Source: Flavobacterium enshiense DK69 (GTDB lineage: Bacteria; Bacteroidota; Bacteroidia; Flavobacteriales; Flavobacteriaceae). From it: a stretch of 64,000 nt of DNA. Below, in pieces: positions 1 to 64,000 of the stretch. The stretch's first letter is position 1. The number at the start of each line of letters is the position of its first letter. Both the position numbers and the translations under genes were made by a program. The notes beneath the pieces are model-generated. The model made no database searches. It saw only the letters and a list, made by a program, of their open reading frames with translations, and was not told the origin of the DNA. The stretch spans positions 310,001-374,000 of the forward strand of contig NZ_AVCS01000009.1 in the NCBI RefSeq assembly GCF_000498495.1, in the 5' to 3' direction.

Positions 1-200
1 CGACGAGAACTTTCTCCAGTGTGTTTGAGATGTATGTGTAAGTTTAACATGCCGATGACGACCGATTAAATGAAGTAATGAATTTATTATGAGGGATTTA
101 ATCGATGGTTAGCCAGTCAGATTGGCCAAAAAGGGCTGTAGTGACATAATATTAGGTTTGTTTTTAATTATAAGGTGAGTTAGTTTTAAAAATTAAAAAA

Positions 201-223
201 GCCGTTCAGGATTTCTGAACGGC
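201..223 (-). terminator. Rho-independent terminator of the TonB-plug protein gene
   Basis: A perfect 9-bp stem (GCCGTTCAG / CTGAACGGC) with a 5-base loop lies just past the stop codon of the minus-strand gene and is followed on that strand by a run of T. Positions 1-200 show no convincing gene; stops are frequent in all frames. Confidence 0.85.
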
Positions 224-231
224 TTTGAATT

Positions 232-2610
232 TTATGGGATTTCGATAATTTTTGTTTCTGAGATTATCTGCCCGTCTGTGGCTATGCCTTCGATGACTAC
301 TTTTACTGTTTTCACGTAGTAATTAGGGATCGAGAATTTGAAAATTCCATTTTCATCGGTTTCCACATTAGGCTCCCAATGGATTGTTCCAAAATCTACG
401 AATCCTTCATCGCTATAGCTGGTATATTTAGGATTGGTAAATTGTTTAAGTTTCTCAAAACCATTTTTAACCAAGAACGATTGCGAATTGATCCTTGTCC
501 TTGGGTTCGAGCCAAACGTTTTTTTGGTATAAATCCGTATTATACCATTGGCGGCATCCATTCCGCCCCCGTAACCACTTTTATTGATATAAATCTCATC
601 AACTCTGCTCATACTATAGCCTAACAGCCAGCTAAAATCAGGAACGGGGGTGTCGTCTATGTAAATAGCCGGGCTTTTAGTTCCTAAAAAGGAAGTAGAT
701 CTCCTTCCGATGATTCTTACGGTGAGTCCCTGGATTGAAACATCGTAACCATTTGCGGCTATATATTGCAGGATGTCTCTACTGGCATCCGCATCCGTTA
801 CTTTGTAGCCTTTTGCCATCGCGTTGTTAAAGCGTTTCAGGTTTTTAAGCTGAGTTTTTTTCTCTTTGGTTCCGATTGTGATAGTATCCAGTTGAATTGC
901 CTTTGCAATTTTCGGAAAATGAAAGCTTGAATTTTCAGTGTTGTTTATTGTTGTTTCCGGACAGTTGTTTTGTGTTGTTTTGAATGGCTTGATGAAAGTC
1001 CTATTGTTGTTTAAAACCTGAGCGGCTGATTTTAGTTCGATACGTCGGTTTTTTTTGTCCAAAAGAGAAAAATGTACCAAAGTTGAATCGGAAACCAGAA
1101 TGTTTTTAAAATAAAACTCGTTTTTCTCGTTGATTGGCGATAATTCACTCAGCTGAGATGTCAGGGAATTGATTTCTACTTTGGAATCCTTGTCATTTAC
1201 CGGGATATTGATGGTTCCTTTAATGGTAAGTCCATTGTCAAAATCAAATTTCTTTTGAGGTGAAGAGGTTAGCATTGTCTGCCAATTGTATTTTGATTTT
1301 TGACACATCAGATAGGTGTCCAATTCATAATGTTTTCTTTTTGAAAAATCGGAGAGTAATTGATTGCCATCCGGAGATTTTTCGCTTAACTGGTTGTCAA
1401 GTAAAAAAGAGTTGTATATGGTTTTCTTTTCTGCTAAGGATTTGGTTCCAGCAGGTAAAACAGAAACGCTCAGTGTTCCTGAGAGAATGGTGCTTGTTCC
1501 GCTGATTACAATCGAATCGTTTTGTTTTCTGATAACTTTAAGGTCGATATTTCTTTCGAACTTCAACGGTTTGTATATTATTCTTTCGGCTACTTTTTTA
1601 TGGTTTTTATCAACCAGATAAAGTGTGTTGATTCCGTTCAGGAAATTTTCATTGGGTAAGGCCAATAATTGCTCCGTATTGTTGTCTTTAAATGAAAAAG
1701 GGACATACGAACTGTAGTCGTCTTGTTGGATTACAAGTGTTAAAGGTTCGTTTTTGTATTGGTCCAGACTTTTGCTGTTGGTTTTGATTTTTAATGTAGT
1801 CTTGTTTTCAAAAGTGTAATTATTGGCTGAAAAAGTGATTCCGCTACTTTCCGGGAAAGGCAGTTTTTCTTCTATTTTAGTATCGTTTATTTTGAAAACG
1901 GCTTTATATAATTCGCTTTTCGTTTGCGTAATTTCGAATTTGCCGTAGCCTAATGCGTTAGTGCTGAAATTTGTGATGGTTTCGCCTTTGGGATTGAGTA
2001 TTTCTCCGTCTTTTACGCTTATGCCGTTTCCGTTGCAATCGCTGATTTTAACGGCTATTGTGTTTGATGTGCCTTCTAAAAACACATTTCCTTCAGGAAA
2101 GAATTCTGTTTTTAGTGTTTTCAAGTTTACAATGCTCGAGTTGGGGATTGTTTTTCCATCTTTCGGATTGATGATTTTAACTTCGAAAACTGATGATTCG
2201 TTTTCTGAGAAATTGTTCATGTAGTTTGTGAAAACCTGCAGATAGTATTTGCCGGTACTTATGTTTTCGTCAAGCTTGATGTTTCCTTCGAAAATACTGT
2301 TTTCAGCATAAAATAAATGCGTTTTAATTTTAGTTCCTTTCTCGTCAAACAACGAGATAAGAACATTGGAAGTCAAAAAATAAGGCTTTTTATTTTTCTT
2401 TTCTATAATGTATCCTTTGAACCAGATTTCGTCGCTGGTTAAAAAAATGTTCTTGTTAAGGTGAAGATGGATGTTTTCCCTGTCAAGTTTGAAATACTCT
2501 GTAAGGGCATCGTTTATTTTTTCATGGCTTTGGTTTATTTCAGCTTGTGAAAAAACTGAGTTTTGTAGTGTAAGGGCGATAACTAAAAAGACTAATTTTT
2601 TTAAGTTCAT
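232..2610 (-). CDS. Secreted protein with macroglobulin-like domain and TonB-receptor plug domain
   Basis: A 792-residue protein with an N-terminal signal peptide (about residues 1-22, cleaved near FSQA). Residues about 45-140 resemble the MG2-type beta domain seen in many Bacteroidota surface proteins. The last third contains a plug-like segment (IYIDDTPVPDF, then GGGMDAANGIIRIYTKK) as in TonB-dependent receptors, but there is no room for a beta-barrel after it, so it is not a transporter by itself. Proteins of this architecture are common in Flavobacteriaceae and their role is not established. A -7-like box (TACATTCG on the minus strand, 2631-2638) precedes the start and a strong terminator follows the stop, so it appears to be a single-gene transcript. 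Confidence 0.75.
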   Translation of the reverse strand: MNLKKLVFLVIALTLQNSVFSQAEINQSHEKINDALTEYFKLDRENIHLHLNKNIFLTSDEIWFKGYIIEKKNKKPYFLTSNVLISLFDEKGTKIKTHLFYAENSIFEGNIKLDENISTGKYYLQVFTNYMNNFSENESSVFEVKIINPKDGKTIPNSSIVNLKTLKTEFFPEGNVFLEGTSNTIAVKISDCNGNGISVKDGEILNPKGETITNFSTNALGYGKFEITQTKSELYKAVFKINDTKIEEKLPFPESSGITFSANNYTFENKTTLKIKTNSKSLDQYKNEPLTLVIQQDDYSSYVPFSFKDNNTEQLLALPNENFLNGINTLYLVDKNHKKVAERIIYKPLKFERNIDLKVIRKQNDSIVISGTSTILSGTLSVSVLPAGTKSLAEKKTIYNSFLLDNQLSEKSPDGNQLLSDFSKRKHYELDTYLMCQKSKYNWQTMLTSSPQKKFDFDNGLTIKGTINIPVNDKDSKVEINSLTSQLSELSPINEKNEFYFKNILVSDSTLVHFSLLDKKNRRIELKSAAQVLNNNRTFIKPFKTTQNNCPETTINNTENSSFHFPKIAKAIQLDTITIGTKEKKTQLKNLKRFNNAMAKGYKVTDADASRDILQYIAANGYDVSIQGLTVRIIGRRSTSFLGTKSPAIYIDDTPVPDFSWLLGYSMSRVDEIYINKSGYGGGMDAANGIIRIYTKKTFGSNPRTRINSQSFLVKNGFEKLKQFTNPKYTSYSDEGFVDFGTIHWEPNVETDENGIFKFSIPNYYVKTVKVVIEGIATDGQIISETKIIEIP

Positions 2611-2648
2611 TCTTTGTAAAATTTAAACCGCGAATGTATCAAAAAAAA

Positions 2649-2675
2649 ACTGCCTGAAAGGAAAATCAGGCAGTT
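2649..2675 (-). terminator. Terminator after groEL
   Basis: A 10-bp perfect stem (AACTGCCTGA / TCAGGCAGTT) with an 8-base loop, followed on the minus strand by a long T run. It ends the groES-groEL transcript; A-rich sequence on the other side may let it work in both directions. Confidence 0.85.
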
Positions 2676-2702
2676 TTTGTGAGAAATATTCTAAATAAAT
2701 GA

Positions 2703-4337
<1,635 letters not shown>

Positions 4338-4399
4338 TTATTTATTTGTTGATTTGTTTCGCCAGTTTGCTGACTCTGTAGTTTTATTTTGATTCCGGA

Positions 4400-4675
4400 T
4401 TAGATGATCGCAAGAATGTCGTCCTCACGCATGATAAGGTAATCTTTGCCGTCGAATTTCAAATCGGTTCCGGCATATTTTCCGTATAAAACAGTATCAC
4501 CTACTTTTACAGTCATGGTGTGGTCTTTTGTTCCGTTTCCAACTGCAACTACCGTCCCTTTTTGAGGTTTTTCTTTTGCAGTGTCTGGGATGAAGATTCC
4601 AGAGGCAGTTTGTGTTTCTGCTGCCATTGGTTCTACAAGAACGCGGTCTGAAAGTGGTTTAATGGTTAATGCCAT
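4400..4675 (-). CDS. groES: Co-chaperonin GroES (Hsp10)
   Basis: A 91-residue co-chaperonin that caps GroEL and controls release of the folded substrate. The length is normal for the family. The N-terminal [12 protein letters not shown] motif, the mobile-loop region around [15 protein letters not shown] and the C-terminal [14 protein letters not shown] are all intact. It is the first gene of groES-groEL; the upstream gene secG ends 139 bases away with its own terminator between, so groES should have its own promoter. Confidence 0.97.
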
Positions 4676-4750
4676 AATTATATTTTTTATGTGTTATTAA
4701 TTTTGATGGTTTTCCTTTTTTCAGAAATTATGCCAAGGCCTATAAACTGA

Positions 4751-4758
4751 CAAATTTA
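4751..4758 (-). promoter_or_regulatory. Candidate -7 box of the groES-groEL promoter
   Basis: TAAATTTG on the minus strand fits the Bacteroidota -7 consensus TAnnTTTG and sits between the secG terminator and groES. The partner -33 element is not clear because the upstream sequence is the terminator stem. No CIRCE inverted repeat (TTAGCACTC-N9-GAGTGCTAA) is present, so heat control must use another route. Confidence 0.35.
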
Positions 4759-4769
4759 CTAAATAAAAA

Positions 4770-4793
4770 ATGCCAGCACTGACATGCTGGCAT
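4770..4793 (-). terminator. Terminator after secG
   Basis: A perfect 9-bp stem (ATGCCAGCA / TGCTGGCAT) with a 6-base loop, followed on the minus strand by TTTTTTATTT. It separates secG from groES. Confidence 0.8.
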
Positions 4794-4814
4794 TTTAAAG
4801 TATTTTACAGAAAA

Positions 4815-5201
4815 TTATTTTTTAGCTTCTTCTGTCGCAGCAGCAGGTTGAGCAGCATCAGTTGCAGCAGGAGCTTCTTGTTTTGAAGCCTCTGGAGTTG
4901 CTGGTGCAGCCGGAGCCGGAGTCGCAGCAGGAACAGCAGTGCTGTTGTCAATGATTTTTGAAGCATTTTCACCTAAGTTTCCAGTGAAGCTTAAACTTGA
5001 TAATAAGATCAAAGCGATTAATAAACCAGCTAATGTCCAAGTACTTTTATCAAGGAAATCATTTGTTTTTTGTACGCCACCAATCATTTGTGATCCTCCG
5101 ATAGAAGAAGATAAACCTCCTCCTTTAGGATTTTGAACCATAACTACCACTACAAGTAAAAAACATACGATTGTGATTAACACTAAAAAAATTGAAAACA
5201 T
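4815..5201 (-). CDS. secG: Preprotein translocase subunit SecG
   Basis: A 128-residue inner-membrane protein, the small third subunit of the SecYEG channel, which assists SecA-driven export. Two hydrophobic helices (about residues 2-22 and 55-75) flank the conserved cytoplasmic loop with NPKGGGLSSSIGG, the family signature. The C-terminus is a long Ala/Pro-rich tail (about residues 90-128), longer than in E. coli SecG and typical of Bacteroidota. It lies 11 bases after the TPR protein gene, in the same transcript as lptE. Confidence 0.93.
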   Translation of the reverse strand: MFSIFLVLITIVCFLLVVVVMVQNPKGGGLSSSIGGSQMIGGVQKTNDFLDKSTWTLAGLLIALILLSSLSFTGNLGENASKIIDNSTAVPAATPAPAAPATPEASKQEAPAATDAAQPAAATEEAKK

Positions 5202-5212
5202 ATTATAATTCT

Positions 5213-6136
5213 TTAATTATTGTTTTGTTGTAAAAGTCTAATATCCGAAATACGGTCTGCAAAGAAACTACTTTTTTCTGGATATTTCAAAATTAAAATC
5301 TCATAAGCTTGAATTGCTTTTTGATATTTTTTCTGTTCAAGATATACTTTGGCTAAAGTTTCGGTCATTAAATAGGAGTTGTCCTGTGTGGATTTCTCAA
5401 TGTTTATAGGGGTTATGACGGCATTTTTAACCGGCGCTATTTTTGGATTGCTTTCTATAAACTTATCAATGAGTTCTGATTTTTTCTTTTTTTCTTCGTC
5501 GGCTTCAGCTTCTTTTGGTTCGTTTTCTCTGTTAATTGGTGTAGCTTTTGCCAATTGTAGCCATTCCTGGAACGAATGTTTTTCCTGAACAGAGAATTCC
5601 AACGGTTTTCCTAATTCAAGTTTTTCCTCAATTGTTTCCGGTGCTTTTTCTTCGGCAGGAACTGGATCGGTCGAAACTGTTTCTGCTGTTTTTTCCGGTT
5701 CGGCAATCTGAATAGAGGAAAGAATGGATTGTTCGAGCGGGTTCGCTTTAGGCTGAACTTCTATCGCTTGAGGGATAACAATTTTGTATTGGTTGACAAT
5801 GATGTTGTTGATAGCTGCTTCTTTTTCTTCCAGGAAAGCTTTCTGTATGGAAACAAAGTTTTCTGAAGTGATGAACTCAAATAAAACACTTCGGTCAGCT
5901 GTATAAGCAGCTGTTTTTTTTAATTCCTGATTGTAACGGAAACTTTTTTGATTGTAAAGCCCCTTCAGAAGAATGGCTCTGACCGGTTGGAAATATGGAA
6001 ATTCACTCAAAACCGTTTCTAGTTCAGTGGTTTCCTGTCCGTTCAAGCTGTCGGGTTTATTAATCAGGTATGTTAAATCGTTTACGTTCAAAATGCAGTT
6101 TGAATTTATAATGGAACAATTTATGGATTTATTCAA
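5213..6136 (-). CDS. TPR-like protein of the lptE-secG locus
   Basis: About 307 residues, function unknown. The N-terminal 110 residues form a conserved domain with YFQPVRAILLKGL and AAYTADRSVLFEF; the middle is Glu/Lys-rich and low in complexity; the C-terminal 60 residues (YLMTETLAKVYLEQKKYQKA onward) look like one or two tetratricopeptide repeats. Relatives occupy the same place between lptE and secG in other flavobacteria (from memory). The start is uncertain: the ATG at 6136 is the longest option, but the conserved part begins with NVNDLTYLI, so a TTG at 6091 (292 residues) is possible. No signal peptide is evident. Confidence 0.75.
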   Translation of the reverse strand: MNKSINCSIINSNCILNVNDLTYLINKPDSLNGQETTELETVLSEFPYFQPVRAILLKGLYNQKSFRYNQELKKTAAYTADRSVLFEFITSENFVSIQKAFLEEKEAAINNIIVNQYKIVIPQAIEVQPKANPLEQSILSSIQIAEPEKTAETVSTDPVPAEEKAPETIEEKLELGKPLEFSVQEKHSFQEWLQLAKATPINRENEPKEAEADEEKKKKSELIDKFIESNPKIAPVKNAVITPINIEKSTQDNSYLMTETLAKVYLEQKKYQKAIQAYEILILKYPEKSSFFADRISDIRLLQQNNN

Positions 6137-6163
6137 ATAGTTCCGACAGAATTATTTGAAAAA

Positions 6164-6667
6164 TTACCATTTTGCCAATGAGGCATTAAAAATGTCCTGA
6201 GTAATCCTTTCAAAAATAACGTCCAGCGCTTCTGTTAAATTGGCTCCGACCAATTGTTCATTTGCGGGGAAATCATGATAAAATGAAAACGGTCTTTCGA
6301 AATCATCATCCGGATTTTTCTTGTTCGTAAAACGAACGTTTACCGTGATGGTAAGTCGGTTTTGTGCTGCCTGCTGATCGGCAGTTGCCGTCATTGGCGT
6401 GATTCGGTATTCTTTGATTTCGCCTTCATAAACCAAATCACCCCCTGTATTTGTCAGGCTCAGATTGGTCTGATTCTGTAGCAATTCCTGAAGTTCTATC
6501 GTAAAAGTACGTTCGATTCCGGGTTCGATCAGAGAGGCATTGTTCTGAAAGTAATTTACCTGAAAGGTTTTAGCGTCAATTTTCCCTGTTCCGGTAAAGT
6601 TGTAAACCGAACAATTGCTAAAAAGTAGCAGTGTTGCAACGGCAATGATATATTGTAAATGTTTCAT
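6164..6667 (-). CDS. lptE: LPS-assembly lipoprotein LptE
   Basis: A 167-residue lipoprotein. A signal peptide ends in a lipobox (LLFSNC, Cys20). The rest matches the LptE family: CSVYNFTGTG after the lipid anchor, then a beta-sandwich with LTNTGGDLVYEGEIKEYRI. LptE is the outer-membrane plug protein that works with LptD to insert lipopolysaccharide. It lies 22 bases after the sigma-54 activator gene and upstream of the TPR protein and secG, an arrangement recognisable across flavobacteria. Confidence 0.88.
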   Translation of the reverse strand: MKHLQYIIAVATLLLFSNCSVYNFTGTGKIDAKTFQVNYFQNNASLIEPGIERTFTIELQELLQNQTNLSLTNTGGDLVYEGEIKEYRITPMTATADQQAAQNRLTITVNVRFTNKKNPDDDFERPFSFYHDFPANEQLVGANLTEALDVIFERITQDIFNASLAKW

Positions 6668-6689
6668 CTGATTTTAAAATCCAAATATA

Positions 6690-7955
6690 TTATAAATCGA
6701 ATTGTTTTATTTTTCGGTACAATGTCCTTTCCGAAATTCCCAATTCATCGGCGGCAGCTTTTCGTTTTCCTTTGTTTCGCTCGAGCGCTTTTTTGATAAG
6801 TTCAATCTCTTTTTCGTCCAAACGAAGCGAATCTTCTTCTTCCACGGTTTCGGCAAAAAGATAATTCTGGTCATCATCCTCATCTTCAAATTCTTCCTGA
6901 AGATTTTGGTTTTGTACCGGGAATGCCGTTAAAGAAGGTTCTTCAAACGGCACTTCGCTTTCTTCTTTTTGTCCGTAAATGCGTTGAATAAGATTCTTGT
7001 TGGTTTCCTGAACGTTTTTGACATTACCGCCCTGCATCAGTTCCAAAGTGAGCTTTTTCAGGTCGTTCAGGTCACTTTTCATGTCGAAAAGGATTTTATA
7101 CAAAATCTCACGTTCCGAGCTGAAATCGCTTTCCGATTTTTTAGTTCTGATTACCGATGGCAATGTACTTCCTTCTGCCGGTAAATAGGTTTGCAGGGTA
7201 CTCAGCGTAATGTCGCGATTGGTTTCCAAAACAGAAATCTGTTCGGCCGCATTTCGCAACTGACGGATATTTCCGCCCCAACGGTATTTTGTCAGATACT
7301 GTATGGCATTGTCGTCCAGTTTGATGGGCGGCATTTTGTATTTATGAGCGAAATCCGAAGCAAATTTTCGGAACAATAAATGAATGTCGTCTTCTCTTTC
7401 GCGTAACGGCGGTAACATGATTTCTACCGTACTTAAACGATAATATAAGTCTTCGCGGAATTTTCCTTTTTCGATGGCGTCAAACATGTTGACATTGGTT
7501 GCTGCCACGATACGTACATTGGTTTTTTGTACTTGTGAAGAACCAACTTTGATGAATTCACCATTTTCCAAAACACGCAATAAACGTACTTGGGTGGTCA
7601 ATGGTAATTCTCCCACTTCGTCCAAAAAGATGGTGCCGCCATCCGCAACTTCAAAATACCCTTCACGGGTGCCTGTTGCTCCCGTAAAAGACCCTTTTTC
7701 GTGTCCGAACAATTCACTGTCGATAGTTCCTTCCGGAATGGCTCCACAGTTCACAGCTATGTATTTTCCGTGTTTTCGGTGCGAAAGGGAATGTATTATT
7801 TTTGGAATACTTTCTTTACCAACACCACTTTCTCCGGTCACCAATACCGAAATATCGGTTGGGGCGACCTGAATGGCTTTTTCAATCGCACGGTTGAGCT
7901 TTGGGTCATTCCCAATAATCTCAAATCGCTGTTTTATGGCTTGAACTGATTCCAT
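6690..7955 (-). CDS. Sigma-54-dependent transcriptional activator (AAA+ and Fis-type HTH)
   Basis: 421 residues. The AAA+ domain fills about residues 10-240, with Walker A (GESGVGKE), the sigma-54 contact loop as GSFTGATG (the usual GAFTGA with Ala to Ser), Walker B (GGTIFLDEVGEL) and the LYYRLSTVEIMLPPLREREDDI region. The C-terminal 30 residues are a Fis-type helix-turn-helix (RKAAADELGISERTLYRKI). There is no N-terminal receiver, PAS or GAF domain, so control must come from elsewhere. A Glu/Asp-rich acidic linker sits between the two domains. It heads the lptE-secG operon, 45 bases from the miaB stop codon. Confidence 0.92.
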   Translation of the reverse strand: MESVQAIKQRFEIIGNDPKLNRAIEKAIQVAPTDISVLVTGESGVGKESIPKIIHSLSHRKHGKYIAVNCGAIPEGTIDSELFGHEKGSFTGATGTREGYFEVADGGTIFLDEVGELPLTTQVRLLRVLENGEFIKVGSSQVQKTNVRIVAATNVNMFDAIEKGKFREDLYYRLSTVEIMLPPLREREDDIHLLFRKFASDFAHKYKMPPIKLDDNAIQYLTKYRWGGNIRQLRNAAEQISVLETNRDITLSTLQTYLPAEGSTLPSVIRTKKSESDFSSEREILYKILFDMKSDLNDLKKLTLELMQGGNVKNVQETNKNLIQRIYGQKEESEVPFEEPSLTAFPVQNQNLQEEFEDEDDDQNYLFAETVEEEDSLRLDEKEIELIKKALERNKGKRKAAADELGISERTLYRKIKQFDL

Positions 7956-8000
7956 TTTTCGTTACGGGTTTGTAAAGCAACCTTTGTTTTGTTGAACGAT

Positions 8001-9452
8001 TTAGTTCTGCATGTTTGAATACCCAACCGCTTCTCCAATTAGGGTGGCAGTAGTGCAATCGTTTACTTTTACCAACACGAAATCGCCTGGTTTGTAATCA
8101 CCCTTAGGGAAAACTGTTACCATATTTTCAGAATTTCTTCCGCTCCAGTGCGCATCCGATCGTTTTGATTCTTTTTCGATCAAGACTTCTACAGTTTGGT
8201 TTAGGAAACGTGAGGTTCTTCTGTGGCTTAATTCCTGTTGTAAGTCGACAACTTCCTGTAAACGACGTTTTTTTACTTCTTCAGGGACATCATCCTCCAT
8301 TTTTCGGGCAGCCAGCGTTCCTGGTCTTTCCGAATAAGCGAACATGTATCCGAAATCGTATTCAACATACTCCATCAGGCTCAAAGTGTCCTGGTGATCT
8401 TCTTCGGTTTCGGTTGGGAAACCGGTAATCATATCTTGTGAAATCGAGCATCCTGGGATAATCGCTTTGATTTTATCTACCAAAGCCATGTACTCTTCAC
8501 GGGTATGCTGACGGTTCATTTCTTGTAATATACGTGTACTTCCGGATTGTACCGGTAAGTGGATGTAGTTGCATATATTGTCGTGTTTCGCGATAACATG
8601 CAACACTTCTTCATGCATGTCCTGTGGATTTGAAGTTGAGAAACGGAAACGCATTTTTGGGAACTGAACAGCACACATGTCTAATAATTGTGCAAAATCC
8701 ACTGCTGTTGCCTTTTGCATCTCAGTAGCTTTTTCAAAATCTTTTTTCAGTCCGCCTCCATACCAAAGGTAGCTGTCTACGTTCTGACCCAAAAGCGTAA
8801 TTTCTTTAAAACCTCTTTCCCACAGATCTTTGATTTCCTCCAAAATGGATTGTGGTTCACGACTACGCTCACGGCCTCGTGTAAAAGGAACTACGCAGAA
8901 TGTGCACATGTTGTCGCATCCTCGCGTGATTGAAACAAAAGCATTGATGCCGTTACTTTGTAAACGTACCGGTGAAATATCGCCATAGGTTTCGTCTTTC
9001 GATAAAATTACGTTGATGGCATCGCGTCCTTCTTCCACTTCTTTCAACAGATTTGGCAGATCCTTGTAAGCATCAGGGCCCACAACCATGTCTACGATTT
9101 TTTCTTCTTCCAGAAACTGGCTTTTCAAACGTTCGGCCATACAGCCCAAAACGCCCACTTTCATGCCTGGGTTGATACTGCGTTTTACTGCATTGTATTT
9201 TTCCAGACGTTTGCGAACGGTTTGTTCTGCTTTATCGCGTATTGAACAGGTATTCACCAAAACCAAATCGGCTTCTTCCAGATTTTGGGTGGTGTTGTAA
9301 CCTTGTTCGGTTAATATGGAAGCTACGATTTCACTGTCCGAAAAATTCATCGCACAACCGTAACTTTCAATAAAAAGTTTCTTAGTATTCTCTTCTTTTT
9401 GTTCTAAAACCAGGCTTGTACCTTGTTTCTTCTCATCAATTTCCTTTTCCAT
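8001..9452 (-). CDS. miaB: tRNA-2-methylthio-N6-dimethylallyladenosine synthase MiaB
   Basis: A 483-residue radical-SAM methylthiotransferase that adds a methylthio group to isopentenyl-A37 in tRNAs reading U-starting codons. The three MiaB domains are present: the N-terminal UPF0004 domain with its three cluster cysteines (SYGCAMN, VNTCSIRD, LGCMAER), the radical-SAM core with GCDNMCTFC (CxxxCxxC) near residue 180, and a C-terminal TRAM domain (about 395-475). About 25 extra N-terminal residues precede the conserved KKLFIESYGCAMN. The length is normal. Confidence 0.96.
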   Translation of the reverse strand: MEKEIDEKKQGTSLVLEQKEENTKKLFIESYGCAMNFSDSEIVASILTEQGYNTTQNLEEADLVLVNTCSIRDKAEQTVRKRLEKYNAVKRSINPGMKVGVLGCMAERLKSQFLEEEKIVDMVVGPDAYKDLPNLLKEVEEGRDAINVILSKDETYGDISPVRLQSNGINAFVSITRGCDNMCTFCVVPFTRGRERSREPQSILEEIKDLWERGFKEITLLGQNVDSYLWYGGGLKKDFEKATEMQKATAVDFAQLLDMCAVQFPKMRFRFSTSNPQDMHEEVLHVIAKHDNICNYIHLPVQSGSTRILQEMNRQHTREEYMALVDKIKAIIPGCSISQDMITGFPTETEEDHQDTLSLMEYVEYDFGYMFAYSERPGTLAARKMEDDVPEEVKKRRLQEVVDLQQELSHRRTSRFLNQTVEVLIEKESKRSDAHWSGRNSENMVTVFPKGDYKPGDFVLVKVNDCTTATLIGEAVGYSNMQN

Positions 9453-9610
9453 AAAGCACTTAAAAGTGTAAAATCTTAGGGCAAAGATAGTACTAAATTT
9501 TATTTTCTGACAAGATGGCAGATTTGTTTAACAAAAGTTTTGGGAGCTTGCCATTTGATTGCTTTAAAGCTATAGTAAGGGCACCAGATAATAGTCCTCT
9601 ATTAAAGTGT

Positions 9611-11179
9611 TTAGTGCAGGAGATATCCTTGTGAAACTTTTCTAAAGTCGGCAATTTGTTTTTGTTCCCAGTCACTGTTTTGACTTAGTTCTTTGGATAG
9701 GAGGCTTGCGACTTTTTCAGCACATTCGATAGCTGCCTGAGCGTCTAAAAATAGCAGTCGAAGTCTTCTTGCTAAAATATCTTCCACTGTTCTGGCCATT
9801 TCGTTTCGGATGGCCCAAACTACTTCAGATAAAGTATAAGGGTAATTGGGGTGTAATTTTTCTTTTAGCTCAGGTTCGTTTTCCTGTAATTTTAAAAGTT
9901 CCGAAATATCGGTGCCGTAAACAGACAAATGATTTTTTCGTTCAGATTCTGTAACGGTTGTGTGCCCGTGAATAGCGATGCTTCGGGTTTTACATTCGGC
10001 TTTTGGTAAATAGTGAATCTCGATTACTTTGTCTACTACATCTTCAGCAATTTTGCGATACGTTGTCCATTTACCGCCAATGACTGAAATTAGACCTGAG
10101 TCCGAAACAATAATCTGATGGTTTCGGGATATTTCTTTCGGGTCTTGTCCTTCTTTTTTTGGTAACGCCAAAGGTCTTAATCCTACAAAAACAGACAGGA
10201 CATCGCTTCGTTGTGGTTTTTTTGATAAAAAAATCTGAGCCGTTTCCAGAATGAAATTGATTTCTGTTTCTAATGGTTTGGGCTCCAAACTTGGTTCGTC
10301 AACAGGAGTGTCTGTTGTACCTACAATCAGTTTATCGTGCCAAGGTACCATAAAAAGCACTCTGCCATCGCGGGTTTTCGGAATTAAGAGCGCATTTTCG
10401 CTCGGCAGGAATGATTTGTCAAAAACCAGATGTATTCCCTGGCTTGGAATAACGAACTTCCTGTTTCTGGAACTGTCCAGACTCATGATGTCGTTCGTGA
10501 ATACTCCGGTTGCATTAATTACTGCTTTGCCTTTCAGATCATATTTTTCGCCAGTTTCCTGATCCTCGATTATAATGCCTGAAATTTTATTTTCATCGTT
10601 TTTTAGGATGTTGACGGCTTTGGCGTAATTTAAAAGACAGGCACCGTTTTCAATGGCGGTGCGGGCTAGATTTATGGCGTAAAGAGCGTCGTCAAACTGA
10701 CCGTCATGATAAAGAATCCCTCCTTGCAATCCTTCTTGTGCTATTGTCGGAAGTAATTCGATTGTTTTCTCTTTGGATATTGATTGGGAACTTCCGAAGC
10801 ATGTGCTGCCGGCCAGTAAGTCGTATATCTTTAAACCTGTGGAGAAATAATAACCATTCAATCGGCTGTATACCGGAATGACAAATGCCTGACTTTTTAC
10901 CAGATGGCCGGCATTCTTTAACATCAGTTCCCTTTCTTTTAAAGCTTCTCGTATTAGGGCAATATCGAGTTGTTCTAAGTAGCGAATTCCTCCATGTGCT
11001 AATTTTGTGCTTCTGCTGGATGTACCTTTGGCAAAATCAACCGCTTCAACCAAAACAGTTTTGTAACCCCTGCTGGCAGCATCGAGCGCAATTCCCAATC
11101 CGGAAGCGCCACCTCCTATAATAATAACATCCCACTCAGATGTTTTTTTTAATTGGGTTAGCTGCTCTTCTCGCTTCAT
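9611..11179 (-). CDS. glpD: Aerobic glycerol-3-phosphate dehydrogenase GlpD
   Basis: A 522-residue FAD enzyme that oxidises glycerol-3-phosphate to dihydroxyacetone phosphate at the membrane and passes electrons to quinone. The N-terminal dinucleotide-binding motif (VIIGGGASGLGIALDAA, residues about 20-36) and the GlpD signature TSSRSTKLAHGGIRYLEQ follow in order. The central part has WHDKLIVGTTDTP and the C-terminal domain holds ARRLRLLFLDAQAA. Full length. No glpK or glpF lies next to it. The 158 bases to miaB hold nothing recognisable. Confidence 0.95.
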   Translation of the reverse strand: MKREEQLTQLKKTSEWDVIIIGGGASGLGIALDAASRGYKTVLVEAVDFAKGTSSRSTKLAHGGIRYLEQLDIALIREALKERELMLKNAGHLVKSQAFVIPVYSRLNGYYFSTGLKIYDLLAGSTCFGSSQSISKEKTIELLPTIAQEGLQGGILYHDGQFDDALYAINLARTAIENGACLLNYAKAVNILKNDENKISGIIIEDQETGEKYDLKGKAVINATGVFTNDIMSLDSSRNRKFVIPSQGIHLVFDKSFLPSENALLIPKTRDGRVLFMVPWHDKLIVGTTDTPVDEPSLEPKPLETEINFILETAQIFLSKKPQRSDVLSVFVGLRPLALPKKEGQDPKEISRNHQIIVSDSGLISVIGGKWTTYRKIAEDVVDKVIEIHYLPKAECKTRSIAIHGHTTVTESERKNHLSVYGTDISELLKLQENEPELKEKLHPNYPYTLSEVVWAIRNEMARTVEDILARRLRLLFLDAQAAIECAEKVASLLSKELSQNSDWEQKQIADFRKVSQGYLLH

Positions 11180-11296
11180 GAAGTAGTTTTAATTGTTTTC
11201 GTTTTTTGAAGTATTAACAAATTTAAACTTTGCTGTTTGATGTACAACTAAATGGTGGGTTTTTTTGGTGTATATGTATTGGTGATAAGGGAAATG

Positions 11297-11758
11297 TTAA
11301 TGCTTATTCTCTTTTTTGCACAAAGCCGTAAGTTTTTCAAACTGCTCTTTTAACAAAAATAAATCCTTTTCGCGAATTCCGTAAAACTCGCCATAAATTG
11401 TATTGTTTTTGCTCATTAACTTGGTATATGGGAAATGAATATCCCACTTTTTTATTTCAAACAGGTTAATAGATCTTACTGTTTTTTGGGGGCAACAATC
11501 CGGTAAAAGAGTCTGTTTACCTATAGTTATAGTTTTAACTGTCTCTGGAACACTGTCGGTGAATGTTACCGCCCCGTTTTTAGTAGCTTCAATGCGTTTT
11601 ACAAAAGCGCCACTTCGTTTGTTGTCAATAAAATAAACCTTTTTGTTTGAGGTGATTATAGTATTGATACTGTCGACTGCTTTGTGAAATTCCGATTTTT
11701 GCTTTTGGGCAGAGACCGAGAACGTGATTAGGAATAAAAATAGGGTGGTGATTTTCAC
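11297..11758 (-). CDS. Secreted protein of unknown function
   Basis: 153 residues, not recognised. An N-terminal signal peptide (about residues 1-17, ending VSAQ) suggests export. The mature part is mixed alpha/beta with a Cys-Cys pair (LPDCCPQ) near residue 98 and a charged C-terminal helix (LKEQFEKLTALCKKE). The next gene upstream (11788-12258) has similar length, a signal peptide and a comparable C-terminal helix, so the two may be distant paralogues; this is only a visual impression. The gap between them is 29 bases, which suggests cotranscription. Confidence 0.6.
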   Translation of the reverse strand: MKITTLFLFLITFSVSAQKQKSEFHKAVDSINTIITSNKKVYFIDNKRSGAFVKRIEATKNGAVTFTDSVPETVKTITIGKQTLLPDCCPQKTVRSINLFEIKKWDIHFPYTKLMSKNNTIYGEFYGIREKDLFLLKEQFEKLTALCKKENKH

Positions 11759-11787
11759 GATGGGTTGTCCAGAATTGTCAGTTTAGA

Positions 11788-12258
11788 TTAAATTTTTTTC
11801 CATTTATCAGTAGTAATGTCATCGAGGCCGTCAAATTGTTTAAAATCTTTTTTAAATTCATTTAAATTGTCATTGCAGATTTTATCTAATTTTTCTAATA
11901 GTTTTACTAGTTGCTTTCCTTCATTTTTGTCTAAACCTGTTAGCTTTAGATATTCTTCTTCGTAATCATCATAAAAGACTACACTATTGTCATTGATAGA
12001 ATAACCGTATATTTCCACTAAATGGAACATGGTCACAGGGTATTCAGGTAGCTCTTCAGAACTATTATGATAGATTATTCTGCCTAGCTCTTCTATTTTA
12101 AATCTATTGATATCATTGTGTTCCATTCCGTGACAAAAGACAGTAATTTTGTTTGCACCGAGTAACCGGTTTACTTCATTCTCTGTTGTTTGAAAATTTT
12201 GCGCTTTTACGGTTAAGGTTGTTGCTATTAAAAAGCAAATTGTAATTAGTTTTTTCAT
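11788..12258 (-). CDS. Secreted protein of unknown function
   Basis: 156 residues, not recognised. A signal peptide (about residues 1-19, ending VKAQ) precedes a compact acidic domain with a VEIYGYSIND segment and a C-terminal helix (GKQLVKLLEKLDKICND). It lies 24 bases downstream of the beta-propeller protein gene and 29 bases upstream of another small secreted protein, so the three form a probable operon of exported proteins of unknown role. Confidence 0.6.
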   Translation of the reverse strand: MKKLITICFLIATTLTVKAQNFQTTENEVNRLLGANKITVFCHGMEHNDINRFKIEELGRIIYHNSSEELPEYPVTMFHLVEIYGYSINDNSVVFYDDYEEEYLKLTGLDKNEGKQLVKLLEKLDKICNDNLNEFKKDFKQFDGLDDITTDKWKKI

Positions 12259-12282
12259 GATGTTTATATTTTGATAGAATGG

Positions 12283-13383
12283 TTATTCATTTTGATTTTC
12301 CAAATTTAATCCAACCAACTGCCCATCGTTTTTAGAAATAAGCCATATTTTGTTACCCTCTAAAACAGCCTGATGCGCATTCCACGCCGATAAATCATAT
12401 ATTTTCAGGGTTTTGTCTTTCTTAAAGTCATATGCGATCAAATGGTTTTCGTATAAAAGCCACAAGGTTTCGTTTTCCACCCGTAAAATTTCTTTGTATT
12501 CATTAATGCCGGTTTCCTCTAACTCGATCATTTTGTCAAAGCTGAGTTCTTTTTTTACTTTACCGTTATTCCCTATAAGTGCGATTTGGTTTTCGTTCAA
12601 AAGAAAAGTCATGTCGTCGCTGTATTTTGCCTTTACATCATGGTTACTCATTCCATACGGAAGCGAACGATTTTCAATTTCTTTTTGATTATGAGATAAG
12701 TATCGGAAATTCTTAGCGCAAACTGTTAAAGTGTCAAGGTAGATTTTATGTTTACAGTCGGCATTAGTATCCAGTAAATTTCCGTTGTAGTCCATTTCAA
12801 TCCAATTGTCTCCTTCCGCATTGGCTACAATTTTATCTTTAAAATAGTAGGGTTGCACATCGGTACCGTGCGCAATGAACTTATGCCAAAGTACCTTGTT
12901 GTTTTTTAGGTCATATGCTAAAATATTTCCAAATTCATAAATAGCAGTACAATACATTATATCACCTTTAAATAAAGGTTCTGTTTTTATGGGTTCGATG
13001 TTTAGTATTTGTACTTCGGAACCGGTTTTTTTGTCAAGTTGTACATATCTGCTTACGTCATTGCCCATGTATTTCGCCGCAAAAAGATGGTTTTTATTAT
13101 GTTTTGGGGACCTGTCGGATTTATTATTGGCATAGAAAGACCAATTTAAAGCACCCGTTTTTTTATCGTAAGCCCGGATGTTGTAGTCGTTGGAGTTAAA
13201 GTAAACCTGTGAACTGTCCATGGTGAAAGACGAATAAAAAATTTTCAAATTGTCTTCAGTAAATTCGATTTTAGAATTAAAAAACTCAGTTTGTGCTAAA
13301 CCGGTGTAATTAGTGATTAAACAGCTAATAAGCAATAACTTACAGGTAGTGTTGCGGATAATTGAAGAGGGATGTATCGACAT
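12283..13383 (-). CDS. Exported PQQ-like beta-propeller protein
   Basis: 366 residues with a signal peptide (about residues 1-30, ending TGLAQ). The mature part shows several repeats of the pattern 'YDKKTGALNWSF', 'YDLKNNKVLWHKF', 'YDFKKDKTLKIY', as in PQQ/BamB-like beta-propellers. No enzyme-specific cofactor residues can be identified, so an enzymatic role is not supported; a binding or scaffolding role in the periplasm is possible. It is the first gene of the three-gene secreted-protein group. An ATG at residue 1 is used; the true start could be slightly later. Confidence 0.6.
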   Translation of the reverse strand: MSIHPSSIIRNTTCKLLLISCLITNYTGLAQTEFFNSKIEFTEDNLKIFYSSFTMDSSQVYFNSNDYNIRAYDKKTGALNWSFYANNKSDRSPKHNKNHLFAAKYMGNDVSRYVQLDKKTGSEVQILNIEPIKTEPLFKGDIMYCTAIYEFGNILAYDLKNNKVLWHKFIAHGTDVQPYYFKDKIVANAEGDNWIEMDYNGNLLDTNADCKHKIYLDTLTVCAKNFRYLSHNQKEIENRSLPYGMSNHDVKAKYSDDMTFLLNENQIALIGNNGKVKKELSFDKMIELEETGINEYKEILRVENETLWLLYENHLIAYDFKKDKTLKIYDLSAWNAHQAVLEGNKIWLISKNDGQLVGLNLENQNE

Positions 13384-13807
13384 TTGATAACTTTTAGTGA
13401 TGGTTGCAAATTTATTGTTTTATTTAAAATTCGGACAGCTGTGACGAATGTCCAACACTCTAAGCAGATCACTAATTTCTCTGGATGTCAGTTGTTTAGT
13501 GTCGTTTATCTCAAAAATAGGTAATATTTGGCTACAAGTTAATTTTGGTTGCGACAAAAATACAACACGAATATTCTTTTTGTTAAATATTTGTTAACAG
13601 GTTTTCCTGCAATGATGTCGGGTACTTACTGTCGGGTATAAAAAGCTGCAATCCTAAAGTTGCAACTTTACTTTTATAGATTTACACCGTTTAATCAGTG
13701 CCGATGTTTAAATAAGTGATAAAATGTATGCTATTTAGTGAACATTAGACAGTGCTATTCTCCTTAATCCTAACAACCTGCGTCTTGCTAATGGTGTGTG
13801 TAATATT

Positions 13808-13963
13808 TTATTCGTTTTTCTTAGTGGTACCATCAAAAACCAGTTTGCCTGCATCCGAAATTTTAACAATAAAACCATATAATTCTTTGTAGTGTTCCTT
13901 GTTCTCTGTCGTTAGTGTGCTGAGGCTGTCCTCCGATATCATTTTGCAATCGTCTGAAAGCAT
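13808..13963 (-). CDS. Possible small ORF or gene remnant (51 codons)
   Basis: Reads MLSDDCKMISEDSLSTLTTE and goes on through KEHYKELYGFIVKISDAGK to end in FDGTTKKNE. The composition (balanced charge, few Cys/Trp, beta-like C-terminal half) looks like real protein rather than chance. An in-frame TAG lies just upstream of the ATG, so the N-terminus may have been lost. No homologue is recalled and no clear promoter is seen. It could equally be a chance frame. Confidence 0.25.
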   Translation of the reverse strand: MLSDDCKMISEDSLSTLTTENKEHYKELYGFIVKISDAGKLVFDGTTKKNE

Positions 13964-14186
13964 TCTGCAGCCGTTCTAAACCACCTTGAAATCCACCGAA
14001 AACATTTTAGAATTATACCTATATATATAAGGTGTAATTTTTTGATTTTTTTTAAGTGTATAAAACCATGCTGTAACCTTGTTAATACATAATTCTGTCT
14101 GCTGATTAAATCAATTTGGTAGCAACCGCTCAACGATAAATTTTACTTTTAAAAAGGGCAAAAACGCGATATTTAAAAAATTCCTA

Positions 14187-14194
14187 TACTTTTG
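14187..14194 (+). promoter_or_regulatory. Candidate -7 box of topA
   Basis: TACTTTTG fits TAnnTTTG exactly and ends 19 bases before the topA start codon. No convincing -33 partner is visible. Confidence 0.5.
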
Positions 14195-14213
14195 CGGCAT
14201 AAATAAAAAGTAA

Positions 14214-16715
14214 ATGGCAAAGAATTTAGTGATCGTTGAGTCACCGGCAAAGGCGAAAACCATAGAAAAGTTTTTGGGAAGCGAGTTTCAGGTAGAGTCC
14301 AGTTATGGGCATATCGCAGACTTACCTTCTAAGGAAATAGGTGTGGATGTAGAGAATGGTTTCAAACCGAAGTATGAAGTTTCCCCGGATAAAAAAGCCT
14401 TGGTGAGTAAATTAAAAACGTTATCTAAAGCTGCAGACACGGTTTGGTTGGCTTCCGATGAGGACCGCGAGGGAGAGGCTATTTCATGGCACTTAGCGGA
14501 AGAATTAAAATTGGATCCGAGTAAAACCAAACGTATCGTTTTTCACGAAATCACAAAAACAGCGATTCAGAAGGCAATTGAAAACCCGAGAAGTATCGAT
14601 TATAATTTGGTAAATGCCCAACAGGCCAGAAGGGTGTTGGACCGTTTGGTGGGTTATGAATTGTCACCGGTTTTATGGCGCAAGATCAAAGGCGGTTTGT
14701 CGGCAGGTCGAGTGCAATCGGTAGCGGTTCGTTTGATTGTGGAACGCGAACGCGAAATTCAAAACTTTAAAGCGGTAGCCTCATATTCGGTTGTAGCGGA
14801 ATTTGCCAACGAAGCTGGTAAAACGTTTAAAGCGAAATTGCCAAAGAACTTCAGTACGAAAAAAGAAGCCGAAGATTTTCTGAATAAGAATATCGGTTCT
14901 ATATATAAGGTAGCGGATTTAGAAACCAAGCCTACCAAAAAAACTCCTGCGGCCCCATTTACGACGTCTACCTTACAGCAGGAAGCTGCCCGTAAATTGT
15001 ACTTGCCTGTTGGAATCACCATGCAGTTGGCTCAGCGTTTGTATGAGGCCGGACTTATTACTTATATGAGAACGGACAGTGTGAACCTTTCAAAAGAAGC
15101 AATGGATGCGGCTCAGGCAGAAATCATAGCTTCTTATGGTAAAGAGTTTTCAAAACCAAGAACGTTTGCAAACAAGAGCAAAGGAGCACAGGAAGCGCAC
15201 GAGGCAATCCGTCCGACAGACATGACACGTCACACAGTGAATATTGATCGTGATCAGGCGCGTTTATACGATTTGATCTGGAAAAGGACTTTAGCATCTC
15301 AAATGAGTGATGCAGAATTGGAACGTACCAACGTTAAGATCGAAGCCAATAATCACAGCGAACTTTTCGTGGCAACCGGTGAGGTTATCAAATTTGAAGG
15401 ATTCCTGAAAGTATATCTGGAAGGTCATGATGACGATGAAGAAGAACAGGAAGGAATGTTACCTGCTGTGAAAGTAAATGAAAGACTTCAGAATAATTAC
15501 ATAACGGCTACAGAACGCTATACTCGTCCTTCTGCTCGTTACACCGAAGCATCTTTGGTTAAGAAATTAGAGGAGCTGGGTATTGGTCGCCCGTCAACTT
15601 ATGCACCAACAATTTCCACTATCATCAACCGTCATTACGTTGAGAAAGGTAACTTGGAAGGTCAGGAAAGAAATTATACGCAGTTAACACTTCAATCCGG
15701 AAAAGTAGGGGAGAAGTCATTGAAAGAAAATACCGGTTCGGATAAAGGAAAATTAGTGCCTACAGATATCGGAACTATCGTAACCGACTTCTTGGTTAAG
15801 AATTTTGAAACTATCCTGGATTATAATTTCACAGCGAAAGTGGAGCAGGATTTTGACGAAATCGCCGAAGGGAATATCGAATGGGCTAAAATGATGAACG
15901 ATTTTTATAATCATTTCCATCCGAACGTTAAAAATGTAGAGGAAAATGCTGAGAGAGAAAGTGGAGAACGTATTTTAGGTACGGATCCGAAAACTGGTAA
16001 GCAGGTGAGTGTTCGTTTGGGTAAATTCGGACCGATGGCACAAATCGGAGAAGCCGATGATGAAAACAAACAATTCGCAAGTTTACGTACTGAACAGAAT
16101 ATCGGCAGTATTACTTTAGAAGAAGCATTGAATTTATTTTTGCTTCCAAAAGTATTAGGTACATATATAGGAGAAGAAGTAGAAGTAAGCAACGGTCGTT
16201 TCGGTCCGTATGTGCGTCACGGAAGTGTATTTATTTCTTTACCGAAAGGGGAAGATCCATTGGATGTTACCATGGAAAGAGCACAGGAATTGATTGATGA
16301 GAAAGCAAAAGCGGATGCGCCAATCGCTACCTATAAGAATGAACCGGTTCAAAAAGGAGTTGGCCGCTTTGGTCCTTTCATCAAATGGAGCGGTTTATTT
16401 ATCAATGTAAACAAGAAATACAATTTTGATAATCTTTCACAATCGGATGTAGAAGAACTGATTGAAGAGAAATTGCAAAAGAATATCGATAAGGTTATTC
16501 ATAATTGGGAAGCTGAGGGTATTGTCGTGGAAAAAGCACGATGGGGCCGTTCGGTAATCATAAAAGGGAAAATCAAAATCGAATTGAGCAAAGATGTGGA
16601 TGCGGCGGCAATGACATTGGAACAGGTGAAAGAGTTAATCGAGAAAAAGGCACCGGCTAAGAAGACTGCAGCAAAAAAGACAACAACTAAAAAAGCACCA
16701 GCTAAAAAGAAATAA
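14214..16715 (+). CDS. topA: DNA topoisomerase I
   Basis: An 833-residue type IA topoisomerase that relaxes negative supercoils. It has an N-terminal TOPRIM domain with the acidic SDEDREGE cluster (residues 81-88), the catalytic tyrosine in LITYMRTDSVNLS (Tyr284), and C-terminal glycine-containing repeats (KFGPMAQIG, RFGPYVRHG, RFGPFIKWSG) that replace the zinc fingers of E. coli TopA. It ends in a Lys/Ala-rich tail (KKAPAKKTAAKK...), common in Bacteroidota TopA and likely a DNA-binding tail. The next gene starts 2 bases after the stop. Confidence 0.97.
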   Translation: MAKNLVIVESPAKAKTIEKFLGSEFQVESSYGHIADLPSKEIGVDVENGFKPKYEVSPDKKALVSKLKTLSKAADTVWLASDEDREGEAISWHLAEELKLDPSKTKRIVFHEITKTAIQKAIENPRSIDYNLVNAQQARRVLDRLVGYELSPVLWRKIKGGLSAGRVQSVAVRLIVEREREIQNFKAVASYSVVAEFANEAGKTFKAKLPKNFSTKKEAEDFLNKNIGSIYKVADLETKPTKKTPAAPFTTSTLQQEAARKLYLPVGITMQLAQRLYEAGLITYMRTDSVNLSKEAMDAAQAEIIASYGKEFSKPRTFANKSKGAQEAHEAIRPTDMTRHTVNIDRDQARLYDLIWKRTLASQMSDAELERTNVKIEANNHSELFVATGEVIKFEGFLKVYLEGHDDDEEEQEGMLPAVKVNERLQNNYITATERYTRPSARYTEASLVKKLEELGIGRPSTYAPTISTIINRHYVEKGNLEGQERNYTQLTLQSGKVGEKSLKENTGSDKGKLVPTDIGTIVTDFLVKNFETILDYNFTAKVEQDFDEIAEGNIEWAKMMNDFYNHFHPNVKNVEENAERESGERILGTDPKTGKQVSVRLGKFGPMAQIGEADDENKQFASLRTEQNIGSITLEEALNLFLLPKVLGTYIGEEVEVSNGRFGPYVRHGSVFISLPKGEDPLDVTMERAQELIDEKAKADAPIATYKNEPVQKGVGRFGPFIKWSGLFINVNKKYNFDNLSQSDVEELIEEKLQKNIDKVIHNWEAEGIVVEKARWGRSVIIKGKIKIELSKDVDAAAMTLEQVKELIEKKAPAKKTAAKKTTTKKAPAKKK

Positions 16716-16717
16716 AT

Positions 16718-17866
16718 ATGGTATTTGATTTTTTTCAGCCACTGGATTCTGATTTTTTTGAATTTGTTCAAGGTTTGAGCAGTCAGGCTTTGGGTAGAAA
16801 AGTTGTGTTTCATTCGGAAACCGATTTTCCGAATATTGAAAAAGCTGCGATTGCAATCATCGGTGTGACGGATAGTCGTGGTTTGGGTGACGGGAATTAT
16901 GATGTTGATTTAACCCATGTCCGAAAAGAGTTTTACAGTCTGTTTCCTGGAAACTGGGAATCACAGATTGTGGATTTGGGAAATATTGTTCCGGGAAATT
17001 CATTGGAAGACACTTATTATGTGTTGAAAAATGCGGTAGCACATTTGATAAAGAATAGGGTTGTGCCAATTGTTATTGGCGGATCACAGGATTTAACCTA
17101 TGCGATGTACCGAGCTTATGATCAATTGGAACAAATGGTGAATGTGGTTTCGGTGGACAGTAAATTTGATTTTGCAAAGGAGGACGGATTTCCGGCCAAT
17201 TCTTTCTTGTCGGGTATGATTGTCGAAGAACCTTCTAATCTGTTCAATTACAGTAATATTGGGTATCAGACTTATTTCAATTCGCAGGAAGAAATCGATT
17301 TGATAGAGAAATTGTATTTTGATGCCTACCGATTAGGCGAAATTTGTAATAATTCGGCCATAGCAGAGCCGGTTTTTAGAGATGCAGACCTGGTTTCTAT
17401 TGATTTAACCTCTGTAAAATCGGCAGATTCGGGAAATTTTGTGAAATTTAATCCCAATGGATTTAATGGAAAAGAAATTTGTGTACTTTCGCGCTACTCC
17501 GGAATAAGTGATAAAGTAACATCGTTTGGGGTTTTTAATCATAATGGTTCTGAAAAGGAGTCAGTATTGATTGCTCAGGTTTTGTGGTATTTCATAGAAG
17601 GGTATCATTATCGTTCCAAAGAATATCCTTTCGGTGCTAAAGAAGATTATTTAAAATACATTGTTCCTCTTGAAGACGAGGAACTGATTTTCTTTAAGAG
17701 CGATAAAACCGAGCGTTGGTGGATTGAAATACCTTTTTTATCGGGTATTAACAATAAATTAAGAAGAAGTACGTTATTACCATGTACATATGAAGATTAT
17801 TTGGGTGCTATCGATCAGGAAATACCGGAAAGATGGTGGAAAGCCCAAAAGAAAAATTTAGTTTAG
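16718..17866 (+). CDS. Arginase/agmatinase/formimidoylglutamase-fold protein, metal site degenerate
   Basis: 382 residues. The ureohydrolase fold is recognisable (AIIGVTDSRGLG near residue 48, VPIVIGGSQDLTYAMYRAYD near 118), and such proteins are commonly labelled formimidoylglutamase in flavobacteria. The dimanganese ligands are largely missing: GG-H-D reads GGSQD (His to Gln), the DAHxD motif reads VDSKFD, and the SxDxDxxDP motif reads SIDLTSVKSAD. It may therefore be a non-catalytic relative. It follows topA by 2 bases and precedes gldKLMN, the usual position in flavobacteria (from memory), which hints at a role tied to one of those neighbours. Confidence 0.7.
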   Translation: MVFDFFQPLDSDFFEFVQGLSSQALGRKVVFHSETDFPNIEKAAIAIIGVTDSRGLGDGNYDVDLTHVRKEFYSLFPGNWESQIVDLGNIVPGNSLEDTYYVLKNAVAHLIKNRVVPIVIGGSQDLTYAMYRAYDQLEQMVNVVSVDSKFDFAKEDGFPANSFLSGMIVEEPSNLFNYSNIGYQTYFNSQEEIDLIEKLYFDAYRLGEICNNSAIAEPVFRDADLVSIDLTSVKSADSGNFVKFNPNGFNGKEICVLSRYSGISDKVTSFGVFNHNGSEKESVLIAQVLWYFIEGYHYRSKEYPFGAKEDYLKYIVPLEDEELIFFKSDKTERWWIEIPFLSGINNKLRRSTLLPCTYEDYLGAIDQEIPERWWKAQKKNLV

Positions 17867-17936
17867 TCAGAAAAAAAAGCGATAAGCCTGTCTGTTTTGT
17901 GACAATTTGTTTTTTTTGAGTTTTTTTTAAAAAAAA

Positions 17937-17968
17937 ATTGCTTTTTAAAAAATAAATAAATAGGTTTA
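17937..17968 (+). promoter_or_regulatory. Candidate promoter of gldKLMN
   Basis: ATTG at 17937-17940 and TAGGTTTA at 17961-17968 are spaced 20 bases apart, as expected for -33 (TTTG) and -7 (TAnnTTTG) elements of Bacteroidota, 39 bases before the gldK start. The region is very A/T rich, so a chance match is possible. Confidence 0.4.
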
Positions 17969-18007
17969 CGCCCTTAAAATGTAATATATAATTAACCCAA
18001 GATTTAT

Positions 18008-19411
18008 ATGAAGAAGTTCATTGCGTTTACAGCACTTGTTTCATTGTTCTTTAGTAGTTGTCATAAAAACGACAGAGGTGAACTAGTAGGAGTAAAAGGA
18101 AGAAAATGGCATCCAGAGAAGCCGTTTGGTATGACTTTGGTTCCAGGAGGTGCGTTTATTATGGGTAAATCAGACGATGATTTAGCTAATGTTCAGGATG
18201 CGCCTACTAAAACTGTTACTGTACGTTCGTTCTATATGGATGAGACGGAAATTACAAATAGCGAATACCGTCAGTTTGTGGAATGGGTAAAGGATTCAAT
18301 TACCAGAACAAGATTGGCTATACTTGCTGATGAACAGGGTCAAAAACCTGGTGGAGGTAATGGGAAAACAGGAGGAAGTATCGGTGACTTTGCATTTAAA
18401 GATCAAGATCCGTCTAAAATGTCTGCATATGATAAATATATGTATGAAAACTACTATAGTGTAGGTACAGATGAAGATCCTTATGCAGGAAGACGTTTGA
18501 ATAGAAAAGTTAAATTGCATAACGATGTTCAGAAATATCCGGATGAGTATTATGTAGAGGTGATGGATTCATTGTACTTGCCTGCTACTGAGTCATATAA
18601 TGGATTGAGAACATTCGATGTTTCTAAGTTGAAATTCCGTTATACTTGGATGGATATTCAGGCAGCTGCAAAAGATAAAACTGTTGGTAGCAGCAGAACA
18701 AAGAGAAGTAAGTACATGAAAACTGAAAATGTCGAAATTTATCCTGATACTACAGTTTGGATTAAAGACTTTGCTTATTCTTATAATGAGCCAATGCATA
18801 ATGACTATTTTTGGCACCAGGCTTACGGGGATTATCCGGTAGTTGGGGTTTCTTGGAAGCAGGCTAAAGCGTTTTGTGCTTGGAGAACTATGAACAAGAA
18901 CTCTTATATTAAAAAGAAAAAAGGAAGAGATCAGGTGAATTCATTCCGTTTGCCAACAGAAGCAGAATGGGAATATTCAGCGAGAGGTGGTTTAGAATCT
19001 GGAACATACCCTTGGGGAGGTCCTTATGCTAAAAATGACAGAGGTTGTTTCTTGGCAAACTTTAAGCCTAACCGTGGAGATTATGCTGCAGATGGTGCTT
19101 TATATACAGTGGAGGCTAAGTCTTATGAGCCAAACGAATATCATTTGTATAACATGGCTGGTAACGTAGCTGAGTGGACAGATTCTTCTTATGATCCTGC
19201 AGCTTACGAGTATGTGTCTACAATGAACCCTAATGTTCCAGATTTATCTAACATGCGTAAGGTGACTCGTGGAGGTTCTTGGAAAGATGTTGCTTATTTC
19301 TTACAGGTAAGTACACGTGATTATGAATACGCGGATTCAGCAAGATCGTATATCGGATTCAGAACAGTTCAAGATTACATGGGAACAAGCAACACTAAAA
19401 ATCAGAAATAA
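18008..19411 (+). CDS. gldK: Gliding motility/type IX secretion lipoprotein GldK
   Basis: A 467-residue lipoprotein with a lipobox (LFFSSC, Cys18). The remainder is a formylglycine-generating-enzyme (FGE-sulfatase) fold with MTLVPGGAFIMGKSDDD, FRLPTEAEWEYSARGG, YNMAGNVAEWTDSSY and VTRGGSWKD. GldK forms a ring with GldN under the outer membrane and belongs to the type IX secretion system that secretes adhesins and supports gliding. It is the first gene of gldKLMN, with 51 bases to gldL. Confidence 0.97.
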   Translation: MKKFIAFTALVSLFFSSCHKNDRGELVGVKGRKWHPEKPFGMTLVPGGAFIMGKSDDDLANVQDAPTKTVTVRSFYMDETEITNSEYRQFVEWVKDSITRTRLAILADEQGQKPGGGNGKTGGSIGDFAFKDQDPSKMSAYDKYMYENYYSVGTDEDPYAGRRLNRKVKLHNDVQKYPDEYYVEVMDSLYLPATESYNGLRTFDVSKLKFRYTWMDIQAAAKDKTVGSSRTKRSKYMKTENVEIYPDTTVWIKDFAYSYNEPMHNDYFWHQAYGDYPVVGVSWKQAKAFCAWRTMNKNSYIKKKKGRDQVNSFRLPTEAEWEYSARGGLESGTYPWGGPYAKNDRGCFLANFKPNRGDYAADGALYTVEAKSYEPNEYHLYNMAGNVAEWTDSSYDPAAYEYVSTMNPNVPDLSNMRKVTRGGSWKDVAYFLQVSTRDYEYADSARSYIGFRTVQDYMGTSNTKNQK

Positions 19412-19462
19412 GAAAAATTAACCAATTTTTATATTAACTTAACTAACTAAAATTTATTTATT

Positions 19463-20095
19463 ATGGCATTACCAAAAAGAGTGATGAGTTTCGCCTACGG
19501 TATGGGGGCAGCAGTAGTAATTATCGGAGCATTATTTAAAATTATGCACTGGCCAGGAGCAGGTACATTCCTTATCATTGGTTTGGGAACTGAGGCGTTA
19601 ATCTTCGGATTGTCAGCTTTCGAAACAGAAACAGAATTAGATTGGACTTTGGTTTACCCTGAATTAGCAGGTGGTGAAGCTAAAAAGAGAGATGTTAAAA
19701 AAGTTGAAAACCCTACAGAGGCTCAAGGTTTGTTGTCTCAAAAATTAGATAATATGTTGAAAGAAGCTAAAATTGACGGTGAGTTAATGGCTAGCTTAGG
19801 AAACAGTATTAAAAACTTTGAAGGTGCTGCTAAAAATATGGCTCCTACAGTTGATGCTATTGCTTCGCAAAAGAAATATGCTGAAGAAATGGGCTTAGCT
19901 GCTACTCAATTGGAGACTTTAAACGGTATGTACAAAATGCAGGTGGAGAGCGCTACTCGTAACGCTGAAATCAACAAAGAAGTTGCTGAGAACAATTTGA
20001 AATTAAAAGATCAAATGCAATCATTGACTGCAAATTTATCTTCATTAAATAATGTATATGGCGGAATGCTTTCTGCAATGAGTAACAGAGGCTAA
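19463..20095 (+). CDS. gldL: Gliding motility/type IX secretion motor subunit GldL
   Basis: A 210-residue inner-membrane protein. Two transmembrane helices occupy about residues 8-55, including FKIMHWPGAGTFLIIGLGTE; the rest is a cytoplasmic, partly coiled-coil region. GldL and GldM form the proton-powered motor that drives type IX secretion and gliding. A glutamate in the second helix (GLGTEALIF) matches the conserved proton-path residue. It lies between gldK and gldM. Confidence 0.97.
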   Translation: MALPKRVMSFAYGMGAAVVIIGALFKIMHWPGAGTFLIIGLGTEALIFGLSAFETETELDWTLVYPELAGGEAKKRDVKKVENPTEAQGLLSQKLDNMLKEAKIDGELMASLGNSIKNFEGAAKNMAPTVDAIASQKKYAEEMGLAATQLETLNGMYKMQVESATRNAEINKEVAENNLKLKDQMQSLTANLSSLNNVYGGMLSAMSNRG

Positions 20096-20142
20096 TTAGT
20101 TTCAAAATTATTAACTTATTTTTTTAAAAAACTAATTAGAAA

Positions 20143-21696
20143 ATGGCAGGAGGAAAATTAAGTCCTAGACAGAAGATGATCAACCTAATGTACTTGGTTT
20201 TCATCGCGATGTTGGCATTAAATATGTCAAAAGAGGTATTAACGGCTTTCGGTTTGATGAATGAAAAATTCGAAGGTGTTAATAAATTCTCAGACGAATA
20301 TAACGGAAGTTTATACAGTCAATTAGAGAGTAAGGCTGGAGAAAATGCTGCACAGTTTGGTGCGCCATTTGCAAAGGCAAAAGAAATCAAGCCTATCGTT
20401 AAAGAATTTAACGATTATATCCAGGCTTTAAAAAATGACATCACTAAAGATATTGAAAAAGAAGCAGATGGTAAATTGCCATATGAGTCAATGGACAAAG
20501 GTGATAAAATTGATGAGTCTTGGTTTAGCGGTGACGGTTATTCTAAAAAAGGAAAAGAAATCATTGCACAGTTTGATAAATTCAAAAATGGTATTGCTGG
20601 CGTAATCGGAAAAGATGTGAAATTCCAACCGATTCTTAAAGATGTTAATGGTAAATTCAGTACAGCTGATGTGAAAGATAAAGAAGGTGTGACTAAATTG
20701 TTTTTAGATTACCACTTCAAAGGTTTCCCGGCAGTAGCTTCATTAACAAAATTATCAGCTATCCAAAGTGATATCAAAAAAACTGAGCAGGATATTTATA
20801 ATGCTTTAATTGGTAACACTACAGCTCAAGCGGCTTCAATGTCAAACTACAAAGCAATCGTTGTTTTTGAAAAATCTGTAGTTTTCCAAGGAGAAGCTGT
20901 AAAAGGAAAAGTAGTGTTAGGTCGTTATGACGAATCAACTGTTCCTAACTCTTTCAACGTAAACGGAGCTAGCTCTAAAATTGAAAACGGTCAGGCAGTG
21001 TTCAATGCAACTGCTGGTGGAGTAGGTGAAAAAGAAATCTCTGGTAAATTTACGTTTATCGAAGATGGAAAATCTATCCCAGTAGAGTTCAAAGAAAAAT
21101 ATGTTGTAGTACCAAGACCAAACTCAGCTAACATCTCTGCTGATAAAATGAACGTTGTGTATAGAGGTTTACCTAACCCAATGACAATTTCATTTGCTGG
21201 TATTTCTGATGATAAAGTGAACGCTTCTGCTCCAGGTTTATCTAGAGCTGGTAAGCCGGGAACTTACAACTTGAATCCAGGTTCTGGTACAGAAGTAGTT
21301 GTTAATGTTACTGGTAAATTACCTGACGGTAAAACAGTATCTGACAAGAAAGCGTTCCGTATCAAAAATATCCCGCCGCCGGTTGGAGCAATTGGTGGGG
21401 AAATGGGATCTACTTCTGGAGCTAAATCCAGATTGGAAGTGTCTCAAGTTTCTGCAAAATTACCTGATTTCTTGTATGACTTGAACTTCCAGGTAACTCA
21501 GTTTACATTCAAAGCGCCAGGTCAGGCAGCGGTTATCGTAAACGGAGACAGAGTTAACGCTCAATGTAAAGCTGCGATGGCTAAAGCTGGAAGAGGTGAT
21601 GTGATTATTATATCAGACATCAAAACTAAAATCGTTGGTGTGTCAGCAAATATCATGACTGGTAAAACAGCACCAGTTACATACGAAATAAAATAA
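20143..21696 (+). CDS. gldM: Gliding motility/type IX secretion motor subunit GldM
   Basis: A 517-residue protein with one N-terminal transmembrane helix (NLMYLVFIAMLALNMSKEV, about residues 14-33) and a long periplasmic region made of four beta-rich domains, of which the C-terminal (KLPDFLYDLNFQVTQF onward) contacts the GldK/N ring. The conserved start GGKLSPRQKMINLMYLV is intact. It rotates or transmits motion from the GldL-driven motor. It lies between gldL and gldN. Confidence 0.97.
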   Translation: MAGGKLSPRQKMINLMYLVFIAMLALNMSKEVLTAFGLMNEKFEGVNKFSDEYNGSLYSQLESKAGENAAQFGAPFAKAKEIKPIVKEFNDYIQALKNDITKDIEKEADGKLPYESMDKGDKIDESWFSGDGYSKKGKEIIAQFDKFKNGIAGVIGKDVKFQPILKDVNGKFSTADVKDKEGVTKLFLDYHFKGFPAVASLTKLSAIQSDIKKTEQDIYNALIGNTTAQAASMSNYKAIVVFEKSVVFQGEAVKGKVVLGRYDESTVPNSFNVNGASSKIENGQAVFNATAGGVGEKEISGKFTFIEDGKSIPVEFKEKYVVVPRPNSANISADKMNVVYRGLPNPMTISFAGISDDKVNASAPGLSRAGKPGTYNLNPGSGTEVVVNVTGKLPDGKTVSDKKAFRIKNIPPPVGAIGGEMGSTSGAKSRLEVSQVSAKLPDFLYDLNFQVTQFTFKAPGQAAVIVNGDRVNAQCKAAMAKAGRGDVIIISDIKTKIVGVSANIMTGKTAPVTYEIK

Positions 21697-21737
21697 CCAT
21701 TTAAGTACAGTAACTTAAATAACTTTAATTTTAGAAC

Positions 21738-22715
21738 ATGAAATTGAGAAATTTTTTAGTAGTCTTTTTTGCAGTGGCAGGAAGCTATGCATCATTCGCA
21801 CAGTCTAACTTGTTGAATGCTAAAACTCCGGCTGAAATAGGAAAGAAAACCGCTGCGCAAATGAATGCCGATAACGATAAACCACTACCTTATGGTTATG
21901 TGCACGATCGTGACATCTTAATGGGTAAAGCAATCTGGGAAATCATTGATCTTGATGAAAGAGTTAACTTTCCATTGTACTATCCAATTGATTCGGTAAA
22001 CATTGGTAGCGACAGACGTTCTTTGTTTGATGTTCTTTTAAAAGGTATTAGAAGTGGTAGAATAACAGAAGTATATACTGATGACTACTTTACTAATAAG
22101 AAGACACTTAAAGATATGTCTTCCTCTTTTACTTACATTGATACTACTCAGGCAGGTCGTGATGAGATTAATACTTATTATGATGACTACTTCCCGAAAG
22201 CTAAAACTGTAAAGAAAAAAGTGAACGGGAAATGGGTAACTGAAACAGTTCCTGGAACTCCAACTAAAGTTTTGGATCCTCAGTATATCGATAAAAGAGA
22301 ATTAACAGGTATTGATATTTCTGGTTATAAAATTAAAGGATACTGGTACTTTGATAAAAGACAGGGTGAATTGAAATACAGAATGTTGGGTATTTGTCCA
22401 GTGTCTCCGGAAGCGAGAGAAATTGGAAATGAAAATGCCGACGTAATCGAATTGTTCTGGGTGTATTTCCCTTCAATCCGAAATGTGTTACATGAATCCA
22501 AAGCTTTCAATGATAAAAACTCTGCGATGCCACTTACTTTCGATCACTTGTTAAATGCTCGTCGTTTCAGCGCGGTAATTTACAAAGAAGAGAATGTGTA
22601 CGGCGATAGAAAAATCGAAGAGTACATGAAAGAAAACTCTCAGATGCAGTTATTAGAATCTGAGCGTGTAAAAGAAAAAATCCGCAACTTCGAACAAGAT
22701 ATGTGGAACTACTAG
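21738..22715 (+). CDS. gldN: Gliding motility/type IX secretion protein GldN
   Basis: A 325-residue periplasmic protein with a signal peptide (about residues 1-21, ending SFAQS). Family features such as KPLPYGYVHDRDILMGKAIW and RNFEQDMWNY at the C-terminus are present. GldN pairs with GldK in the ring of the type IX system. It is the last gene of the operon and is followed by a strong terminator. Confidence 0.96.
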   Translation: MKLRNFLVVFFAVAGSYASFAQSNLLNAKTPAEIGKKTAAQMNADNDKPLPYGYVHDRDILMGKAIWEIIDLDERVNFPLYYPIDSVNIGSDRRSLFDVLLKGIRSGRITEVYTDDYFTNKKTLKDMSSSFTYIDTTQAGRDEINTYYDDYFPKAKTVKKKVNGKWVTETVPGTPTKVLDPQYIDKRELTGIDISGYKIKGYWYFDKRQGELKYRMLGICPVSPEAREIGNENADVIELFWVYFPSIRNVLHESKAFNDKNSAMPLTFDHLLNARRFSAVIYKEENVYGDRKIEEYMKENSQMQLLESERVKEKIRNFEQDMWNY

Positions 22716-22741
22716 TAGTAAATTCTTTTTAATTATATAAA

Positions 22742-22766
22742 AACTCTTACCATTACGGTAAGAGTT
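22742..22766 (+). terminator. Terminator after gldN
   Basis: A 10-bp perfect stem (AACTCTTACC / GGTAAGAGTT) with a 5-base loop and a T run after it. It ends the gldKLMN transcript 16 bases before the next start codon. Confidence 0.85.
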
Positions 22767-22781
22767 TTTTATTTTTGCAAT

Positions 22782-23831
22782 ATGATAGATTATTTAATTG
22801 TTGGTTCCGGTATTGCCGGGATATGTTTTGCTGAAACGGCGCTTCAAGGCGGGAAGTCTTTTCTTGTGGTTGAAGATTTTTCTTCATCTTCGTCTAAAGT
22901 AGCCGGAGGACTTTATAATCCTGTAATTTTAAAACGTTTCAGTCAGGTATGGCAGGCGACCCAGCAATTGGAGTACGGGCTACCGTTTTATGCTAAAATT
23001 GAGGAGCGACTAAATGTTACGTTCGATTATAAAATACCGGTCTATCGGAAATTTGCATCCATTGAAGAGCAGAACAATTGGTTTCAGGCGGCTGATAAAC
23101 CAACACTGTCTCCTTTTCTTTCCACACGGATTATACAAAAGCAATATAAATCGATATCTTCTGATTTCGGATTTGGCGAGGTGCTGCATACGGGCTATGT
23201 CGATACTGCTGTTTTTATCAATTCTTATGTCGAATACCTTCAGAAGAATAATTTGTTCTTAAATGAGACGTTCGATTATTCGGCAATAACTTTTCTTGAT
23301 AATGCCGTAAAGTATAAGGATATAGAAGCCAAACATATCATTTTTGCAGAGGGTTTCGGTTTGCAGCATAATCAGTATTTTAATCAATTGCCTCTTGATG
23401 GCACTAAGGGGGAGTTACTGATTATTAAAGCTCCGGAATTAAATCTGGATGTGGTTTTGAAATCAAGTATTTTCATTCTTCCAATTGGAAACGATTTGTT
23501 TAAAGTCGGAGCTACCTACAATTGGGATGATAAAACCGACCTGCCAACTGAAGAAGGCAAAAAAGAACTAATCGACAATTTGAAAGAGCTAATCGATTGT
23601 GATTTTGAAGTAGTAGATCATTTTGCAGGTGTCCGTCCAACAGTAAACGACCGCCGTCCCTTGGTGGGGACCCATGCGGAGTTTGGTCGTTTGCACATTC
23701 TTAACGGTTTGGGGACACGCGGGGTAATGCTTGGGCCAACTTTAGCCAAAGATCTTTTCGAAAATATTGAAAATCAGAAACCGCTTGATATGCAAATCGA
23801 CATCAAACGGTTCATCAAAAAGAAAAAATAG
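22782..23831 (+). CDS. FAD-dependent oxidoreductase (DAO family)
   Basis: 349 residues. The N-terminus has the FAD-binding motif LIVGSGIAGICFAE, and the C-terminus has GVRPTVNDRRPLVG and NGLGTRGVMLGP, typical of D-amino-acid-oxidase-like enzymes (glycine oxidase/ThiO-type). The substrate cannot be read from the sequence. It lies immediately after the gldN terminator and ends next to the convergent DUF983 gene (1 base apart). There is no signal peptide, so it is probably cytosolic. Confidence 0.82.
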   Translation: MIDYLIVGSGIAGICFAETALQGGKSFLVVEDFSSSSSKVAGGLYNPVILKRFSQVWQATQQLEYGLPFYAKIEERLNVTFDYKIPVYRKFASIEEQNNWFQAADKPTLSPFLSTRIIQKQYKSISSDFGFGEVLHTGYVDTAVFINSYVEYLQKNNLFLNETFDYSAITFLDNAVKYKDIEAKHIIFAEGFGLQHNQYFNQLPLDGTKGELLIIKAPELNLDVVLKSSIFILPIGNDLFKVGATYNWDDKTDLPTEEGKKELIDNLKELIDCDFEVVDHFAGVRPTVNDRRPLVGTHAEFGRLHILNGLGTRGVMLGPTLAKDLFENIENQKPLDMQIDIKRFIKKKK

Positions 23832-24224
23832 TCACATTTTGTTTTTCCAGTCGCTGTCGTAATTGATAAAAATGTTTATCCAAATGTTTCTGGATAGTCG
23901 CATGATCACCGGCATAAAACCGACTAGGGTTGCAATAATCGCTATGAAAGAGGTTTTGAGATTGGCACCAAAAAACAAATGAGTAATTACAAAAGAGGCT
24001 ACGCCAAACGCAATTCCGACAGCATAACTCACATACATGGCGCCGTAAAAAAAGGAAGGTTCGATTTTATATCGGGTTCCGCAATGGCTGCACGTCGTAT
24101 TCATTTTAAGTGTATTCGATAAATGGTACGGATTTTTGTCAGAATACATGCTCTCTTCCTGACATTTTGGACAACTTCCTGTTAAAATGCTGTTTAGTTT
24201 GGATCCTTTTTTTAACATTTGCAA
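23832..24224 (-). CDS. DUF983 family membrane protein
   Basis: 130 residues. A zinc-ribbon-like N-terminus has two Cys pairs (CPKCQEES and CSHCGTRY), followed by two transmembrane helices (about residues 62-105). This is the DUF983 family, of unknown function and common in Bacteroidota. It ends 1 base from the convergent FAD oxidoreductase gene. Basic residues precede the first Cys pair. Confidence 0.82.
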   Translation of the reverse strand: MQMLKKGSKLNSILTGSCPKCQEESMYSDKNPYHLSNTLKMNTTCSHCGTRYKIEPSFFYGAMYVSYAVGIAFGVASFVITHLFFGANLKTSFIAIIATLVGFMPVIMRLSRNIWINIFINYDSDWKNKM

Positions 24225-24283
24225 AAAATTTGATGTAAAGGTAATTCATTTGAGAATTTACCGGGTAACATTAGCTGTATAAT

Positions 24284-26191
24284 ATGCTTAATATTCATAA
24301 TTTATCGGTTTCTTTCGGGGGGACATATTTGTTTGAGGAAGTAACTTTTCGATTGGGTGCGGGAGATAGAGTAGGTCTTGTTGGTAAAAACGGAGCCGGA
24401 AAATCAACCATGCTTAAAATCTTGTCTCGTGATTTACAACCGGATTCGGGAAGCATCGCCACAGAAAAAGAAGTGAAGATTGGTTTCCTGCGTCAGGATA
24501 TTGATTTTGTGAAAGGCAGAACGGTTTTGGATGAAGCCTACCAAGCCTTCGAAGAAATCAAACTGGCCGAATTTAAAATCGACGAAATCAACCATCAGCT
24601 GGCCACAAGAACCGATTATGAAAGTGCCGAATATTCTGAACTGATTGAGCAACTAGGCGATGTTACTCATCATTATGAAATTTTAGGCGGCTACAATTAT
24701 GTAGGTGAAACCGAAAAAATCCTCTTGGGACTTGGTTTCAAACGTGAAGAATTCAACAATCAGACCGATACGTTTTCGGGAGGTTGGAGAATGCGTATCG
24801 AATTAGCAAAGCTGTTACTTCAAAGCAACGATATTTTATTACTGGATGAACCTACGAACCACTTGGATATCGAAAGTATCATCTGGCTGGAAAGTTTCCT
24901 GCGCACTTTTCCGGGGGTTGTGGTAATCGTTTCCCACGATAAAATGTTCCTGGACAATGTTACAAACAGAACCATCGAAATATCTCTGGGTAAGGCATAT
25001 GATTTCAATAAACCGTATACGGAGTATTTAGTGCTGCGTCAGGAAATCCGCGAAAAACAATTGGCTACGCAAAAAAACCAGGCCAAGAAAATTGAAGAGA
25101 CTGAAAAGCTGATCGAGAAATTCCGAGCCAAAGCTTCCAAAGCTTCCATGGCACAATCCTTAATCAAAAAATTGGATAAGGTGGAGCGCATCGAGGTAGA
25201 CGAAGATGATAACTCGGTAATGAGTATTTCCTTCCCGGTTTCGGTTACTCCCGGACGTGTGGTGGTAGAAGCCGAAAGCGTAACCAAAGCGTATGGCGAG
25301 AAAACCATTTTAAAAGATATTAACCTGTTGGTTGAACGCGGAAGTAAAATCGCTTTCGTGGGTCAGAATGGACAAGGAAAATCCACTTTTATGAAAGCCA
25401 TCGTAAACGAATTCGAATTCGGGGGAACCATAAAATTAGGGCACAATGTTCAGTTGGGTTACTTCGCCCAAAACCAGGCGGAATATCTGGATGGTGAAAA
25501 AACACTTTTAGATACGATGATTGAAGCGGCAACCGACACGAACCGTTCAAAAGTGCGCGATATGTTAGGTGCCTTCCTTTTCCGTGGGGACGATGTCGAG
25601 AAAAAGGTAAAAGTCCTTTCCGGAGGGGAGCGAAACCGTCTGGCTTTATGTAGGCTGTTGTTGCAGCCCATTAATGTGCTTGTAATGGATGAGCCGACGA
25701 ATCACCTTGACATAAAGTCTAAAAACGTCTTAAAAGCGGCTTTACAGCAATACGAAGGAACGTTGCTGCTGGTGTCTCACGACCGTGATTTCCTTCAGGG
25801 AATGTCCAATATCGTATATGAATTCAAAGATCAGAAAATAAGAGAGTATTTGGGCGATATCAACTTCTTCTTAGAGCAGCGCAAGATGGAAAACATGCGA
25901 GAGGTAGAGAGGAAGGATGTTGCGGTGAAAGAAACTCCGAAAGAGAATAAATCACTTTCCTACGACGAACAGAAAAAGAATAAATCACTGCAAAATCGTC
26001 TGAGCAAAATCGAAAGCCAGATCCAGCAGTTGGAGAAAAATATACAGAGCGACGACAAGGCCTTGGCGGATAACTACGACAAACACGCCGGCGACGCTAA
26101 TTTCTTTGCGGCCTACGAAAAGAAAAAGAAAGATTTGGATCAGTTGCTGGAAGAGTGGGAAAACGTTCAAATGGAACTGGAAACGATATAA
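24284..26191 (+). CDS. ABC-F family ATPase
   Basis: 635 residues with two ATPase domains in one chain and no membrane domain, the hallmark of ABC-F proteins that act at the ribosome. Domain 1 has Walker A GKNGAGKST (about residue 36), signature FSGGWRMRIELAK and LLLDEPTNHLD; domain 2 has GQNGQGKST, LSGGERNRLALCR and VMDEPTNHLD. The inter-domain linker has the charged helix typical of the family, and a C-terminal coiled coil (about residues 555-635) resembles Uup/EttA-type tails. The exact ABC-F subtype is not certain. Confidence 0.93.
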   Translation: MLNIHNLSVSFGGTYLFEEVTFRLGAGDRVGLVGKNGAGKSTMLKILSRDLQPDSGSIATEKEVKIGFLRQDIDFVKGRTVLDEAYQAFEEIKLAEFKIDEINHQLATRTDYESAEYSELIEQLGDVTHHYEILGGYNYVGETEKILLGLGFKREEFNNQTDTFSGGWRMRIELAKLLLQSNDILLLDEPTNHLDIESIIWLESFLRTFPGVVVIVSHDKMFLDNVTNRTIEISLGKAYDFNKPYTEYLVLRQEIREKQLATQKNQAKKIEETEKLIEKFRAKASKASMAQSLIKKLDKVERIEVDEDDNSVMSISFPVSVTPGRVVVEAESVTKAYGEKTILKDINLLVERGSKIAFVGQNGQGKSTFMKAIVNEFEFGGTIKLGHNVQLGYFAQNQAEYLDGEKTLLDTMIEAATDTNRSKVRDMLGAFLFRGDDVEKKVKVLSGGERNRLALCRLLLQPINVLVMDEPTNHLDIKSKNVLKAALQQYEGTLLLVSHDRDFLQGMSNIVYEFKDQKIREYLGDINFFLEQRKMENMREVERKDVAVKETPKENKSLSYDEQKKNKSLQNRLSKIESQIQQLEKNIQSDDKALADNYDKHAGDANFFAAYEKKKKDLDQLLEEWENVQMELETI

Positions 26192-26360
26192 AATGTTTTA
26201 GGAGCGAATGGCTTGGGTTAAGAATAAACTATTTTCCCGCTGTTCGCTTTATCTTTTTTTGCCATTAATTAAAGCAAAAAAAGGATGTCGCTTCCATCGG
26301 GGCTAATTAACTACTTTAGTATTCTTTGATGTTTTTTAATTGCAAACTAAGGTTGTTTGT

Positions 26361-26442
26361 CCATTGCAGCCTGCTATCTGCATCCTGCCATTTGCCATCT
26401 GCAAACTGACTCTTCTGTCATCTGCATCCTGCAATCTGCCTT
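26361..26442. repeat. Short degenerate CTGC-ATCTGC repeat in an intergenic gap
   Basis: Between the ABC-F gene and a GNAT-like gene, the sequence repeats variants of CTGCATCCTGC, CTGCCATTTGC and CTGCAATCTGC about every 7-15 bases. It is CT-rich on the plus strand and unlike the rest of the gap. Function unknown; replication slippage is the simplest explanation. Confidence 0.6.
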
Positions 26443-27591
26443 CTATTTAAAAGGATTCCGCTCCTGCCAAATGGTTTCCGGCTCCAATGATTTGAAAATC
26501 TTTCCGACATAACGGTTGATCAGAGGGTTGGAATGTTGCATAAAGCCTACCATTTCAACAGGTTTGGCGCCCACAGAACTTTTAATTTCCAAAGCGGTTC
26601 GGGCAAAAATAATTTCCTTGAATTGCTTCTTGATCGAGTACTTAACCATGTCGTAAAGCATGTTAAGGTATACCATCATTTCCCTTTGATGTTCGTCATC
26701 ATAACCCAAAAAATACGTGTCAATGGTGCTGCCGTTTTTAATCAGGGTGTTGAAACCGATAAGTTTGTCTTCCAAAAAATAGCCATAAAAAAGGAAGTTG
26801 TGTCCCAAATGCTTTTTGAGTTCATAAAAATGATTTTCCGCCAAAAAGAAAGTGTTGAAGGGAGCATTTTTAGCCACATTTCGGTAGAGGAAGTTAATCG
26901 TTGTATTGTGCTGCTCAATTTCTATCAGGCTCATTTTTCGTTTTTCAACCCCGTTTAGTTTCTTATGGGCTCTTTTGTATTGGTCACGGTATTTTTTACT
27001 CAGCGCACTAACATAATCGTCTTCCGATTTCCAGTTTTCTGCTATCGAAAAAATCATGTTGGGCTGTGTGGAGAACTTGTAAAAAGATCCGAATTCAGGA
27101 GCTTCCAAAATATGTTTTTCATTGGTAAAAAAATCCTTGAAAGTGGTCAGGTGTATTTTTTTGCCTTGTTTTTTAAAACGGTTTTTAAGTTCCCGTGCGG
27201 CATTGTGCAATAAGTGGATTCCTTCGTTAGGTTTTAGTTCTTCCGAGAAAACAAAAGCGTTCTGTCCTGTAAGCATGTTGTTACCCATGAACAAAACGTG
27301 CGATGTGAAGTTTCGGAACACAAAATTTCGAACTGAAGTTTTGATACAGTTATCGCGTTCTCCAAAAGAATCCACCAGATTCAGATCGAGAAACTGAGAA
27401 AGTGCGATGCCTATCAGCTTGGTGTCTTTAAATAAGCCGATATAGTGGCAAATCATATTCTTTGGTGCCGAATGGTCCATTGCTTTCAGATAATCTGCTG
27501 AAAGGAAAATATTCGATACAGACAATTCGTCCCAAGTGCTGGGAAGCTCTGCAACAGAGGAGTAGATTTTATAATGATAAGGCTGCTTCAC
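26443..27591 (-). CDS. GNAT-like acyltransferase family protein
   Basis: 382 residues. The C-terminal half resembles the GNAT fold seen in FemAB/BioF2-like proteins (FYGYFLEDKLIGFNTLIKNG then DTYFLGYDDEHQ, MVYLNMLYDMVKYSI). The N-terminal half is basic with the segment ALSQFLDLNLVDSFGE. No substrate can be named. It is not cotranscribed with a recognisable partner. Confidence 0.6.
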   Translation of the reverse strand: MKQPYHYKIYSSVAELPSTWDELSVSNIFLSADYLKAMDHSAPKNMICHYIGLFKDTKLIGIALSQFLDLNLVDSFGERDNCIKTSVRNFVFRNFTSHVLFMGNNMLTGQNAFVFSEELKPNEGIHLLHNAARELKNRFKKQGKKIHLTTFKDFFTNEKHILEAPEFGSFYKFSTQPNMIFSIAENWKSEDDYVSALSKKYRDQYKRAHKKLNGVEKRKMSLIEIEQHNTTINFLYRNVAKNAPFNTFFLAENHFYELKKHLGHNFLFYGYFLEDKLIGFNTLIKNGSTIDTYFLGYDDEHQREMMVYLNMLYDMVKYSIKKQFKEIIFARTALEIKSSVGAKPVEMVGFMQHSNPLINRYVGKIFKSLEPETIWQERNPFK

Positions 27592-27600
27592 AAAGAAAAA

Positions 27601-27630
27601 ATCGCTCTACAAGTACAAAAGTAGAGCGAT
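27601..27630 (-). terminator. Terminator after the DUF1761 gene
   Basis: A 10-bp perfect stem (ATCGCTCTAC / GTAGAGCGAT) with a 10-base loop, followed on the minus strand by TTTTTTC. It lies 25 bases past the stop of the DUF1761 gene. Confidence 0.8.
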
Positions 27631-27654
27631 TACACTATAATTAAATGTTAATTT

Positions 27655-28143
27655 TTATTTCCATCCGCAGATGATTGCACCCATGATGGTTAGGGAAACA
27701 ATCCAATATCCGGCGTTAATCAAAATGTACTTCCATGATTTTTGCTCAAATAAAGCATTGATTGCAGTAATCGGTAGTGCTAAAAACAATCCCGATGTAA
27801 ATCCGTGAAGTGCTCCGTGTTTGAACGAGCGGAAAGCGTCTCCGTAATCGGCCATGAAAGCGGCATAAGAAGGAAGAGCTTTGTCGGCAAAAGCTGGACC
27901 GCCTACCATTGCGAATGCTCCCATCTGATGGACTACTAAACTGGGGACAGCTGAGGAAAGCATTAATGAATAGAATATTGTTAATCCAAAAATTTTGAGC
28001 ATGTTGCCCTGTTTGGCTTTTTCTTCTGTTATCCCAGATTCATTCATCCAGATCGTTCCGAAAACTTTAGGGTTGTACCATACAAATCCAACGAGTAAAG
28101 TGACCAGTGAAGCAACCAGTACGGCTACGAAGTTAAATTCCAT
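27655..28143 (-). CDS. DUF1761 membrane protein
   Basis: 162 residues with four hydrophobic helices. The N-terminal helix leads into FVWYNPKVFGTIWMNESGIT, a signature of the DUF1761 family of unknown function. The last helix is AGYWIVSLTIMGAIICGWK. It diverges from the nos cluster; about 215 bases separate the two starts, including the Crp/Fnr-like site of the nos promoter. Confidence 0.8.
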   Translation of the reverse strand: MEFNFVAVLVASLVTLLVGFVWYNPKVFGTIWMNESGITEEKAKQGNMLKIFGLTIFYSLMLSSAVPSLVVHQMGAFAMVGGPAFADKALPSYAAFMADYGDAFRSFKHGALHGFTSGLFLALPITAINALFEQKSWKYILINAGYWIVSLTIMGAIICGWK

Positions 28144-28288
28144 AAAATATTTTTTTGGTTTATGCTCAAATATAAGAAAAAATACACAAAACTAAATCAT
28201 TGTTTTTCTGAAGCTTAAATGAAACTTATGAATGTTGTTTGATATTCCAGTAAGTGTGAAAGCTATTTACTTTTGGTGATTTTCGGCT

Positions 28289-28304
28289 TATGATTACGGT
28301 CATA
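28289..28304 (+). promoter_or_regulatory. Crp/Fnr-type site of the nos cluster
   Basis: TATGA-TTACGG-TCATA is a perfect palindrome of the motif shared by eight promoters here, extended by one further matched pair (TTATGA/TCATAA). A near -7 box TAAATTCG (28326-28333) begins after a 21-base gap, placing the site near -41, the position where Crp/Fnr proteins activate. Confidence 0.7.
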
Positions 28305-28358
28305 AAATAAAATCGGAGATATAAGTAAATTCGTCTTAACATCTTAAATCGTATTATC

Positions 28359-28868
28359 ATGAAAAGATTATCATCAATTTTTGCGCTAACAATTTTATTA
28401 TTCGTCTCTTGTGGGAAAAAAGAAAGTTCAGGGGATGATTTTTCTAAACCAACAACGGAAGCACCTTCAACGGAAGCACCTTCAAGTGAAACATCTTCGG
28501 CAGCGACCGATGCTGAAAAATATGATCCTCATCGAGGAGAAGGTAAATATGATAAAGTAGATCTGGGAGCAAAACTGGATCAGGCTATGGCTACTGAAGG
28601 AGAAAAAGTAGCAGGAGTAAAATGTACCTCATGCCACAAACTTACCGACGAAAAACTCGTTGGCCCGGGATGGAAAGATGTGACTACTCGTCGTAAACCT
28701 GAATGGATTATGAATTTTATCACAAATCCGGACCCTATGATTGATAAAGATCCTGCTGTTCAGGCACAATTAGAAATTTGTTTGGTTCGTATGCCAAATC
28801 AAGGACTAAATGATACAGAGGCAAGAAATATTCTTGAATACATGAGAAAAAACGACGGAGTAAAATAA
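28359..28868 (+). CDS. Lipoprotein c-type cytochrome upstream of nosZ
   Basis: 169 residues. A lipobox (LLFVSC, Cys18) anchors it to a membrane; a Thr/Ser/Pro/Glu-rich linker (TEAPSTEAPSSE) leads to a single haem-binding motif CTSCHK (Cys89, Cys92, His93), with a likely Met axial ligand in VRMPNQ. It probably delivers electrons to NosZ, whose gene begins 61 bases downstream. A terminator-like hairpin separates the two, which could allow different expression levels. Confidence 0.85.
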   Translation: MKRLSSIFALTILLFVSCGKKESSGDDFSKPTTEAPSTEAPSSETSSAATDAEKYDPHRGEGKYDKVDLGAKLDQAMATEGEKVAGVKCTSCHKLTDEKLVGPGWKDVTTRRKPEWIMNFITNPDPMIDKDPAVQAQLEICLVRMPNQGLNDTEARNILEYMRKNDGVK

Positions 28869-28876
28869 AACAATAT

Positions 28877-28909
28877 GAAAATCGCATTGGGATAAGCGCT
28901 GCGATTTTC
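28877..28909 (+). terminator. Terminator-like hairpin between the cytochrome gene and nosZ
   Basis: A 10-bp stem (GAAAATCGCA / TGCGATTTTC) with a 13-base loop and seven T after it, 9 bases past the cytochrome stop. It may be a partial terminator or mRNA stabiliser, since no obvious promoter lies between it and nosZ. Confidence 0.6.
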
Positions 28910-28929
28910 TTTTTTTAATTCAAATCACT

Positions 28930-30903
28930 ATGAAAAATAAATTTATACAGTCAATCTTTGTGATTGCAGTAGGGAGTATGCTCTTTACTTCCTGTAAGCC
29001 TAAAGATTCAGGGGACGCAGTGAGTGGTGATGCGGCTCAAAAAGCGTATGTCGCGCCAGGGAAGTACGATGAGTTTTACAACTTTGTTTCCGGTGGATTT
29101 AGCGGACAGCTTAGTGTTTACGGTTTGCCGAGTGGAAGATTATTCAGGGTAATACCTGTGTTTTCCGTTGATCCTGAAAAAGGATGGGGATATAGCGAAG
29201 AAACGAAACCGATGTTAAATACCTCGCACGGATTTGTACCTTGGGATGATTTACACCATACAGAAATGTCACAGACAAATGGCGAAGTTGACGGACGTTG
29301 GGTTTTTGCAAATGCTAACAATACTCCTCGTATTGCCCGTGTTGATCTTAAAACATTTAAAACTGCAGAAATAATTGAGTTACCAAATGTTGGCGGGAAT
29401 CATTCTTCACCTTTTATTACTGAAAATACTGAGTATGTGGTAGCTGGTACCCGTTTTAGTGTTCCCGGTGATTATGTCAACGGTGATGTGCCTATAAATA
29501 CCTATAAACAAAATTTTAAAGGACATATCAGTTTTGTAAAAGTTGGTAAAGAAGGAGAAATGGATTTGGCTTTTCAAATTGTTACCCCAGGGGTGAATTT
29601 TGACTTATCACATGCCGGAAAAGGAAAATCACACGGATGGATGTTTTTCTCTTGTTATAATACGGAACAAGCCAATACTTTATTGGAAGTGAACGCTTCT
29701 CAAAAGGATAAGGATTTTATCATGGCAGTAAATTGGAAAAAAGCTGAGGAATATGTCAAAGCCGGTAAAGCTAAAAAGCAATCTGTAAAATATGTACGGA
29801 ACAAATGGGATGAAAAAACTCACACTGCAACTTCTGAAACGAAAAATGAAGTTCTTGTGCTTGATGCGACTGCCTTAAAAGATATCTGTTATATGATTCC
29901 TTGTCCAAAATCCCCTCACGGATGTGATGTTGATCCTACAGGGGAATACATAGTAGGATCAGGAAAATTAGCTGCTTTGATACCGGTTTTCAGTTTTGAT
30001 AAATTGCAATCGGCAATTGCCAATAAGCAATTTGACGGAGATTATAGCGGTATTTCGGTTGTAAAATATGAAGCAGCATTGCATGGGGAAGTTAAAAAAC
30101 CAGGTTTAGGGCCATTACACACAGAATTTGATGCAAAAGGAAATGCGTATACCTCTATGTTTGTTTCTTCTGAAGTTGTAAAATGGGATATCAAATCATT
30201 AAAAGTTTTAGACAGGGTACCTACCTATTACTCTGTTGGACACTTATGTGTTCCAGGCGGCGATTCTAAAAAACCATTTGGAAAATACATGATAGCCTAT
30301 AACAAAATCACTAAAGACCGATATTTGCCAACCGGACCGGAGCTGGCACAATCGGCTCAGATTTATGATATCAGTGGAGATAAAATGCGGCTTATCCTGG
30401 ATTTTCCAACTATCGGTGAACCTCATTATGCACAAGCTGCGCCTGCAGATTTAATTAGAAATAATGGTCAGTATAAATTCTATAAAATTGCAGAGAATAA
30501 CCATCCTTTTGCGGCAAAAGGAGAAAAAGAAGCAAAAGTTGTACGCCAGGGGAATAAGGTTCATGTTTATATGACTTCTATTCGTTCTCACTTTGCTCCT
30601 GATAACATTGAAGGAATTAAAATGGGTGACGAAGTATATTTCCATATTACAAATCTTGAACAGGATTGGGATGTGCCTCACGGATTTTCTATTAAAGGAG
30701 CCAACAATGCGGAATTGTTAATCATGCCGGGAGAAACCACTACATTGAAGTGGGTGCCGGACAGAGTTGGAATGTTCCCAATGTATTGTACGGATTTCTG
30801 TAGCGCCCTACATCAGGAAATGTCAGGATATGTACGTGTATCACCTGCAGGAAGCAATGTGCCGCTCACGTGGAGCGTTGGTACTAACCAGCCAAAAATT
30901 TAA
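28930..30903 (+). CDS. nosZ: Nitrous oxide reductase NosZ, clade II (Sec-type)
   Basis: A 657-residue copper enzyme that reduces N2O to N2 in the periplasm. The N-terminus has no twin-arginine motif; it is a lipoprotein signal with lipobox MLFTSC (Cys22), which marks the clade II/Sec type. CuZ histidines are visible in DDLHHTEMSQ, GGNHSSPF, FDLSHAGKGKSHGW, CPKSPHGCDVD, GPLHTEFD, SVGHLCVPGG and GEPHYAQ. The C-terminal CuA domain has the full ligand set in YCTDFCSALHQEMSG. Full length. Downstream come a membrane protein and nosL, nosD, nosF, nosY; no nosR is present, as in other clade II clusters. Confidence 0.97.
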   Translation: MKNKFIQSIFVIAVGSMLFTSCKPKDSGDAVSGDAAQKAYVAPGKYDEFYNFVSGGFSGQLSVYGLPSGRLFRVIPVFSVDPEKGWGYSEETKPMLNTSHGFVPWDDLHHTEMSQTNGEVDGRWVFANANNTPRIARVDLKTFKTAEIIELPNVGGNHSSPFITENTEYVVAGTRFSVPGDYVNGDVPINTYKQNFKGHISFVKVGKEGEMDLAFQIVTPGVNFDLSHAGKGKSHGWMFFSCYNTEQANTLLEVNASQKDKDFIMAVNWKKAEEYVKAGKAKKQSVKYVRNKWDEKTHTATSETKNEVLVLDATALKDICYMIPCPKSPHGCDVDPTGEYIVGSGKLAALIPVFSFDKLQSAIANKQFDGDYSGISVVKYEAALHGEVKKPGLGPLHTEFDAKGNAYTSMFVSSEVVKWDIKSLKVLDRVPTYYSVGHLCVPGGDSKKPFGKYMIAYNKITKDRYLPTGPELAQSAQIYDISGDKMRLILDFPTIGEPHYAQAAPADLIRNNGQYKFYKIAENNHPFAAKGEKEAKVVRQGNKVHVYMTSIRSHFAPDNIEGIKMGDEVYFHITNLEQDWDVPHGFSIKGANNAELLIMPGETTTLKWVPDRVGMFPMYCTDFCSALHQEMSGYVRVSPAGSNVPLTWSVGTNQPKI

Positions 30904-30916
30904 AATAACCTAACAT

Positions 30917-31033
30917 AAGAAACTGTCCAAAATTTATTTTCTCTTTTCAAGCAGAAAAACAACAGATCTAAATTTGAATGGCCATTTATGGAAATTTCAA
31001 AATGCGAATGTTGTAATTTTTGGACAGTTTCTT
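30917..31033. repeat. 117-base element with 16-bp perfect terminal inverted repeats
   Basis: AAGAAACTGTCCAAAA (30917-30932) is exactly repeated in inverse orientation at 31018-31033, with 85 bases between, then T-rich sequence. It lies between nosZ and the next membrane protein gene. It could be a transcription terminator with a large loop or a MITE-like element; no target-site duplication was evident. Confidence 0.6.
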
Positions 31034-31044
31034 TTTTTAATACT

Positions 31045-31623
31045 ATGGAAACAACAAAAATTTCTAATTCGTCAAAAGTGTTGCTTTTAATGGTTGCAGC
31101 TTTATTTGCAGGATCTTTGTTTGTGCCATTATGGAGAATTGAGCTCGATGCTCCCCAATATCCCGAAGGATTAGTACTGCAACTGTATCCAAACAAAATA
31201 GGAGGGGATGTGGATGTTATCAATGGATTAAACCATTATATCGGAATGGCAACGCTACATACCGAAAATTTTTTCGAATTTTCAGTTTTGCCATATATTT
31301 TCGGAGCTTTTGCCCTTGTATCATTCGTTTTAATATTTATTGCCAAACGAAAAGCGGTACTTGGATTTTTTATAACGTACATGCTTTTTATTATTATTTC
31401 AGCTGCCGATTTCTATCGTTGGAACTATGAATACGGTCATAATTTGGATCCCAATGCTGCCATCAAAGTGCCCGGAATGGCCTATCAGCCACCCTTATTG
31501 GGATATAAACAACTGTTGAATTTTGCGGCATATTCGATTCCTGATACCGGAGGGTGGATGCTTGCGGGTTCTGCTTTACTGTTAATTATGATTGTTTTAA
31601 AAGAATTTAAATTCAGGAAATAA
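31045..31623 (+). CDS. Membrane protein of the nos cluster (possibly NosB-like)
   Basis: 192 residues from METTKIS. A longer reading frame starts at 30988, but its first part lies inside the inverted-repeat element and has no hydrophobic pattern, so the later ATG is preferred. Four hydrophobic helices are seen, with a periplasmic loop (VFVPLWRIELDAP-like segment and NHYIGMATLHTE) after the first. Clade II nos clusters often encode a membrane protein of this kind right after nosZ, but its job is not known; a NosB-like identity is an inference from position. Confidence 0.65.
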   Translation: METTKISNSSKVLLLMVAALFAGSLFVPLWRIELDAPQYPEGLVLQLYPNKIGGDVDVINGLNHYIGMATLHTENFFEFSVLPYIFGAFALVSFVLIFIAKRKAVLGFFITYMLFIIISAADFYRWNYEYGHNLDPNAAIKVPGMAYQPPLLGYKQLLNFAAYSIPDTGGWMLAGSALLLIMIVLKEFKFRK

Positions 31624-31624
31624 G

Positions 31625-32077
31625 ATGGGGAAGTACTTGTTTTTTGTCATGGCTTTATTGTTATCGGCTTGCGGGAGTAATGGGCCGGAAGAGATAAAAC
31701 TGAATTCCGATCATTGTGATTTTTGTAAAATGACGATTTCAAACGGGAAATTTGGAGCCGAATTAATTACGCAAAAAGGAAGGGTCTATAAGTTTGATGA
31801 TTTGCTATGTATGATTTCCTATGCCAAGGGAGGAAATACAGAGGTGCCCAATGGAAATACAGCGGTGCACTATAAAGCGCATTATGTTGCAGATTATACG
31901 AAAGAAAATAAGCTGGTCCCTGCAGAAAAATGTTTTTACATAAAAGGCGGGACGATCAAATCACCCATGGGCGGTAATTTCGCAGCCTTTACCAACAACA
32001 AAGAACAAAATGAATTTCAGCAAAAGTATAATGCTGTACCAATGACCTGGAGCGAGGTATATTCGTCTATCAAATGA
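31625..32077 (+). CDS. nosL: Copper chaperone lipoprotein NosL
   Basis: A 150-residue outer- or inner-membrane lipoprotein (lipobox LLLSAC, Cys16). The copper-binding motif CDFCKM (near residue 32) and the KFDDLLCMISY segment are intact. NosL supplies Cu(I) for assembly of the NosZ CuZ site. Its stop codon overlaps the nosD start codon (ATGA), so the genes are translationally coupled. Confidence 0.94.
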   Translation: MGKYLFFVMALLLSACGSNGPEEIKLNSDHCDFCKMTISNGKFGAELITQKGRVYKFDDLLCMISYAKGGNTEVPNGNTAVHYKAHYVADYTKENKLVPAEKCFYIKGGTIKSPMGGNFAAFTNNKEQNEFQQKYNAVPMTWSEVYSSIK

Positions 32078-33309
32078 GAAAACTGTTATCGATTCTATTC
32101 TTGAGCGGCTTTATCTGCCTGGGTAATGCCAAAGTGATCACTGTTGGGAAAAATTCAGCGATTAAAAAAATTAAAAAAGCGTTGGAATTAGCCTCCGATG
32201 GCGATACTATCATTGTGGATGGCGGCTATTACAGCGAAGGAAATATCCGAATAGATAAAAAAGTCACCTTCATAGGGAAAAATTATCCGGTCCTTGACGG
32301 AAAACACAAGGTTGAAGTTTTATCGGTTAATGCCGATTATGTTACGGTCAAAGGATTTAAAATTATAAATTCCGGTCATGCATCGCTTGAAGATCCTTGT
32401 GGAATCAAAGTGTATGACCAAAAAAATGTGGTTATCGAGAATAATATCCTTGACAATAATTTCTTTGGGATTTATCTGCAGAATTCTACGAACTGCATTA
32501 TAAGAAACAATAATCTCCGGGCCTACGGAAAAGGCGAACAGCTTATCGGAAACGGAATCCACTGCTGGAAAAGCAATAATCTGAAAATAATCGGGAATAA
32601 AATAATGGGGCACCGCGACGGAATTTATTTTGAATTTGTCACCGAGTCCTTAATCCAAAAGAATATTTCAAATAACAACATTCGTTATGGCCTGCATTTC
32701 ATGTTTTCAAATGATGATTCGTATGTCGGCAATGTTTTTAAAGGTAACGGGGCAGGAGTAGCAGTAATGTTTACCAGAAACGTAAAGATGATTAACAATC
32801 ATTTTGAACAAAACTGGGGCGATTCGGCCTACGGATTATTACTCAAGGAAATATCAGACAGCTATATTTTTAAAAATACATTCAGCAAGAATACGTCAGG
32901 GATTTATATGGAAGGGACTTCGCGAATTAAAGTTGAAAAGAATGTGTTCAGCGCCAATGGTTGGGGGATGAAAATTCAGGCTAGTTGCATGGATAATGTA
33001 ATTACTCAAAACAATTTTTTAGGGAATACCTTTGATATCAGTACTAATGGGAGCTTAGTGCTCAATACCTTTAACAGTAATTATTGGGATAAATATGAAG
33101 GGTATGATCTTAATAGGGATAATGTCGGAGATGTTCCTTATCATCCACTGAGTTTGTTTGCAGTTCTTACCGAGAATACGCCATCTGCTATGTTGCTCTT
33201 CAGAAGTTTTATGATAACGCTTTTAGATAAATCGGAAAAAGTCCTTCCCAGCATAACACCTGAGAATTTTGTTGATAAAACACCACTAATGCATGCCTTG
33301 CCACTATGA
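32074..33309 (+). CDS. nosD: Periplasmic copper-site maturation protein NosD
   Basis: A 411-residue protein with a signal peptide (about residues 1-19) and a right-handed parallel beta-helix made of CASH-type repeats (NVVIENNILDNN, NSTNCIIRNNNLRAYG, NSNNLKIIGNKI). NosD works with NosF and NosY in delivering copper or sulfur for the NosZ CuZ centre. It is coupled to nosL by a 4-base overlap and to nosF by an overlap at its end. Confidence 0.93.
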   Translation: MRKLLSILFLSGFICLGNAKVITVGKNSAIKKIKKALELASDGDTIIVDGGYYSEGNIRIDKKVTFIGKNYPVLDGKHKVEVLSVNADYVTVKGFKIINSGHASLEDPCGIKVYDQKNVVIENNILDNNFFGIYLQNSTNCIIRNNNLRAYGKGEQLIGNGIHCWKSNNLKIIGNKIMGHRDGIYFEFVTESLIQKNISNNNIRYGLHFMFSNDDSYVGNVFKGNGAGVAVMFTRNVKMINNHFEQNWGDSAYGLLLKEISDSYIFKNTFSKNTSGIYMEGTSRIKVEKNVFSANGWGMKIQASCMDNVITQNNFLGNTFDISTNGSLVLNTFNSNYWDKYEGYDLNRDNVGDVPYHPLSLFAVLTENTPSAMLLFRSFMITLLDKSEKVLPSITPENFVDKTPLMHALPL

Positions 33310-34028
33310 TCGAAATTAAAAATTGCTGTAAAAAGTTCGGGAAATTAGAGGTGCTGAAAAACGTTTCCTTATCCTTTCAAAAAGGCGAGTGTATTGCACT
33401 GATTGGCCCTAACGGATGCGGAAAAACCACACTGATTAAGTCGATTCTCGGAATGGTTTTGCCGGATAGCGGCGAAATCGACTTTGAAGGAAAATCTGTT
33501 TTAGGGGATTACCGCTACAGGGAAAAGATTGGTTATATGCCTCAGATTGGAAGATATCCTGATAATATGACTATTGGACAGATTGTGGACATGATTAAAC
33601 AGATTCGAAACCATGATGCGGACATCGACGAAGAATTGATGAAAAGTTTTGAATTGGAGAAAATGTTTGACAAAAAAATGCGGACGCTTTCCGGCGGAAC
33701 CACTCAAAAAGTAAGCGCTGTCCTGGCTTTTTTATTTAATCCCGATGTTTTGATATTGGATGAACCTACTGCAGGGCTTGATCCGCTGGCATCTGAAATT
33801 TTAAAAGAGAAAATTATCAGGGAAAAAGAAAAAGGAAAACTGATCCTGATTACCTCCCATTTGTTAAGTGAACTGGATGAACTGATTACAGAAATCATTT
33901 TTATTCAGGAAGGCGAGGTCTGTTTCCACAAAAAAGTAGCTGACCTGAAAGAAGAGATTCAGGTAGATAAGATATCAAAAGCCATCGCCAAAATATTAAA
34001 GAGAAAGCAGTATGAAAAGGTTGGTTAA
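33306..34028 (+). CDS. nosF: ABC transporter ATP-binding protein NosF
   Basis: A 240-residue ATPase. Walker A GPNGCGKTT (about residue 34), signature LSGGTTQKVSA and Walker B VLILDEPTAGLD are intact. NosF pairs with the membrane protein NosY and the periplasmic NosD. Its start overlaps the nosD stop and its last 17 bases overlap the nosY start. Confidence 0.94.
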   Translation: MIEIKNCCKKFGKLEVLKNVSLSFQKGECIALIGPNGCGKTTLIKSILGMVLPDSGEIDFEGKSVLGDYRYREKIGYMPQIGRYPDNMTIGQIVDMIKQIRNHDADIDEELMKSFELEKMFDKKMRTLSGGTTQKVSAVLAFLFNPDVLILDEPTAGLDPLASEILKEKIIREKEKGKLILITSHLLSELDELITEIIFIQEGEVCFHKKVADLKEEIQVDKISKAIAKILKRKQYEKVG

Positions 34029-34563
34029 TATTATTTTACACGATATAGTGAGGAACAAAATTGTATTGGTTTACACTATTATTTTGGCGGCACTATCTTG
34101 GAGTTCCTTTGCTCTTGAAGATACTTCCTCCAAAGGATTGCTTACGATTCTAAATGTGATATTGTTTACTGTGCCATTGGTGTCAATACTTTTTTCAACC
34201 ATTTATATTTATAACAGTGCAGAGTTTATCGAATTGCTTTTGGGGCAACCCGTCACAAGAGATAAAATCTGGAAAAGTTTGTTTGCCGGATTGTCTTTGT
34301 CCATGGTCTTGGCTTTTCTTATTGGTGCCGGTATTCCGTTGCTTTTATATGCGCCGGATGTCACTGGGTTCATGATGATTGTGGTTGGGAGCCTAATTAC
34401 TGTAATATTTGTCGGACTGGCATTTTTAAGTTCAATTTTGACCAGGGATAAGGCTAAGGGAATTGGGATTGCAATTATGCAGTGGCTGTTTTTTGCGTTA
34501 TTGTTCGACGGATTGGTCTTGTTTCTTTTGTTTCAATTAGCGGACTACCCAATAGAAAAATAG
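34012..34563 (+). CDS. nosY: NosY permease, N-terminal 183 residues, ended by in-frame TAG
   Basis: Matches the first three quarters of NosY, the membrane partner of NosF: about five hydrophobic helices, with typical segments FIELLLGQPVTRDKIW and SSILTRDKAKGIG. The frame ends at TAG (34561-34563) after the conserved sequence ADYPIEK. The next codon is ATG and the same frame continues for 71 residues with the rest of NosY, so the family-length protein (about 255 residues) is split by a single amber codon. It may be a real two-part gene, a nonsense mutation or a sequence error. The split falls in a loop before the last helix. Confidence 0.8.
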   Translation: MKRLVNIILHDIVRNKIVLVYTIILAALSWSSFALEDTSSKGLLTILNVILFTVPLVSILFSTIYIYNSAEFIELLLGQPVTRDKIWKSLFAGLSLSMVLAFLIGAGIPLLLYAPDVTGFMMIVVGSLITVIFVGLAFLSSILTRDKAKGIGIAIMQWLFFALLFDGLVLFLLFQLADYPIEK

Positions 34564-34779
34564 ATGGTGTTTCTGTCTGCCTTGAGTCCGATCGATCTGG
34601 CTAGGATATTAATTTTATTGCAACTCGACGTTTCGGCTATGATGGGGTATACAGGGGCTATTTTTAAAGATTTTTTCGGAACCTCATGGGGGTTGGCAGC
34701 TTCTTTTGTATTACTGTTTCTTTGGGGAATCATTCCGTTTTTTATTTCATTAAGAAAATTTAAACATAACGATTTATAG
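34564..34779 (+). CDS. nosY: NosY permease, C-terminal 71 residues
   Basis: Follows the amber codon without any gap (TAGATG) in the same frame. It reads MVFLSALSPIDLARIL, then the conserved LQLDVSAMMGYTGAIFKDFFG, then the last transmembrane helix (GLAASFVLLFLWGIIPFFIS) and a basic end. This is the normal C-terminus of NosY. Stop and start abut, so a ribosome that ends at TAG could restart at once, giving two separate polypeptides. Confidence 0.8.
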   Translation: MVFLSALSPIDLARILILLQLDVSAMMGYTGAIFKDFFGTSWGLAASFVLLFLWGIIPFFISLRKFKHNDL

Positions 34780-34797
34780 TTTTTACAAGATAAAATA

Positions 34798-35172
34798 ATG
34801 AAAACTGATATCAGGCATCGAGAAGACATCAAAAAATTAGTTGACAGGTTTTATGATTCCGTAAAACAGGACGAAGTTATCGGCTATCTGTTTAATGATG
34901 TGGCCAAAGTGAATTGGGAAACCCATCTGCCGAAAATGTACAATTTCTGGGAAAATATTTTGTTTTTCGCCGGTAATTATGACGGTAATCCCATGCAAAA
35001 GCACAAGGAACTTCATCAGAAAAGCACAATGAATAAGTTACATTTTGATCATTGGGTTGCATTATTTATTTATACGGTCGATTCCTTATTCCAAGGAGAA
35101 AAAGCGGAGGAAATCAAACATCGGGCCATGAATATTGCTTCGGCCATGATGTATAAAACTTTGTCGCAATGA
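34798..35172 (+). CDS. Group III truncated haemoglobin
   Basis: 124 residues, the size of group III truncated globins. The family pattern is visible: FYDSVKQDEVIGYLFND, then WETHLPKMYNFWENILF, then the HKELHQKSTMNKLHFDHWVALF stretch holding the proximal histidine. Such globins bind O2 or NO at low oxygen. It lies 18 bases after nosY, and its stop codon overlaps the next start, so it is likely part of the nos transcript, protecting against NO or oxygen. Confidence 0.88.
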   Translation: MKTDIRHREDIKKLVDRFYDSVKQDEVIGYLFNDVAKVNWETHLPKMYNFWENILFFAGNYDGNPMQKHKELHQKSTMNKLHFDHWVALFIYTVDSLFQGEKAEEIKHRAMNIASAMMYKTLSQ

Positions 35173-35612
35173 GGCATCACATTCTTTTGGTTTTACATTT
35201 ATTGGCAGCCTCAATATGGGTTGGGGGACATTTGTTTTTGTCGATTCGTTTTTTGCCTGAGGCAATAAAAAAGAGAGATGCCTCAATTTTAAAGAACTTC
35301 AAAGGTAAATTTGAACCTGTCGGAATGCCTTCACTCCTGATTCTGGTAATTACCGGAATTATGATGGCTTACGATTTTGATGTGACTTTTACCAAATGGT
35401 TTTCCTTTTCAAACGCTATTGAAAAAGTGGTTTCCACAAAATTGATTTTACTTTTAACCACAATGGTAATGGCAATATGTGCAGACATTTTTGTGTTTCC
35501 AAAGTTGAAGTCAGACAGATTACTTCCAGCTAGTTTACTGATTATTACAGTAACAGTGATTGGTGTAACCTTGCTTATTTTAGGGAGTTTGGTGAGAATA
35601 GGAGGTTTCTAA
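35169..35612 (+). CDS. CopD-like four-helix membrane protein
   Basis: 147 residues with four membrane helices. The N-terminal helix LLVLHLLAASIWVGGHLFL has the conserved His and Trp of the CopD/copper-transport family, which may bind copper or haem. It starts at ATGA overlapping the globin gene stop, so it closes the nos-globin operon. Its last 33 bases overlap the convergent nadB gene. Confidence 0.7.
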   Translation: MRHHILLVLHLLAASIWVGGHLFLSIRFLPEAIKKRDASILKNFKGKFEPVGMPSLLILVITGIMMAYDFDVTFTKWFSFSNAIEKVVSTKLILLLTTMVMAICADIFVFPKLKSDRLLPASLLIITVTVIGVTLLILGSLVRIGGF

Positions 35613-37133
35613 AATTTCAGATTTGATAAACCCGCCACGATTTTCTTTTCTCGCCATAGATTGCATCACTATCAGTAAACTAACCGTTATCATGTTTTTT
35701 AATTCATAGAATTCTTTAGTAACCAGAATTCGGTTTTCCAGCTTTAATAATTCTAATCGCCACATTTCCAATTTGTTTTTGGTTTTTTCCAAATCGAGAT
35801 CATTTCTGGTGATTCCTGCGTTTTTACGCATTGTGTTTTGCAATTCGTTCTTAATATTGGAAAGATAGAATTGATCCAATTTTTTATCGTTATTTTTCTT
35901 TTTTCCGGGAAAGTAAGTTGTACTGCTATATGTTGTGCTGACTTTTTCCAGATACTTATATATTCTGTCTGAATAAACAATGGCTTCTAAAAGCGAGTTA
36001 GATGCCAGTCGATTGGCACCATGCAAACCGGTTCGAGAGCATTCGCCACAAGCAAATAGGTTGGTTATGGAAGTTTGTCCGTTTGTATCAACCGAGATTC
36101 CTCCGCACAGATAATGTTGTGCAGGTACCACCGGAATCCAGTCTTTTTCAATGTCAATTCCGGCCTCTTTGCATCGATTGTAAATCATGGGGAAATGTTT
36201 GATAAAGGCATTTATTTCAAGATGCGTACAATCCAGGTACACACAATCATCCCCTGATTTTTTCAACTCGTTTTCGATGCTTTGTGAGACAATATCCCTG
36301 GAAGCCAAATCACCTCTCGGGTCGTAATCTGACATAAAAGGAATGCCGTCTTTTGTTCGAAGAATACCTCCAAATCCCCTTACGGCTTCCGAAATTAAAA
36401 AGGTAGAACTTAGGTTTTCATCATACAAAGCCGTTGGATGAAACTGGATAAATTCCATGTCTGTAATTTTGGCATTTGCTCTTTTTGCCATAGCAATTCC
36501 ATCGCCTGTAGCAATTGCAGGATTTGTGGTATGGCCATAGACCTGTCCAATTCCGCCTGTTGCCAATAAAGTGTAATCAGATAATAATGGGATTATCTCA
36601 TTTGTTTTTTCATTTAAGGCATAAGCGCCAAAACAACGGTTATTTTTGGTGATTAATTCAAAAGCAAAATGATAATCCAGAATCTGTATGTTTTTAGTTT
36701 TATACACTTTCGCTAAAATGGCTCTTTCAATTTCATAACCCGTTTGATCTTTATGATGAACCACTCGGTTTGTTGAATGTCCGCCTTCCCTTCCTAAATC
36801 TAAATTTCCTTGTTCATTCAGGTCAAATTTGGCTCCCCAATTGATTAATTCCTGTAGTCTTTTTGGGCCATCAGTGACTACCATTTCAACAACTTTTTGA
36901 TCGCACAATCCATCACCGCAGATCAGGGTATCCTCAATGTGTTTTCTAAAATTGTCGGCTACTTTGTCAATGACCACAGCAATTCCGCCCTGAGCATATT
37001 TTGTGTTGCTTTCATCTGCATTCGATTTGGTCACAATGGTCACGGACCTGTCGGGGAAACGATCGGCAATTTTTAAAGCAAATGTCAATCCGGCAATTCC
37101 CGAACCGATGACTAAGTAATTGTTCTGTGTCAT
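35580..37133 (-). CDS. nadB: L-aspartate oxidase NadB
   Basis: A 517-residue FAD enzyme that oxidises L-aspartate to iminoaspartate, the first step of NAD synthesis from aspartate. It belongs to the succinate dehydrogenase/fumarate reductase flavoprotein family: VIGSGIAGLTFALKIA (residues about 7-22), EFIQFHPTALYDEN with active-site residues, and FACGECSRTGLHGANRLASN. Its start codon overlaps the nadA stop codon by one base (TAATG). It is full length. Confidence 0.96.
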   Translation of the reverse strand: MTQNNYLVIGSGIAGLTFALKIADRFPDRSVTIVTKSNADESNTKYAQGGIAVVIDKVADNFRKHIEDTLICGDGLCDQKVVEMVVTDGPKRLQELINWGAKFDLNEQGNLDLGREGGHSTNRVVHHKDQTGYEIERAILAKVYKTKNIQILDYHFAFELITKNNRCFGAYALNEKTNEIIPLLSDYTLLATGGIGQVYGHTTNPAIATGDGIAMAKRANAKITDMEFIQFHPTALYDENLSSTFLISEAVRGFGGILRTKDGIPFMSDYDPRGDLASRDIVSQSIENELKKSGDDCVYLDCTHLEINAFIKHFPMIYNRCKEAGIDIEKDWIPVVPAQHYLCGGISVDTNGQTSITNLFACGECSRTGLHGANRLASNSLLEAIVYSDRIYKYLEKVSTTYSSTTYFPGKKKNNDKKLDQFYLSNIKNELQNTMRKNAGITRNDLDLEKTKNKLEMWRLELLKLENRILVTKEFYELKNMITVSLLIVMQSMARKENRGGFIKSEILETSYSHQTP

Positions 37134-38062
37134 TATTTTGATAATTCTAACATTCGTTCAATGGGTACTAACGCTTTTTTTATGAGTTTTTCCGGCAGTT
37201 CGATCTCAGGGCTTTCGTTCAGCAGGCAATCGTATACCTTTTGAAGAGTATTCATTTTCATAAAACCGCATTCGCTGCAGGCACAAGTGTTGTTTTCATT
37301 CGTTGGAGCCGGGATGAGTATTTTTTGCGGTACTTCCTGCTGCATTTTATGTAAAATTCCTGCTTCGGTGGCTATGATGAATTTGTTATTCGGACTTTCT
37401 CCGACATATTTTATCATTTCCGCGGTGGAGCCTATGAAATTTGCAGTTTTCAGAATATGGGATTCCGATTCGGGATGGGCAATGATTTCGGCATCCGAGT
37501 GCTGCTTGTACAGGTCAATTAATTTGTCTAGGGAAAAGGCTTCATGCACCACGCAGGAACCATCCCACAAAATCATGTTTCTGCCTGTTTTTTGGATAAT
37601 GTGCCTGCCCAGATTTTTATCCGGTGCAAAAATTATCGGAGTGTCTTCAGGAACAGATCGAACAATTTTTTCAGCGTTGGAAGAAGTGCAGACAATATGG
37701 CTTAAAGCTTTGATTTCAGCGGAGCAGTTGACATAAGTAATGACAAGATGGTCCGGATGCGCCTGTATGAATTTTTCAAAAGCAGATGGCGGGCAGGATT
37801 CCGCCAAAGAACAACCGGCTTCTAAATCCGGAAGCAGCACCCTTTTGGACGGGTTTAAGATTTTTGCGGTTTCGGCCATAAAATGAACGCCGGCAAATAA
37901 AATGATATCGGCATCTGTTTTTTTTGCCTCCTGCGATAATCCAAGACTGTCACCAACATAATCTGCGATTTCCTGAATTTCCGGACGCTGATAATAATGA
38001 GCCAAAAGGACGGCGTTTTTTTTCTTTTTCAGTTCGATTATTTGATTCTGTAACTCGTTCAT
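37133..38062 (-). CDS. nadA: Quinolinate synthase NadA
   Basis: A 309-residue [4Fe-4S] enzyme that condenses iminoaspartate with dihydroxyacetone phosphate to quinolinate. The family features are [28 protein letters not shown], and the three cluster cysteines in [20 protein letters not shown] and ACSECGFMK. The start chosen is MNELQNQ; a longer frame (10 more residues) has no conserved sequence. It is followed by nadB with one-base overlap. It diverges from ric; the Crp/Fnr-like site at 38110-38125 lies between them and a weak -7-like GTACTTTG (38081-38088) could make the site act in both directions. Confidence 0.95.
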
Positions 38063-38109
38063 ATTGTTTGTAATAAAATACAAAGTACGCATGGTAAAAA
38101 GTTTTTACA

Positions 38110-38125
38110 TATGATTTAAGTCATA
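38110..38125 (+). promoter_or_regulatory. Crp/Fnr-type site of the ric-nrdDG operon
   Basis: TATGA-TTTAAG-TCATA is a perfect palindrome (extended to ATATGA/TCATAT). The -7-like box TAATATTG (38148-38155) begins after a 22-base gap, so the site centre is near -41. It lies between the divergent nadA and ric genes. Confidence 0.7.
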
Positions 38126-38178
38126 TAATCAGGCTTGCTTATCGAAGTAATATTGTATAAACATTAAAAAGAAATATT

Positions 38179-38904
38179 ATGAAAACACAAGAAAATACAA
38201 TTGGCGAATTTGTAGCTCAGGATTTTAGAACAGCTGCTGTTTTTTCAAAATACGGCATTGATTTTTGCTGCAAAGGACATCGTACTTTAAGTGAAGTTTG
38301 TGAAAAAAAAGGACTTGATCATTCAGAATTGGAAAATGAGATCAACGAGGTTTTGAATCAGAACGATGATACAAATATAGATTATAAATCTTGGCCTGCT
38401 GATTTATTGATCGATTATATCGAAAAAGTGCATCACCGTTATGTGGAAGAAAAAACACCTGTGTTACTGACATTTTTAGATAAATTGTGTAAAGTCCATG
38501 GAGAGCAACATCCTGAACTTTTCGAAATTAATTCTCTTTTTCAAATCACTGCCGGGGCTTTAGCTCAACATATGAAGAAAGAAGAATTGGTATTGTTTCC
38601 ATTTATCAAAAAAATGTGCGATTCCCTGCAGAATAAAACTCAGATAGAACAACCATTTTTTGGGAGTGTATATAATCCAATTGCTATGATGATGGATGAA
38701 CATGACAGTGAAGGGGAACGCTTGAGAAGAATTTCTAAGCTGGCCAATAATTATACACCTCCGGCAGATGGATGTAATACCTATAAGGTGACTTTTGCCA
38801 TGCTTGAGGATTTTGAGAAGGACTTACACAAACATATCCATTTGGAAAACAATATTCTTTTTCACAAAGCAAAAGATTTGGAGCAAAAATTTACGGTTTT
38901 ATAA
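38179..38904 (+). CDS. ric: Iron-sulfur cluster repair di-iron protein (Ric/ScdA/YtfE)
   Basis: 241 residues. An N-terminal ScdA_N domain (about residues 1-60; FSKYGIDFCCKGHRTLSEVC with conserved Cys) is followed by a haemerythrin-like di-iron domain with His/Glu ligands (VHHRYVEEK, VHGEQHPEL, HMKKEELVLFP, MDEHDSEGERL, HKHIHLENNILFH). Ric repairs Fe-S clusters damaged by NO or oxidants and is often NO-induced. It is the first gene of the operon with nrdD, starting 28 bases before it. Confidence 0.94.
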   Translation: MKTQENTIGEFVAQDFRTAAVFSKYGIDFCCKGHRTLSEVCEKKGLDHSELENEINEVLNQNDDTNIDYKSWPADLLIDYIEKVHHRYVEEKTPVLLTFLDKLCKVHGEQHPELFEINSLFQITAGALAQHMKKEELVLFPFIKKMCDSLQNKTQIEQPFFGSVYNPIAMMMDEHDSEGERLRRISKLANNYTPPADGCNTYKVTFAMLEDFEKDLHKHIHLENNILFHKAKDLEQKFTVL

Positions 38905-38932
38905 CTGTTGTATAACATAAAAAGCCTAGAAA

Positions 38933-41023
38933 ATGGAAAAATATGTTATCAAAAGAAATGGCGATTATAAACCGTTTGAGGATTTTAAAATCAAGGACGC
39001 CATAGAAAAAAGTTTTGCCAGTGTTTCAATTCCTTATGACGAACGAGTGTTTGAGGATGTAATGGCTGCTATGCCATACAGTGATGTTTGGGCTGTTGAA
39101 GAAATTCAGGATGTTATCGAAAAACTGTTTTTTGAAAGAGGACATTTTGAAGTGATGCGTTCCTTTATGCTGTATCGCCACACTCGAAAACTGCAGCGTG
39201 AACACGTTCAGGGATTGAATGACGATACCACTTATGTAGACAGCTCACAAACTATTGAAGAATATACGTCCCAAACCGACTGGAGAATTAATGCCAATGC
39301 CAATACTTCCTTTTCCAATGCGGGCTTGGTCAATAATGTAGCCGGTAAAATAATAGCCAATTACTGGTTGGACAAAGTGTATTCCAAAGAAGAGGGCTAT
39401 GCACACAGAAATGGAGACATACACATTCACGATTTGGACTGCCTGACAGGCTATTGCGCTGGATGGAGTTTGCGTGTATTGCTTAATGAGGGGTTCAATG
39501 GCGTTCGGGGAAGGGTAGAGAGCAAAGCTCCGTCACACTTCAGGGAGGCATTGGGGCAAATGGCTAATTTCCTTGGGATATTGCAGAGCGAATGGGCCGG
39601 GGCTCAGGCATTCAGTTCTTTTGACACGTATTTAGCACCATATGTTTTTAAAGATAATTTGACATTTGACGATGTTTTAAAATCCATACGGAGTTTTGTT
39701 TACAATCTGAACGTGCCAGCCCGTTGGGGGCAGTCGCCATTTACCAATATTACTCTGGACTGGGTAGTTCCCGAAGATTTAAAAGAACAGATTCCGACTA
39801 AAAATGACCAGCATCTTTTTGTAAGCTGTAAGGATGAAATTATTCTGAAACGCGCCAAAGAAAGAGGCGTGACTGATGTAACCGAAATGCGTTATGAGCA
39901 TTTTCAGGCTGAAATGGATCTGATAAACAAAGCATACTATACGGTTATGACTGAAGGAGATGCTAACGGACAGCCATTTACTTTTCCAATTCCAACTGTG
40001 AATATTACAGAGGATTTTGACTGGAATGGTGAGAATACCAATCTGTTGTTTGAGAATACCGCCAAAATAGGGTCATCGTATTTTCAGAATTTCATAGGCA
40101 GCCAGTATGTATTGGACGAAAACGGCAATCAGGTGGAAAATCCAAACGCATATAAACCGAATGCCGTGCGCAGTATGTGCTGCCGTTTGCAACTGGATTT
40201 AAGAGAATTGCTGAAACGCGGCAACGGACTTTTTGGTAGTGCTGAAATGACTGGAAGCATCGGCGTTGTAACCATAAACATGGCTCGATTGGGTTATCTG
40301 TTCAAAGGAGAAAAAGAAGAACTTTTTGAGGAATTGGATAAGTTGATGGAAATAGCTAAATCCACTTTGGAGAAGAAAAGAGCCTTTATTCAGGATATGT
40401 ACGATAGAGGATTGTACCCATACACGAAAAGGTATCTTCCGCATTTCAGAAACCATTTTTCTACGATTGGCGTAAATGGAATGAATGAAATGATTCGGAA
40501 TTTTACGAATGATACGGAAGATATTACGACGGTTTTCGGCAATGATTTCTGCATCGAAATTTTGGATTATATCCGTAATCGAATGAAAGAATTTCAGGAG
40601 GAAACCGGAAATCTGTACAATCTCGAAGCAACTCCTGCAGAGGGAACTACGTATCGCTTTGCCAAAGAAGACAAAAAACGTTTTCCTAAAATCCTTCAGG
40701 CAGGAATTGGTGAAAATATATACTATACCAATAGTTCCCAAATTCCGGTGGACTATACAAGGGACCCTTTTGACGCTCTTTTAATGCAGGATGAATTACA
40801 ATGTAAATATACCGGAGGTACGGTACTGCATTTGTACATGAATGAAAGAATCAGTTCTTCTGAAGCTTGTAAGAACTTTGTGAAAACCGTTTTGACGAAA
40901 TTCAAGCTGCCTTATATTACGGTGACTCCTGTGTTTAGTATATGTCCGAAACATGGCTATTTAAACGGCGAACATGAATATTGTCCAAAATGCGATGAAA
41001 TTATAATTGAAAACCAAAATTAG
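38933..41023 (+). CDS. nrdD: Anaerobic (class III) ribonucleotide reductase, catalytic body without glycyl-radical domain
   Basis: 696 residues. An ATP-cone (about residues 1-90, YVIKRNGDYKPFEDFKIKDAI) precedes the class III core (DGIHIHDLDCLTGYCAGWSL-like segment, MCCRLQLDLRELL, MTGSIGVVTINMARLGYLF). The C-terminus has the metal-binding CPKHG and CPKC pairs. It ends in EIIIENQN* without the RVxGY glycyl-radical motif that normally finishes NrdD. That motif is supplied by a separate 54-residue gene 101 bases downstream. It reduces NTPs to dNTPs without oxygen. Confidence 0.94.
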   Translation: MEKYVIKRNGDYKPFEDFKIKDAIEKSFASVSIPYDERVFEDVMAAMPYSDVWAVEEIQDVIEKLFFERGHFEVMRSFMLYRHTRKLQREHVQGLNDDTTYVDSSQTIEEYTSQTDWRINANANTSFSNAGLVNNVAGKIIANYWLDKVYSKEEGYAHRNGDIHIHDLDCLTGYCAGWSLRVLLNEGFNGVRGRVESKAPSHFREALGQMANFLGILQSEWAGAQAFSSFDTYLAPYVFKDNLTFDDVLKSIRSFVYNLNVPARWGQSPFTNITLDWVVPEDLKEQIPTKNDQHLFVSCKDEIILKRAKERGVTDVTEMRYEHFQAEMDLINKAYYTVMTEGDANGQPFTFPIPTVNITEDFDWNGENTNLLFENTAKIGSSYFQNFIGSQYVLDENGNQVENPNAYKPNAVRSMCCRLQLDLRELLKRGNGLFGSAEMTGSIGVVTINMARLGYLFKGEKEELFEELDKLMEIAKSTLEKKRAFIQDMYDRGLYPYTKRYLPHFRNHFSTIGVNGMNEMIRNFTNDTEDITTVFGNDFCIEILDYIRNRMKEFQEETGNLYNLEATPAEGTTYRFAKEDKKRFPKILQAGIGENIYYTNSSQIPVDYTRDPFDALLMQDELQCKYTGGTVLHLYMNERISSSEACKNFVKTVLTKFKLPYITVTPVFSICPKHGYLNGEHEYCPKCDEIIIENQN

Positions 41024-41124
41024 TATGATTATGAAATCGCCATTAACTAATAGTTTGCGCAAGCAAATACCAATGAATAAAAGGCGATAACAAATGTGAC
41101 CGCTAAAAAATAAAATTTACACAT

Positions 41125-41289
41125 ATGAAAACAAAGACTGACCAAATTTTAGAGGAGAATCAGGGTTTAAGGACGAAATGTCTTGTTTATACCCGTGTTA
41201 TGGGATATCACAGACCCGTAGAAAGTTTTAATATAGGAAAAAAAGGTGAACATAAACAACGCACATATTTTAAAGAAGGTGGATGTTAA
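41125..41289 (+). CDS. Separate glycyl-radical domain of NrdD (54 residues)
   Basis: Reads MKTKTDQILEENQGLRTKC, then VYTRVMGYHRPVESFNIGKK, then GEHKQRTYFKEGGC. RVMGYxRP...FNxGKK.E.K.R matches the C-terminal glycyl-radical segment of NrdD (RVCGYLG...RPFNAGKQEEVKRR in E. coli), with Gly27 as the predicted radical site. It is encoded apart from the catalytic body: 101 bases with a hairpin separate it from the nrdD stop codon, and its stop codon overlaps the nrdG start by 7 bases. Together the two parts should make a working reductase. Not an intron remnant, since both parts have normal ends and starts. Confidence 0.82.
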   Translation: MKTKTDQILEENQGLRTKCLVYTRVMGYHRPVESFNIGKKGEHKQRTYFKEGGC

Positions 41290-41960
41290 GTAAACCTATT
41301 TCTGATATTACTCCGTTTACGCTGCTGGATTATCCCGGGAAATCAGCTTGCATATTTTGGTATGCCGGCTGTAATATGAGATGTTCATACTGTTATAACC
41401 CCGAAATTGTTTTGGGAAAGGGACGAGTTCTCTTTTCTGAAGCAATTTCTTTTTTAGATACCAGAAGAGGATTGCTGGATGCCGTTGTTTTAAGTGGTGG
41501 CGAATGTTTGATCCATAAGAACATTCAGGAGCAGATCAAAGCAATAAAAAAAATGGGATATCTGATTAAAATAGATACCAATGGATCCAATCCCGGAATT
41601 TTAAGCCAACTCTTGGAAGAGGGACTTATTGATTATGTTGCACTCGATTTTAAAGCTTTGGATGATAAATACGAAATGATTACCAAGTCAGATCTGTTTT
41701 CGCCTTTTGAACAGTCACTACAGTTGCTGTTGAATTCAAAAGTAACATTTGAGGTGAGAACAACTTGTCATTCCGACTTGCTGGCTTCTTCCGATTTAAA
41801 TAAAATGATTCACTATTTGGATAGTAAAGGGTATGAGGGGAATTTTTATATCCAAGGATTTAGAAATGATAAAGAAACGCTTGGGAAGCTGTCTTCTTCC
41901 CAAGCGATAAACCCTTCAGAATTGTTTTCTTTGCCAAATATCCAATTCGTTATCAGGTAA
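41283..41960 (+). CDS. nrdG: Anaerobic ribonucleotide reductase activating enzyme NrdG
   Basis: A 225-residue radical-SAM protein that makes the glycyl radical on NrdD. The cluster motif is CNMRCSYC (Cys30, Cys34, Cys37), followed by VVLSGGECLIHKNI and KIDTNGSNP. It overlaps the preceding glycyl-radical gene by 7 bases, so translation is likely coupled. A strong 11-bp hairpin (41878-41906, CGCTTGGGAAG / CTTCCCAAGCG) lies inside the coding sequence near its 3' end. Confidence 0.93.
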   Translation: MLSKPISDITPFTLLDYPGKSACIFWYAGCNMRCSYCYNPEIVLGKGRVLFSEAISFLDTRRGLLDAVVLSGGECLIHKNIQEQIKAIKKMGYLIKIDTNGSNPGILSQLLEEGLIDYVALDFKALDDKYEMITKSDLFSPFEQSLQLLLNSKVTFEVRTTCHSDLLASSDLNKMIHYLDSKGYEGNFYIQGFRNDKETLGKLSSSQAINPSELFSLPNIQFVIR

Positions 41961-41974
41961 TTTTAAAATGGTTT

Positions 41975-43786
41975 TTACGCCATTTCTAAGGCAAAAAATT
42001 CAATTTGAGCCAATTCTTTTCGGTATTGTGTCAACTGTCGCTGAACATCCTGCTGAACATCCTTAAAATATTTAGTCGACGAGAAAAGATTTTGATAATA
42101 ATCGATTCCTGCCAGAAGATTACTTTTGAAAGAATTCCATTTTTTTGTCTGCCCTGCTGTTATCTCTCCGGAAAAGTCGCTAATCTCTTTTTTCAGATAC
42201 TCCACATACATTTTCAATTCTTTTACAAATACATGCGGACGGTTTTTATCGGTCATGATATTCCCGTTTCCGTAAATGTGACGAACCATTTCGGCTAACG
42301 ATACTTCTTTGTCAAAATACGCCAGATTTGGTCCAGGGCAAATAACAACGCCCTGCTGTTGGCCTTTTATTTCTATGTCGTTTTCCAGATAAGCGGCATT
42401 TACCAAACCTACGCACAGACAGGATTTTTCAGTAATTGCATTTTTTCTTTTATCAATTTCTGTAGGCGTCAGATCTTTTTCAATAGCTTTTAACTCATCC
42501 AGTTTGATGTCCTGAAATTTTTTGGAAGCGGTACAAAGGCCTTTGTGGTCATATTCTTTGTTTAATGCCAGCAGTCTTTTGGGGCAGGAACTTCCGGCTT
42601 TATTCTGATCGATTCTTTTTTGCTTCCAGAAATCGTTGGATACGCCCTTTACGGAATTAAAGGGAACACCCAGCGGAGAAATATTGCTTAGATAAAAATC
42701 GTCTTCTTTGGCTTTGGCCAATATATTTCTTGTTTCTTTGTCAAGTGAAGTAGCTTCGGGAACCAATAAAAAAGGCGACCCCCAGCCAACGGAATCCAGA
42801 TTGTAATGCTCGAGCAAAAAGTCATGCTCTTCTGCAGTTCCGATGCCTCCCTGAGCGGTGATTTTCAGTTCCATTGGTTCTGTTGGTACATGCAGTTCTT
42901 TTAGTGTTAATGCTTTGATCAAAAGTTCTTGTGCCGATTGGATCAATTGGTCTTTTTTCTCTTTGAATTCTTCCAAAATCGGTCCCATTAAATAACCGTC
43001 TGTGGCAAAAGCATGACCACCGCAATTTAATCCCGATTCAATTCGGTATTCGGAAACCCAAAGTCCTTTTTTAGCAAGGAAATTACCTTGAATCAATGCG
43101 GAACGATAATCGCTGACTTTTAGAATAATCTTCTTTTTCAGGTTGCCGTGCGCATCAGGGAAAAAATCCTTGAAATTTTCAATGTAGCTGAATAGTCTTG
43201 GGTTCATTCCTGCAGAAAACACAACTGATGAATTCAGTTCGCTCTGGGCAAATCCTCTTAATGAGGCGTGGGCATCGTTGAATTCTACCGGTAATTGGGT
43301 GTCATTTTTAAAATTGTCCTTGTCCACTTTTGTCATGATGTTAACATCAATACTGCCGGGCGAGAAATAGTCTTCAAGAAAATTTTGAATGTTTTTCTTA
43401 ATGGTACTTCCTTCATTGATGACCTTTTCCAGGTTGATCTTTAAATCGGAAGTGTTGGGCAGAACGGATATGAAATTTTCCAGTGAAGTTTTATTTTCGA
43501 GCAGTTCATTTTTAAAGTTCTGGAATTTTTCTTTTACCGTATCATTTACCATGTTCAGGTAGGCCGTAATTCTTTTTGCCCTGTAGTCAATGGTTTTTTG
43601 CGTAATTTCCAGATAAGGGATGTTGAATTTATCACAATAAAAAGCCCTCAATTTTTCGAGAATTTCATCATCGGTAATAGCTATTACGGAGGAAATGCCG
43701 TAATGGGCAACACGGATAGGACTGTCAATGGTGTAGGACAGTCCCATTACCGGTATGTGAAAAGTATGTAACTGTTTTGTTTTCAT
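41975..43786 (-). CDS. Unrecognised 603-residue protein, TIM-barrel-like with cysteine cluster
   Basis: Not recognised as a named family. The N-terminus (IPVMGLSYTIDSPIRVAHYG) and the middle (LKITAQGGIGTAEEHDFLLE, then DSVGWGSPFLLVPEATSLD) recall the FMN-binding end of nitronate monooxygenase/FabK-type TIM barrels, but this is only similarity by eye. A cluster of Cys lies in the last third (GSSCPKRLL, GLCTASKK, KSCLCVGLVN), suggesting a metal or Fe-S site. No signal peptide. It has its own Crp/Fnr-like site and ends 14 bases from the convergent nrdG, so it likely works when oxygen is low or NO is present. Confidence 0.55.
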   Translation of the reverse strand: MKTKQLHTFHIPVMGLSYTIDSPIRVAHYGISSVIAITDDEILEKLRAFYCDKFNIPYLEITQKTIDYRAKRITAYLNMVNDTVKEKFQNFKNELLENKTSLENFISVLPNTSDLKINLEKVINEGSTIKKNIQNFLEDYFSPGSIDVNIMTKVDKDNFKNDTQLPVEFNDAHASLRGFAQSELNSSVVFSAGMNPRLFSYIENFKDFFPDAHGNLKKKIILKVSDYRSALIQGNFLAKKGLWVSEYRIESGLNCGGHAFATDGYLMGPILEEFKEKKDQLIQSAQELLIKALTLKELHVPTEPMELKITAQGGIGTAEEHDFLLEHYNLDSVGWGSPFLLVPEATSLDKETRNILAKAKEDDFYLSNISPLGVPFNSVKGVSNDFWKQKRIDQNKAGSSCPKRLLALNKEYDHKGLCTASKKFQDIKLDELKAIEKDLTPTEIDKRKNAITEKSCLCVGLVNAAYLENDIEIKGQQQGVVICPGPNLAYFDKEVSLAEMVRHIYGNGNIMTDKNRPHVFVKELKMYVEYLKKEISDFSGEITAGQTKKWNSFKSNLLAGIDYYQNLFSSTKYFKDVQQDVQRQLTQYRKELAQIEFFALEMA

Positions 43787-43839
43787 TCGTTTGAAATTGT
43801 ATTAAGGATTCAAAGGTTGTAAAATATCAGCATTTAAAA

Positions 43840-43855
43840 GTTGATAAAAGTCATG
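43840..43855 (-). promoter_or_regulatory. Crp/Fnr-type site of the 603-residue protein gene
   Basis: On the minus strand CATGA-CTTTTA-TCAAC: one half-site is perfect (CATGA, with the AACATGA extension seen at norC), the other weak. A -7-like AACCTTTG (43811-43818) begins after a 21-base gap. It also lies at the end of the neighbouring oxidase-like gene. Confidence 0.5.
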
Positions 43856-45182
43856 TTCTGAATTTGTTGCGTATTAATTGTAAAAGTTTAAAAGAGATGA
43901 GGTATAACCCGGTCAGTAAACCGAATCCGAACAACACGAAAACAGCATAGATCCAATGCATTGAATTCTGAAATGTTCCAAAAGAAATGTTTTGGCTGAA
44001 GTAAGTCCAATGTCCTTTTTTAACGCCCAAAACCAATAGAGTGACCCAAAAACAGATAAAAGAAATATGGAAAATTTTGATTCCCTGTTTTATTTTTAAA
44101 AGTACGGTTGCGGTAAACATGAATTCCTTTTCAAGGATGTACGTTATTGATGAAAACAATATAAGCGTGTTTATCCCGATGGTTGTTCCCATGGAATGGG
44201 CTACGGTTATATGAGTTCCGTGCGTGAAAAGGTTTATTGACGGTATGGAAATCAATAAGGCTAAAATAATATTCAGAAACACCCAGAAATCGGCTAAAAT
44301 CATAAACTGGTAAGCAATAAAATTGGCTTTCTTTTTTTCTTTACCAAGATTTTTTTTCCAGTCATAAATGATTGAGAAAAGAATGACCCATTCGGTCATG
44401 CTGATGGCATAGGCAACATATCTGATCCATGGACTTGTCGGTACTATGTAAATGTGGTGTGCCCAGCCAAACATTAAATTGGTTAATCCTAAAAAGTAAA
44501 AGAAAAAGGCTTTTTTTGATTTGGCATAGCTTTCATCACTGCTGATTTTTGACATAACAAATAATGCAGTTCCATATACCAATTGATTCCAGGCGCCCAC
44601 ATACGAGCCGCCAGCTTTCCATTGAATGGCGAAGTTTCGGAGAAAATTATCTCTGAAAGAGGAAAGCAGCCACAAATGCGCTTCTGTGAAATGGAAGATC
44701 ATAAAAACTATTCCTGTTCCCCACATCCAGTAGTACACCGGCCAGGTTTTGAAATTTGGGAGCATGGTTTTGAAATAATTAATGCCTAACAAAATCCATC
44801 CGACAATAATTGGGAAATAAAAATAGGCTGGAAATTCAAGATATTCTTTGCCACCGAAATTATGGGTAACATATGAAATTGCAATTCCGATTCCAGTTAG
44901 CAGAAAAAGCCAGAAATGCCACTGGACAAACTGGTGGTTGAAAAATTTAATTTCCGGATTTTGACTCAGGTAATAGTAAATTCCTCCCATTGCCGATAAC
45001 AGGATCCAGGAAACGACAAACAAAGTATGTAACGGACGTAACGAGTTAAAAGGTAATGTTTCTTTGATGAAATCCGGGACGATGTATTGAAATCCGGCTA
45101 ACAGGCCGCAAAGCAACCCGAGTAGTAATGAAATTAATCCGGTGCCGATAAACAGGAATGCGTATTTTTTAACATTATTCAT
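43851..45182 (-). CDS. Divergent NO-reductase-like haem-copper oxidase subunit I
   Basis: 443 residues from MNNVKKY (an upstream in-frame start at 45266 would overlap the cytochrome gene by 92 bases and lacks conserved sequence). Ten or more membrane helices align by eye with NorB at 54643-56028: RPLHT holds the helix-II haem ligand (His52), AHH the paired helix-VII ligands (His242, His243), and THGTHITVAHSMGTT the helix-X region. Differences from NorB: the helix-VI motif HLWVEGVWE reads GSYVGAWNQ, so the FeB ligand His and both Glu are lost; and the two helix-X haem ligands HxH read H-S-M (His329, Met331). Helix V instead has HFTEAHLW. It overlaps the NorC-like gene by 8 bases. Confidence 0.7.
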   Translation of the reverse strand: MNNVKKYAFLFIGTGLISLLLGLLCGLLAGFQYIVPDFIKETLPFNSLRPLHTLFVVSWILLSAMGGIYYYLSQNPEIKFFNHQFVQWHFWLFLLTGIGIAISYVTHNFGGKEYLEFPAYFYFPIIVGWILLGINYFKTMLPNFKTWPVYYWMWGTGIVFMIFHFTEAHLWLLSSFRDNFLRNFAIQWKAGGSYVGAWNQLVYGTALFVMSKISSDESYAKSKKAFFFYFLGLTNLMFGWAHHIYIVPTSPWIRYVAYAISMTEWVILFSIIYDWKKNLGKEKKKANFIAYQFMILADFWVFLNIILALLISIPSINLFTHGTHITVAHSMGTTIGINTLILFSSITYILEKEFMFTATVLLKIKQGIKIFHISFICFWVTLLVLGVKKGHWTYFSQNISFGTFQNSMHWIYAVFVLFGFGLLTGLYLISFKLLQLIRNKFRT

Positions 45183-45606
45183 AATATTGATCTTTGTATT
45201 TAATGGTAACCCAACCATTGTTTTTGGAATTCGCCTGCAGATTAGGGTAAAAACCGGTCTGGTCAATTTCTTTTAAGAATTGGACCAATTGATTCTTTTC
45301 TTCTTCGTTAAAATGAAATTTAGGCATAGCTTTCACGCCACTGTTAAACATGGCCTTGAGATAATCTTCGCTGGAGATCCTTGAGTAGGCGTTGGTTAAA
45401 TCCGGACCAAGGTATCCGCCAAGCCCATAAATCTGATGGCAGGAATTACAGTTGTTTTTAAGCCAGATATTTTCGCCTTCGATTGCTTTTTTTGACAAAT
45501 GCACTTCGCCAAAATCCGAATCTGAAGTGTATAAAATACTATTGTAGACAAGGAATACTGATACCAGACAAAGTAAAAAAATGGAATATTTCCGATAGTG
45601 TTTCAT
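45175..45606 (-). CDS. NorC-like membrane-anchored cytochrome c
   Basis: 143 residues. An N-terminal membrane anchor (about residues 8-25) precedes one haem-binding motif CNSCHQIYGLGGYLGPDLT, which matches NorC (CMGCHTIMGEGGYYAPELT in norC here). It is the small subunit of the divergent oxidase-like protein, whose gene overlaps its stop codon. A candidate axial Met lies in GVKAMPKFHF. The gene has its own Crp/Fnr-like site. Confidence 0.82.
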   Translation of the reverse strand: MKHYRKYSIFLLCLVSVFLVYNSILYTSDSDFGEVHLSKKAIEGENIWLKNNCNSCHQIYGLGGYLGPDLTNAYSRISSEDYLKAMFNSGVKAMPKFHFNEEEKNQLVQFLKEIDQTGFYPNLQANSKNNGWVTIKYKDQYYE

Positions 45607-45661
45607 AACGAATCAATTTGAATGTTATGTTACAAATTGAATTATTATTCCATGAATCCCT

Positions 45662-45677
45662 TATGATTGCAATCACA
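45662..45677 (-). promoter_or_regulatory. Crp/Fnr-type site of the divergent NOR-like pair
   Basis: On the plus strand TATGA-TTGCAA-TCACA (one half perfect, the other TGTGA on the minus strand). A -7-like TCAATTTG (minus strand, 45633-45640) begins after 21 bases. It abuts the upstream terminator at 45678. Confidence 0.55.
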
Positions 45678-45713
45678 AAAAAAGCGTAAACACTTTTTTG
45701 TTTACGCTTTTTT
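45678..45713 (-). terminator. Terminator after the fasciclin gene
   Basis: A 14-bp perfect stem (AAAAAAGCGTAAAC / GTTTACGCTTTTTT) with an 8-base loop and T run. It separates the fasciclin gene from the NorC-like gene and directly adjoins the Crp/Fnr-like site. Confidence 0.85.
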
Positions 45714-45745
45714 GCTTCCGTGGAAGTGGTTGAATTAATAATAAC

Positions 45746-46297
45746 CTATTTCTGACTCAGGACATCGCCAATTACATGTATAATTCCGTTCGAGGTTTCA
45801 ATGGAGGCGGTAATTTCGGAGCCGTTTACTAAAGTTTTATCTCCTTGTTTCGTAATATTTACTTTGCCGCCCGAAACCATTTCAAATGACTGTCCGTCGC
45901 TCATATAGTCTGTTTTTAAAGAACCTACATAAGTGTGGTACTCTAAAATGCTTTTTAATTTGTCTTTGTTTTCCGGTTTTAACAGATCTTCCACTGTTCC
46001 TTTGGGAAGCTTGTCAAAAGCCGCATTCGTCGGAGCAAAAACGGTAAAGGGGCCTGCGTTGGAAAGCGCATCTACCAAACCCGCCGCTTTTACGGCCGTA
46101 ACCAATGTTGTGAAATCTTTACTTCCGGCTGCAGTCTGTACTATATTTGGCGCCGATGTTTCATCTTTTACGCCGGATTGTCCAACGCTTTCAGTAGCGG
46201 TGCTTTCTGTAGTTGCATCTGGTTTGGTTTCTTCGGCTTTCTTACATCCAATAGCCATGAGTAGACCTGCTAAAACAAAAAATTTAATTGTTTTCAT
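45746..46297 (-). CDS. Fasciclin-domain lipoprotein
   Basis: 183 residues. A lipobox (LLMAIGC, Cys18) and a Thr/Ser/Glu-rich linker lead to one fasciclin (FAS1) domain with FTVFAPTNAAFDKLP and NGIIHVIGDVL. FAS1 domains usually mediate adhesion or binding; the role next to NO-reductase genes is not known. The gene has a perfect Crp/Fnr-like site in front of it and is ended by a terminator. It lies between the oxidase-like membrane protein and the NorC-like gene. Confidence 0.85.
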   Translation of the reverse strand: MKTIKFFVLAGLLMAIGCKKAEETKPDATTESTATESVGQSGVKDETSAPNIVQTAAGSKDFTTLVTAVKAAGLVDALSNAGPFTVFAPTNAAFDKLPKGTVEDLLKPENKDKLKSILEYHTYVGSLKTDYMSDGQSFEMVSGGKVNITKQGDKTLVNGSEITASIETSNGIIHVIGDVLSQK

Positions 46298-46353
46298 AAT
46301 AATAAATTACTTGGTTAGTACTTGTAAAGTAACTGATTATTAGATTGTTTTAC

Positions 46354-46369
46354 TATGAGCGTAATCATA
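46354..46369 (-). promoter_or_regulatory. Crp/Fnr-type site of the fasciclin gene
   Basis: TATGA-GCGTAA-TCATA is a perfect palindrome, overlapping the last bases of the upstream oxidase-like gene. A -7-like TACTTTAC (46324-46331, minus strand) begins after a 22-base gap, which gives the usual -41 placement. Confidence 0.65.
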
Positions 46370-47612
46370 AAACAGACTCGCTTTTGACTTTTTGTAAAGA
46401 ATTAGCTGTTATAAAAATGATTCCGAAGACCATTATGATCGAAACCCCGAAAAGGGTTTCATTTATACCGGGGATTAAAGTATAGCTGAATGATGCAATG
46501 CCTTGAATGGCCAGCACGGTCTCATTTAATAATACGCCGGTTGAAAAAATAATCAGGCCTTGAATAATTTTTTTGTTTACGGCTAAAAATTGATTAGAGA
46601 AAATATAAAACAACAGGAATAATGAAATTATGGCAAGAAGGACCAAGTGTAAATAGGCTATAACGATGGGCCTGAAGCCAAAAGCCAGCTTACTGACGGA
46701 AGGGATTGTCGACCCCAATTGGAGCAGTAACTTTAAGCTTGTGGCAAATCCAATGAAAAGGATTATCCAGCGAAAAACAGACAGATTGTTTTTTAGTATA
46801 TGAAGTTTGGTTTTTACTAGTATGGACAGGAATCGGAACCATGCATATACCTGGATAAGGGCGGAAAGAGCTGTAATTATGTAAACTCCTAGAGGTAGTT
46901 TCATCCAAAGTGTCGAAAGAAAATAAGCCGGAATGCACGCTACGAAAAGCAAATAAAATGTTGTCTTGAAAAATGTATGGTTTTCTTTCTTTATGTCGAG
47001 AAAATCATAAAATAATCCCATGCAGGCAAAGAAAAACCATCCGTTATACTGAAAATGCAAATAGTAATAAATAGATGCAAGATACATGTCCTGCTGGATG
47101 CTTTTTGTCATCATCATATAGGCCAAAGCAAAAGTACCCAATGAAGAAATAATGTTGAAAAATATGGCAGCGCGGAACCATTTTATGGAAAGATTGTCCG
47201 GATTTATTTGCCTTAAATCTTTGATGAAATGGTAACTGAAAATGTAGAAAATAAGTATTGTTGCAGTTGAAAAGAATATTGAAATTGGCCCGTATCCCTG
47301 ATAAATGAAGGATATCAGCATACCATAGGAACAAAATAAATTGGAGATGATTATCTTATTGTATTTTGAGAAACTGAGCGTCTCTTTATCAGTATTTCGC
47401 GTTCTTTTTTCTAAAAAAGCAATCATCAAGACAGTCAGCGTATGACTTATCCATCCGGCAAAGGCAAAATGGGAGTGTGAATGCTGGAGGCTTTTTTGAT
47501 CGAAGTGGGGGAATTCAAAACCTATTTTATATCGCATCAATAGACCTACGGAAGCAACGATAAGCAAGTTTATCAATGAGATTTTTAACCAAAATTTGCT
47601 GTTGAAATACAT
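46365..47612 (-). CDS. Oxidase-subunit-I-like polytopic membrane protein
   Basis: 415 residues with about twelve membrane helices. Histidine-rich helix-II-like segment QHSHSHFAFAGWISH (His44, His46, His48, His57), a mid-protein YLHFQYNGWFFFA and a late AYLHLVLLAI resemble the haem-ligand helices of haem-copper oxidases and NO reductases, but the paired HH motif is missing. The true function is unknown. It starts with a one-base overlap to the stop of the Crp/Fnr gene (TAATG), so it is translationally coupled to that regulator. Confidence 0.55.
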   Translation of the reverse strand: MYFNSKFWLKISLINLLIVASVGLLMRYKIGFEFPHFDQKSLQHSHSHFAFAGWISHTLTVLMIAFLEKRTRNTDKETLSFSKYNKIIISNLFCSYGMLISFIYQGYGPISIFFSTATILIFYIFSYHFIKDLRQINPDNLSIKWFRAAIFFNIISSLGTFALAYMMMTKSIQQDMYLASIYYYLHFQYNGWFFFACMGLFYDFLDIKKENHTFFKTTFYLLFVACIPAYFLSTLWMKLPLGVYIITALSALIQVYAWFRFLSILVKTKLHILKNNLSVFRWIILFIGFATSLKLLLQLGSTIPSVSKLAFGFRPIVIAYLHLVLLAIISLFLLFYIFSNQFLAVNKKIIQGLIIFSTGVLLNETVLAIQGIASFSYTLIPGINETLFGVSIIMVFGIIFITANSLQKVKSESVL

Positions 47613-48202
47613 TAGAAATAAATTTTATGGTTTACTATTTCAACTTTTTCGCATTGGTTCATTTTGGATAAAGCTCTTATAACTGTTTCTACGCGGAGTC
47701 CTGTAAAATTGGCAATTTCCTGCCTTGTAAATGGTATAAGTTCTTTTTCGAGATTTTTTTTGCTTTTTTTGTAGTCATTCAGAAAGGCCATGATCCTGAA
47801 TTCCGGCTTTTGGTTTATAATATCCTTTGATGTTTTCGCTTTCGAGTGGATTCTTTGGCACATCAGATTTAAAAAATCTTTTTGTACGGATGGATATTCT
47901 TCCAGAATCTTCAAAAATTTATCTTTTGATAATTTTATGATCGTACAATCCTGGAATGCCGTGGCAGTAGAGGGGTAACTTTCATTTATGAATAAGGGAG
48001 GCTCACCAAAACTTTGTCCACTATAAAAATAACCTTGGGTGAATTCTTTTCCGTCGTCATTAGCGTTAAACATCCTGACTATTCCTTCAGCTATTTGATA
48101 ATAAAAATTAGCCTGATTATTTTCTCTGAAAATAACTTCGCCTTTCTTATATTCTTTCGCTATTGCACCCCATGTGAAGAGTAAATCGATGTCTACAAGC
48201 AT
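47612..48202 (-). CDS. Crp/Fnr family transcription regulator, candidate NO/low-oxygen regulator
   Basis: 196 residues. A cyclic-nucleotide-binding-type beta-roll occupies about residues 10-100 (GEVIFREN, SGQSFGEPPLFIN) and a winged helix-turn-helix residues 155-196 (TRQEIANFTGLRVETVIRAL). It lacks the N-terminal cysteines of Fnr, so it does not carry an Fnr-type cluster; a haem-binding DNR/NnrR-like mode is possible but not shown. The recognition helix has Val171, Glu172, Ile175, Arg176; CRP has Arg-Glu-Gly-Arg and FNR Val-Glu-Ser-Arg at these places. A Crp/Fnr-like site with a perfect -7 box lies in front, so it is probably autoregulated. Confidence 0.85.
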   Translation of the reverse strand: MLVDIDLLFTWGAIAKEYKKGEVIFRENNQANFYYQIAEGIVRMFNANDDGKEFTQGYFYSGQSFGEPPLFINESYPSTATAFQDCTIIKLSKDKFLKILEEYPSVQKDFLNLMCQRIHSKAKTSKDIINQKPEFRIMAFLNDYKKSKKNLEKELIPFTRQEIANFTGLRVETVIRALSKMNQCEKVEIVNHKIYF

Positions 48203-48708
48203 ATTTTGACGGGAAATATTTTGTGGTTAGTAAAGGTGGTTTTGGTCGGTATTTTTACATCAATTACAAAATTATTATAGTAAATATAAAGAAAATATGA
48301 TATAAATCAGCATTGGGAATGAAATTTTTAAGCGTTATACTTACGTTATTGGTTGTGAGTTGGTTAGTGTTTAAAGTTCGAAAGACATTAATTTTTAGTC
48401 ATCTCTAAAAGCCTGATCTTAAGTGCTGTATATCATATCGTTTTGGAGGGAAAAAATTATGTCGGATTTGGGAAATGAAATTGAGGTTTGGCTTTTAAAT
48501 GATGATGAAGAGTTTTGTCGACAATGCCGGGTTTATGATTGAGACGTTTGTTTTTGTGATTTAATCTTAAAGTTTTTTATAAATTGCCAATAATTTTTGT
48601 AATAGATTGGATGCTGTTTTTATGATTTTGTTTAAAAAGACAGAAACAATCTTTATTTCTGACCTTTAGTGAATTTGTACATATTCGAATTTTAAAAATA
48701 ATGTAATT
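48203..48708. other. 506-base intergenic gap between the Crp/Fnr and Rrf2 genes
   Basis: Holds the promoter of the Crp/Fnr gene (minus) and of the Rrf2 gene (plus). Two very short plus-strand frames are worth noting: 48319-48408 (29 codons, MKFLSVILTLLVVSWLVFK plus a basic tail, a possible one-helix microprotein) and 48459-48542 (27 codons, with GGAGGG 9-14 bases upstream, containing EFCRQC). Neither has further support. Confidence 0.4.
48296..48311 (-). promoter_or_regulatory. Crp/Fnr-type site of the Crp/Fnr gene itself
   Basis: TATGA-TATAAA-TCAGC: one half is perfect, the other matches TCA only. A perfect -7 box TAATTTTG (minus strand, 48267-48274) begins after exactly 21 bases, so autoregulation is likely. 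Confidence 0.6.
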
Positions 48709-49143
48709 ATGTTTTCAAAAACATGTAAATACGGGATTAGGGCGGTTATTTTTATAGCTTCAGAATCTTTACATAATAGGAGGGTAGGGATAAAAGATAT
48801 TGCGGAAAGGATTGATTCTCCCCAGGCATTTACAGCAAAAATTCTACAAACTTTAGTCAGGAATGAGATCATCCGTTCCGTTAAAGGAGTTGGAGGTGGT
48901 TTTGAAATACCTGCCGAGAATTTGGCAAAAATAAAACTGTCTCAAATTGTGACGGCTATAGACGGAGAAGACATTTTTACAAAATGCGGTTTGGGATTGA
49001 CCCATTGTTCAGATGAGCATCCTTGCCCTATACACAATAAATTTAAGTTTATCAAAGTAAAGCTAACGGTAATGCTTGAAGGGACCACTTTGGAGGAGTT
49101 AGCTTTGGGTATTAAAACCGAGGATACTTTTTTACGGTATTAA
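48709..49143 (+). CDS. Rrf2-family regulator with three cysteines (NsrR/IscR-type)
   Basis: 144 residues with an N-terminal winged helix (MFSKTCKYGIRAVIFIA then FTAKILQTLVRNEIIRSVKG, GGGFE) and the cluster cysteines Cys93, Cys100 and Cys106 in KCGLGLTHCSDEHPCPIH. This spacing is that of Rrf2 proteins holding an Fe-S cluster, such as NsrR (NO) or IscR (Fe-S status). Its location between NO-related operons makes NO sensing attractive, but it cannot be decided here. It stands alone and ends with a strong terminator. Confidence 0.85.
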   Translation: MFSKTCKYGIRAVIFIASESLHNRRVGIKDIAERIDSPQAFTAKILQTLVRNEIIRSVKGVGGGFEIPAENLAKIKLSQIVTAIDGEDIFTKCGLGLTHCSDEHPCPIHNKFKFIKVKLTVMLEGTTLEELALGIKTEDTFLRY

Positions 49144-49184
49144 GAGGTCTTGCAGTAGTAATATTATATCTGATCGATAAAGGA

Positions 49185-49223
49185 AAAATGGGGAAGCAAA
49201 ATTTAATAGCTTCCCCATTTTTA
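49185..49223 (+). terminator. Terminator after the Rrf2 gene
   Basis: A 14-bp perfect stem (AAAAATGGGGAAGC / GCTTCCCCATTTTT) with an 11-base loop. It may serve both the Rrf2 gene and the facing nor operon. Confidence 0.85.
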
Positions 49224-49256
49224 TTAACTACAAAAAACAAAAATTAATTACTAATT

Positions 49257-49350
49257 AAGCCGCTGTCAAAAACTTTCAGTAGGTAGTGACAATCCGAGAG
49301 GGGGCGATTGATGGATTATAATAATCAGAATCACTTTTGAACGCGGCTTA
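49257..49350. repeat. 94-base element with imperfect 16-bp inverted repeats at the end of the nor operon
   Basis: TAAGCCGCTGTCAAAA (49257-49272) pairs with the reverse complement of TTTTGAACGCGGCTTA (49335-49350), 14 of 16 bases matched. Inside is a second hairpin with CAATC / GATTG arms. The outer arm includes the norF stop codon. It may be a stable mRNA end or a small repeated element. Confidence 0.5.
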
Positions 49351-49596
49351 GAAACTTATCAGAATGATTGGTAATATCGTAATCCCCACAACAAAAAGAA
49401 GCGAGATTTTCCAAGTGAGATTCGCTTTTTTGAGTTCCATGAAATTAAAAGCAACCAAATAGAATTTGATAAACGATATTCCCATGATCAGACTGATAAG
49501 GAGTCCCGATAGAGTTACAGAATTTGATAGGATTGCGGCCGTAATAGTCAAAAGAATTAATAGGCCATAACAAAGTGTGAGCGGATTTTTCATCAT
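49348..49596 (-). CDS. norF: NorF-like small subunit (oxidase subunit IV type)
   Basis: 82 residues from the ATG at 49596, which overlaps the norE stop codon (TAATG). A longer frame from 49635 would run inside norE. Three hydrophobic helices with IKFYLVAFNFMELKKA mid-protein match the prokaryotic cytochrome-oxidase subunit IV/NorF family. It is thought to assist NO-reductase assembly or activity. Last gene of the nor operon. Confidence 0.75.
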   Translation of the reverse strand: MMKNPLTLCYGLLILLTITAAILSNSVTLSGLLISLIMGISFIKFYLVAFNFMELKKANLTWKISLLFVVGITILPIILISF

Positions 49597-50177
49597 TAAA
49601 AAAGTAAATAAAGGGTTGGAAATACCAATAACCATATTAAGTCACACATATGCCAGAAGGCGGCGCAGGCTTCAACGTCTTCAACCGAAGTGTCTGAGTT
49701 TTTTTTCATCATACCGTAATGTGTCAACATTAAAATGACCAAGCCGACGATAACGTGGATGAGGTGAAAGCCGGTAACAAGCCAGTAGAAGCTGTAAAAA
49801 AGGTTTGTCTCTATGGAAATTCCCATTTCGATTTTGTGATAATATTCAAATCCTTTTACAATTAAGAAAAGGAGCCCTCCCAAAAACGATAATTTGAAAA
49901 AAAGCGAGGCTTTTGCCAGATTATTGTTTTTGAATTTTTGCACAGCCTGGGCCATAAAATAACCGCTGGTAAGAAGGAAAACTGTATTTAAAGTGCCCAA
50001 AGCTGTGTTGAGCTGCATTCTGGAATCATGGAAAACCTCCGGTTGTTCTTTTCCATAGAATACAAATGCCACCAATGCCATCCCGAAAGTAATGAGCTCC
50101 AGGAAAATAATGATCCACATAAGGATACCGCCCGGGGGATAGTAAAAGTTGCTATGATTGATTTCTGCCGTTTTCAT
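49596..50177 (-). CDS. norE: NorE, cytochrome oxidase subunit III family protein
   Basis: 193 residues with five membrane helices and the subunit-III motifs PPGGILMWIIIFLELITFG and FYWLVTGFHLIHVIVGL, FWHMCDLIWLLVFPTLYL. In nor clusters such a protein is named NorE. It lies 24 bases after the carbonic anhydrase gene and overlaps norF by one base. It binds no metal itself in known relatives. Confidence 0.87.
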   Translation of the reverse strand: MKTAEINHSNFYYPPGGILMWIIIFLELITFGMALVAFVFYGKEQPEVFHDSRMQLNTALGTLNTVFLLTSGYFMAQAVQKFKNNNLAKASLFFKLSFLGGLLFLIVKGFEYYHKIEMGISIETNLFYSFYWLVTGFHLIHVIVGLVILMLTHYGMMKKNSDTSVEDVEACAAFWHMCDLIWLLVFPTLYLLF

Positions 50178-50201
50178 TTTTTTAGATTGAATATGGTTGC
50201 T

Positions 50202-50885
50202 TTATATGAAAATCACTTCGCCCGTTGCTATGTCGTAGTAGGCACCAACGATTTTGATTTCGCCTTTTTCAGATTGGTGACGAAGCGTTTGGCTTTTTTC
50301 CAAAATGCGTTTGATGGTCATGCGAACGTTTTTCCGGGCTGTCTCATCCGTCATGTAATGAGGGAGAGGATAGGTTTCATGCTTGTTGATGGCGGGTTTT
50401 ATCTGGTTGGTCAGCTGCGTCAGATGTTCCAACTCAACATTGGCCATAGCTCCGGATACCGCTCCACAGTGCGTGTGTCCTAAAACTACGATAAGTTTGG
50501 TACCCTTGAGTTTTGTGGCAAATTCCATGCTCCCCAAAATGTGGTCGTCTTCAATGTTGCCGGCCACACGGGAAACGAAAATGTTGCCGATTTTTTGGTC
50601 AAAAATGATTTCCGGCGGGACACGTGAATCTACACATCCTAAAATAAATGAATGTGGGTGCTGCCCGTCTTTTGTTGCCTGAATTTGGGCATGGAAATCA
50701 GAATTGACGGTTTGTTTGTCTAAGAAACGGTTGTTGCCGTACTTTAATTCAGCCAGTGCATCGTCCGGGGTTTTTATTTCATGACCATGCTTTGCAATAA
50801 CAAAGCTGCACAGAAGAAGGATGAATGCTGGGGAAATAGCAAAAATCAGTAGGTTTTTGTTTTTCCATGAAATTTTTCGAACCAT
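50202..50885 (-). CDS. Beta-class carbonic anhydrase, exported
   Basis: 227 residues. The zinc ligands are in LGCVDSRVPP (Cys, Asp-Arg pair) and LGHTHCGAVSGA (His, Cys), the standard beta-carbonic-anhydrase set. A hydrophobic N-terminal segment (LLIFAISPAFILLLCSFVIA, about residues 12-31) looks like a signal or anchor, so the enzyme is predicted to face the periplasm. It lies inside the nor operon, 45 bases after the haemerythrin-PAS gene and 24 before norE, an unusual guest there. Confidence 0.9.
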   Translation of the reverse strand: MVRKISWKNKNLLIFAISPAFILLLCSFVIAKHGHEIKTPDDALAELKYGNNRFLDKQTVNSDFHAQIQATKDGQHPHSFILGCVDSRVPPEIIFDQKIGNIFVSRVAGNIEDDHILGSMEFATKLKGTKLIVVLGHTHCGAVSGAMANVELEHLTQLTNQIKPAINKHETYPLPHYMTDETARKNVRMTIKRILEKSQTLRHQSEKGEIKIVGAYYDIATGEVIFI

Positions 50886-50930
50886 GATAATCAGTTGTAA
50901 AGTTTGAAACTTTATTTATTGTCTGGAATC

Positions 50931-51908
50931 TTACTTCCATTCTAGAAGCCTTTTTTCGCCTTCGATGGTTTTCATGTCGGTGATGTCCTGTGACATTTCG
51001 ATGACTCCTCTGTAATTCTGTTTGTCGTCGCGTACCGCAAAATAACGGATGTAAATCAGGCGTTCTTTATAATTTATCCAAAAAGAGGCTTCGCTTTTTG
51101 TGCCTTTCCTGAACTCTTCCAGTATTTGCAGTACGGTTCCAACGCTTTTCGGAGGATGGCAAAATTTGACTTCACGGCCAATGATACCGGCACTTCTTGG
51201 GAAAACCCTTTCTTCGCCGCGGTTGTAAAATATTACCTTGTCGTTTTCATCTACATAAGTCAAATCGGCAGGGATGGTTCTGAAAAGAAGATTGACTTGC
51301 TCGACGGTCATATACCCTTCATCAAAATGATGGGAATTACCATGTTTACTGTCTGTAATTGGTTCTTTGACTTCAATATTCATAAAGTCTGTCGTTTGCT
51401 GCGGAAACGGTGCGGGTACACGGGATAACATCCAACCAATTTCTTCTTCTCCGGAACGCATTTCAATCCAGTCGTTCTCTTCTAAAATAGCTAGAGCATT
51501 GGGAAATAAAGTGTTTTCTTCAACATGCATCAGTCGATATATTCCGTCAACCAGATATTTAGTGTTTTCATTTATTTTAGGTGCATTCTGAGTTTTGATG
51601 TAGTATTTAATCAGGCGGATCTGATCTCTCAAATTATCATGGAAAGACCACATGCCTTTGGAAGGGCCGGTCCAGTGTCTTTTTTCTAAAAAAGGGAACA
51701 GCTGATTCTCTTTTCGGGCAAATCGTTTCTCAATAGTACATAAATGATTGAATACGTTGAAGTATTTCTGAAAATCTTCAGAAGCATCTGTTGATAATAA
51801 TTCTGCTAAAAGTGTTATGATTAGATCGCGTTCTTCAAAATAGATCTGTACCGGGTGTCCTTCGGGTAGCGTAGCGAATTTTGGATCTTGGTTTATTGTT
51901 GTTTGCAT
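50931..51908 (-). CDS. DUF438-type haemerythrin-PAS protein
   Basis: 325 residues. The N-terminal 160 residues form a haemerythrin-like domain with iron-ligand patterns (PEGHPVQIYFEERD, RKENQLFPFLEKRHW, HDNLRDQIRLIKYY, HVEENTLFPNALAI). A PAS domain fills the C-terminal part (IPADLTYVDENDKVIFYNRG to the YRGVIEMSQDIT end). Such proteins may sense oxygen, NO or redox change. It lies 5 bases after norD and before the carbonic anhydrase gene, within the nor operon. No kinase or output domain is present. Confidence 0.8.
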   Translation of the reverse strand: MQTTINQDPKFATLPEGHPVQIYFEERDLIITLLAELLSTDASEDFQKYFNVFNHLCTIEKRFARKENQLFPFLEKRHWTGPSKGMWSFHDNLRDQIRLIKYYIKTQNAPKINENTKYLVDGIYRLMHVEENTLFPNALAILEENDWIEMRSGEEEIGWMLSRVPAPFPQQTTDFMNIEVKEPITDSKHGNSHHFDEGYMTVEQVNLLFRTIPADLTYVDENDKVIFYNRGEERVFPRSAGIIGREVKFCHPPKSVGTVLQILEEFRKGTKSEASFWINYKERLIYIRYFAVRDDKQNYRGVIEMSQDITDMKTIEGEKRLLEWK

Positions 51909-51912
51909 GATT

Positions 51913-53718
51913 TTATTTCTGATGTTTGATTTTGTCGTAGAGTTTTACCATCGACTGCAGTAATTCTCTGGGGGTTGTTAGTATCTGATAATGGTTTTGT
52001 CCGAACATTTGCGGAAGGTAGTACTGAGCCTGGGTTTCAATGGCCAATGCATACGAATTGATGTTTTTGGAATTAAGTTCGCGCAACGCCTGTTTTATGT
52101 CGTTGATTCCGTATTTCCCTTCGTATTTGTCATAATCGTTCGGCTTACCATCCGAGAGCAGGATAATCCATTTATTTTTGGTACTTCTTTTTTCCAGTCT
52201 TGCTCCGGCATGGCGCAGTGCGGCCCCGATCCGGGTATAGCCACAAGGTTCAACAGCTCCGATTTTGTGTTTGGCGCTGTTCCAGTTTTCGCCAAAATCC
52301 TTTAGTGTGAGATATGTCGAGAAATTGCGGGTTTTAGAATAAAAACTGTCGATCGAGAAATCGATGTTGAACTCGTTCAGAATTTCACCAAAAAGGATTG
52401 AAACTTCCTTTTCGACATCGATAACCCTATTTCCGCCGGCATAACTGTCACTTGACAGGCTTATGTCGAGCAGGATTAAAATGGATAAATCTTTTTCTTT
52501 TTTTCTATTCGCAATATAAACGTTCTCGGTTGGAGTTCGTTTGGAATGCACATCCACATACAAATCGGTTATGGAGTCAATATCAAATTCGTTACCTTGG
52601 GTCTGGCGTTTTTGTTGTTGTATTTTATTATTAACGGAAGTGAGCATTTTTCGCAACCCCATCAAAGTGGAAGCGTTGTTCGAAATGGTGTTTTTATAGT
52701 AGTCAGGATCTGTTCTTTGTTGTAGTTTAGGATAGACTTTACAGAAATTTTCTTTGAAAATGCGTTTGCCGTAATCCCATTCATCATAAGTGAAATGCAG
52801 TCCGCTGGCATCCACTTCGGCACTTTCGGAAACAGAAGCATTTTCTATGAAATCTGCCTGATAAACCGAATGGGCTGTATCGTCAACGCGAACGGTGTGT
52901 TTCATGTTCAGTTCGTCAAGGGCGTCCTGATGGTCTTCCAGTTCGTCTGTCCCGTCAAAGTCGCGCCAAGTGCCGTTAAACTCTTCTGCCGTTTCAACTT
53001 TTTCGAAATTATGAAGAAGTACGTAGTCTTCCTGTTGTTTTTTATCAAGTTGGGCAATATTTACTTCTTCAACGGCTTTCGATTTTACCGTAGTGGTAGG
53101 CTGGTTTTCGTCTGCCGATTTGGTTTTATCGGAGAAGTTTTGAAGAATGTCTTCCGAATCTTGGACAAAGTCATTCCGCATCCATTTTCCATACAAAAAG
53201 GTGAAATCTGGTTCGTCAGGGTTTTCGGCGACTTGTATAAAATGTTCCCGGGTTTTGTGATATGTTTTTTCTGCTGAAGGAAATTCTTTAAGTAGTATTT
53301 CCATTATTTGGGAAGAACTGACTATCGCCTTTTGACGGGATATTTCAAGATCTGGTTCTTTTTCGTCGGGAGTCCAGTTTAAATTCAGTTGCTGTTGGAT
53401 GCTTAAGTATAAAACCCGAAATACGTAAAAATCATGATTTTCAGCCGGGGTTGAAAGTTCGGCAAATGATACCGGAAGGAAAAAATTGTTGTTTTTGTAA
53501 CCTCCTTCTCTTTCGGCTGGAAAAATCTCGATAGCTTTTCCTGTAAGTGCTCTGGCAAGAATTGTGAGTTTTGGCCTGATTTTTTCCAAAGTGATTCGTC
53601 GGGCTTCTGTCTCGGGATCTATTTTTTTTCTCTTTTTCAAATGCTTGAAAAATTTCTCCACTATATATTCATCTATCTCAAATCCCATTTTGTGTAATTT
53701 TAGATTTGTATTTTGCAA
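51913..53718 (-). CDS. norD: NorD, VWA-domain activation protein
   Basis: A 601-residue protein with a C-terminal von Willebrand A domain carrying the metal motif LLDISLSSDS (DxSxS, near residue 430) and LLSDGKPND. It works with the ATPase NorQ to activate NO reductase, probably by inserting the non-haem iron. The N-terminal half is helical and charged. It lies 34 bases after norQ and 4 before the haemerythrin-PAS gene. Confidence 0.92.
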   Translation of the reverse strand: MQNTNLKLHKMGFEIDEYIVEKFFKHLKKRKKIDPETEARRITLEKIRPKLTILARALTGKAIEIFPAEREGGYKNNNFFLPVSFAELSTPAENHDFYVFRVLYLSIQQQLNLNWTPDEKEPDLEISRQKAIVSSSQIMEILLKEFPSAEKTYHKTREHFIQVAENPDEPDFTFLYGKWMRNDFVQDSEDILQNFSDKTKSADENQPTTTVKSKAVEEVNIAQLDKKQQEDYVLLHNFEKVETAEEFNGTWRDFDGTDELEDHQDALDELNMKHTVRVDDTAHSVYQADFIENASVSESAEVDASGLHFTYDEWDYGKRIFKENFCKVYPKLQQRTDPDYYKNTISNNASTLMGLRKMLTSVNNKIQQQKRQTQGNEFDIDSITDLYVDVHSKRTPTENVYIANRKKEKDLSILILLDISLSSDSYAGGNRVIDVEKEVSILFGEILNEFNIDFSIDSFYSKTRNFSTYLTLKDFGENWNSAKHKIGAVEPCGYTRIGAALRHAGARLEKRSTKNKWIILLSDGKPNDYDKYEGKYGINDIKQALRELNSKNINSYALAIETQAQYYLPQMFGQNHYQILTTPRELLQSMVKLYDKIKHQK

Positions 53719-53752
53719 TCTTGTTAGGATCGCAGTGTTTTGGCGTAGTGAA

Positions 53753-54535
53753 TTAAATCACCAAATCGCAGAGATCTTTCAGTGCTTCCAGCGTTTGCTG
53801 GTCATCTGTCAGCGGTTCAATAACAGCTGCATGTACAGAAAGTCGTTTCGGTAATCCGCTGTGGATAAGTTTTGAAGCATCTACCAATAATCGGGTTGAA
53901 ACAGTTTCTGTTAAGCCTAACTCGGTCAGATTTCGGATTTTGTTGCCGATAACTACCAGTCGTTTTGCAGATTCAGAATCGACATTAGTTTCTTTAATCA
54001 GGATTTCAGATTCTATTTTTGCTTCAGGATAATCAAATGAAATGGCCACGAAACGTTGTCTTGTCGAAGGTTTCAGTTCTTTAAAACCTCTTTGATATCC
54101 TGGATTAAAAGACGCAACGAGCATGAAATCTTCATGAGCTTTGATGGTCTCGCCCAGTTTGTCTATAAAAAGTTCCCTGCGGTGGTCTGTCAGCGAGTGT
54201 ATGGCTACAATTACATCAGGTCGGGCTTCAGCAACTTCATCAAGATAGAGGATAGCGCCTTCTTTTACAGCAGTGGTCAGAGGTCCATCAATCCATACGG
54301 TTTCAGCTCCTTTGATAATGAATCGGCCTATCAAATCTGTTGAAGATGTTTCCTCATGACAACTGATGGTGATGATTTTTTTGTTCAATACATGAGCCAT
54401 GTATTCGATAAATCTTGATTTACCGGTTCCGGTAGGCCCTTTCAGCAAAAGGGGTAATTTGTTTTTGAAAGCATGCTCAAAGACTTCCTGTTCCTTGCCG
54501 ACGGCATGATAAAAAGGGATATTTAGTGTTTCCAT
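53753..54535 (-). CDS. norQ: NorQ/CbbQ AAA+ ATPase
   Basis: A 260-residue MoxR/CbbQ-family ATPase. Walker A KGPTGTGKSRF (near residue 34), Walker B GAILYLDEVAEA and the sensor-like FNPGYQRGFKELKPSTRQRFVA segment are intact. It partners NorD in the maturation of NO reductase. It follows norB after a 107-base gap that contains a 65-base hairpin. Confidence 0.94.
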   Translation of the reverse strand: METLNIPFYHAVGKEQEVFEHAFKNKLPLLLKGPTGTGKSRFIEYMAHVLNKKIITISCHEETSSTDLIGRFIIKGAETVWIDGPLTTAVKEGAILYLDEVAEARPDVIVAIHSLTDHRRELFIDKLGETIKAHEDFMLVASFNPGYQRGFKELKPSTRQRFVAISFDYPEAKIESEILIKETNVDSESAKRLVVIGNKIRNLTELGLTETVSTRLLVDASKLIHSGLPKRLSVHAAVIEPLTDDQQTLEALKDLCDLVI

Positions 54536-54554
54536 AATCTTTTGAGTAAAAAAA

Positions 54555-54619
54555 CCTGAACGTTAAAACAATCGTTTTCTCGGGGAGATGAGTGCGGAAA
54601 AAGTCGTCTAGCGTTCAGG
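54555..54619. other. Structured norB-norQ intergenic region
   Basis: CCTGAACG (54555-54562) pairs with CGTTCAGG (54612-54619) around a 49-base loop. The gap is otherwise free of genes. It could be an RNA processing or stability element that separates the levels of norCB from norQD; there is no T run for termination. Confidence 0.4.
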
Positions 54620-54642
54620 TATAGAAAAACATTTTTTTATTA

Positions 54643-56028
54643 TTAATTTAATTCGAAGACTTCTTCTTTGCTTGAAAATTCAGGAGCTTTCGTTTTTTGG
54701 TCAACCAAAGCTTCGTCAGTTGGTCTTCCATATTTAATGAAGTCGTAGATAAACATGATAATTCCTGTAGTAAACATTGCGGCACAAAGTAACAATATCA
54801 CAAAGTGAATACTGATTTCGTTTTGTACGGTCATGAATTCCATTTTCATTTTTCTTTCCATGTATACTTGAGCTATCCCGGCTACTCCAAAAGCAGCTGT
54901 CATTCCCAAGATTCCGATGTTAGAGAGCCAGAATGCCGCCGAACCTGTTTTCATCATATAACGTTTGCGGCCAGTCAGGTTTGGCATAGCATAACTTATC
55001 ATAGCCAACACAATCATGGCATAGGCTCCCCAGAAAGCATAGTGTCCGTGTGATGCGGTAACCAGCGTGCCGTGTGTATATAAGTTGGCCTGAGGTAAAG
55101 TATGTGCGAAACCTAGTATACCTGCACCAATGAATGATACAATAGAAGAACCGATTGTCCAGAATAATGCAACTTTGTTAGGATGGCTTTTTTCACCTTT
55201 TCTGTACATGTTGATTGCGAACAGTGCCATTGCTAAGAAAGCTAAAGGTTCTAATGCTGAAAATATACCTCCGACGATCAGCCAGATTTTATTTACACCG
55301 ATGTAATAGTAATGGTGTCCTGTGCCTAAAACCCCTGAAAGGAATGTCAGTCCGATAATTACATACAGCCATTTCTCAATTACTTCACGGTCTACACCTG
55401 TCAATTTGATTAGAAGGAAAGAAAGTATACCTCCCATAATCAATTCCCAAACACCTTCAACCCATAGGTGGACAACCCACCAGCGGAAGAATGAATCCAT
55501 TACCTGGCTGTCAAACCAAATCATACCCGGTAAATATAGTAAAGCGGCGAAAAGCAATCCCATTGACAATACCAGTGCAGTAGTGGTTTTGCGTTTTCCT
55601 GTAAAGAGTGTTCCTAAGATTAGGCCAAGGAAGAGCAATACGTTTACGACGACCAAAAAGTCCAGTTCTCTTGGAATTTCCAAGAATTTACGTCCTTCCC
55701 AATGATTAAAGTGGAATCCCACAATAGCGATAACACCTACCACAGCAAGTGAGACTAGCTGAACTATGGCCAGCTTCGGACTGATTAATTCTCTTTGTGC
55801 TTCTTCGGGGATTATGTAATAGGCTGCACCCATGAATCCAGTCAGCAACCATACAACGAGTAAGTTGGTATGCACCGCTCTTGCTACGTTAAATGGGATG
55901 ATGTCGTGTAAACCTTGTATACCGATTCGGTCAAAGCCCATGATAAAACCATAGACAAGCTGCAATGCGAATAAAAGCATGGCCAATGCAAAGAACCAGT
56001 AGGCGATTTTTTGTGATTTATATTTCAT
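54643..56028 (-). CDS. norB: Nitric oxide reductase large subunit NorB (cNOR type)
   Basis: A 461-residue membrane protein with twelve helices that reduces 2 NO to N2O. All expected residues are present: helix II His53 (ARAVHTN), helix VI HLWVEGVWE with the FeB ligands His187 and Glu191 and the second Glu195, helix VII HH (His238, His239), and helix X with His327 and His329 (ASHGHY). The length is right for the short cNOR form, and norC lies 27 bases upstream. The gene is followed by norQ. Confidence 0.96.
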   Translation of the reverse strand: MKYKSQKIAYWFFALAMLLFALQLVYGFIMGFDRIGIQGLHDIIPFNVARAVHTNLLVVWLLTGFMGAAYYIIPEEAQRELISPKLAIVQLVSLAVVGVIAIVGFHFNHWEGRKFLEIPRELDFLVVVNVLLFLGLILGTLFTGKRKTTTALVLSMGLLFAALLYLPGMIWFDSQVMDSFFRWWVVHLWVEGVWELIMGGILSFLLIKLTGVDREVIEKWLYVIIGLTFLSGVLGTGHHYYYIGVNKIWLIVGGIFSALEPLAFLAMALFAINMYRKGEKSHPNKVALFWTIGSSIVSFIGAGILGFAHTLPQANLYTHGTLVTASHGHYAFWGAYAMIVLAMISYAMPNLTGRKRYMMKTGSAAFWLSNIGILGMTAAFGVAGIAQVYMERKMKMEFMTVQNEISIHFVILLLCAAMFTTGIIMFIYDFIKYGRPTDEALVDQKTKAPEFSSKEEVFELN

Positions 56029-56055
56029 TTTAAAAAAAATTAGAATTGATATTTT

Positions 56056-56490
56056 TTACTGATTAGCCTTAGCTAAAGGCGAAACAACGCGGTCAAAACC
56101 GTTTAAGTCTATATTGCCCACCCATTTGAGATATGCGATCATTGCTTGAGCATCTTTCTCGTTCATGTTGTAGGCAACCATTTTTCTTCCGTTTGGAGCC
56201 CACGGTATTGGTGACGTTAATACTGCTTTTACGTAGCCTTCGCCTCTTCGGTCGATTACTTTTGTCAGTTCCGGAGCATAATATCCACCTTCTCCCATGA
56301 TAGTATGACAACCCATGCAGTTGTTGGTTTCCCAGATTTCTTTTCCTCTTACAACCTGCTTGTCAAGCTTGGTGTAATTTGATTGGTCCTTGTTGGGCAT
56401 AAACGAGTATATGGTCAGACCGATGAAGATGGAGAAGGTGACGACCGTACCGCCTAAAAAGAATGCCCGCGCTTGTGATTTTGAAAGCAT
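56056..56490 (-). CDS. norC: Nitric oxide reductase small subunit NorC
   Basis: A 144-residue membrane-anchored cytochrome c with an N-terminal helix (about residues 9-30) and one haem motif CMGCHTIMGEGGYYAPELT. The axial Met lies in GRKMVAYNM. It passes electrons to NorB and is the first gene of the nor operon. A perfect Crp/Fnr-like site and a -7-like box precede it, and the mRNA leader has a 10-bp hairpin. Confidence 0.95.
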   Translation of the reverse strand: MLSKSQARAFFLGGTVVTFSIFIGLTIYSFMPNKDQSNYTKLDKQVVRGKEIWETNNCMGCHTIMGEGGYYAPELTKVIDRRGEGYVKAVLTSPIPWAPNGRKMVAYNMNEKDAQAMIAYLKWVGNIDLNGFDRVVSPLAKANQ

Positions 56491-56527
56491 AATTTGTGTA
56501 GTTTTTATTTAATATTTTATTTCCTTT

Positions 56528-56553
56528 AATAAAGGATGTTTTTATCCTTTATT
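56528..56553 (-). other. Hairpin in the norC mRNA leader
   Basis: AATAAAGGAT and ATCCTTTATT form a perfect 10-bp stem with a 6-base loop (GTTTTT on the plus strand). The predicted transcription start (just below 56562) puts this at the 5' end of the norC message, where it could stabilise the RNA or act as a regulator. Confidence 0.5.
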
Positions 56554-56590
56554 CTATAGAGCGAAGTTAATGGTTAAAAAATGCTTTGAA

Positions 56591-56606
56591 CATGATAAAT
56601 GTCATG
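56591..56606 (-). promoter_or_regulatory. Crp/Fnr-type site of the nor operon
   Basis: CATGA-TAAATG-TCATG is a palindrome, extended to AACATGA/TCATGTT. The -7-like box TAACTTCG (minus strand, 56562-56569) begins after exactly 21 bases, and TAnnTTCG is also the form seen at the nos promoter. Confidence 0.7.
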
Positions 56607-56930
56607 TTGGAATAAATGTTTTTTTGATTATATTTTTCTTAATGAATAGGGTATCTGAATGGCGATTGAAGTTTTAAAAAAAGACGTTTTTGAAAAAAGA
56701 TTTGCAGGCGGCAAGCATCTTTCAATGAAAGTGCTTTTTAGAAAATGTGATTCAGCAACTGTGTGTCAAAAAATGATGGTTGACTGAAGAGATTGAGGGT
56801 TTGGCTGAGAAAATGCTTTTTAAAACTGATGTTTCGCAGTTAACTGCAACCTACGCGAAGCGACGGTAAATAGCAATCACAAACAAATTCGATATCTAGC
56901 AAAAGTTCCTAACCGCGCGGAAATAATTCC

Positions 56931-57182
56931 TTTCTGTACAGAGTGAATTACTTTCTGCTACGAGCGAATTTATTTTTGTATCTCGTGAATTTATTTCTGT
57001 ACCTCGCTAGTTCGTTTCTGTATCTAGCGAATTTGTTTCTGTATCTAATGACTTTGTTTTCGTTACGAGTGACTTTGTTTCTGTATCTAACGACTTTATT
57101 TCTGCTACGGGCGACTTTATTTTCGTATCTAGCGAGTTTGTTTCTGTATCTAGCGACTCTCTTTCTGCTATGAGTGAATTTG
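56931..57182. repeat. Tandem repeat, 12 exact-length 21-bp units
   Basis: Twelve consecutive units of 21 bases with no insertions or deletions; a typical unit is TTTCTGTATCTAGCGAATTTG. Units vary at several positions (TTTCTGCTACGAGCGAATTTA, TTTTCGTTACGAGTGACTTTG). One or two weaker units lie upstream from 56887. The 21-bp length keeps all three frames open on both strands and produces 7-residue repeats in the apparent ORFs, which are therefore not convincing genes. It lies in the 836-base gap between norC and the porin gene; the rest of that gap (57183-57326) holds nothing recognised. Confidence 0.9.
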
Positions 57183-57326
57183 ACATCTGTCCTAAATGAA
57201 AAGGTTTGCGAACAAAATCCCCACCTCCACAAAGCCAGTGGGTCAATATAAAAGACCACCAAGAGAATCAGCGTCAGCAGTACAAATTCAATTGGCGGTC
57301 TTATCAATAACAGCAATTATGGCGAA

Positions 57327-58607
57327 TTACTGGTTGGGTTGTGGCTGTTTTGCAGAGAAAATACGCGGGTTGATGTTTATCATAAACCAAGCCCAGTTAT
57401 TGTTCGCTACATTATTGCCTCCTTTTAGTATATTCATAGTTGAAGTTCCAAACATTTGGGAGAATCCTCCTGTGGCAGCAATAAACTTGTGCAACTGGTA
57501 ACCTGCCGTAAAGTCGATCTCGGTTCCTAAATAGCTGTCCATTTTTTCACCGTTAGTGTCTATAACCGATGCTGAAGCTGCGAATGCATGTGGCATTAAG
57601 TTAAATTGCCATTTGTCTTTTGCATAGGTAAGTTTTAAATAGGCATCTTGCAAACCCACACTGTTTTTGTGGTTTCCGCCAACGTAGAAGTAGTCCATGT
57701 AACCGTTAAAGGCGTGGTTAGTACCAAATAAAGGGTAGAACGATTTTATGTCTGTACTGGTGTCGTTTTGGTCTTTACCTGAGAAATATTCATAACCGGC
57801 TCCTAATTTAAAGTTACTGTCAAAAGCATATCCCACGAAAGCTCCGGCGTAAAATCCGTTTACTTTGTTGTTGTTTTCTTTACCGGATTGTCCGTAAATT
57901 CCAAGGTTCGCATCCCATGCTTTGTTTTTGAAAGTTAAGTATGTACCAAAAGTTTGTTTGTAATCTGTTTCAAGAGTAGTGGCAGTTTTTTGGTATTCAT
58001 AGCCCGTGTTTAATAACAGCAAGCTTAGACCCACTTTGTCAATATTAGTATGATACCATCCGTATTGAAATGTTTTATAGTTTGTTGTATAAGGAGTTGA
58101 GGGGCGGATTTGGTTCTCTGCATTTGCATTATAGGCTGCCCCTAAATCCAATCGGTGATTGGCAGGATGGTAGCTCACCAATAAGGCATCATGACTTTGT
58201 CCTTGTTGTAGCCAGTCAATTTCACCCATGATACGCTCGTTGTCATAAGCGATTACCTGACGCCCAAAACGTGCACTCCATTTGTCTGTGAAATCATATT
58301 GGCCCCAAGCTTCAAACAATGCAACTCCATTTTTGTCTGCAGTGGCAGTTGTGGGAACATCTCCCCAGGTACGTATGTTTTGTAAAGATACCTTCGTTGA
58401 GAACTGATCCAGTTTGAAATCGAATTTTAAGCGAGTACGCTGAGAGACAAAGGAAGTTGGCAATTCTCCGTTTTTTAGAGGGGCTTTATAACCGTTTCTG
58501 TATTCATAGCGGGGTCTTAACTGAAGATCGGCATTAAATTCTTGAGCATAAGTACCTATGCCTACCATCGCAAAGAACGATAAGCTGATTTTTTTAAAGG
58601 TTTTCAT
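57327..58607 (-). CDS. Outer-membrane porin (alginate-export-like beta-barrel)
   Basis: 426 residues with a signal peptide (about residues 1-21, ending TYAQE). The protein is beta-rich with many alternating aromatic strands and the pattern QLRPRYEYRNGYK at the N-terminus, WGQYDFTDKWSARFGRQVIAYDNERIMG in pieces, and an aromatic C-terminal strand (WAWFMININPRIF, followed by a short tail). This fits the alginate-export/porin family. It is last in the nirK operon, 9 bases after the SCO gene, so it may pass nitrite or another small solute. Confidence 0.75.
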   Translation of the reverse strand: MKTFKKISLSFFAMVGIGTYAQEFNADLQLRPRYEYRNGYKAPLKNGELPTSFVSQRTRLKFDFKLDQFSTKVSLQNIRTWGDVPTTATADKNGVALFEAWGQYDFTDKWSARFGRQVIAYDNERIMGEIDWLQQGQSHDALLVSYHPANHRLDLGAAYNANAENQIRPSTPYTTNYKTFQYGWYHTNIDKVGLSLLLLNTGYEYQKTATTLETDYKQTFGTYLTFKNKAWDANLGIYGQSGKENNNKVNGFYAGAFVGYAFDSNFKLGAGYEYFSGKDQNDTSTDIKSFYPLFGTNHAFNGYMDYFYVGGNHKNSVGLQDAYLKLTYAKDKWQFNLMPHAFAASASVIDTNGEKMDSYLGTEIDFTAGYQLHKFIAATGGFSQMFGTSTMNILKGGNNVANNNWAWFMININPRIFSAKQPQPNQ

Positions 58608-58616
58608 ATAAATTAT

Positions 58617-59210
58617 TTAAGATTTTTGCGCTTCTTCAATAATTTTTTGAACAGTCTCGTCAGCATTTACATTAAGTCCTTCCTGCTGATAGGTTAATTC
58701 GCCGACATTATTGAAAACGCTTATGATATTTGAGTGAGAGAAATCCATAGGGGAGATTTTTTTGTAATTTACAGCCAAAACTGCAGCAAATTCTCTGGTG
58801 TTGTCTTCGGATGAACGAAGGAAAGTCCATTGGTCGCCCTCCATTTGGTTTTCTTTGGCAAATGCTTTTAGACGTTCAGGGGTGTCAACTTTCGGATCGA
58901 TGCTTATCAGTACGAATTCTACATTTTTGGTATCTTTGGGAAGACGGCTTTCGATATTTCTCATATCGGCAACGAGTCTCGGACAAGCTGATTTGCATGA
59001 GGTATAAATCATAACCATCACAAGTACTTTGCCCTTCATGTTTTTCATCTGGATGTCTTTTCCATCCTGATTGGTCCATTTGGAAGGAAGGTGATAGATA
59101 GAAAGGTCGGAGATGCTTTTGGATTTAGGTGCATCACTGGCTTTTTTGTTTGAATCGCAACTCTGAAAAATCATAAGCAGCAATGCTAAGCCTAAAATTA
59201 TCTTTTTCAT
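58617..59210 (-). CDS. SCO/SenC copper-chaperone family lipoprotein
   Basis: 197 residues. A lipobox (LMIFQSC, Cys18) anchors it. The thioredoxin-like fold has the copper motif CKSAC (TSCKSACPRLV) and a later His (DFSHSNIISV), the expected Cu ligands of SCO1/SenC. It probably delivers copper, here to NirK or another copper enzyme. It lies in the nirK operon between the SUMF1-like and porin genes. Confidence 0.9.
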   Translation of the reverse strand: MKKIILGLALLLMIFQSCDSNKKASDAPKSKSISDLSIYHLPSKWTNQDGKDIQMKNMKGKVLVMVMIYTSCKSACPRLVADMRNIESRLPKDTKNVEFVLISIDPKVDTPERLKAFAKENQMEGDQWTFLRSSEDNTREFAAVLAVNYKKISPMDFSHSNIISVFNNVGELTYQQEGLNVNADETVQKIIEEAQKS

Positions 59211-59227
59211 ATAGCTGTTTTTTTTAG

Positions 59228-60010
59228 TTATTTAAAATCTTTGGCACAGCGGAATCCCAGATTTCTTGTAGTGTATTTGGCTTTGAGACTTCCTCTGAAA
59301 GCATAGCGCATAAAAGCTGCATAATTCATGAGGTCGGTGGCGTTTACCGATCCGCTTCCGCAAAAGAGATTTTTATCTGTGTCTTTGTCTTTTCTTGATT
59401 CTCCGGATAAAAAAATGCTGTTGAAATCTGATGTCCATTCCCATACCAGTCCGTGCATATCGTAAACACCCCAATAGTTTTTGAAGGTTTGCCCTACAGG
59501 ATTTGCATAGGTTTTTGATTTTTCATACCAAGAGAGTATGTATTTCGTATATGATTCTTTGGTTCTCGCGTCAGTGCGTTTTTCATCTGCCATGGCAGCA
59601 TATTCCCATTCGTCTAATGTTGGAAGGCGTTTACCTTGACATTCGCAGTATTTTTTGGCAACAAACCAAGAGACATTAGTTACGGGAGCATTGCTCAAGT
59701 TGTTTTTTCCGTAACTGAAGTCGCTTTCCCAATGTGATAAATAGCTTTTGTCGGCAAAGATCCCTTTGATTTTAGCTTTACTGTACTCAGGGTTTTTTTT
59801 GAGAAAATCCTGAAACTGGGCATTGGTTACCGGATAAATGTCTAACTGAAACTCGTTAACGGTTACCGGTTTTTTGTCAACAGTTCCGTAAAGGGGGACA
59901 TAAGCCCCCTTTTTTACCAGAACCATTTTTGAGTTTTGTGCCCAAAGGGATGCCGCAATAAACATTGAAAAAAGCGACATATATATTGTTCGTTTTAACA
60001 TTGCGTGCAT
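59228..60010 (-). CDS. SUMF1/FGE-fold protein, NirV-like
   Basis: 260 residues with a signal peptide (about residues 1-25, ending LWAQN). The formylglycine-generating-enzyme fold is visible: NEFQLDIYPVTNAQFQDFL, CQGKRLPTLDEWEYAAMAD, MHGLVWEWTSDFNS and a C-terminal TRNLGFRCAKD. NirV proteins of this fold sit beside nirK in several denitrifiers, so this is a NirV-like protein by context; their role is not known. The start at 60010 could instead be the ATG 9 bases later (60001). Confidence 0.8.
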   Translation of the reverse strand: MHAMLKRTIYMSLFSMFIAASLWAQNSKMVLVKKGAYVPLYGTVDKKPVTVNEFQLDIYPVTNAQFQDFLKKNPEYSKAKIKGIFADKSYLSHWESDFSYGKNNLSNAPVTNVSWFVAKKYCECQGKRLPTLDEWEYAAMADEKRTDARTKESYTKYILSWYEKSKTYANPVGQTFKNYWGVYDMHGLVWEWTSDFNSIFLSGESRKDKDTDKNLFCGSGSVNATDLMNYAAFMRYAFRGSLKAKYTTRNLGFRCAKDFK

Positions 60011-60030
60011 CTTTTTAAAGTTTTAATTGA

Positions 60031-60417
60031 TTACGATTTTCTTTGAGCTTTAACCATTGCAGGAGTAACTTTCTTTTTGTTGTTACCCCAGTTGCTGTAA
60101 ACGTAAGTCAACACGTCTGCAACTTGTTGATCAGTTAGTGTGCTCTGAGGAGGCATAGCCCCGTTGTATGTTTTTCCATTAACAGTCATCGGTCCGGATG
60201 ATCCTTTAATGATTTGTTTAATTGAACGATTATGATCTTTGTTTAACCAGTCTGATTTTGCTAATGGAGGAAACGCATTGGGAATACCTTGTCCTGCCGC
60301 CTGGTGACAAGCTACACAGTTTGAGTTATAAACAGCTTTTCCTTTGGTGATGTCTTGTGCTGATGCCGAGAAACTGAAGATGGTTCCTAATACGGCGCCT
60401 AATAAATATTTGTTCAT
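60031..60417 (-). CDS. Periplasmic cytochrome c, paralogue of the NirK tail
   Basis: 128 residues with a signal peptide (about residues 1-20) and one haem motif CVACHQ ([18 protein letters not shown]). It is strikingly like the C-terminal cytochrome domain of NirK, sharing [13 protein letters not shown], TVNGxxYN and VLTYVYxxWGNNK. The gene follows nirK by 18 bases, so it looks like a duplication of the fused domain into a free electron carrier, or the reverse. Confidence 0.88.
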   Translation of the reverse strand: MNKYLLGAVLGTIFSFSASAQDITKGKAVYNSNCVACHQAAGQGIPNAFPPLAKSDWLNKDHNRSIKQIIKGSSGPMTVNGKTYNGAMPPQSTLTDQQVADVLTYVYSNWGNNKKKVTPAMVKAQRKS

Positions 60418-60435
60418 GATTGAATGTTTTTATAA

Positions 60436-61911
60436 TTAATGTACATTTTGCTCTCTTTGAGCTTTAACCATCTCTGGTTTTACAACTGTTTTATTGTTGC
60501 CCCAACTGTTGTATACATAAGTCAGTACATTGGCAATTTCTTCATCGGTCAGGTTTTGGCTGGTCATGATATTGTTGTACTTGTTGCCATTTACAGTGAC
60601 TTCACCGCTTAATCCGCTCAATACGGTGTTAATTGCTCGCGTATGGTTCGCATTTAGGAAGTCGGATTTAGCCAGTGGAGGAAATACAGTTGGAATTCCT
60701 TGTCCTTCGGATTGGTGACATGCAAAACATGTTTTTCCGTAAATTTCTTTTCCTGCGGCAATTTGTTGCGGAACAGTAAGGCTAACTTTTGGTTTTTCAG
60801 TTGTTTTTACTTTAGGCATATTTTGGATAGTACCTCCTTCCGGTAAGTAGATGCCTTCCTGAGTAGTTCCAGAGTAAATAGTTTTGTCGCCAGGTCCTTC
60901 AACTTTCAACATGCCTAAGGATCCTTTGTTGAACGTTCTGAAGATAGAGTGGTCAACCAAAATAAGTGTTCCAGGAACGTCAACTTTGAAGTCAACGATT
61001 GCAGAACCGCCGGCAGGGATCAGTGTAGTCTGAACATTTTTGTTGATCATTTCTCCGCCTTCGACATGAACTTTGTCAAAGATTTCTCCAATCACGTGGA
61101 ATGACGATACTAGGTTTGGACCTCCATTACCAACAAATAAACGTACTGTTTCCCCAACTTTGGCTGTAATAGCTTTGTCGCCAACCAAAGATTTTGTACT
61201 TCCATTGAATACCACATAATCAGGTTGTTCTTTGACTGCTTTGTTCATGTCGAAAGGTTGTAAACCTGATTCTCCGTTAGCACCTTTGGTGTAGAAGTCA
61301 CCCTGCATTACATAATACTCCTTGTCAACCGGTGGTAAACCTCCTTCTGGCTCTACCAGGATTAAGCCGTACATACCATTTGCGATGTGCATCCCTACAG
61401 GAGCTGTGGCACAGTGGTAAACGTAAAGTCCCTGGTTGATCACTTTAAAGTTGAAAACTTTTTCGTGGCCAGGTGCAACCAATGATGATGTAGCTCCTCC
61501 GCCTGGGCCCGTAACAGCATGTAAGTCGATGTTGTGCGGTAATTTGTTGTCAGGATGGTTTCTCAAGTGAAACTCTACTTCGTCACCAACTCTTGTTCTG
61601 ATGAAGCTTCCTGGGACAGAACCTCCAAATGTCCAGTAGGTGTATTTTACACCATCGGCCATTTCTCCCTCCATTTCCTTGATCTCCATATTGACAATCA
61701 ATTTTTTGGCAGGTCGGTTTCCAACCGGCTTGGGAACGAAAGGAGGTGCGGTTAGTTCGGCAATCATTTCTCCTTCAACAGGAACTTTTTTGTAGTGGTC
61801 TGCATCATTTTTTGTGAAATTGATTCCAAATGCAGTTAAGCCCACTGAAATCAGGGTGCAGCAAATTGCGGCGACTCCTGTTTTTGTGCGTTTTGTTAAA
61901 TTTGTTATCAT
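60436..61911 (-). CDS. nirK: Copper nitrite reductase NirK with C-terminal cytochrome c domain
   Basis: A 491-residue protein that reduces nitrite to NO in the periplasm. Type 1 copper ligands are His126 (LPHNIDLH), Cys167 and His175 ([12 protein letters not shown]) and Met180; type 2 ligands are His131, His166 and His321 (LVDHSIF), with Asp129 as the catalytic residue. The N-terminus has an export signal or anchor (about residues 12-30). A C-terminal cytochrome c domain (about residues 380-491) has haem motif CFACHQ (Cys395, Cys398, His399), so it is a fused NirK that can take electrons directly. First gene of the operon. Confidence 0.95.
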
Positions 61912-61978
61912 AATAATTTGTGTTTTGAATAAGACTTAAAATCTTGATGTAAACTTAGAGGACAAAAATGTCTTTTAT

Positions 61979-61994
61979 TATGATAAATATCAGG
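61979..61994 (-). promoter_or_regulatory. Crp/Fnr-type site of the nirK operon
   Basis: TATGA-TAAATA-TCAGG: one half is perfect, the other matches TCA. A -7-like TAAGTTTA (minus strand, 61950-61957) begins after 21 bases, matching the arrangement at the nos and nor promoters. Confidence 0.55.
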
Positions 61995-62201
61995 AATATG
62001 AAAAAAAAGTATATTAAATTAAAGCGTGATTTTTTTCGGAACGTTAATACGTAGAGTAATGTTTTTTGCAGACATACAATTGTAGGGAACAAAATTACAA
62101 CTCTAAAAGAAACTTGAAAAAGGATATGTCGTAAGTTTTTGAAAACGATAACGGAACTTAAGAGATTGTAAATAGTGTTTGATGTCTTTGTAGAAAAAAA
62201 G

Positions 62202-62229
62202 AAAACCATCAACTCTCGCTGATGGTTTT
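62202..62229 (-). terminator. Terminator after the J-domain/KTSC gene
   Basis: A 10-bp perfect stem (AAAACCATCA / TGATGGTTTT) with an 8-base loop and a T-rich end on the minus strand, 22 bases past the stop codon. Confidence 0.85.
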
Positions 62230-62250
62230 GTTTCATATATATAGGTAGGC

Positions 62251-62703
62251 TTATTCAGCGGCTACCAGCTTGCTTGCACTTCGGTAAGTGAATTCATTAA
62301 AGATGTGTCGTTTTGCAAAACGATTTGGTGATTCCGCATTGATCATTTTGATATAGGTGTTTTTTGGAACGCCAAAATATTCAAACTGATTGCCATCCAG
62401 GAAGCTGATGTACAAAACACCGTTGTCCATGTAGAACTCCAATATATTGGATGTAGTGGTGGTTTTGATGTATTCGTCCTTATCTTTTTCAAGTGTTTCA
62501 GGTGCAATACTTACTAAAAAGTGATAAGCTTCAATTACTTGTTTGCTTCTTTCTTCCGCCTCTAAACGTTCAACAGGATCAGCAATAGTATCGGGATGGT
62601 CTTCCTTCATGCTTTTTCTGTAAATTGTTTTCAATTCTTTTAATGTTGCTGTTTTAGTAACATCTAATAATTTTCGGTACTCGGCAATTTTTTTTGTGTT
62701 CAT
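62251..62703 (-). CDS. J-domain-like protein with KTSC domain
   Basis: 150 residues. The N-terminal 65 residues form a J-like helical domain with the HPD motif (KEDHPDT, near residue 37), the mark of Hsp70 cochaperones. The last 60 residues match the KTSC domain (YISFLDGNQFEYFGVPKNTY). The combination is found in Bacteroidota; its role is not known. It is a single-gene unit with its own terminator. Confidence 0.78.
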   Translation of the reverse strand: MNTKKIAEYRKLLDVTKTATLKELKTIYRKSMKEDHPDTIADPVERLEAEERSKQVIEAYHFLVSIAPETLEKDKDEYIKTTTTSNILEFYMDNGVLYISFLDGNQFEYFGVPKNTYIKMINAESPNRFAKRHIFNEFTYRSASKLVAAE

Positions 62704-62831
62704 GAGTAAAAAATAAAAGCGATTCTTTAGCGAAACGTTTTGATTAACAGTATGATAAATCTTAAAACATAAGAAATAAGCAACTTCAGTTTATTTAAAA
62801 AAAAAGAGAACCAAAATGATTCTCTTCTTAG

Positions 62832-62904
62832 TAGCGGGAACAGGACTCGAACCTGTGACCTTCGGGTTATGAGCCCGACGAGCTGCCTACTGCTCTATCC
62901 CGCG
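62832..62904 (-). tRNA. tRNA-fMet (CAT), first copy
   Basis: A 73-base cloverleaf on the minus strand beginning CGCGGGATAGAGCAG, with anticodon CAT (62869-62871), three G-C pairs in the anticodon stem (GGG/CCC) and TTCGAGT in the T loop. Bases 1 and 72 are mismatched (C and T), a trait of initiator tRNAs. CCA is not encoded. Confidence 0.93.
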
Positions 62905-62936
62905 ATGTACGGTTTGTATTCTCAATATTTTCTTAG

Positions 62937-63009
62937 TAGCGGGAACAGGACTCGAACCTGTGACCTTCGGGTTATGAGCCCGACGAGCTGCCTACTGCTC
63001 TATCCCGCG
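62937..63009 (-). tRNA. tRNA-fMet (CAT), second copy
   Basis: Appears identical to the first copy, 32 bases away, with the same anticodon CAT and initiator features (C-T mismatch at bases 1 and 72, GGG/CCC stem). Two tandem copies presumably raise the supply of initiator tRNA. Confidence 0.93.
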
Positions 63010-63101
63010 TTATTTCGAGTGCAAAGATACGGTGAAATTTGACACGTACAACAAAAAGATAAAAAAATTTTAAAATTTCTACTATATCACATGTTATGAC
63101 T

Positions 63102-63109
63102 ACCTTTGT
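63102..63109 (+). promoter_or_regulatory. -7 box of era
   Basis: TACCTTTG matches TAnnTTTG exactly and ends 17 bases before the era start codon. A clear -33 element was not seen. Confidence 0.6.
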
Positions 63110-63126
63110 AGGCTAAAATTTTTACT

Positions 63127-64000
63127 ATGTCACACAAAGCAGGTTTTGTAAACATTATCGGAAATCCGAATGTAGGGAAGTCAACACTGATGAATGCCTT
63201 CGTGGGGGAACGCCTGTCAATCATTACATCTAAGGCACAAACCACACGCCACCGTATTCTTGGTATCGTGAATGGGGAAGATTTTCAGGTGTTGTTTTCA
63301 GATACGCCCGGAATCATAAAACCGGCGTACGAATTACAAAATTCGATGATGGATTTTGTGAAATCCGCTTTTGAAGACGCCGATGTGTTGGTGTATATGG
63401 TAGAAGTAGGGGAAAAGGAACTGAAAGACGAAGCCTTTTTCAATAAAATCATACATTCCAAAATCCCGGTGCTTTTATTGTTGAATAAAATCGACAAATC
63501 CAATCAGGAACAATTGGAAGAGCAGGTAAACCTGTGGAAGGAAAAAGTGCCTAATGCGGAGCTTTACCCGATTTCGGCATTGGAAAATTTTAATGTGAAA
63601 GAGGTTTTTGACCGTATATTGGAATTACTTCCAGAGTCGCCAGCCTATTATCCGAAAGATGCTTTAACGGATAAGCCGGAGCGTTTCTTCGTAAACGAAA
63701 CCATCCGTGAAAAAATCCTTTTGCATTACGATAAGGAAATACCATATGCCGTAGAAATCGAAACGGAAGAATTTAAGGAGGATGACGATATTATCCGAAT
63801 CAAAGCCCTTATTATGGTGGAACGCGAAACGCAGAAAGGAATTATAATCGGTCATAAAGGCTCTGCAATTAAAAGAGTAGGGATAGAAGCCCGTCAGGAT
63901 TTGGAGAAATTCTTCGGAAAACAGATCCACATCGAAATGTTCGTGAAAGTCAACAAAGACTGGAGAAGTAATGCGTATCAATTGCGCCGTTTCGGATACA
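63127..64000 (+). CDS. era: GTPase Era, partial at the window end
   Basis: An open frame from ATG (MSHKAGFVNIIGNPNVGKS) to the window edge, 291 codons, missing only the last few residues. G motifs are GNPNVGKST (G1), QTTRH (G2), DTPG (G3), NKID (G4) and SALE (G5); the C-terminal KH domain has GIIIGHKGSAIKRVG. Era is needed for 16S rRNA maturation and 30S assembly. Confidence 0.96.
   Translation, partial: MSHKAGFVNIIGNPNVGKSTLMNAFVGERLSIITSKAQTTRHRILGIVNGEDFQVLFSDTPGIIKPAYELQNSMMDFVKSAFEDADVLVYMVEVGEKELKDEAFFNKIIHSKIPVLLLLNKIDKSNQEQLEEQVNLWKEKVPNAELYPISALENFNVKEVFDRILELLPESPAYYPKDALTDKPERFFVNETIREKILLHYDKEIPYAVEIETEEFKEDDDIIRIKALIMVERETQKGIIIGHKGSAIKRVGIEARQDLEKFFGKQIHIEMFVKVNKDWRSNAYQLRRFGY

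Follow-up and report, generated by a model that had tools for sequence, protein, structure and literature searches.

Can an NO-reductase (NOR)-like protein that lacks the helix-VI ligands for FeB still be a working enzyme, and on what would it then act? The question is posed by a second NOR-like gene pair, here called norC2 and norB2, in the window (the whole 64,000-nucleotide stretch from Flavobacterium enshiense DK69 that was analysed), which is a denitrification and N2O-reduction region. The original prediction had placed an NO-reductase-like pair here, and both genes are present, with NorB2 aligning with the ordinary NorB and NorC2 with NorC. The features on which the argument turns are:

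43854..45182, minus strand: norB2, encoding a 443-aa subunit with the haem-copper-oxidase fold
45178..45606, minus strand: norC2, encoding a 143-aa NorC-like cytochrome c, monohaem (CNSCH), whose N-terminus includes a hydrophobic stretch
47615..48202, minus strand: crp, encoding a Crp/Fnr-family regulator (PF00027 and PF13545)
54.6-56.5 kb: norC1 and norB1, the ordinary NOR
28.9-30.9 kb: Sec-dependent nosZ, above the NCBIfam cut-off
60.4-61.9 kb: copper nirK, above the NCBIfam cut-off

The window also encodes a NorQ-type ATPase (CbbQ/NirQ/NorQ C-terminal domain), adjoined by a NorD-like protein whose label rests on a VWA domain and gene position.

The two genes of the pair, both on the minus strand, overlap by 8 bases. 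The most likely start of norB2 is the ATG at 45182, which was preferred to a TTG at 45266 that is an extension of the mechanical ORF. As predicted, the pair has a NorC-like subunit of its own: NorC2 matches Pseudomonas aeruginosa NorC (3o0r_C) with an E-value of 6.5e-12 (phmmer) and the window NorC at 36% identity across 92 columns, while NorB2 and the window NorB share 22% identity (E 2e-17). One genome from each of 84,980 species was scanned for a sequence pattern, which turned up 384 stretches that encode relatives; the analysis went on with the best 80. In 77 of these best 80 of 384 loci norC2 lies immediately upstream of norB2; of the three exceptions, two (L026, L036) start within norB2 and one (L078) has no norC2 ORF. 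A 603-aa protein encoded at 41978-43786 (minus strand) adjoins norB2; it has no Pfam match at E 0.001, and best hits to it occur in 31 of the best 80 of 384 norB2 loci.

Residue conservation was read from an alignment (A2) of 70 proteins—the window protein and 69 of the best 80 of 384 loci, the other 11, truncated or near-duplicate, being omitted at the analyst's choice—together with four distant members. The original prediction held that helix VI of NorB2 had lost the FeB ligands. Aligning the NorB2 profile with those of 12 cNOR-type proteins (probability 100) and 26 CcoN proteins (99.7) gives the same picture: G192, V195 and N199 pair with H187, E191 and E195 of the window NorB, and G192 also pairs with the CuB-ligand His of cbb3 CcoN. 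The loss is independent of alignment register, because residues 184-207 contain no His, Glu or Asp in any of the 70 aligned members; the shifted helix-VI alignment that the original prediction had named as its possible flaw was thus ruled out. M331 pairs with the helix-X haem b His, again as predicted.

Thirteen positions are identical in 70/70 members and 4/4 distant members: His52, Glu113, Glu167, Gly192, Gly196, Asn199, His242, His243, Tyr245, Glu264, His321, His329 and Met331. Glu264 occupies the position of Glu280 in Pseudomonas cNOR, and His324, present in 68/70 and 4/4 distant members, is absent from the NORs and CcoN proteins aligned. Glu113, invariant in 74/74, is the Ca-site Glu, equivalent to Glu135 of PaNOR, which is reported to be a Ca ligand (PMC3431322). 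As a separate observation, the ordinary window NorB (54646-56028, minus strand) and seven relatives of its family carry Lys (GRKFLE) at this position; NorB2 retains the Glu, and NorB proteins from Sinorhizobium, Rhizobium, Azospirillum and Sulfuricurvum plasmids (n = 4) retain Glu135.

Of the six signature histidines reported for the haem-copper oxidase superfamily (PMC3413370), NorB2 keeps four (H52, H242, H243 and H329) in 74/74 and has lost two, the helix-VI His to G192 and the helix-X haem b His to M331. The FeB set of cNOR, three His and Glu211, is likewise incomplete, the two helix-VII His being retained. Retention of His52, His329 and the His pair makes it likely that NorB2 still binds two b haems, in which case Met331 would give haem b a His/Met ligand pair. 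Met ligation would be expected to raise the potential of haem b.

NorB2 belongs to the haem-copper oxidase superfamily as a subunit I, on the evidence of both a match to PF00115 (99.9 bits against a cut-off of 34.8) and its predicted fold. An AF2 model, predicted without cofactors, reached a pLDDT of 89.8 and a pTM of 0.92. The closest structure was cNOR 4xyd (VIA Z 42.0, rmsd 2.4, 423 aligned), followed by a tie between cbb3 oxidases 3mk7 and 8smr (Z 40.5) and cNOR 3o0r (Z 40.4), with the qNOR entries among the matches listed at Z of about 30-32. The sequence profile gave a similar order: 5e-23 for cNOR 4xyd, 4e-12 for cbb3 8smr and 7.5e-6 for qNOR 3ayf. Modelling, which the original prediction had proposed as a way of finding a metal pocket, thus returned the NorB fold, with residues 244-248, beside His242 and His243, modelled at low confidence (pLDDT <50).

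It had also proposed a superfamily tree, and there NorB2 forms a group of its own. The NorB2 rows comprised the window protein, 12 of the 69 A2 loci and the four distant members; CcoN rows L119 and L134 were left out, an antisense frame having been picked for each. In a 33-row tree NorB2 is a single group (100/99), on a long branch and with a program warning that long branches meet, apart from cNOR plus NorB1 (100/99) and from CcoN (100/100); the three groups persist in a 32-row tree without a very long A-family row (100/99, 100/100 and 100/100). On these trees NorB2 is a clade near cNOR and cbb3 and inside neither. One other protein behaved unusually: a 447-aa oxidase-like protein with CcoN-type motifs (L112, genome G212) joins CcoN on a long branch with modest support, and is possibly another divergent haem-copper oxidase.

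Assignment to cNOR, cbb3 and qNOR/NOD was considered and rejected. NorB2 has the NorC-like subunit of a cNOR, but lacks the helix-VI FeB ligands and falls outside the cNOR clade. It has G192 for the CuB His of a cbb3 oxidase and a gap opposite the helix-VII Tyr of CcoN, which with the CuB His triad characterises that oxidase; 67 of the 70 members match the NCBIfam ccoN model, the window protein reaching 37 bits against a cut-off of 583. A qNOR or NO dismutase (NOD) has about 750 aa and a fused N-terminal cytochrome-like domain, whereas NorB2 has 443 aa and a separate NorC2. The original prediction had also named eNOR, gNOR and sNOR for comparison, without assigning NorB2 to any of them. These and other alternative NORs are reported to be related to B-family oxidases (PMC11388526), and a cupredoxin subunit is predicted for sNOR, gNOR and eNOR (PMC8756737). 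The partner gene of norB2 encodes a haem c protein, not a cupredoxin subunit II, and the best sequence and structure matches of NorB2 are cNOR and cbb3; it does not look like a B-family alternative NOR, judged by the descriptions of those proteins rather than by placement in a tree. On these comparisons both the scaffold of NorB2 and its type of partner are familiar, yet it lies outside cNOR, cbb3 and qNOR/NOD. Literature titles and abstract openings showed no apparent description of the family; work on NOR diversity may contain an earlier account.

The family is present in a minority of the genomes sampled and sharply delimited. NorB2 was found in 10 of 199 Flavobacteriaceae genomes (E up to 1e-20) and in 8 of 395 genomes drawn from across the phylum (E up to 1e-40). 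Among 247 genomes, again spanning the phylum, family members scored from 182 bits (a fragment) to 721 bits, well clear of the next protein at 68. The best 80 of 384 loci are titled mostly as Flavobacteriales or unresolved Bacteroidetes MAGs and include single MAGs labelled Chitinophagaceae, Cyclobacteriaceae and Chlorobiota. In a tblastn search of plasmids with P0001, none of the 214 records reached 60% identity or covered 80% of the query; among the 30 matches listed, those with annotation read NOR or cbb3-type. One genome, that of Flavobacterium macrobrachii (G581, source of locus L021), has two norB2-like frames of 445 and 447 aa, scoring 108 and 91 bits to PF00115. The gene is under purifying selection and not decaying, because dN/dS lies between 0.035 and 0.146 in the 25 closest pairs listed; together with uninterrupted frames in 32/32 genomes, this rules out a pseudogene.

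Those 32 NorB2 genomes (27 reached through named-strain loci from the best 80 of 384, plus five others) form a non-random sample containing related genomes and some drafts. All their PF00115 proteins were listed, with cNOR and qNOR assigned by bit score and frame length rather than by tree; no class was given to four oxidase-like proteins of 252-286 bits, which occur in G568, G595, G596 and G600, each of them with a qNOR by score. Seventeen genomes have a cNOR and five a qNOR-like protein, with one genome counted in both groups; the other 11 have neither. Flavobacterium croceum and F. buctense are among the species that lack cNOR in this census. In these 11 NOR-less genomes the PF00115 set consists of CoxA-like and CcoN-like proteins and NorB2 only. 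A NorD-like gene occurs in 17/17 of the cNOR genomes and 0/15 of the others. NorQ and NorD are reported to be essential for insertion of FeB into cNOR (PMC9976466); retention of NorB2 without a NorD-like factor is as expected if canonical FeB is missing. Since 11 of the 32 genomes lack both cNOR and qNOR-like proteins, NorB2 is not merely a partner of cNOR; as some related bacteria keep it where no ordinary NOR was found, it probably works as an enzyme whose active site is unusual.

Among the 199 Flavobacteriaceae genomes, cNOR occurs in 8/10 NorB2 genomes (28/199 overall), nosZ in 10/10 (90/199 overall) and window-type nirK in 5/10 (38/199 overall). Among the 32, window-type nirK is present in 19/21 NOR-bearing genomes and 1/11 NOR-less ones (G604), so that the ten NOR-less genomes without a match may make little NO of their own; a search for NirS by PF02239 found it in 0/32, a count that carries no weight, since the control was positive in 0/14 genomes. 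nosZ was found in 11/11 NOR-less and 18/21 NOR-bearing genomes (29/32), the three without a match being G595, G596 and G600.

Neighbours within about 9 kb of norB2, counted as best hits to window proteins in the best 80 of 384 loci, include a RIC-type ScdA/hemerythrin gene (34/80), an Rrf2 regulator (30/80), a 415-aa membrane protein, P5 (29/80), a NorD-like gene (26/80), the best match to the window NorB1 (19/80) and nos genes. The RIC-type and Rrf2 genes and the nor and nos genes point to NO. The cluster also holds neighbours that we take, from sequence, to be anaerobic ribonucleotide reductase-like and nadAB-like genes.

The original prediction gave the pair its own Crp/Fnr-like site, and this stands:

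45664..45675, minus strand: TGATTGCAATCA, a Crp/Fnr-like palindrome 69 bases upstream of norC2

Upstream of norC2, the FNR consensus in full (TTGATN4ATCAA) is not enriched (at least 9/10 matches in 1/77 loci, against 3% in shuffled sequence). The core TGATN4ATCA, chosen after that result was known, occurs exactly within 200 bases upstream of norC2 in 25/76 loci, drawn from the best 80 of 384, against a mean of 0.5 and a maximum of 3 in shuffled sequence. In the window, nirK and crp also have exact copies upstream, and the core was found upstream of nadA (11/48), RIC (5/33) and Rrf2 (6/30) genes. This pattern would fit Fnr/Crp-type control of a wider gene group, with the crp gene of the window as a candidate regulator of the norC2B2 cluster. 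Expression together with the true NOR, which the original prediction thought likely, is supported only in part, because the window norC1 has no core copy within 200 bases, and only 1/16 norC1 loci have one; nor could co-expression be the full account in the 11 of 32 genomes that lack cNOR and qNOR-like proteins by score. Between the fasciclin gene and norC2, positions 45678-45713 hold an inverted repeat with A/T runs (aaaaaagcgtaaac and gtttacgctttttt) that, read by eye, resembles a terminator; norC2B2 would then be a separate transcription unit in the window.

We propose that NorC2-NorB2 is a working, stand-alone, cytochrome-c-fed membrane haem b/b3 enzyme that removes NO without a canonical FeB. 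Because we infer its haem content, its electron path, NO as its substrate and any second metal site, we hold this proposal tentatively, at a little short of an even chance. NorC2B2 would derive from the cNOR/cbb3 branch of the superfamily. Electrons from a periplasmic cytochrome c would enter at the haem c of NorC2, pass to low-spin haem b (His52/Met331) and from there reach high-spin haem b3, held by His329; NO would bind on the open side of haem b3 and be reduced or otherwise consumed. Canonical FeB could not form, because Gly and (mostly) Val stand in place of the helix-VI His and Glu, and catalysis would proceed at haem b3 alone or with a second metal at His242, His243 and Glu264. If a second metal exists, these three are the better candidate ligands, because they are kept in 74/74.

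The original prediction had looked for that metal elsewhere, at a site relocated to His164, Glu167 and His169 on helix V. His164 and Glu167 are indeed invariant in 70/70, and Glu167 is kept in 4/4 distant members, where it is the sole survivor of the three: His164 becomes Ile or Thr in all four, while His169, which is His in 58/70, becomes Tyr. His164 moreover aligns with the helix-V His of cbb3 CcoN, and we consider a relocated site very improbable. More doubtful still is an NO-dismutase-like reaction (2 NO -> N2 + O2) at the altered site. Putative NODs are reported to be altered both at a coordinating His and at a Glu near it (PMC3413370), but they are described as fused proteins of qNOR type in which Asn takes the place of His and a proper quinol site is missing, whereas NorB2 retains a haem c donor and has Gly at the lost His.

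Another substrate, such as low O2 or hydroxylamine/nitrite, might instead be used at a mono-haem b3, the NO setting reflecting microoxic regulation only. A helix VI without FeB ligands, the ribonucleotide reductase-like and nadAB-like neighbours and the absence of a window-type nirK match from 10 of the 11 NOR-less genomes would all suit this reading; the linked nor-accessory, RIC-type and Rrf2 genes, and the co-occurrence of cNOR in 8/10 NorB2 genomes, point to NO instead, and we regard another substrate as unlikely, though the most serious of the competing accounts. That co-occurrence (8/10 among the 199 genomes), with norC2B2 often beside norCBQDEF and a NorB match in 19/80 flanks (best 80 of 384), could also mean that the pair catalyses nothing itself and serves cNOR by buffering electrons or storing NO, but the 11/32 NorB2 genomes without cNOR or a qNOR-like protein, and the 20/28 cNOR genomes among the 199 without NorB2, leave this with little probability. 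Support of N2O respiration, perhaps by carrying electrons to NosZ, seems about equally improbable: nosZ accompanies NorB2 in 10/10 genomes of the 199 and in 29/32, but 80/90 nosZ genomes of the 199 lack NorB2, and G595, G596 and G600 carry NorB2 with no nosZ match.

The centre of haem b3 and CuB/FeB is seen as the core of the superfamily. A conserved clade that lacks the helix-VI ligand, has Met for a haem b His and is retained where cNOR and the NorD-like gene are missing makes the need of FeB for NO chemistry on such a fold directly testable. A broader claim, to which we give somewhat less credence, is that NorC2B2 represents a new and widespread functional class of the superfamily, acting on NO or another small oxidant without the canonical FeB/CuB site, by haem b3 alone or with a metal held by two His and one Glu (His242, His243, Glu264), and with a His/Met haem b. 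On that reading some N2O-reducing Bacteroidota would have NorC2B2 as their sole protein of the kind. A large survey reports removing candidates without conserved ligand-binding domains, a filter of the kind that would drop the NorB2 family, and reports 9% of Bacteroidota with nir and nosZ but no nor (PMC12569097). As that class is described, the NOR-less NorB2 genomes would mostly fall outside it, because only 1/11 (G604) has a nirK match; in that survey most of the 11 would be classed as nir-less N2O reducers.

A further protein of the window touches the same fold. P5 (46368-47612, minus strand), between the crp and fasciclin genes, has no Pfam match above cut-off and no NCBIfam match. Its AF2 model (pLDDT 89.3) aligns from end to end with subunit I of haem-copper oxidases, with a Foldseek E-value of 7e-7 and, against cbb3 8smr, VIA Z 34.7, rmsd 3.4 and 10% identity over 406 aligned residues; it is modelled as a third, cryptic haem-copper-oxidase-type protein. 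H46, H186, H322 and E364 are invariant in 21 aligned relatives, among which no neighbouring His pair is invariant. No significant match emerged when the P5 profile was compared with those of NorB2, cNOR and CcoN (Prob 5.3, E 0.007; Prob <1 in three global runs), so the link to the oxidases is visible by fold comparison only.

Among known systems, eNOR, sNOR, gNOR, bNOR and nNOR are, like NorB2, divergent NOR-like members of one superfamily; compared by description, they differ in that NorB2 has a haem c subunit and finds its best matches in cNOR and CcoN. Putative NODs share with it a changed FeB ligand in a NOR-like protein, but there His becomes Asn, whereas NorB2 has Gly and a separate haem c subunit. 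With cbb3 CcoN (3mk7, 8smr) NorB2 shares the fold (VIA Z 40.5), a QW at the start of helix VI, the helix-V His (His164) and an RPLH-type helix-II motif; it differs in Gly192 for the CuB His, the gap at the helix-VII Tyr, Met for the haem b His and a single NorC-like cytochrome c partner. Cytochrome bd is of a different enzyme family, and any likeness to it is analogy only. Its haem b558 is reported as a low-spin haem b with His/Met ligation (PMC8951039), which sets a precedent in a membrane enzyme. cNOR, the cytochrome-c-dependent NO reductase (NorCB; 3o0r, 4xyd), has in common with the NorB2 pair the fold (VIA Z 40.4 and 42.0), a NorC-like subunit, the helix-II His, the helix-VII His pair, the helix-X b3 His, the Glu280 and Ca-site Glu135 equivalents and an HGT motif ahead of helix X; NorB2 differs from it in lacking the helix-VI His and Glu, in having Met for the haem b His, in forming its own clade and in occurring without a NorD-like gene in 15/32 genomes.
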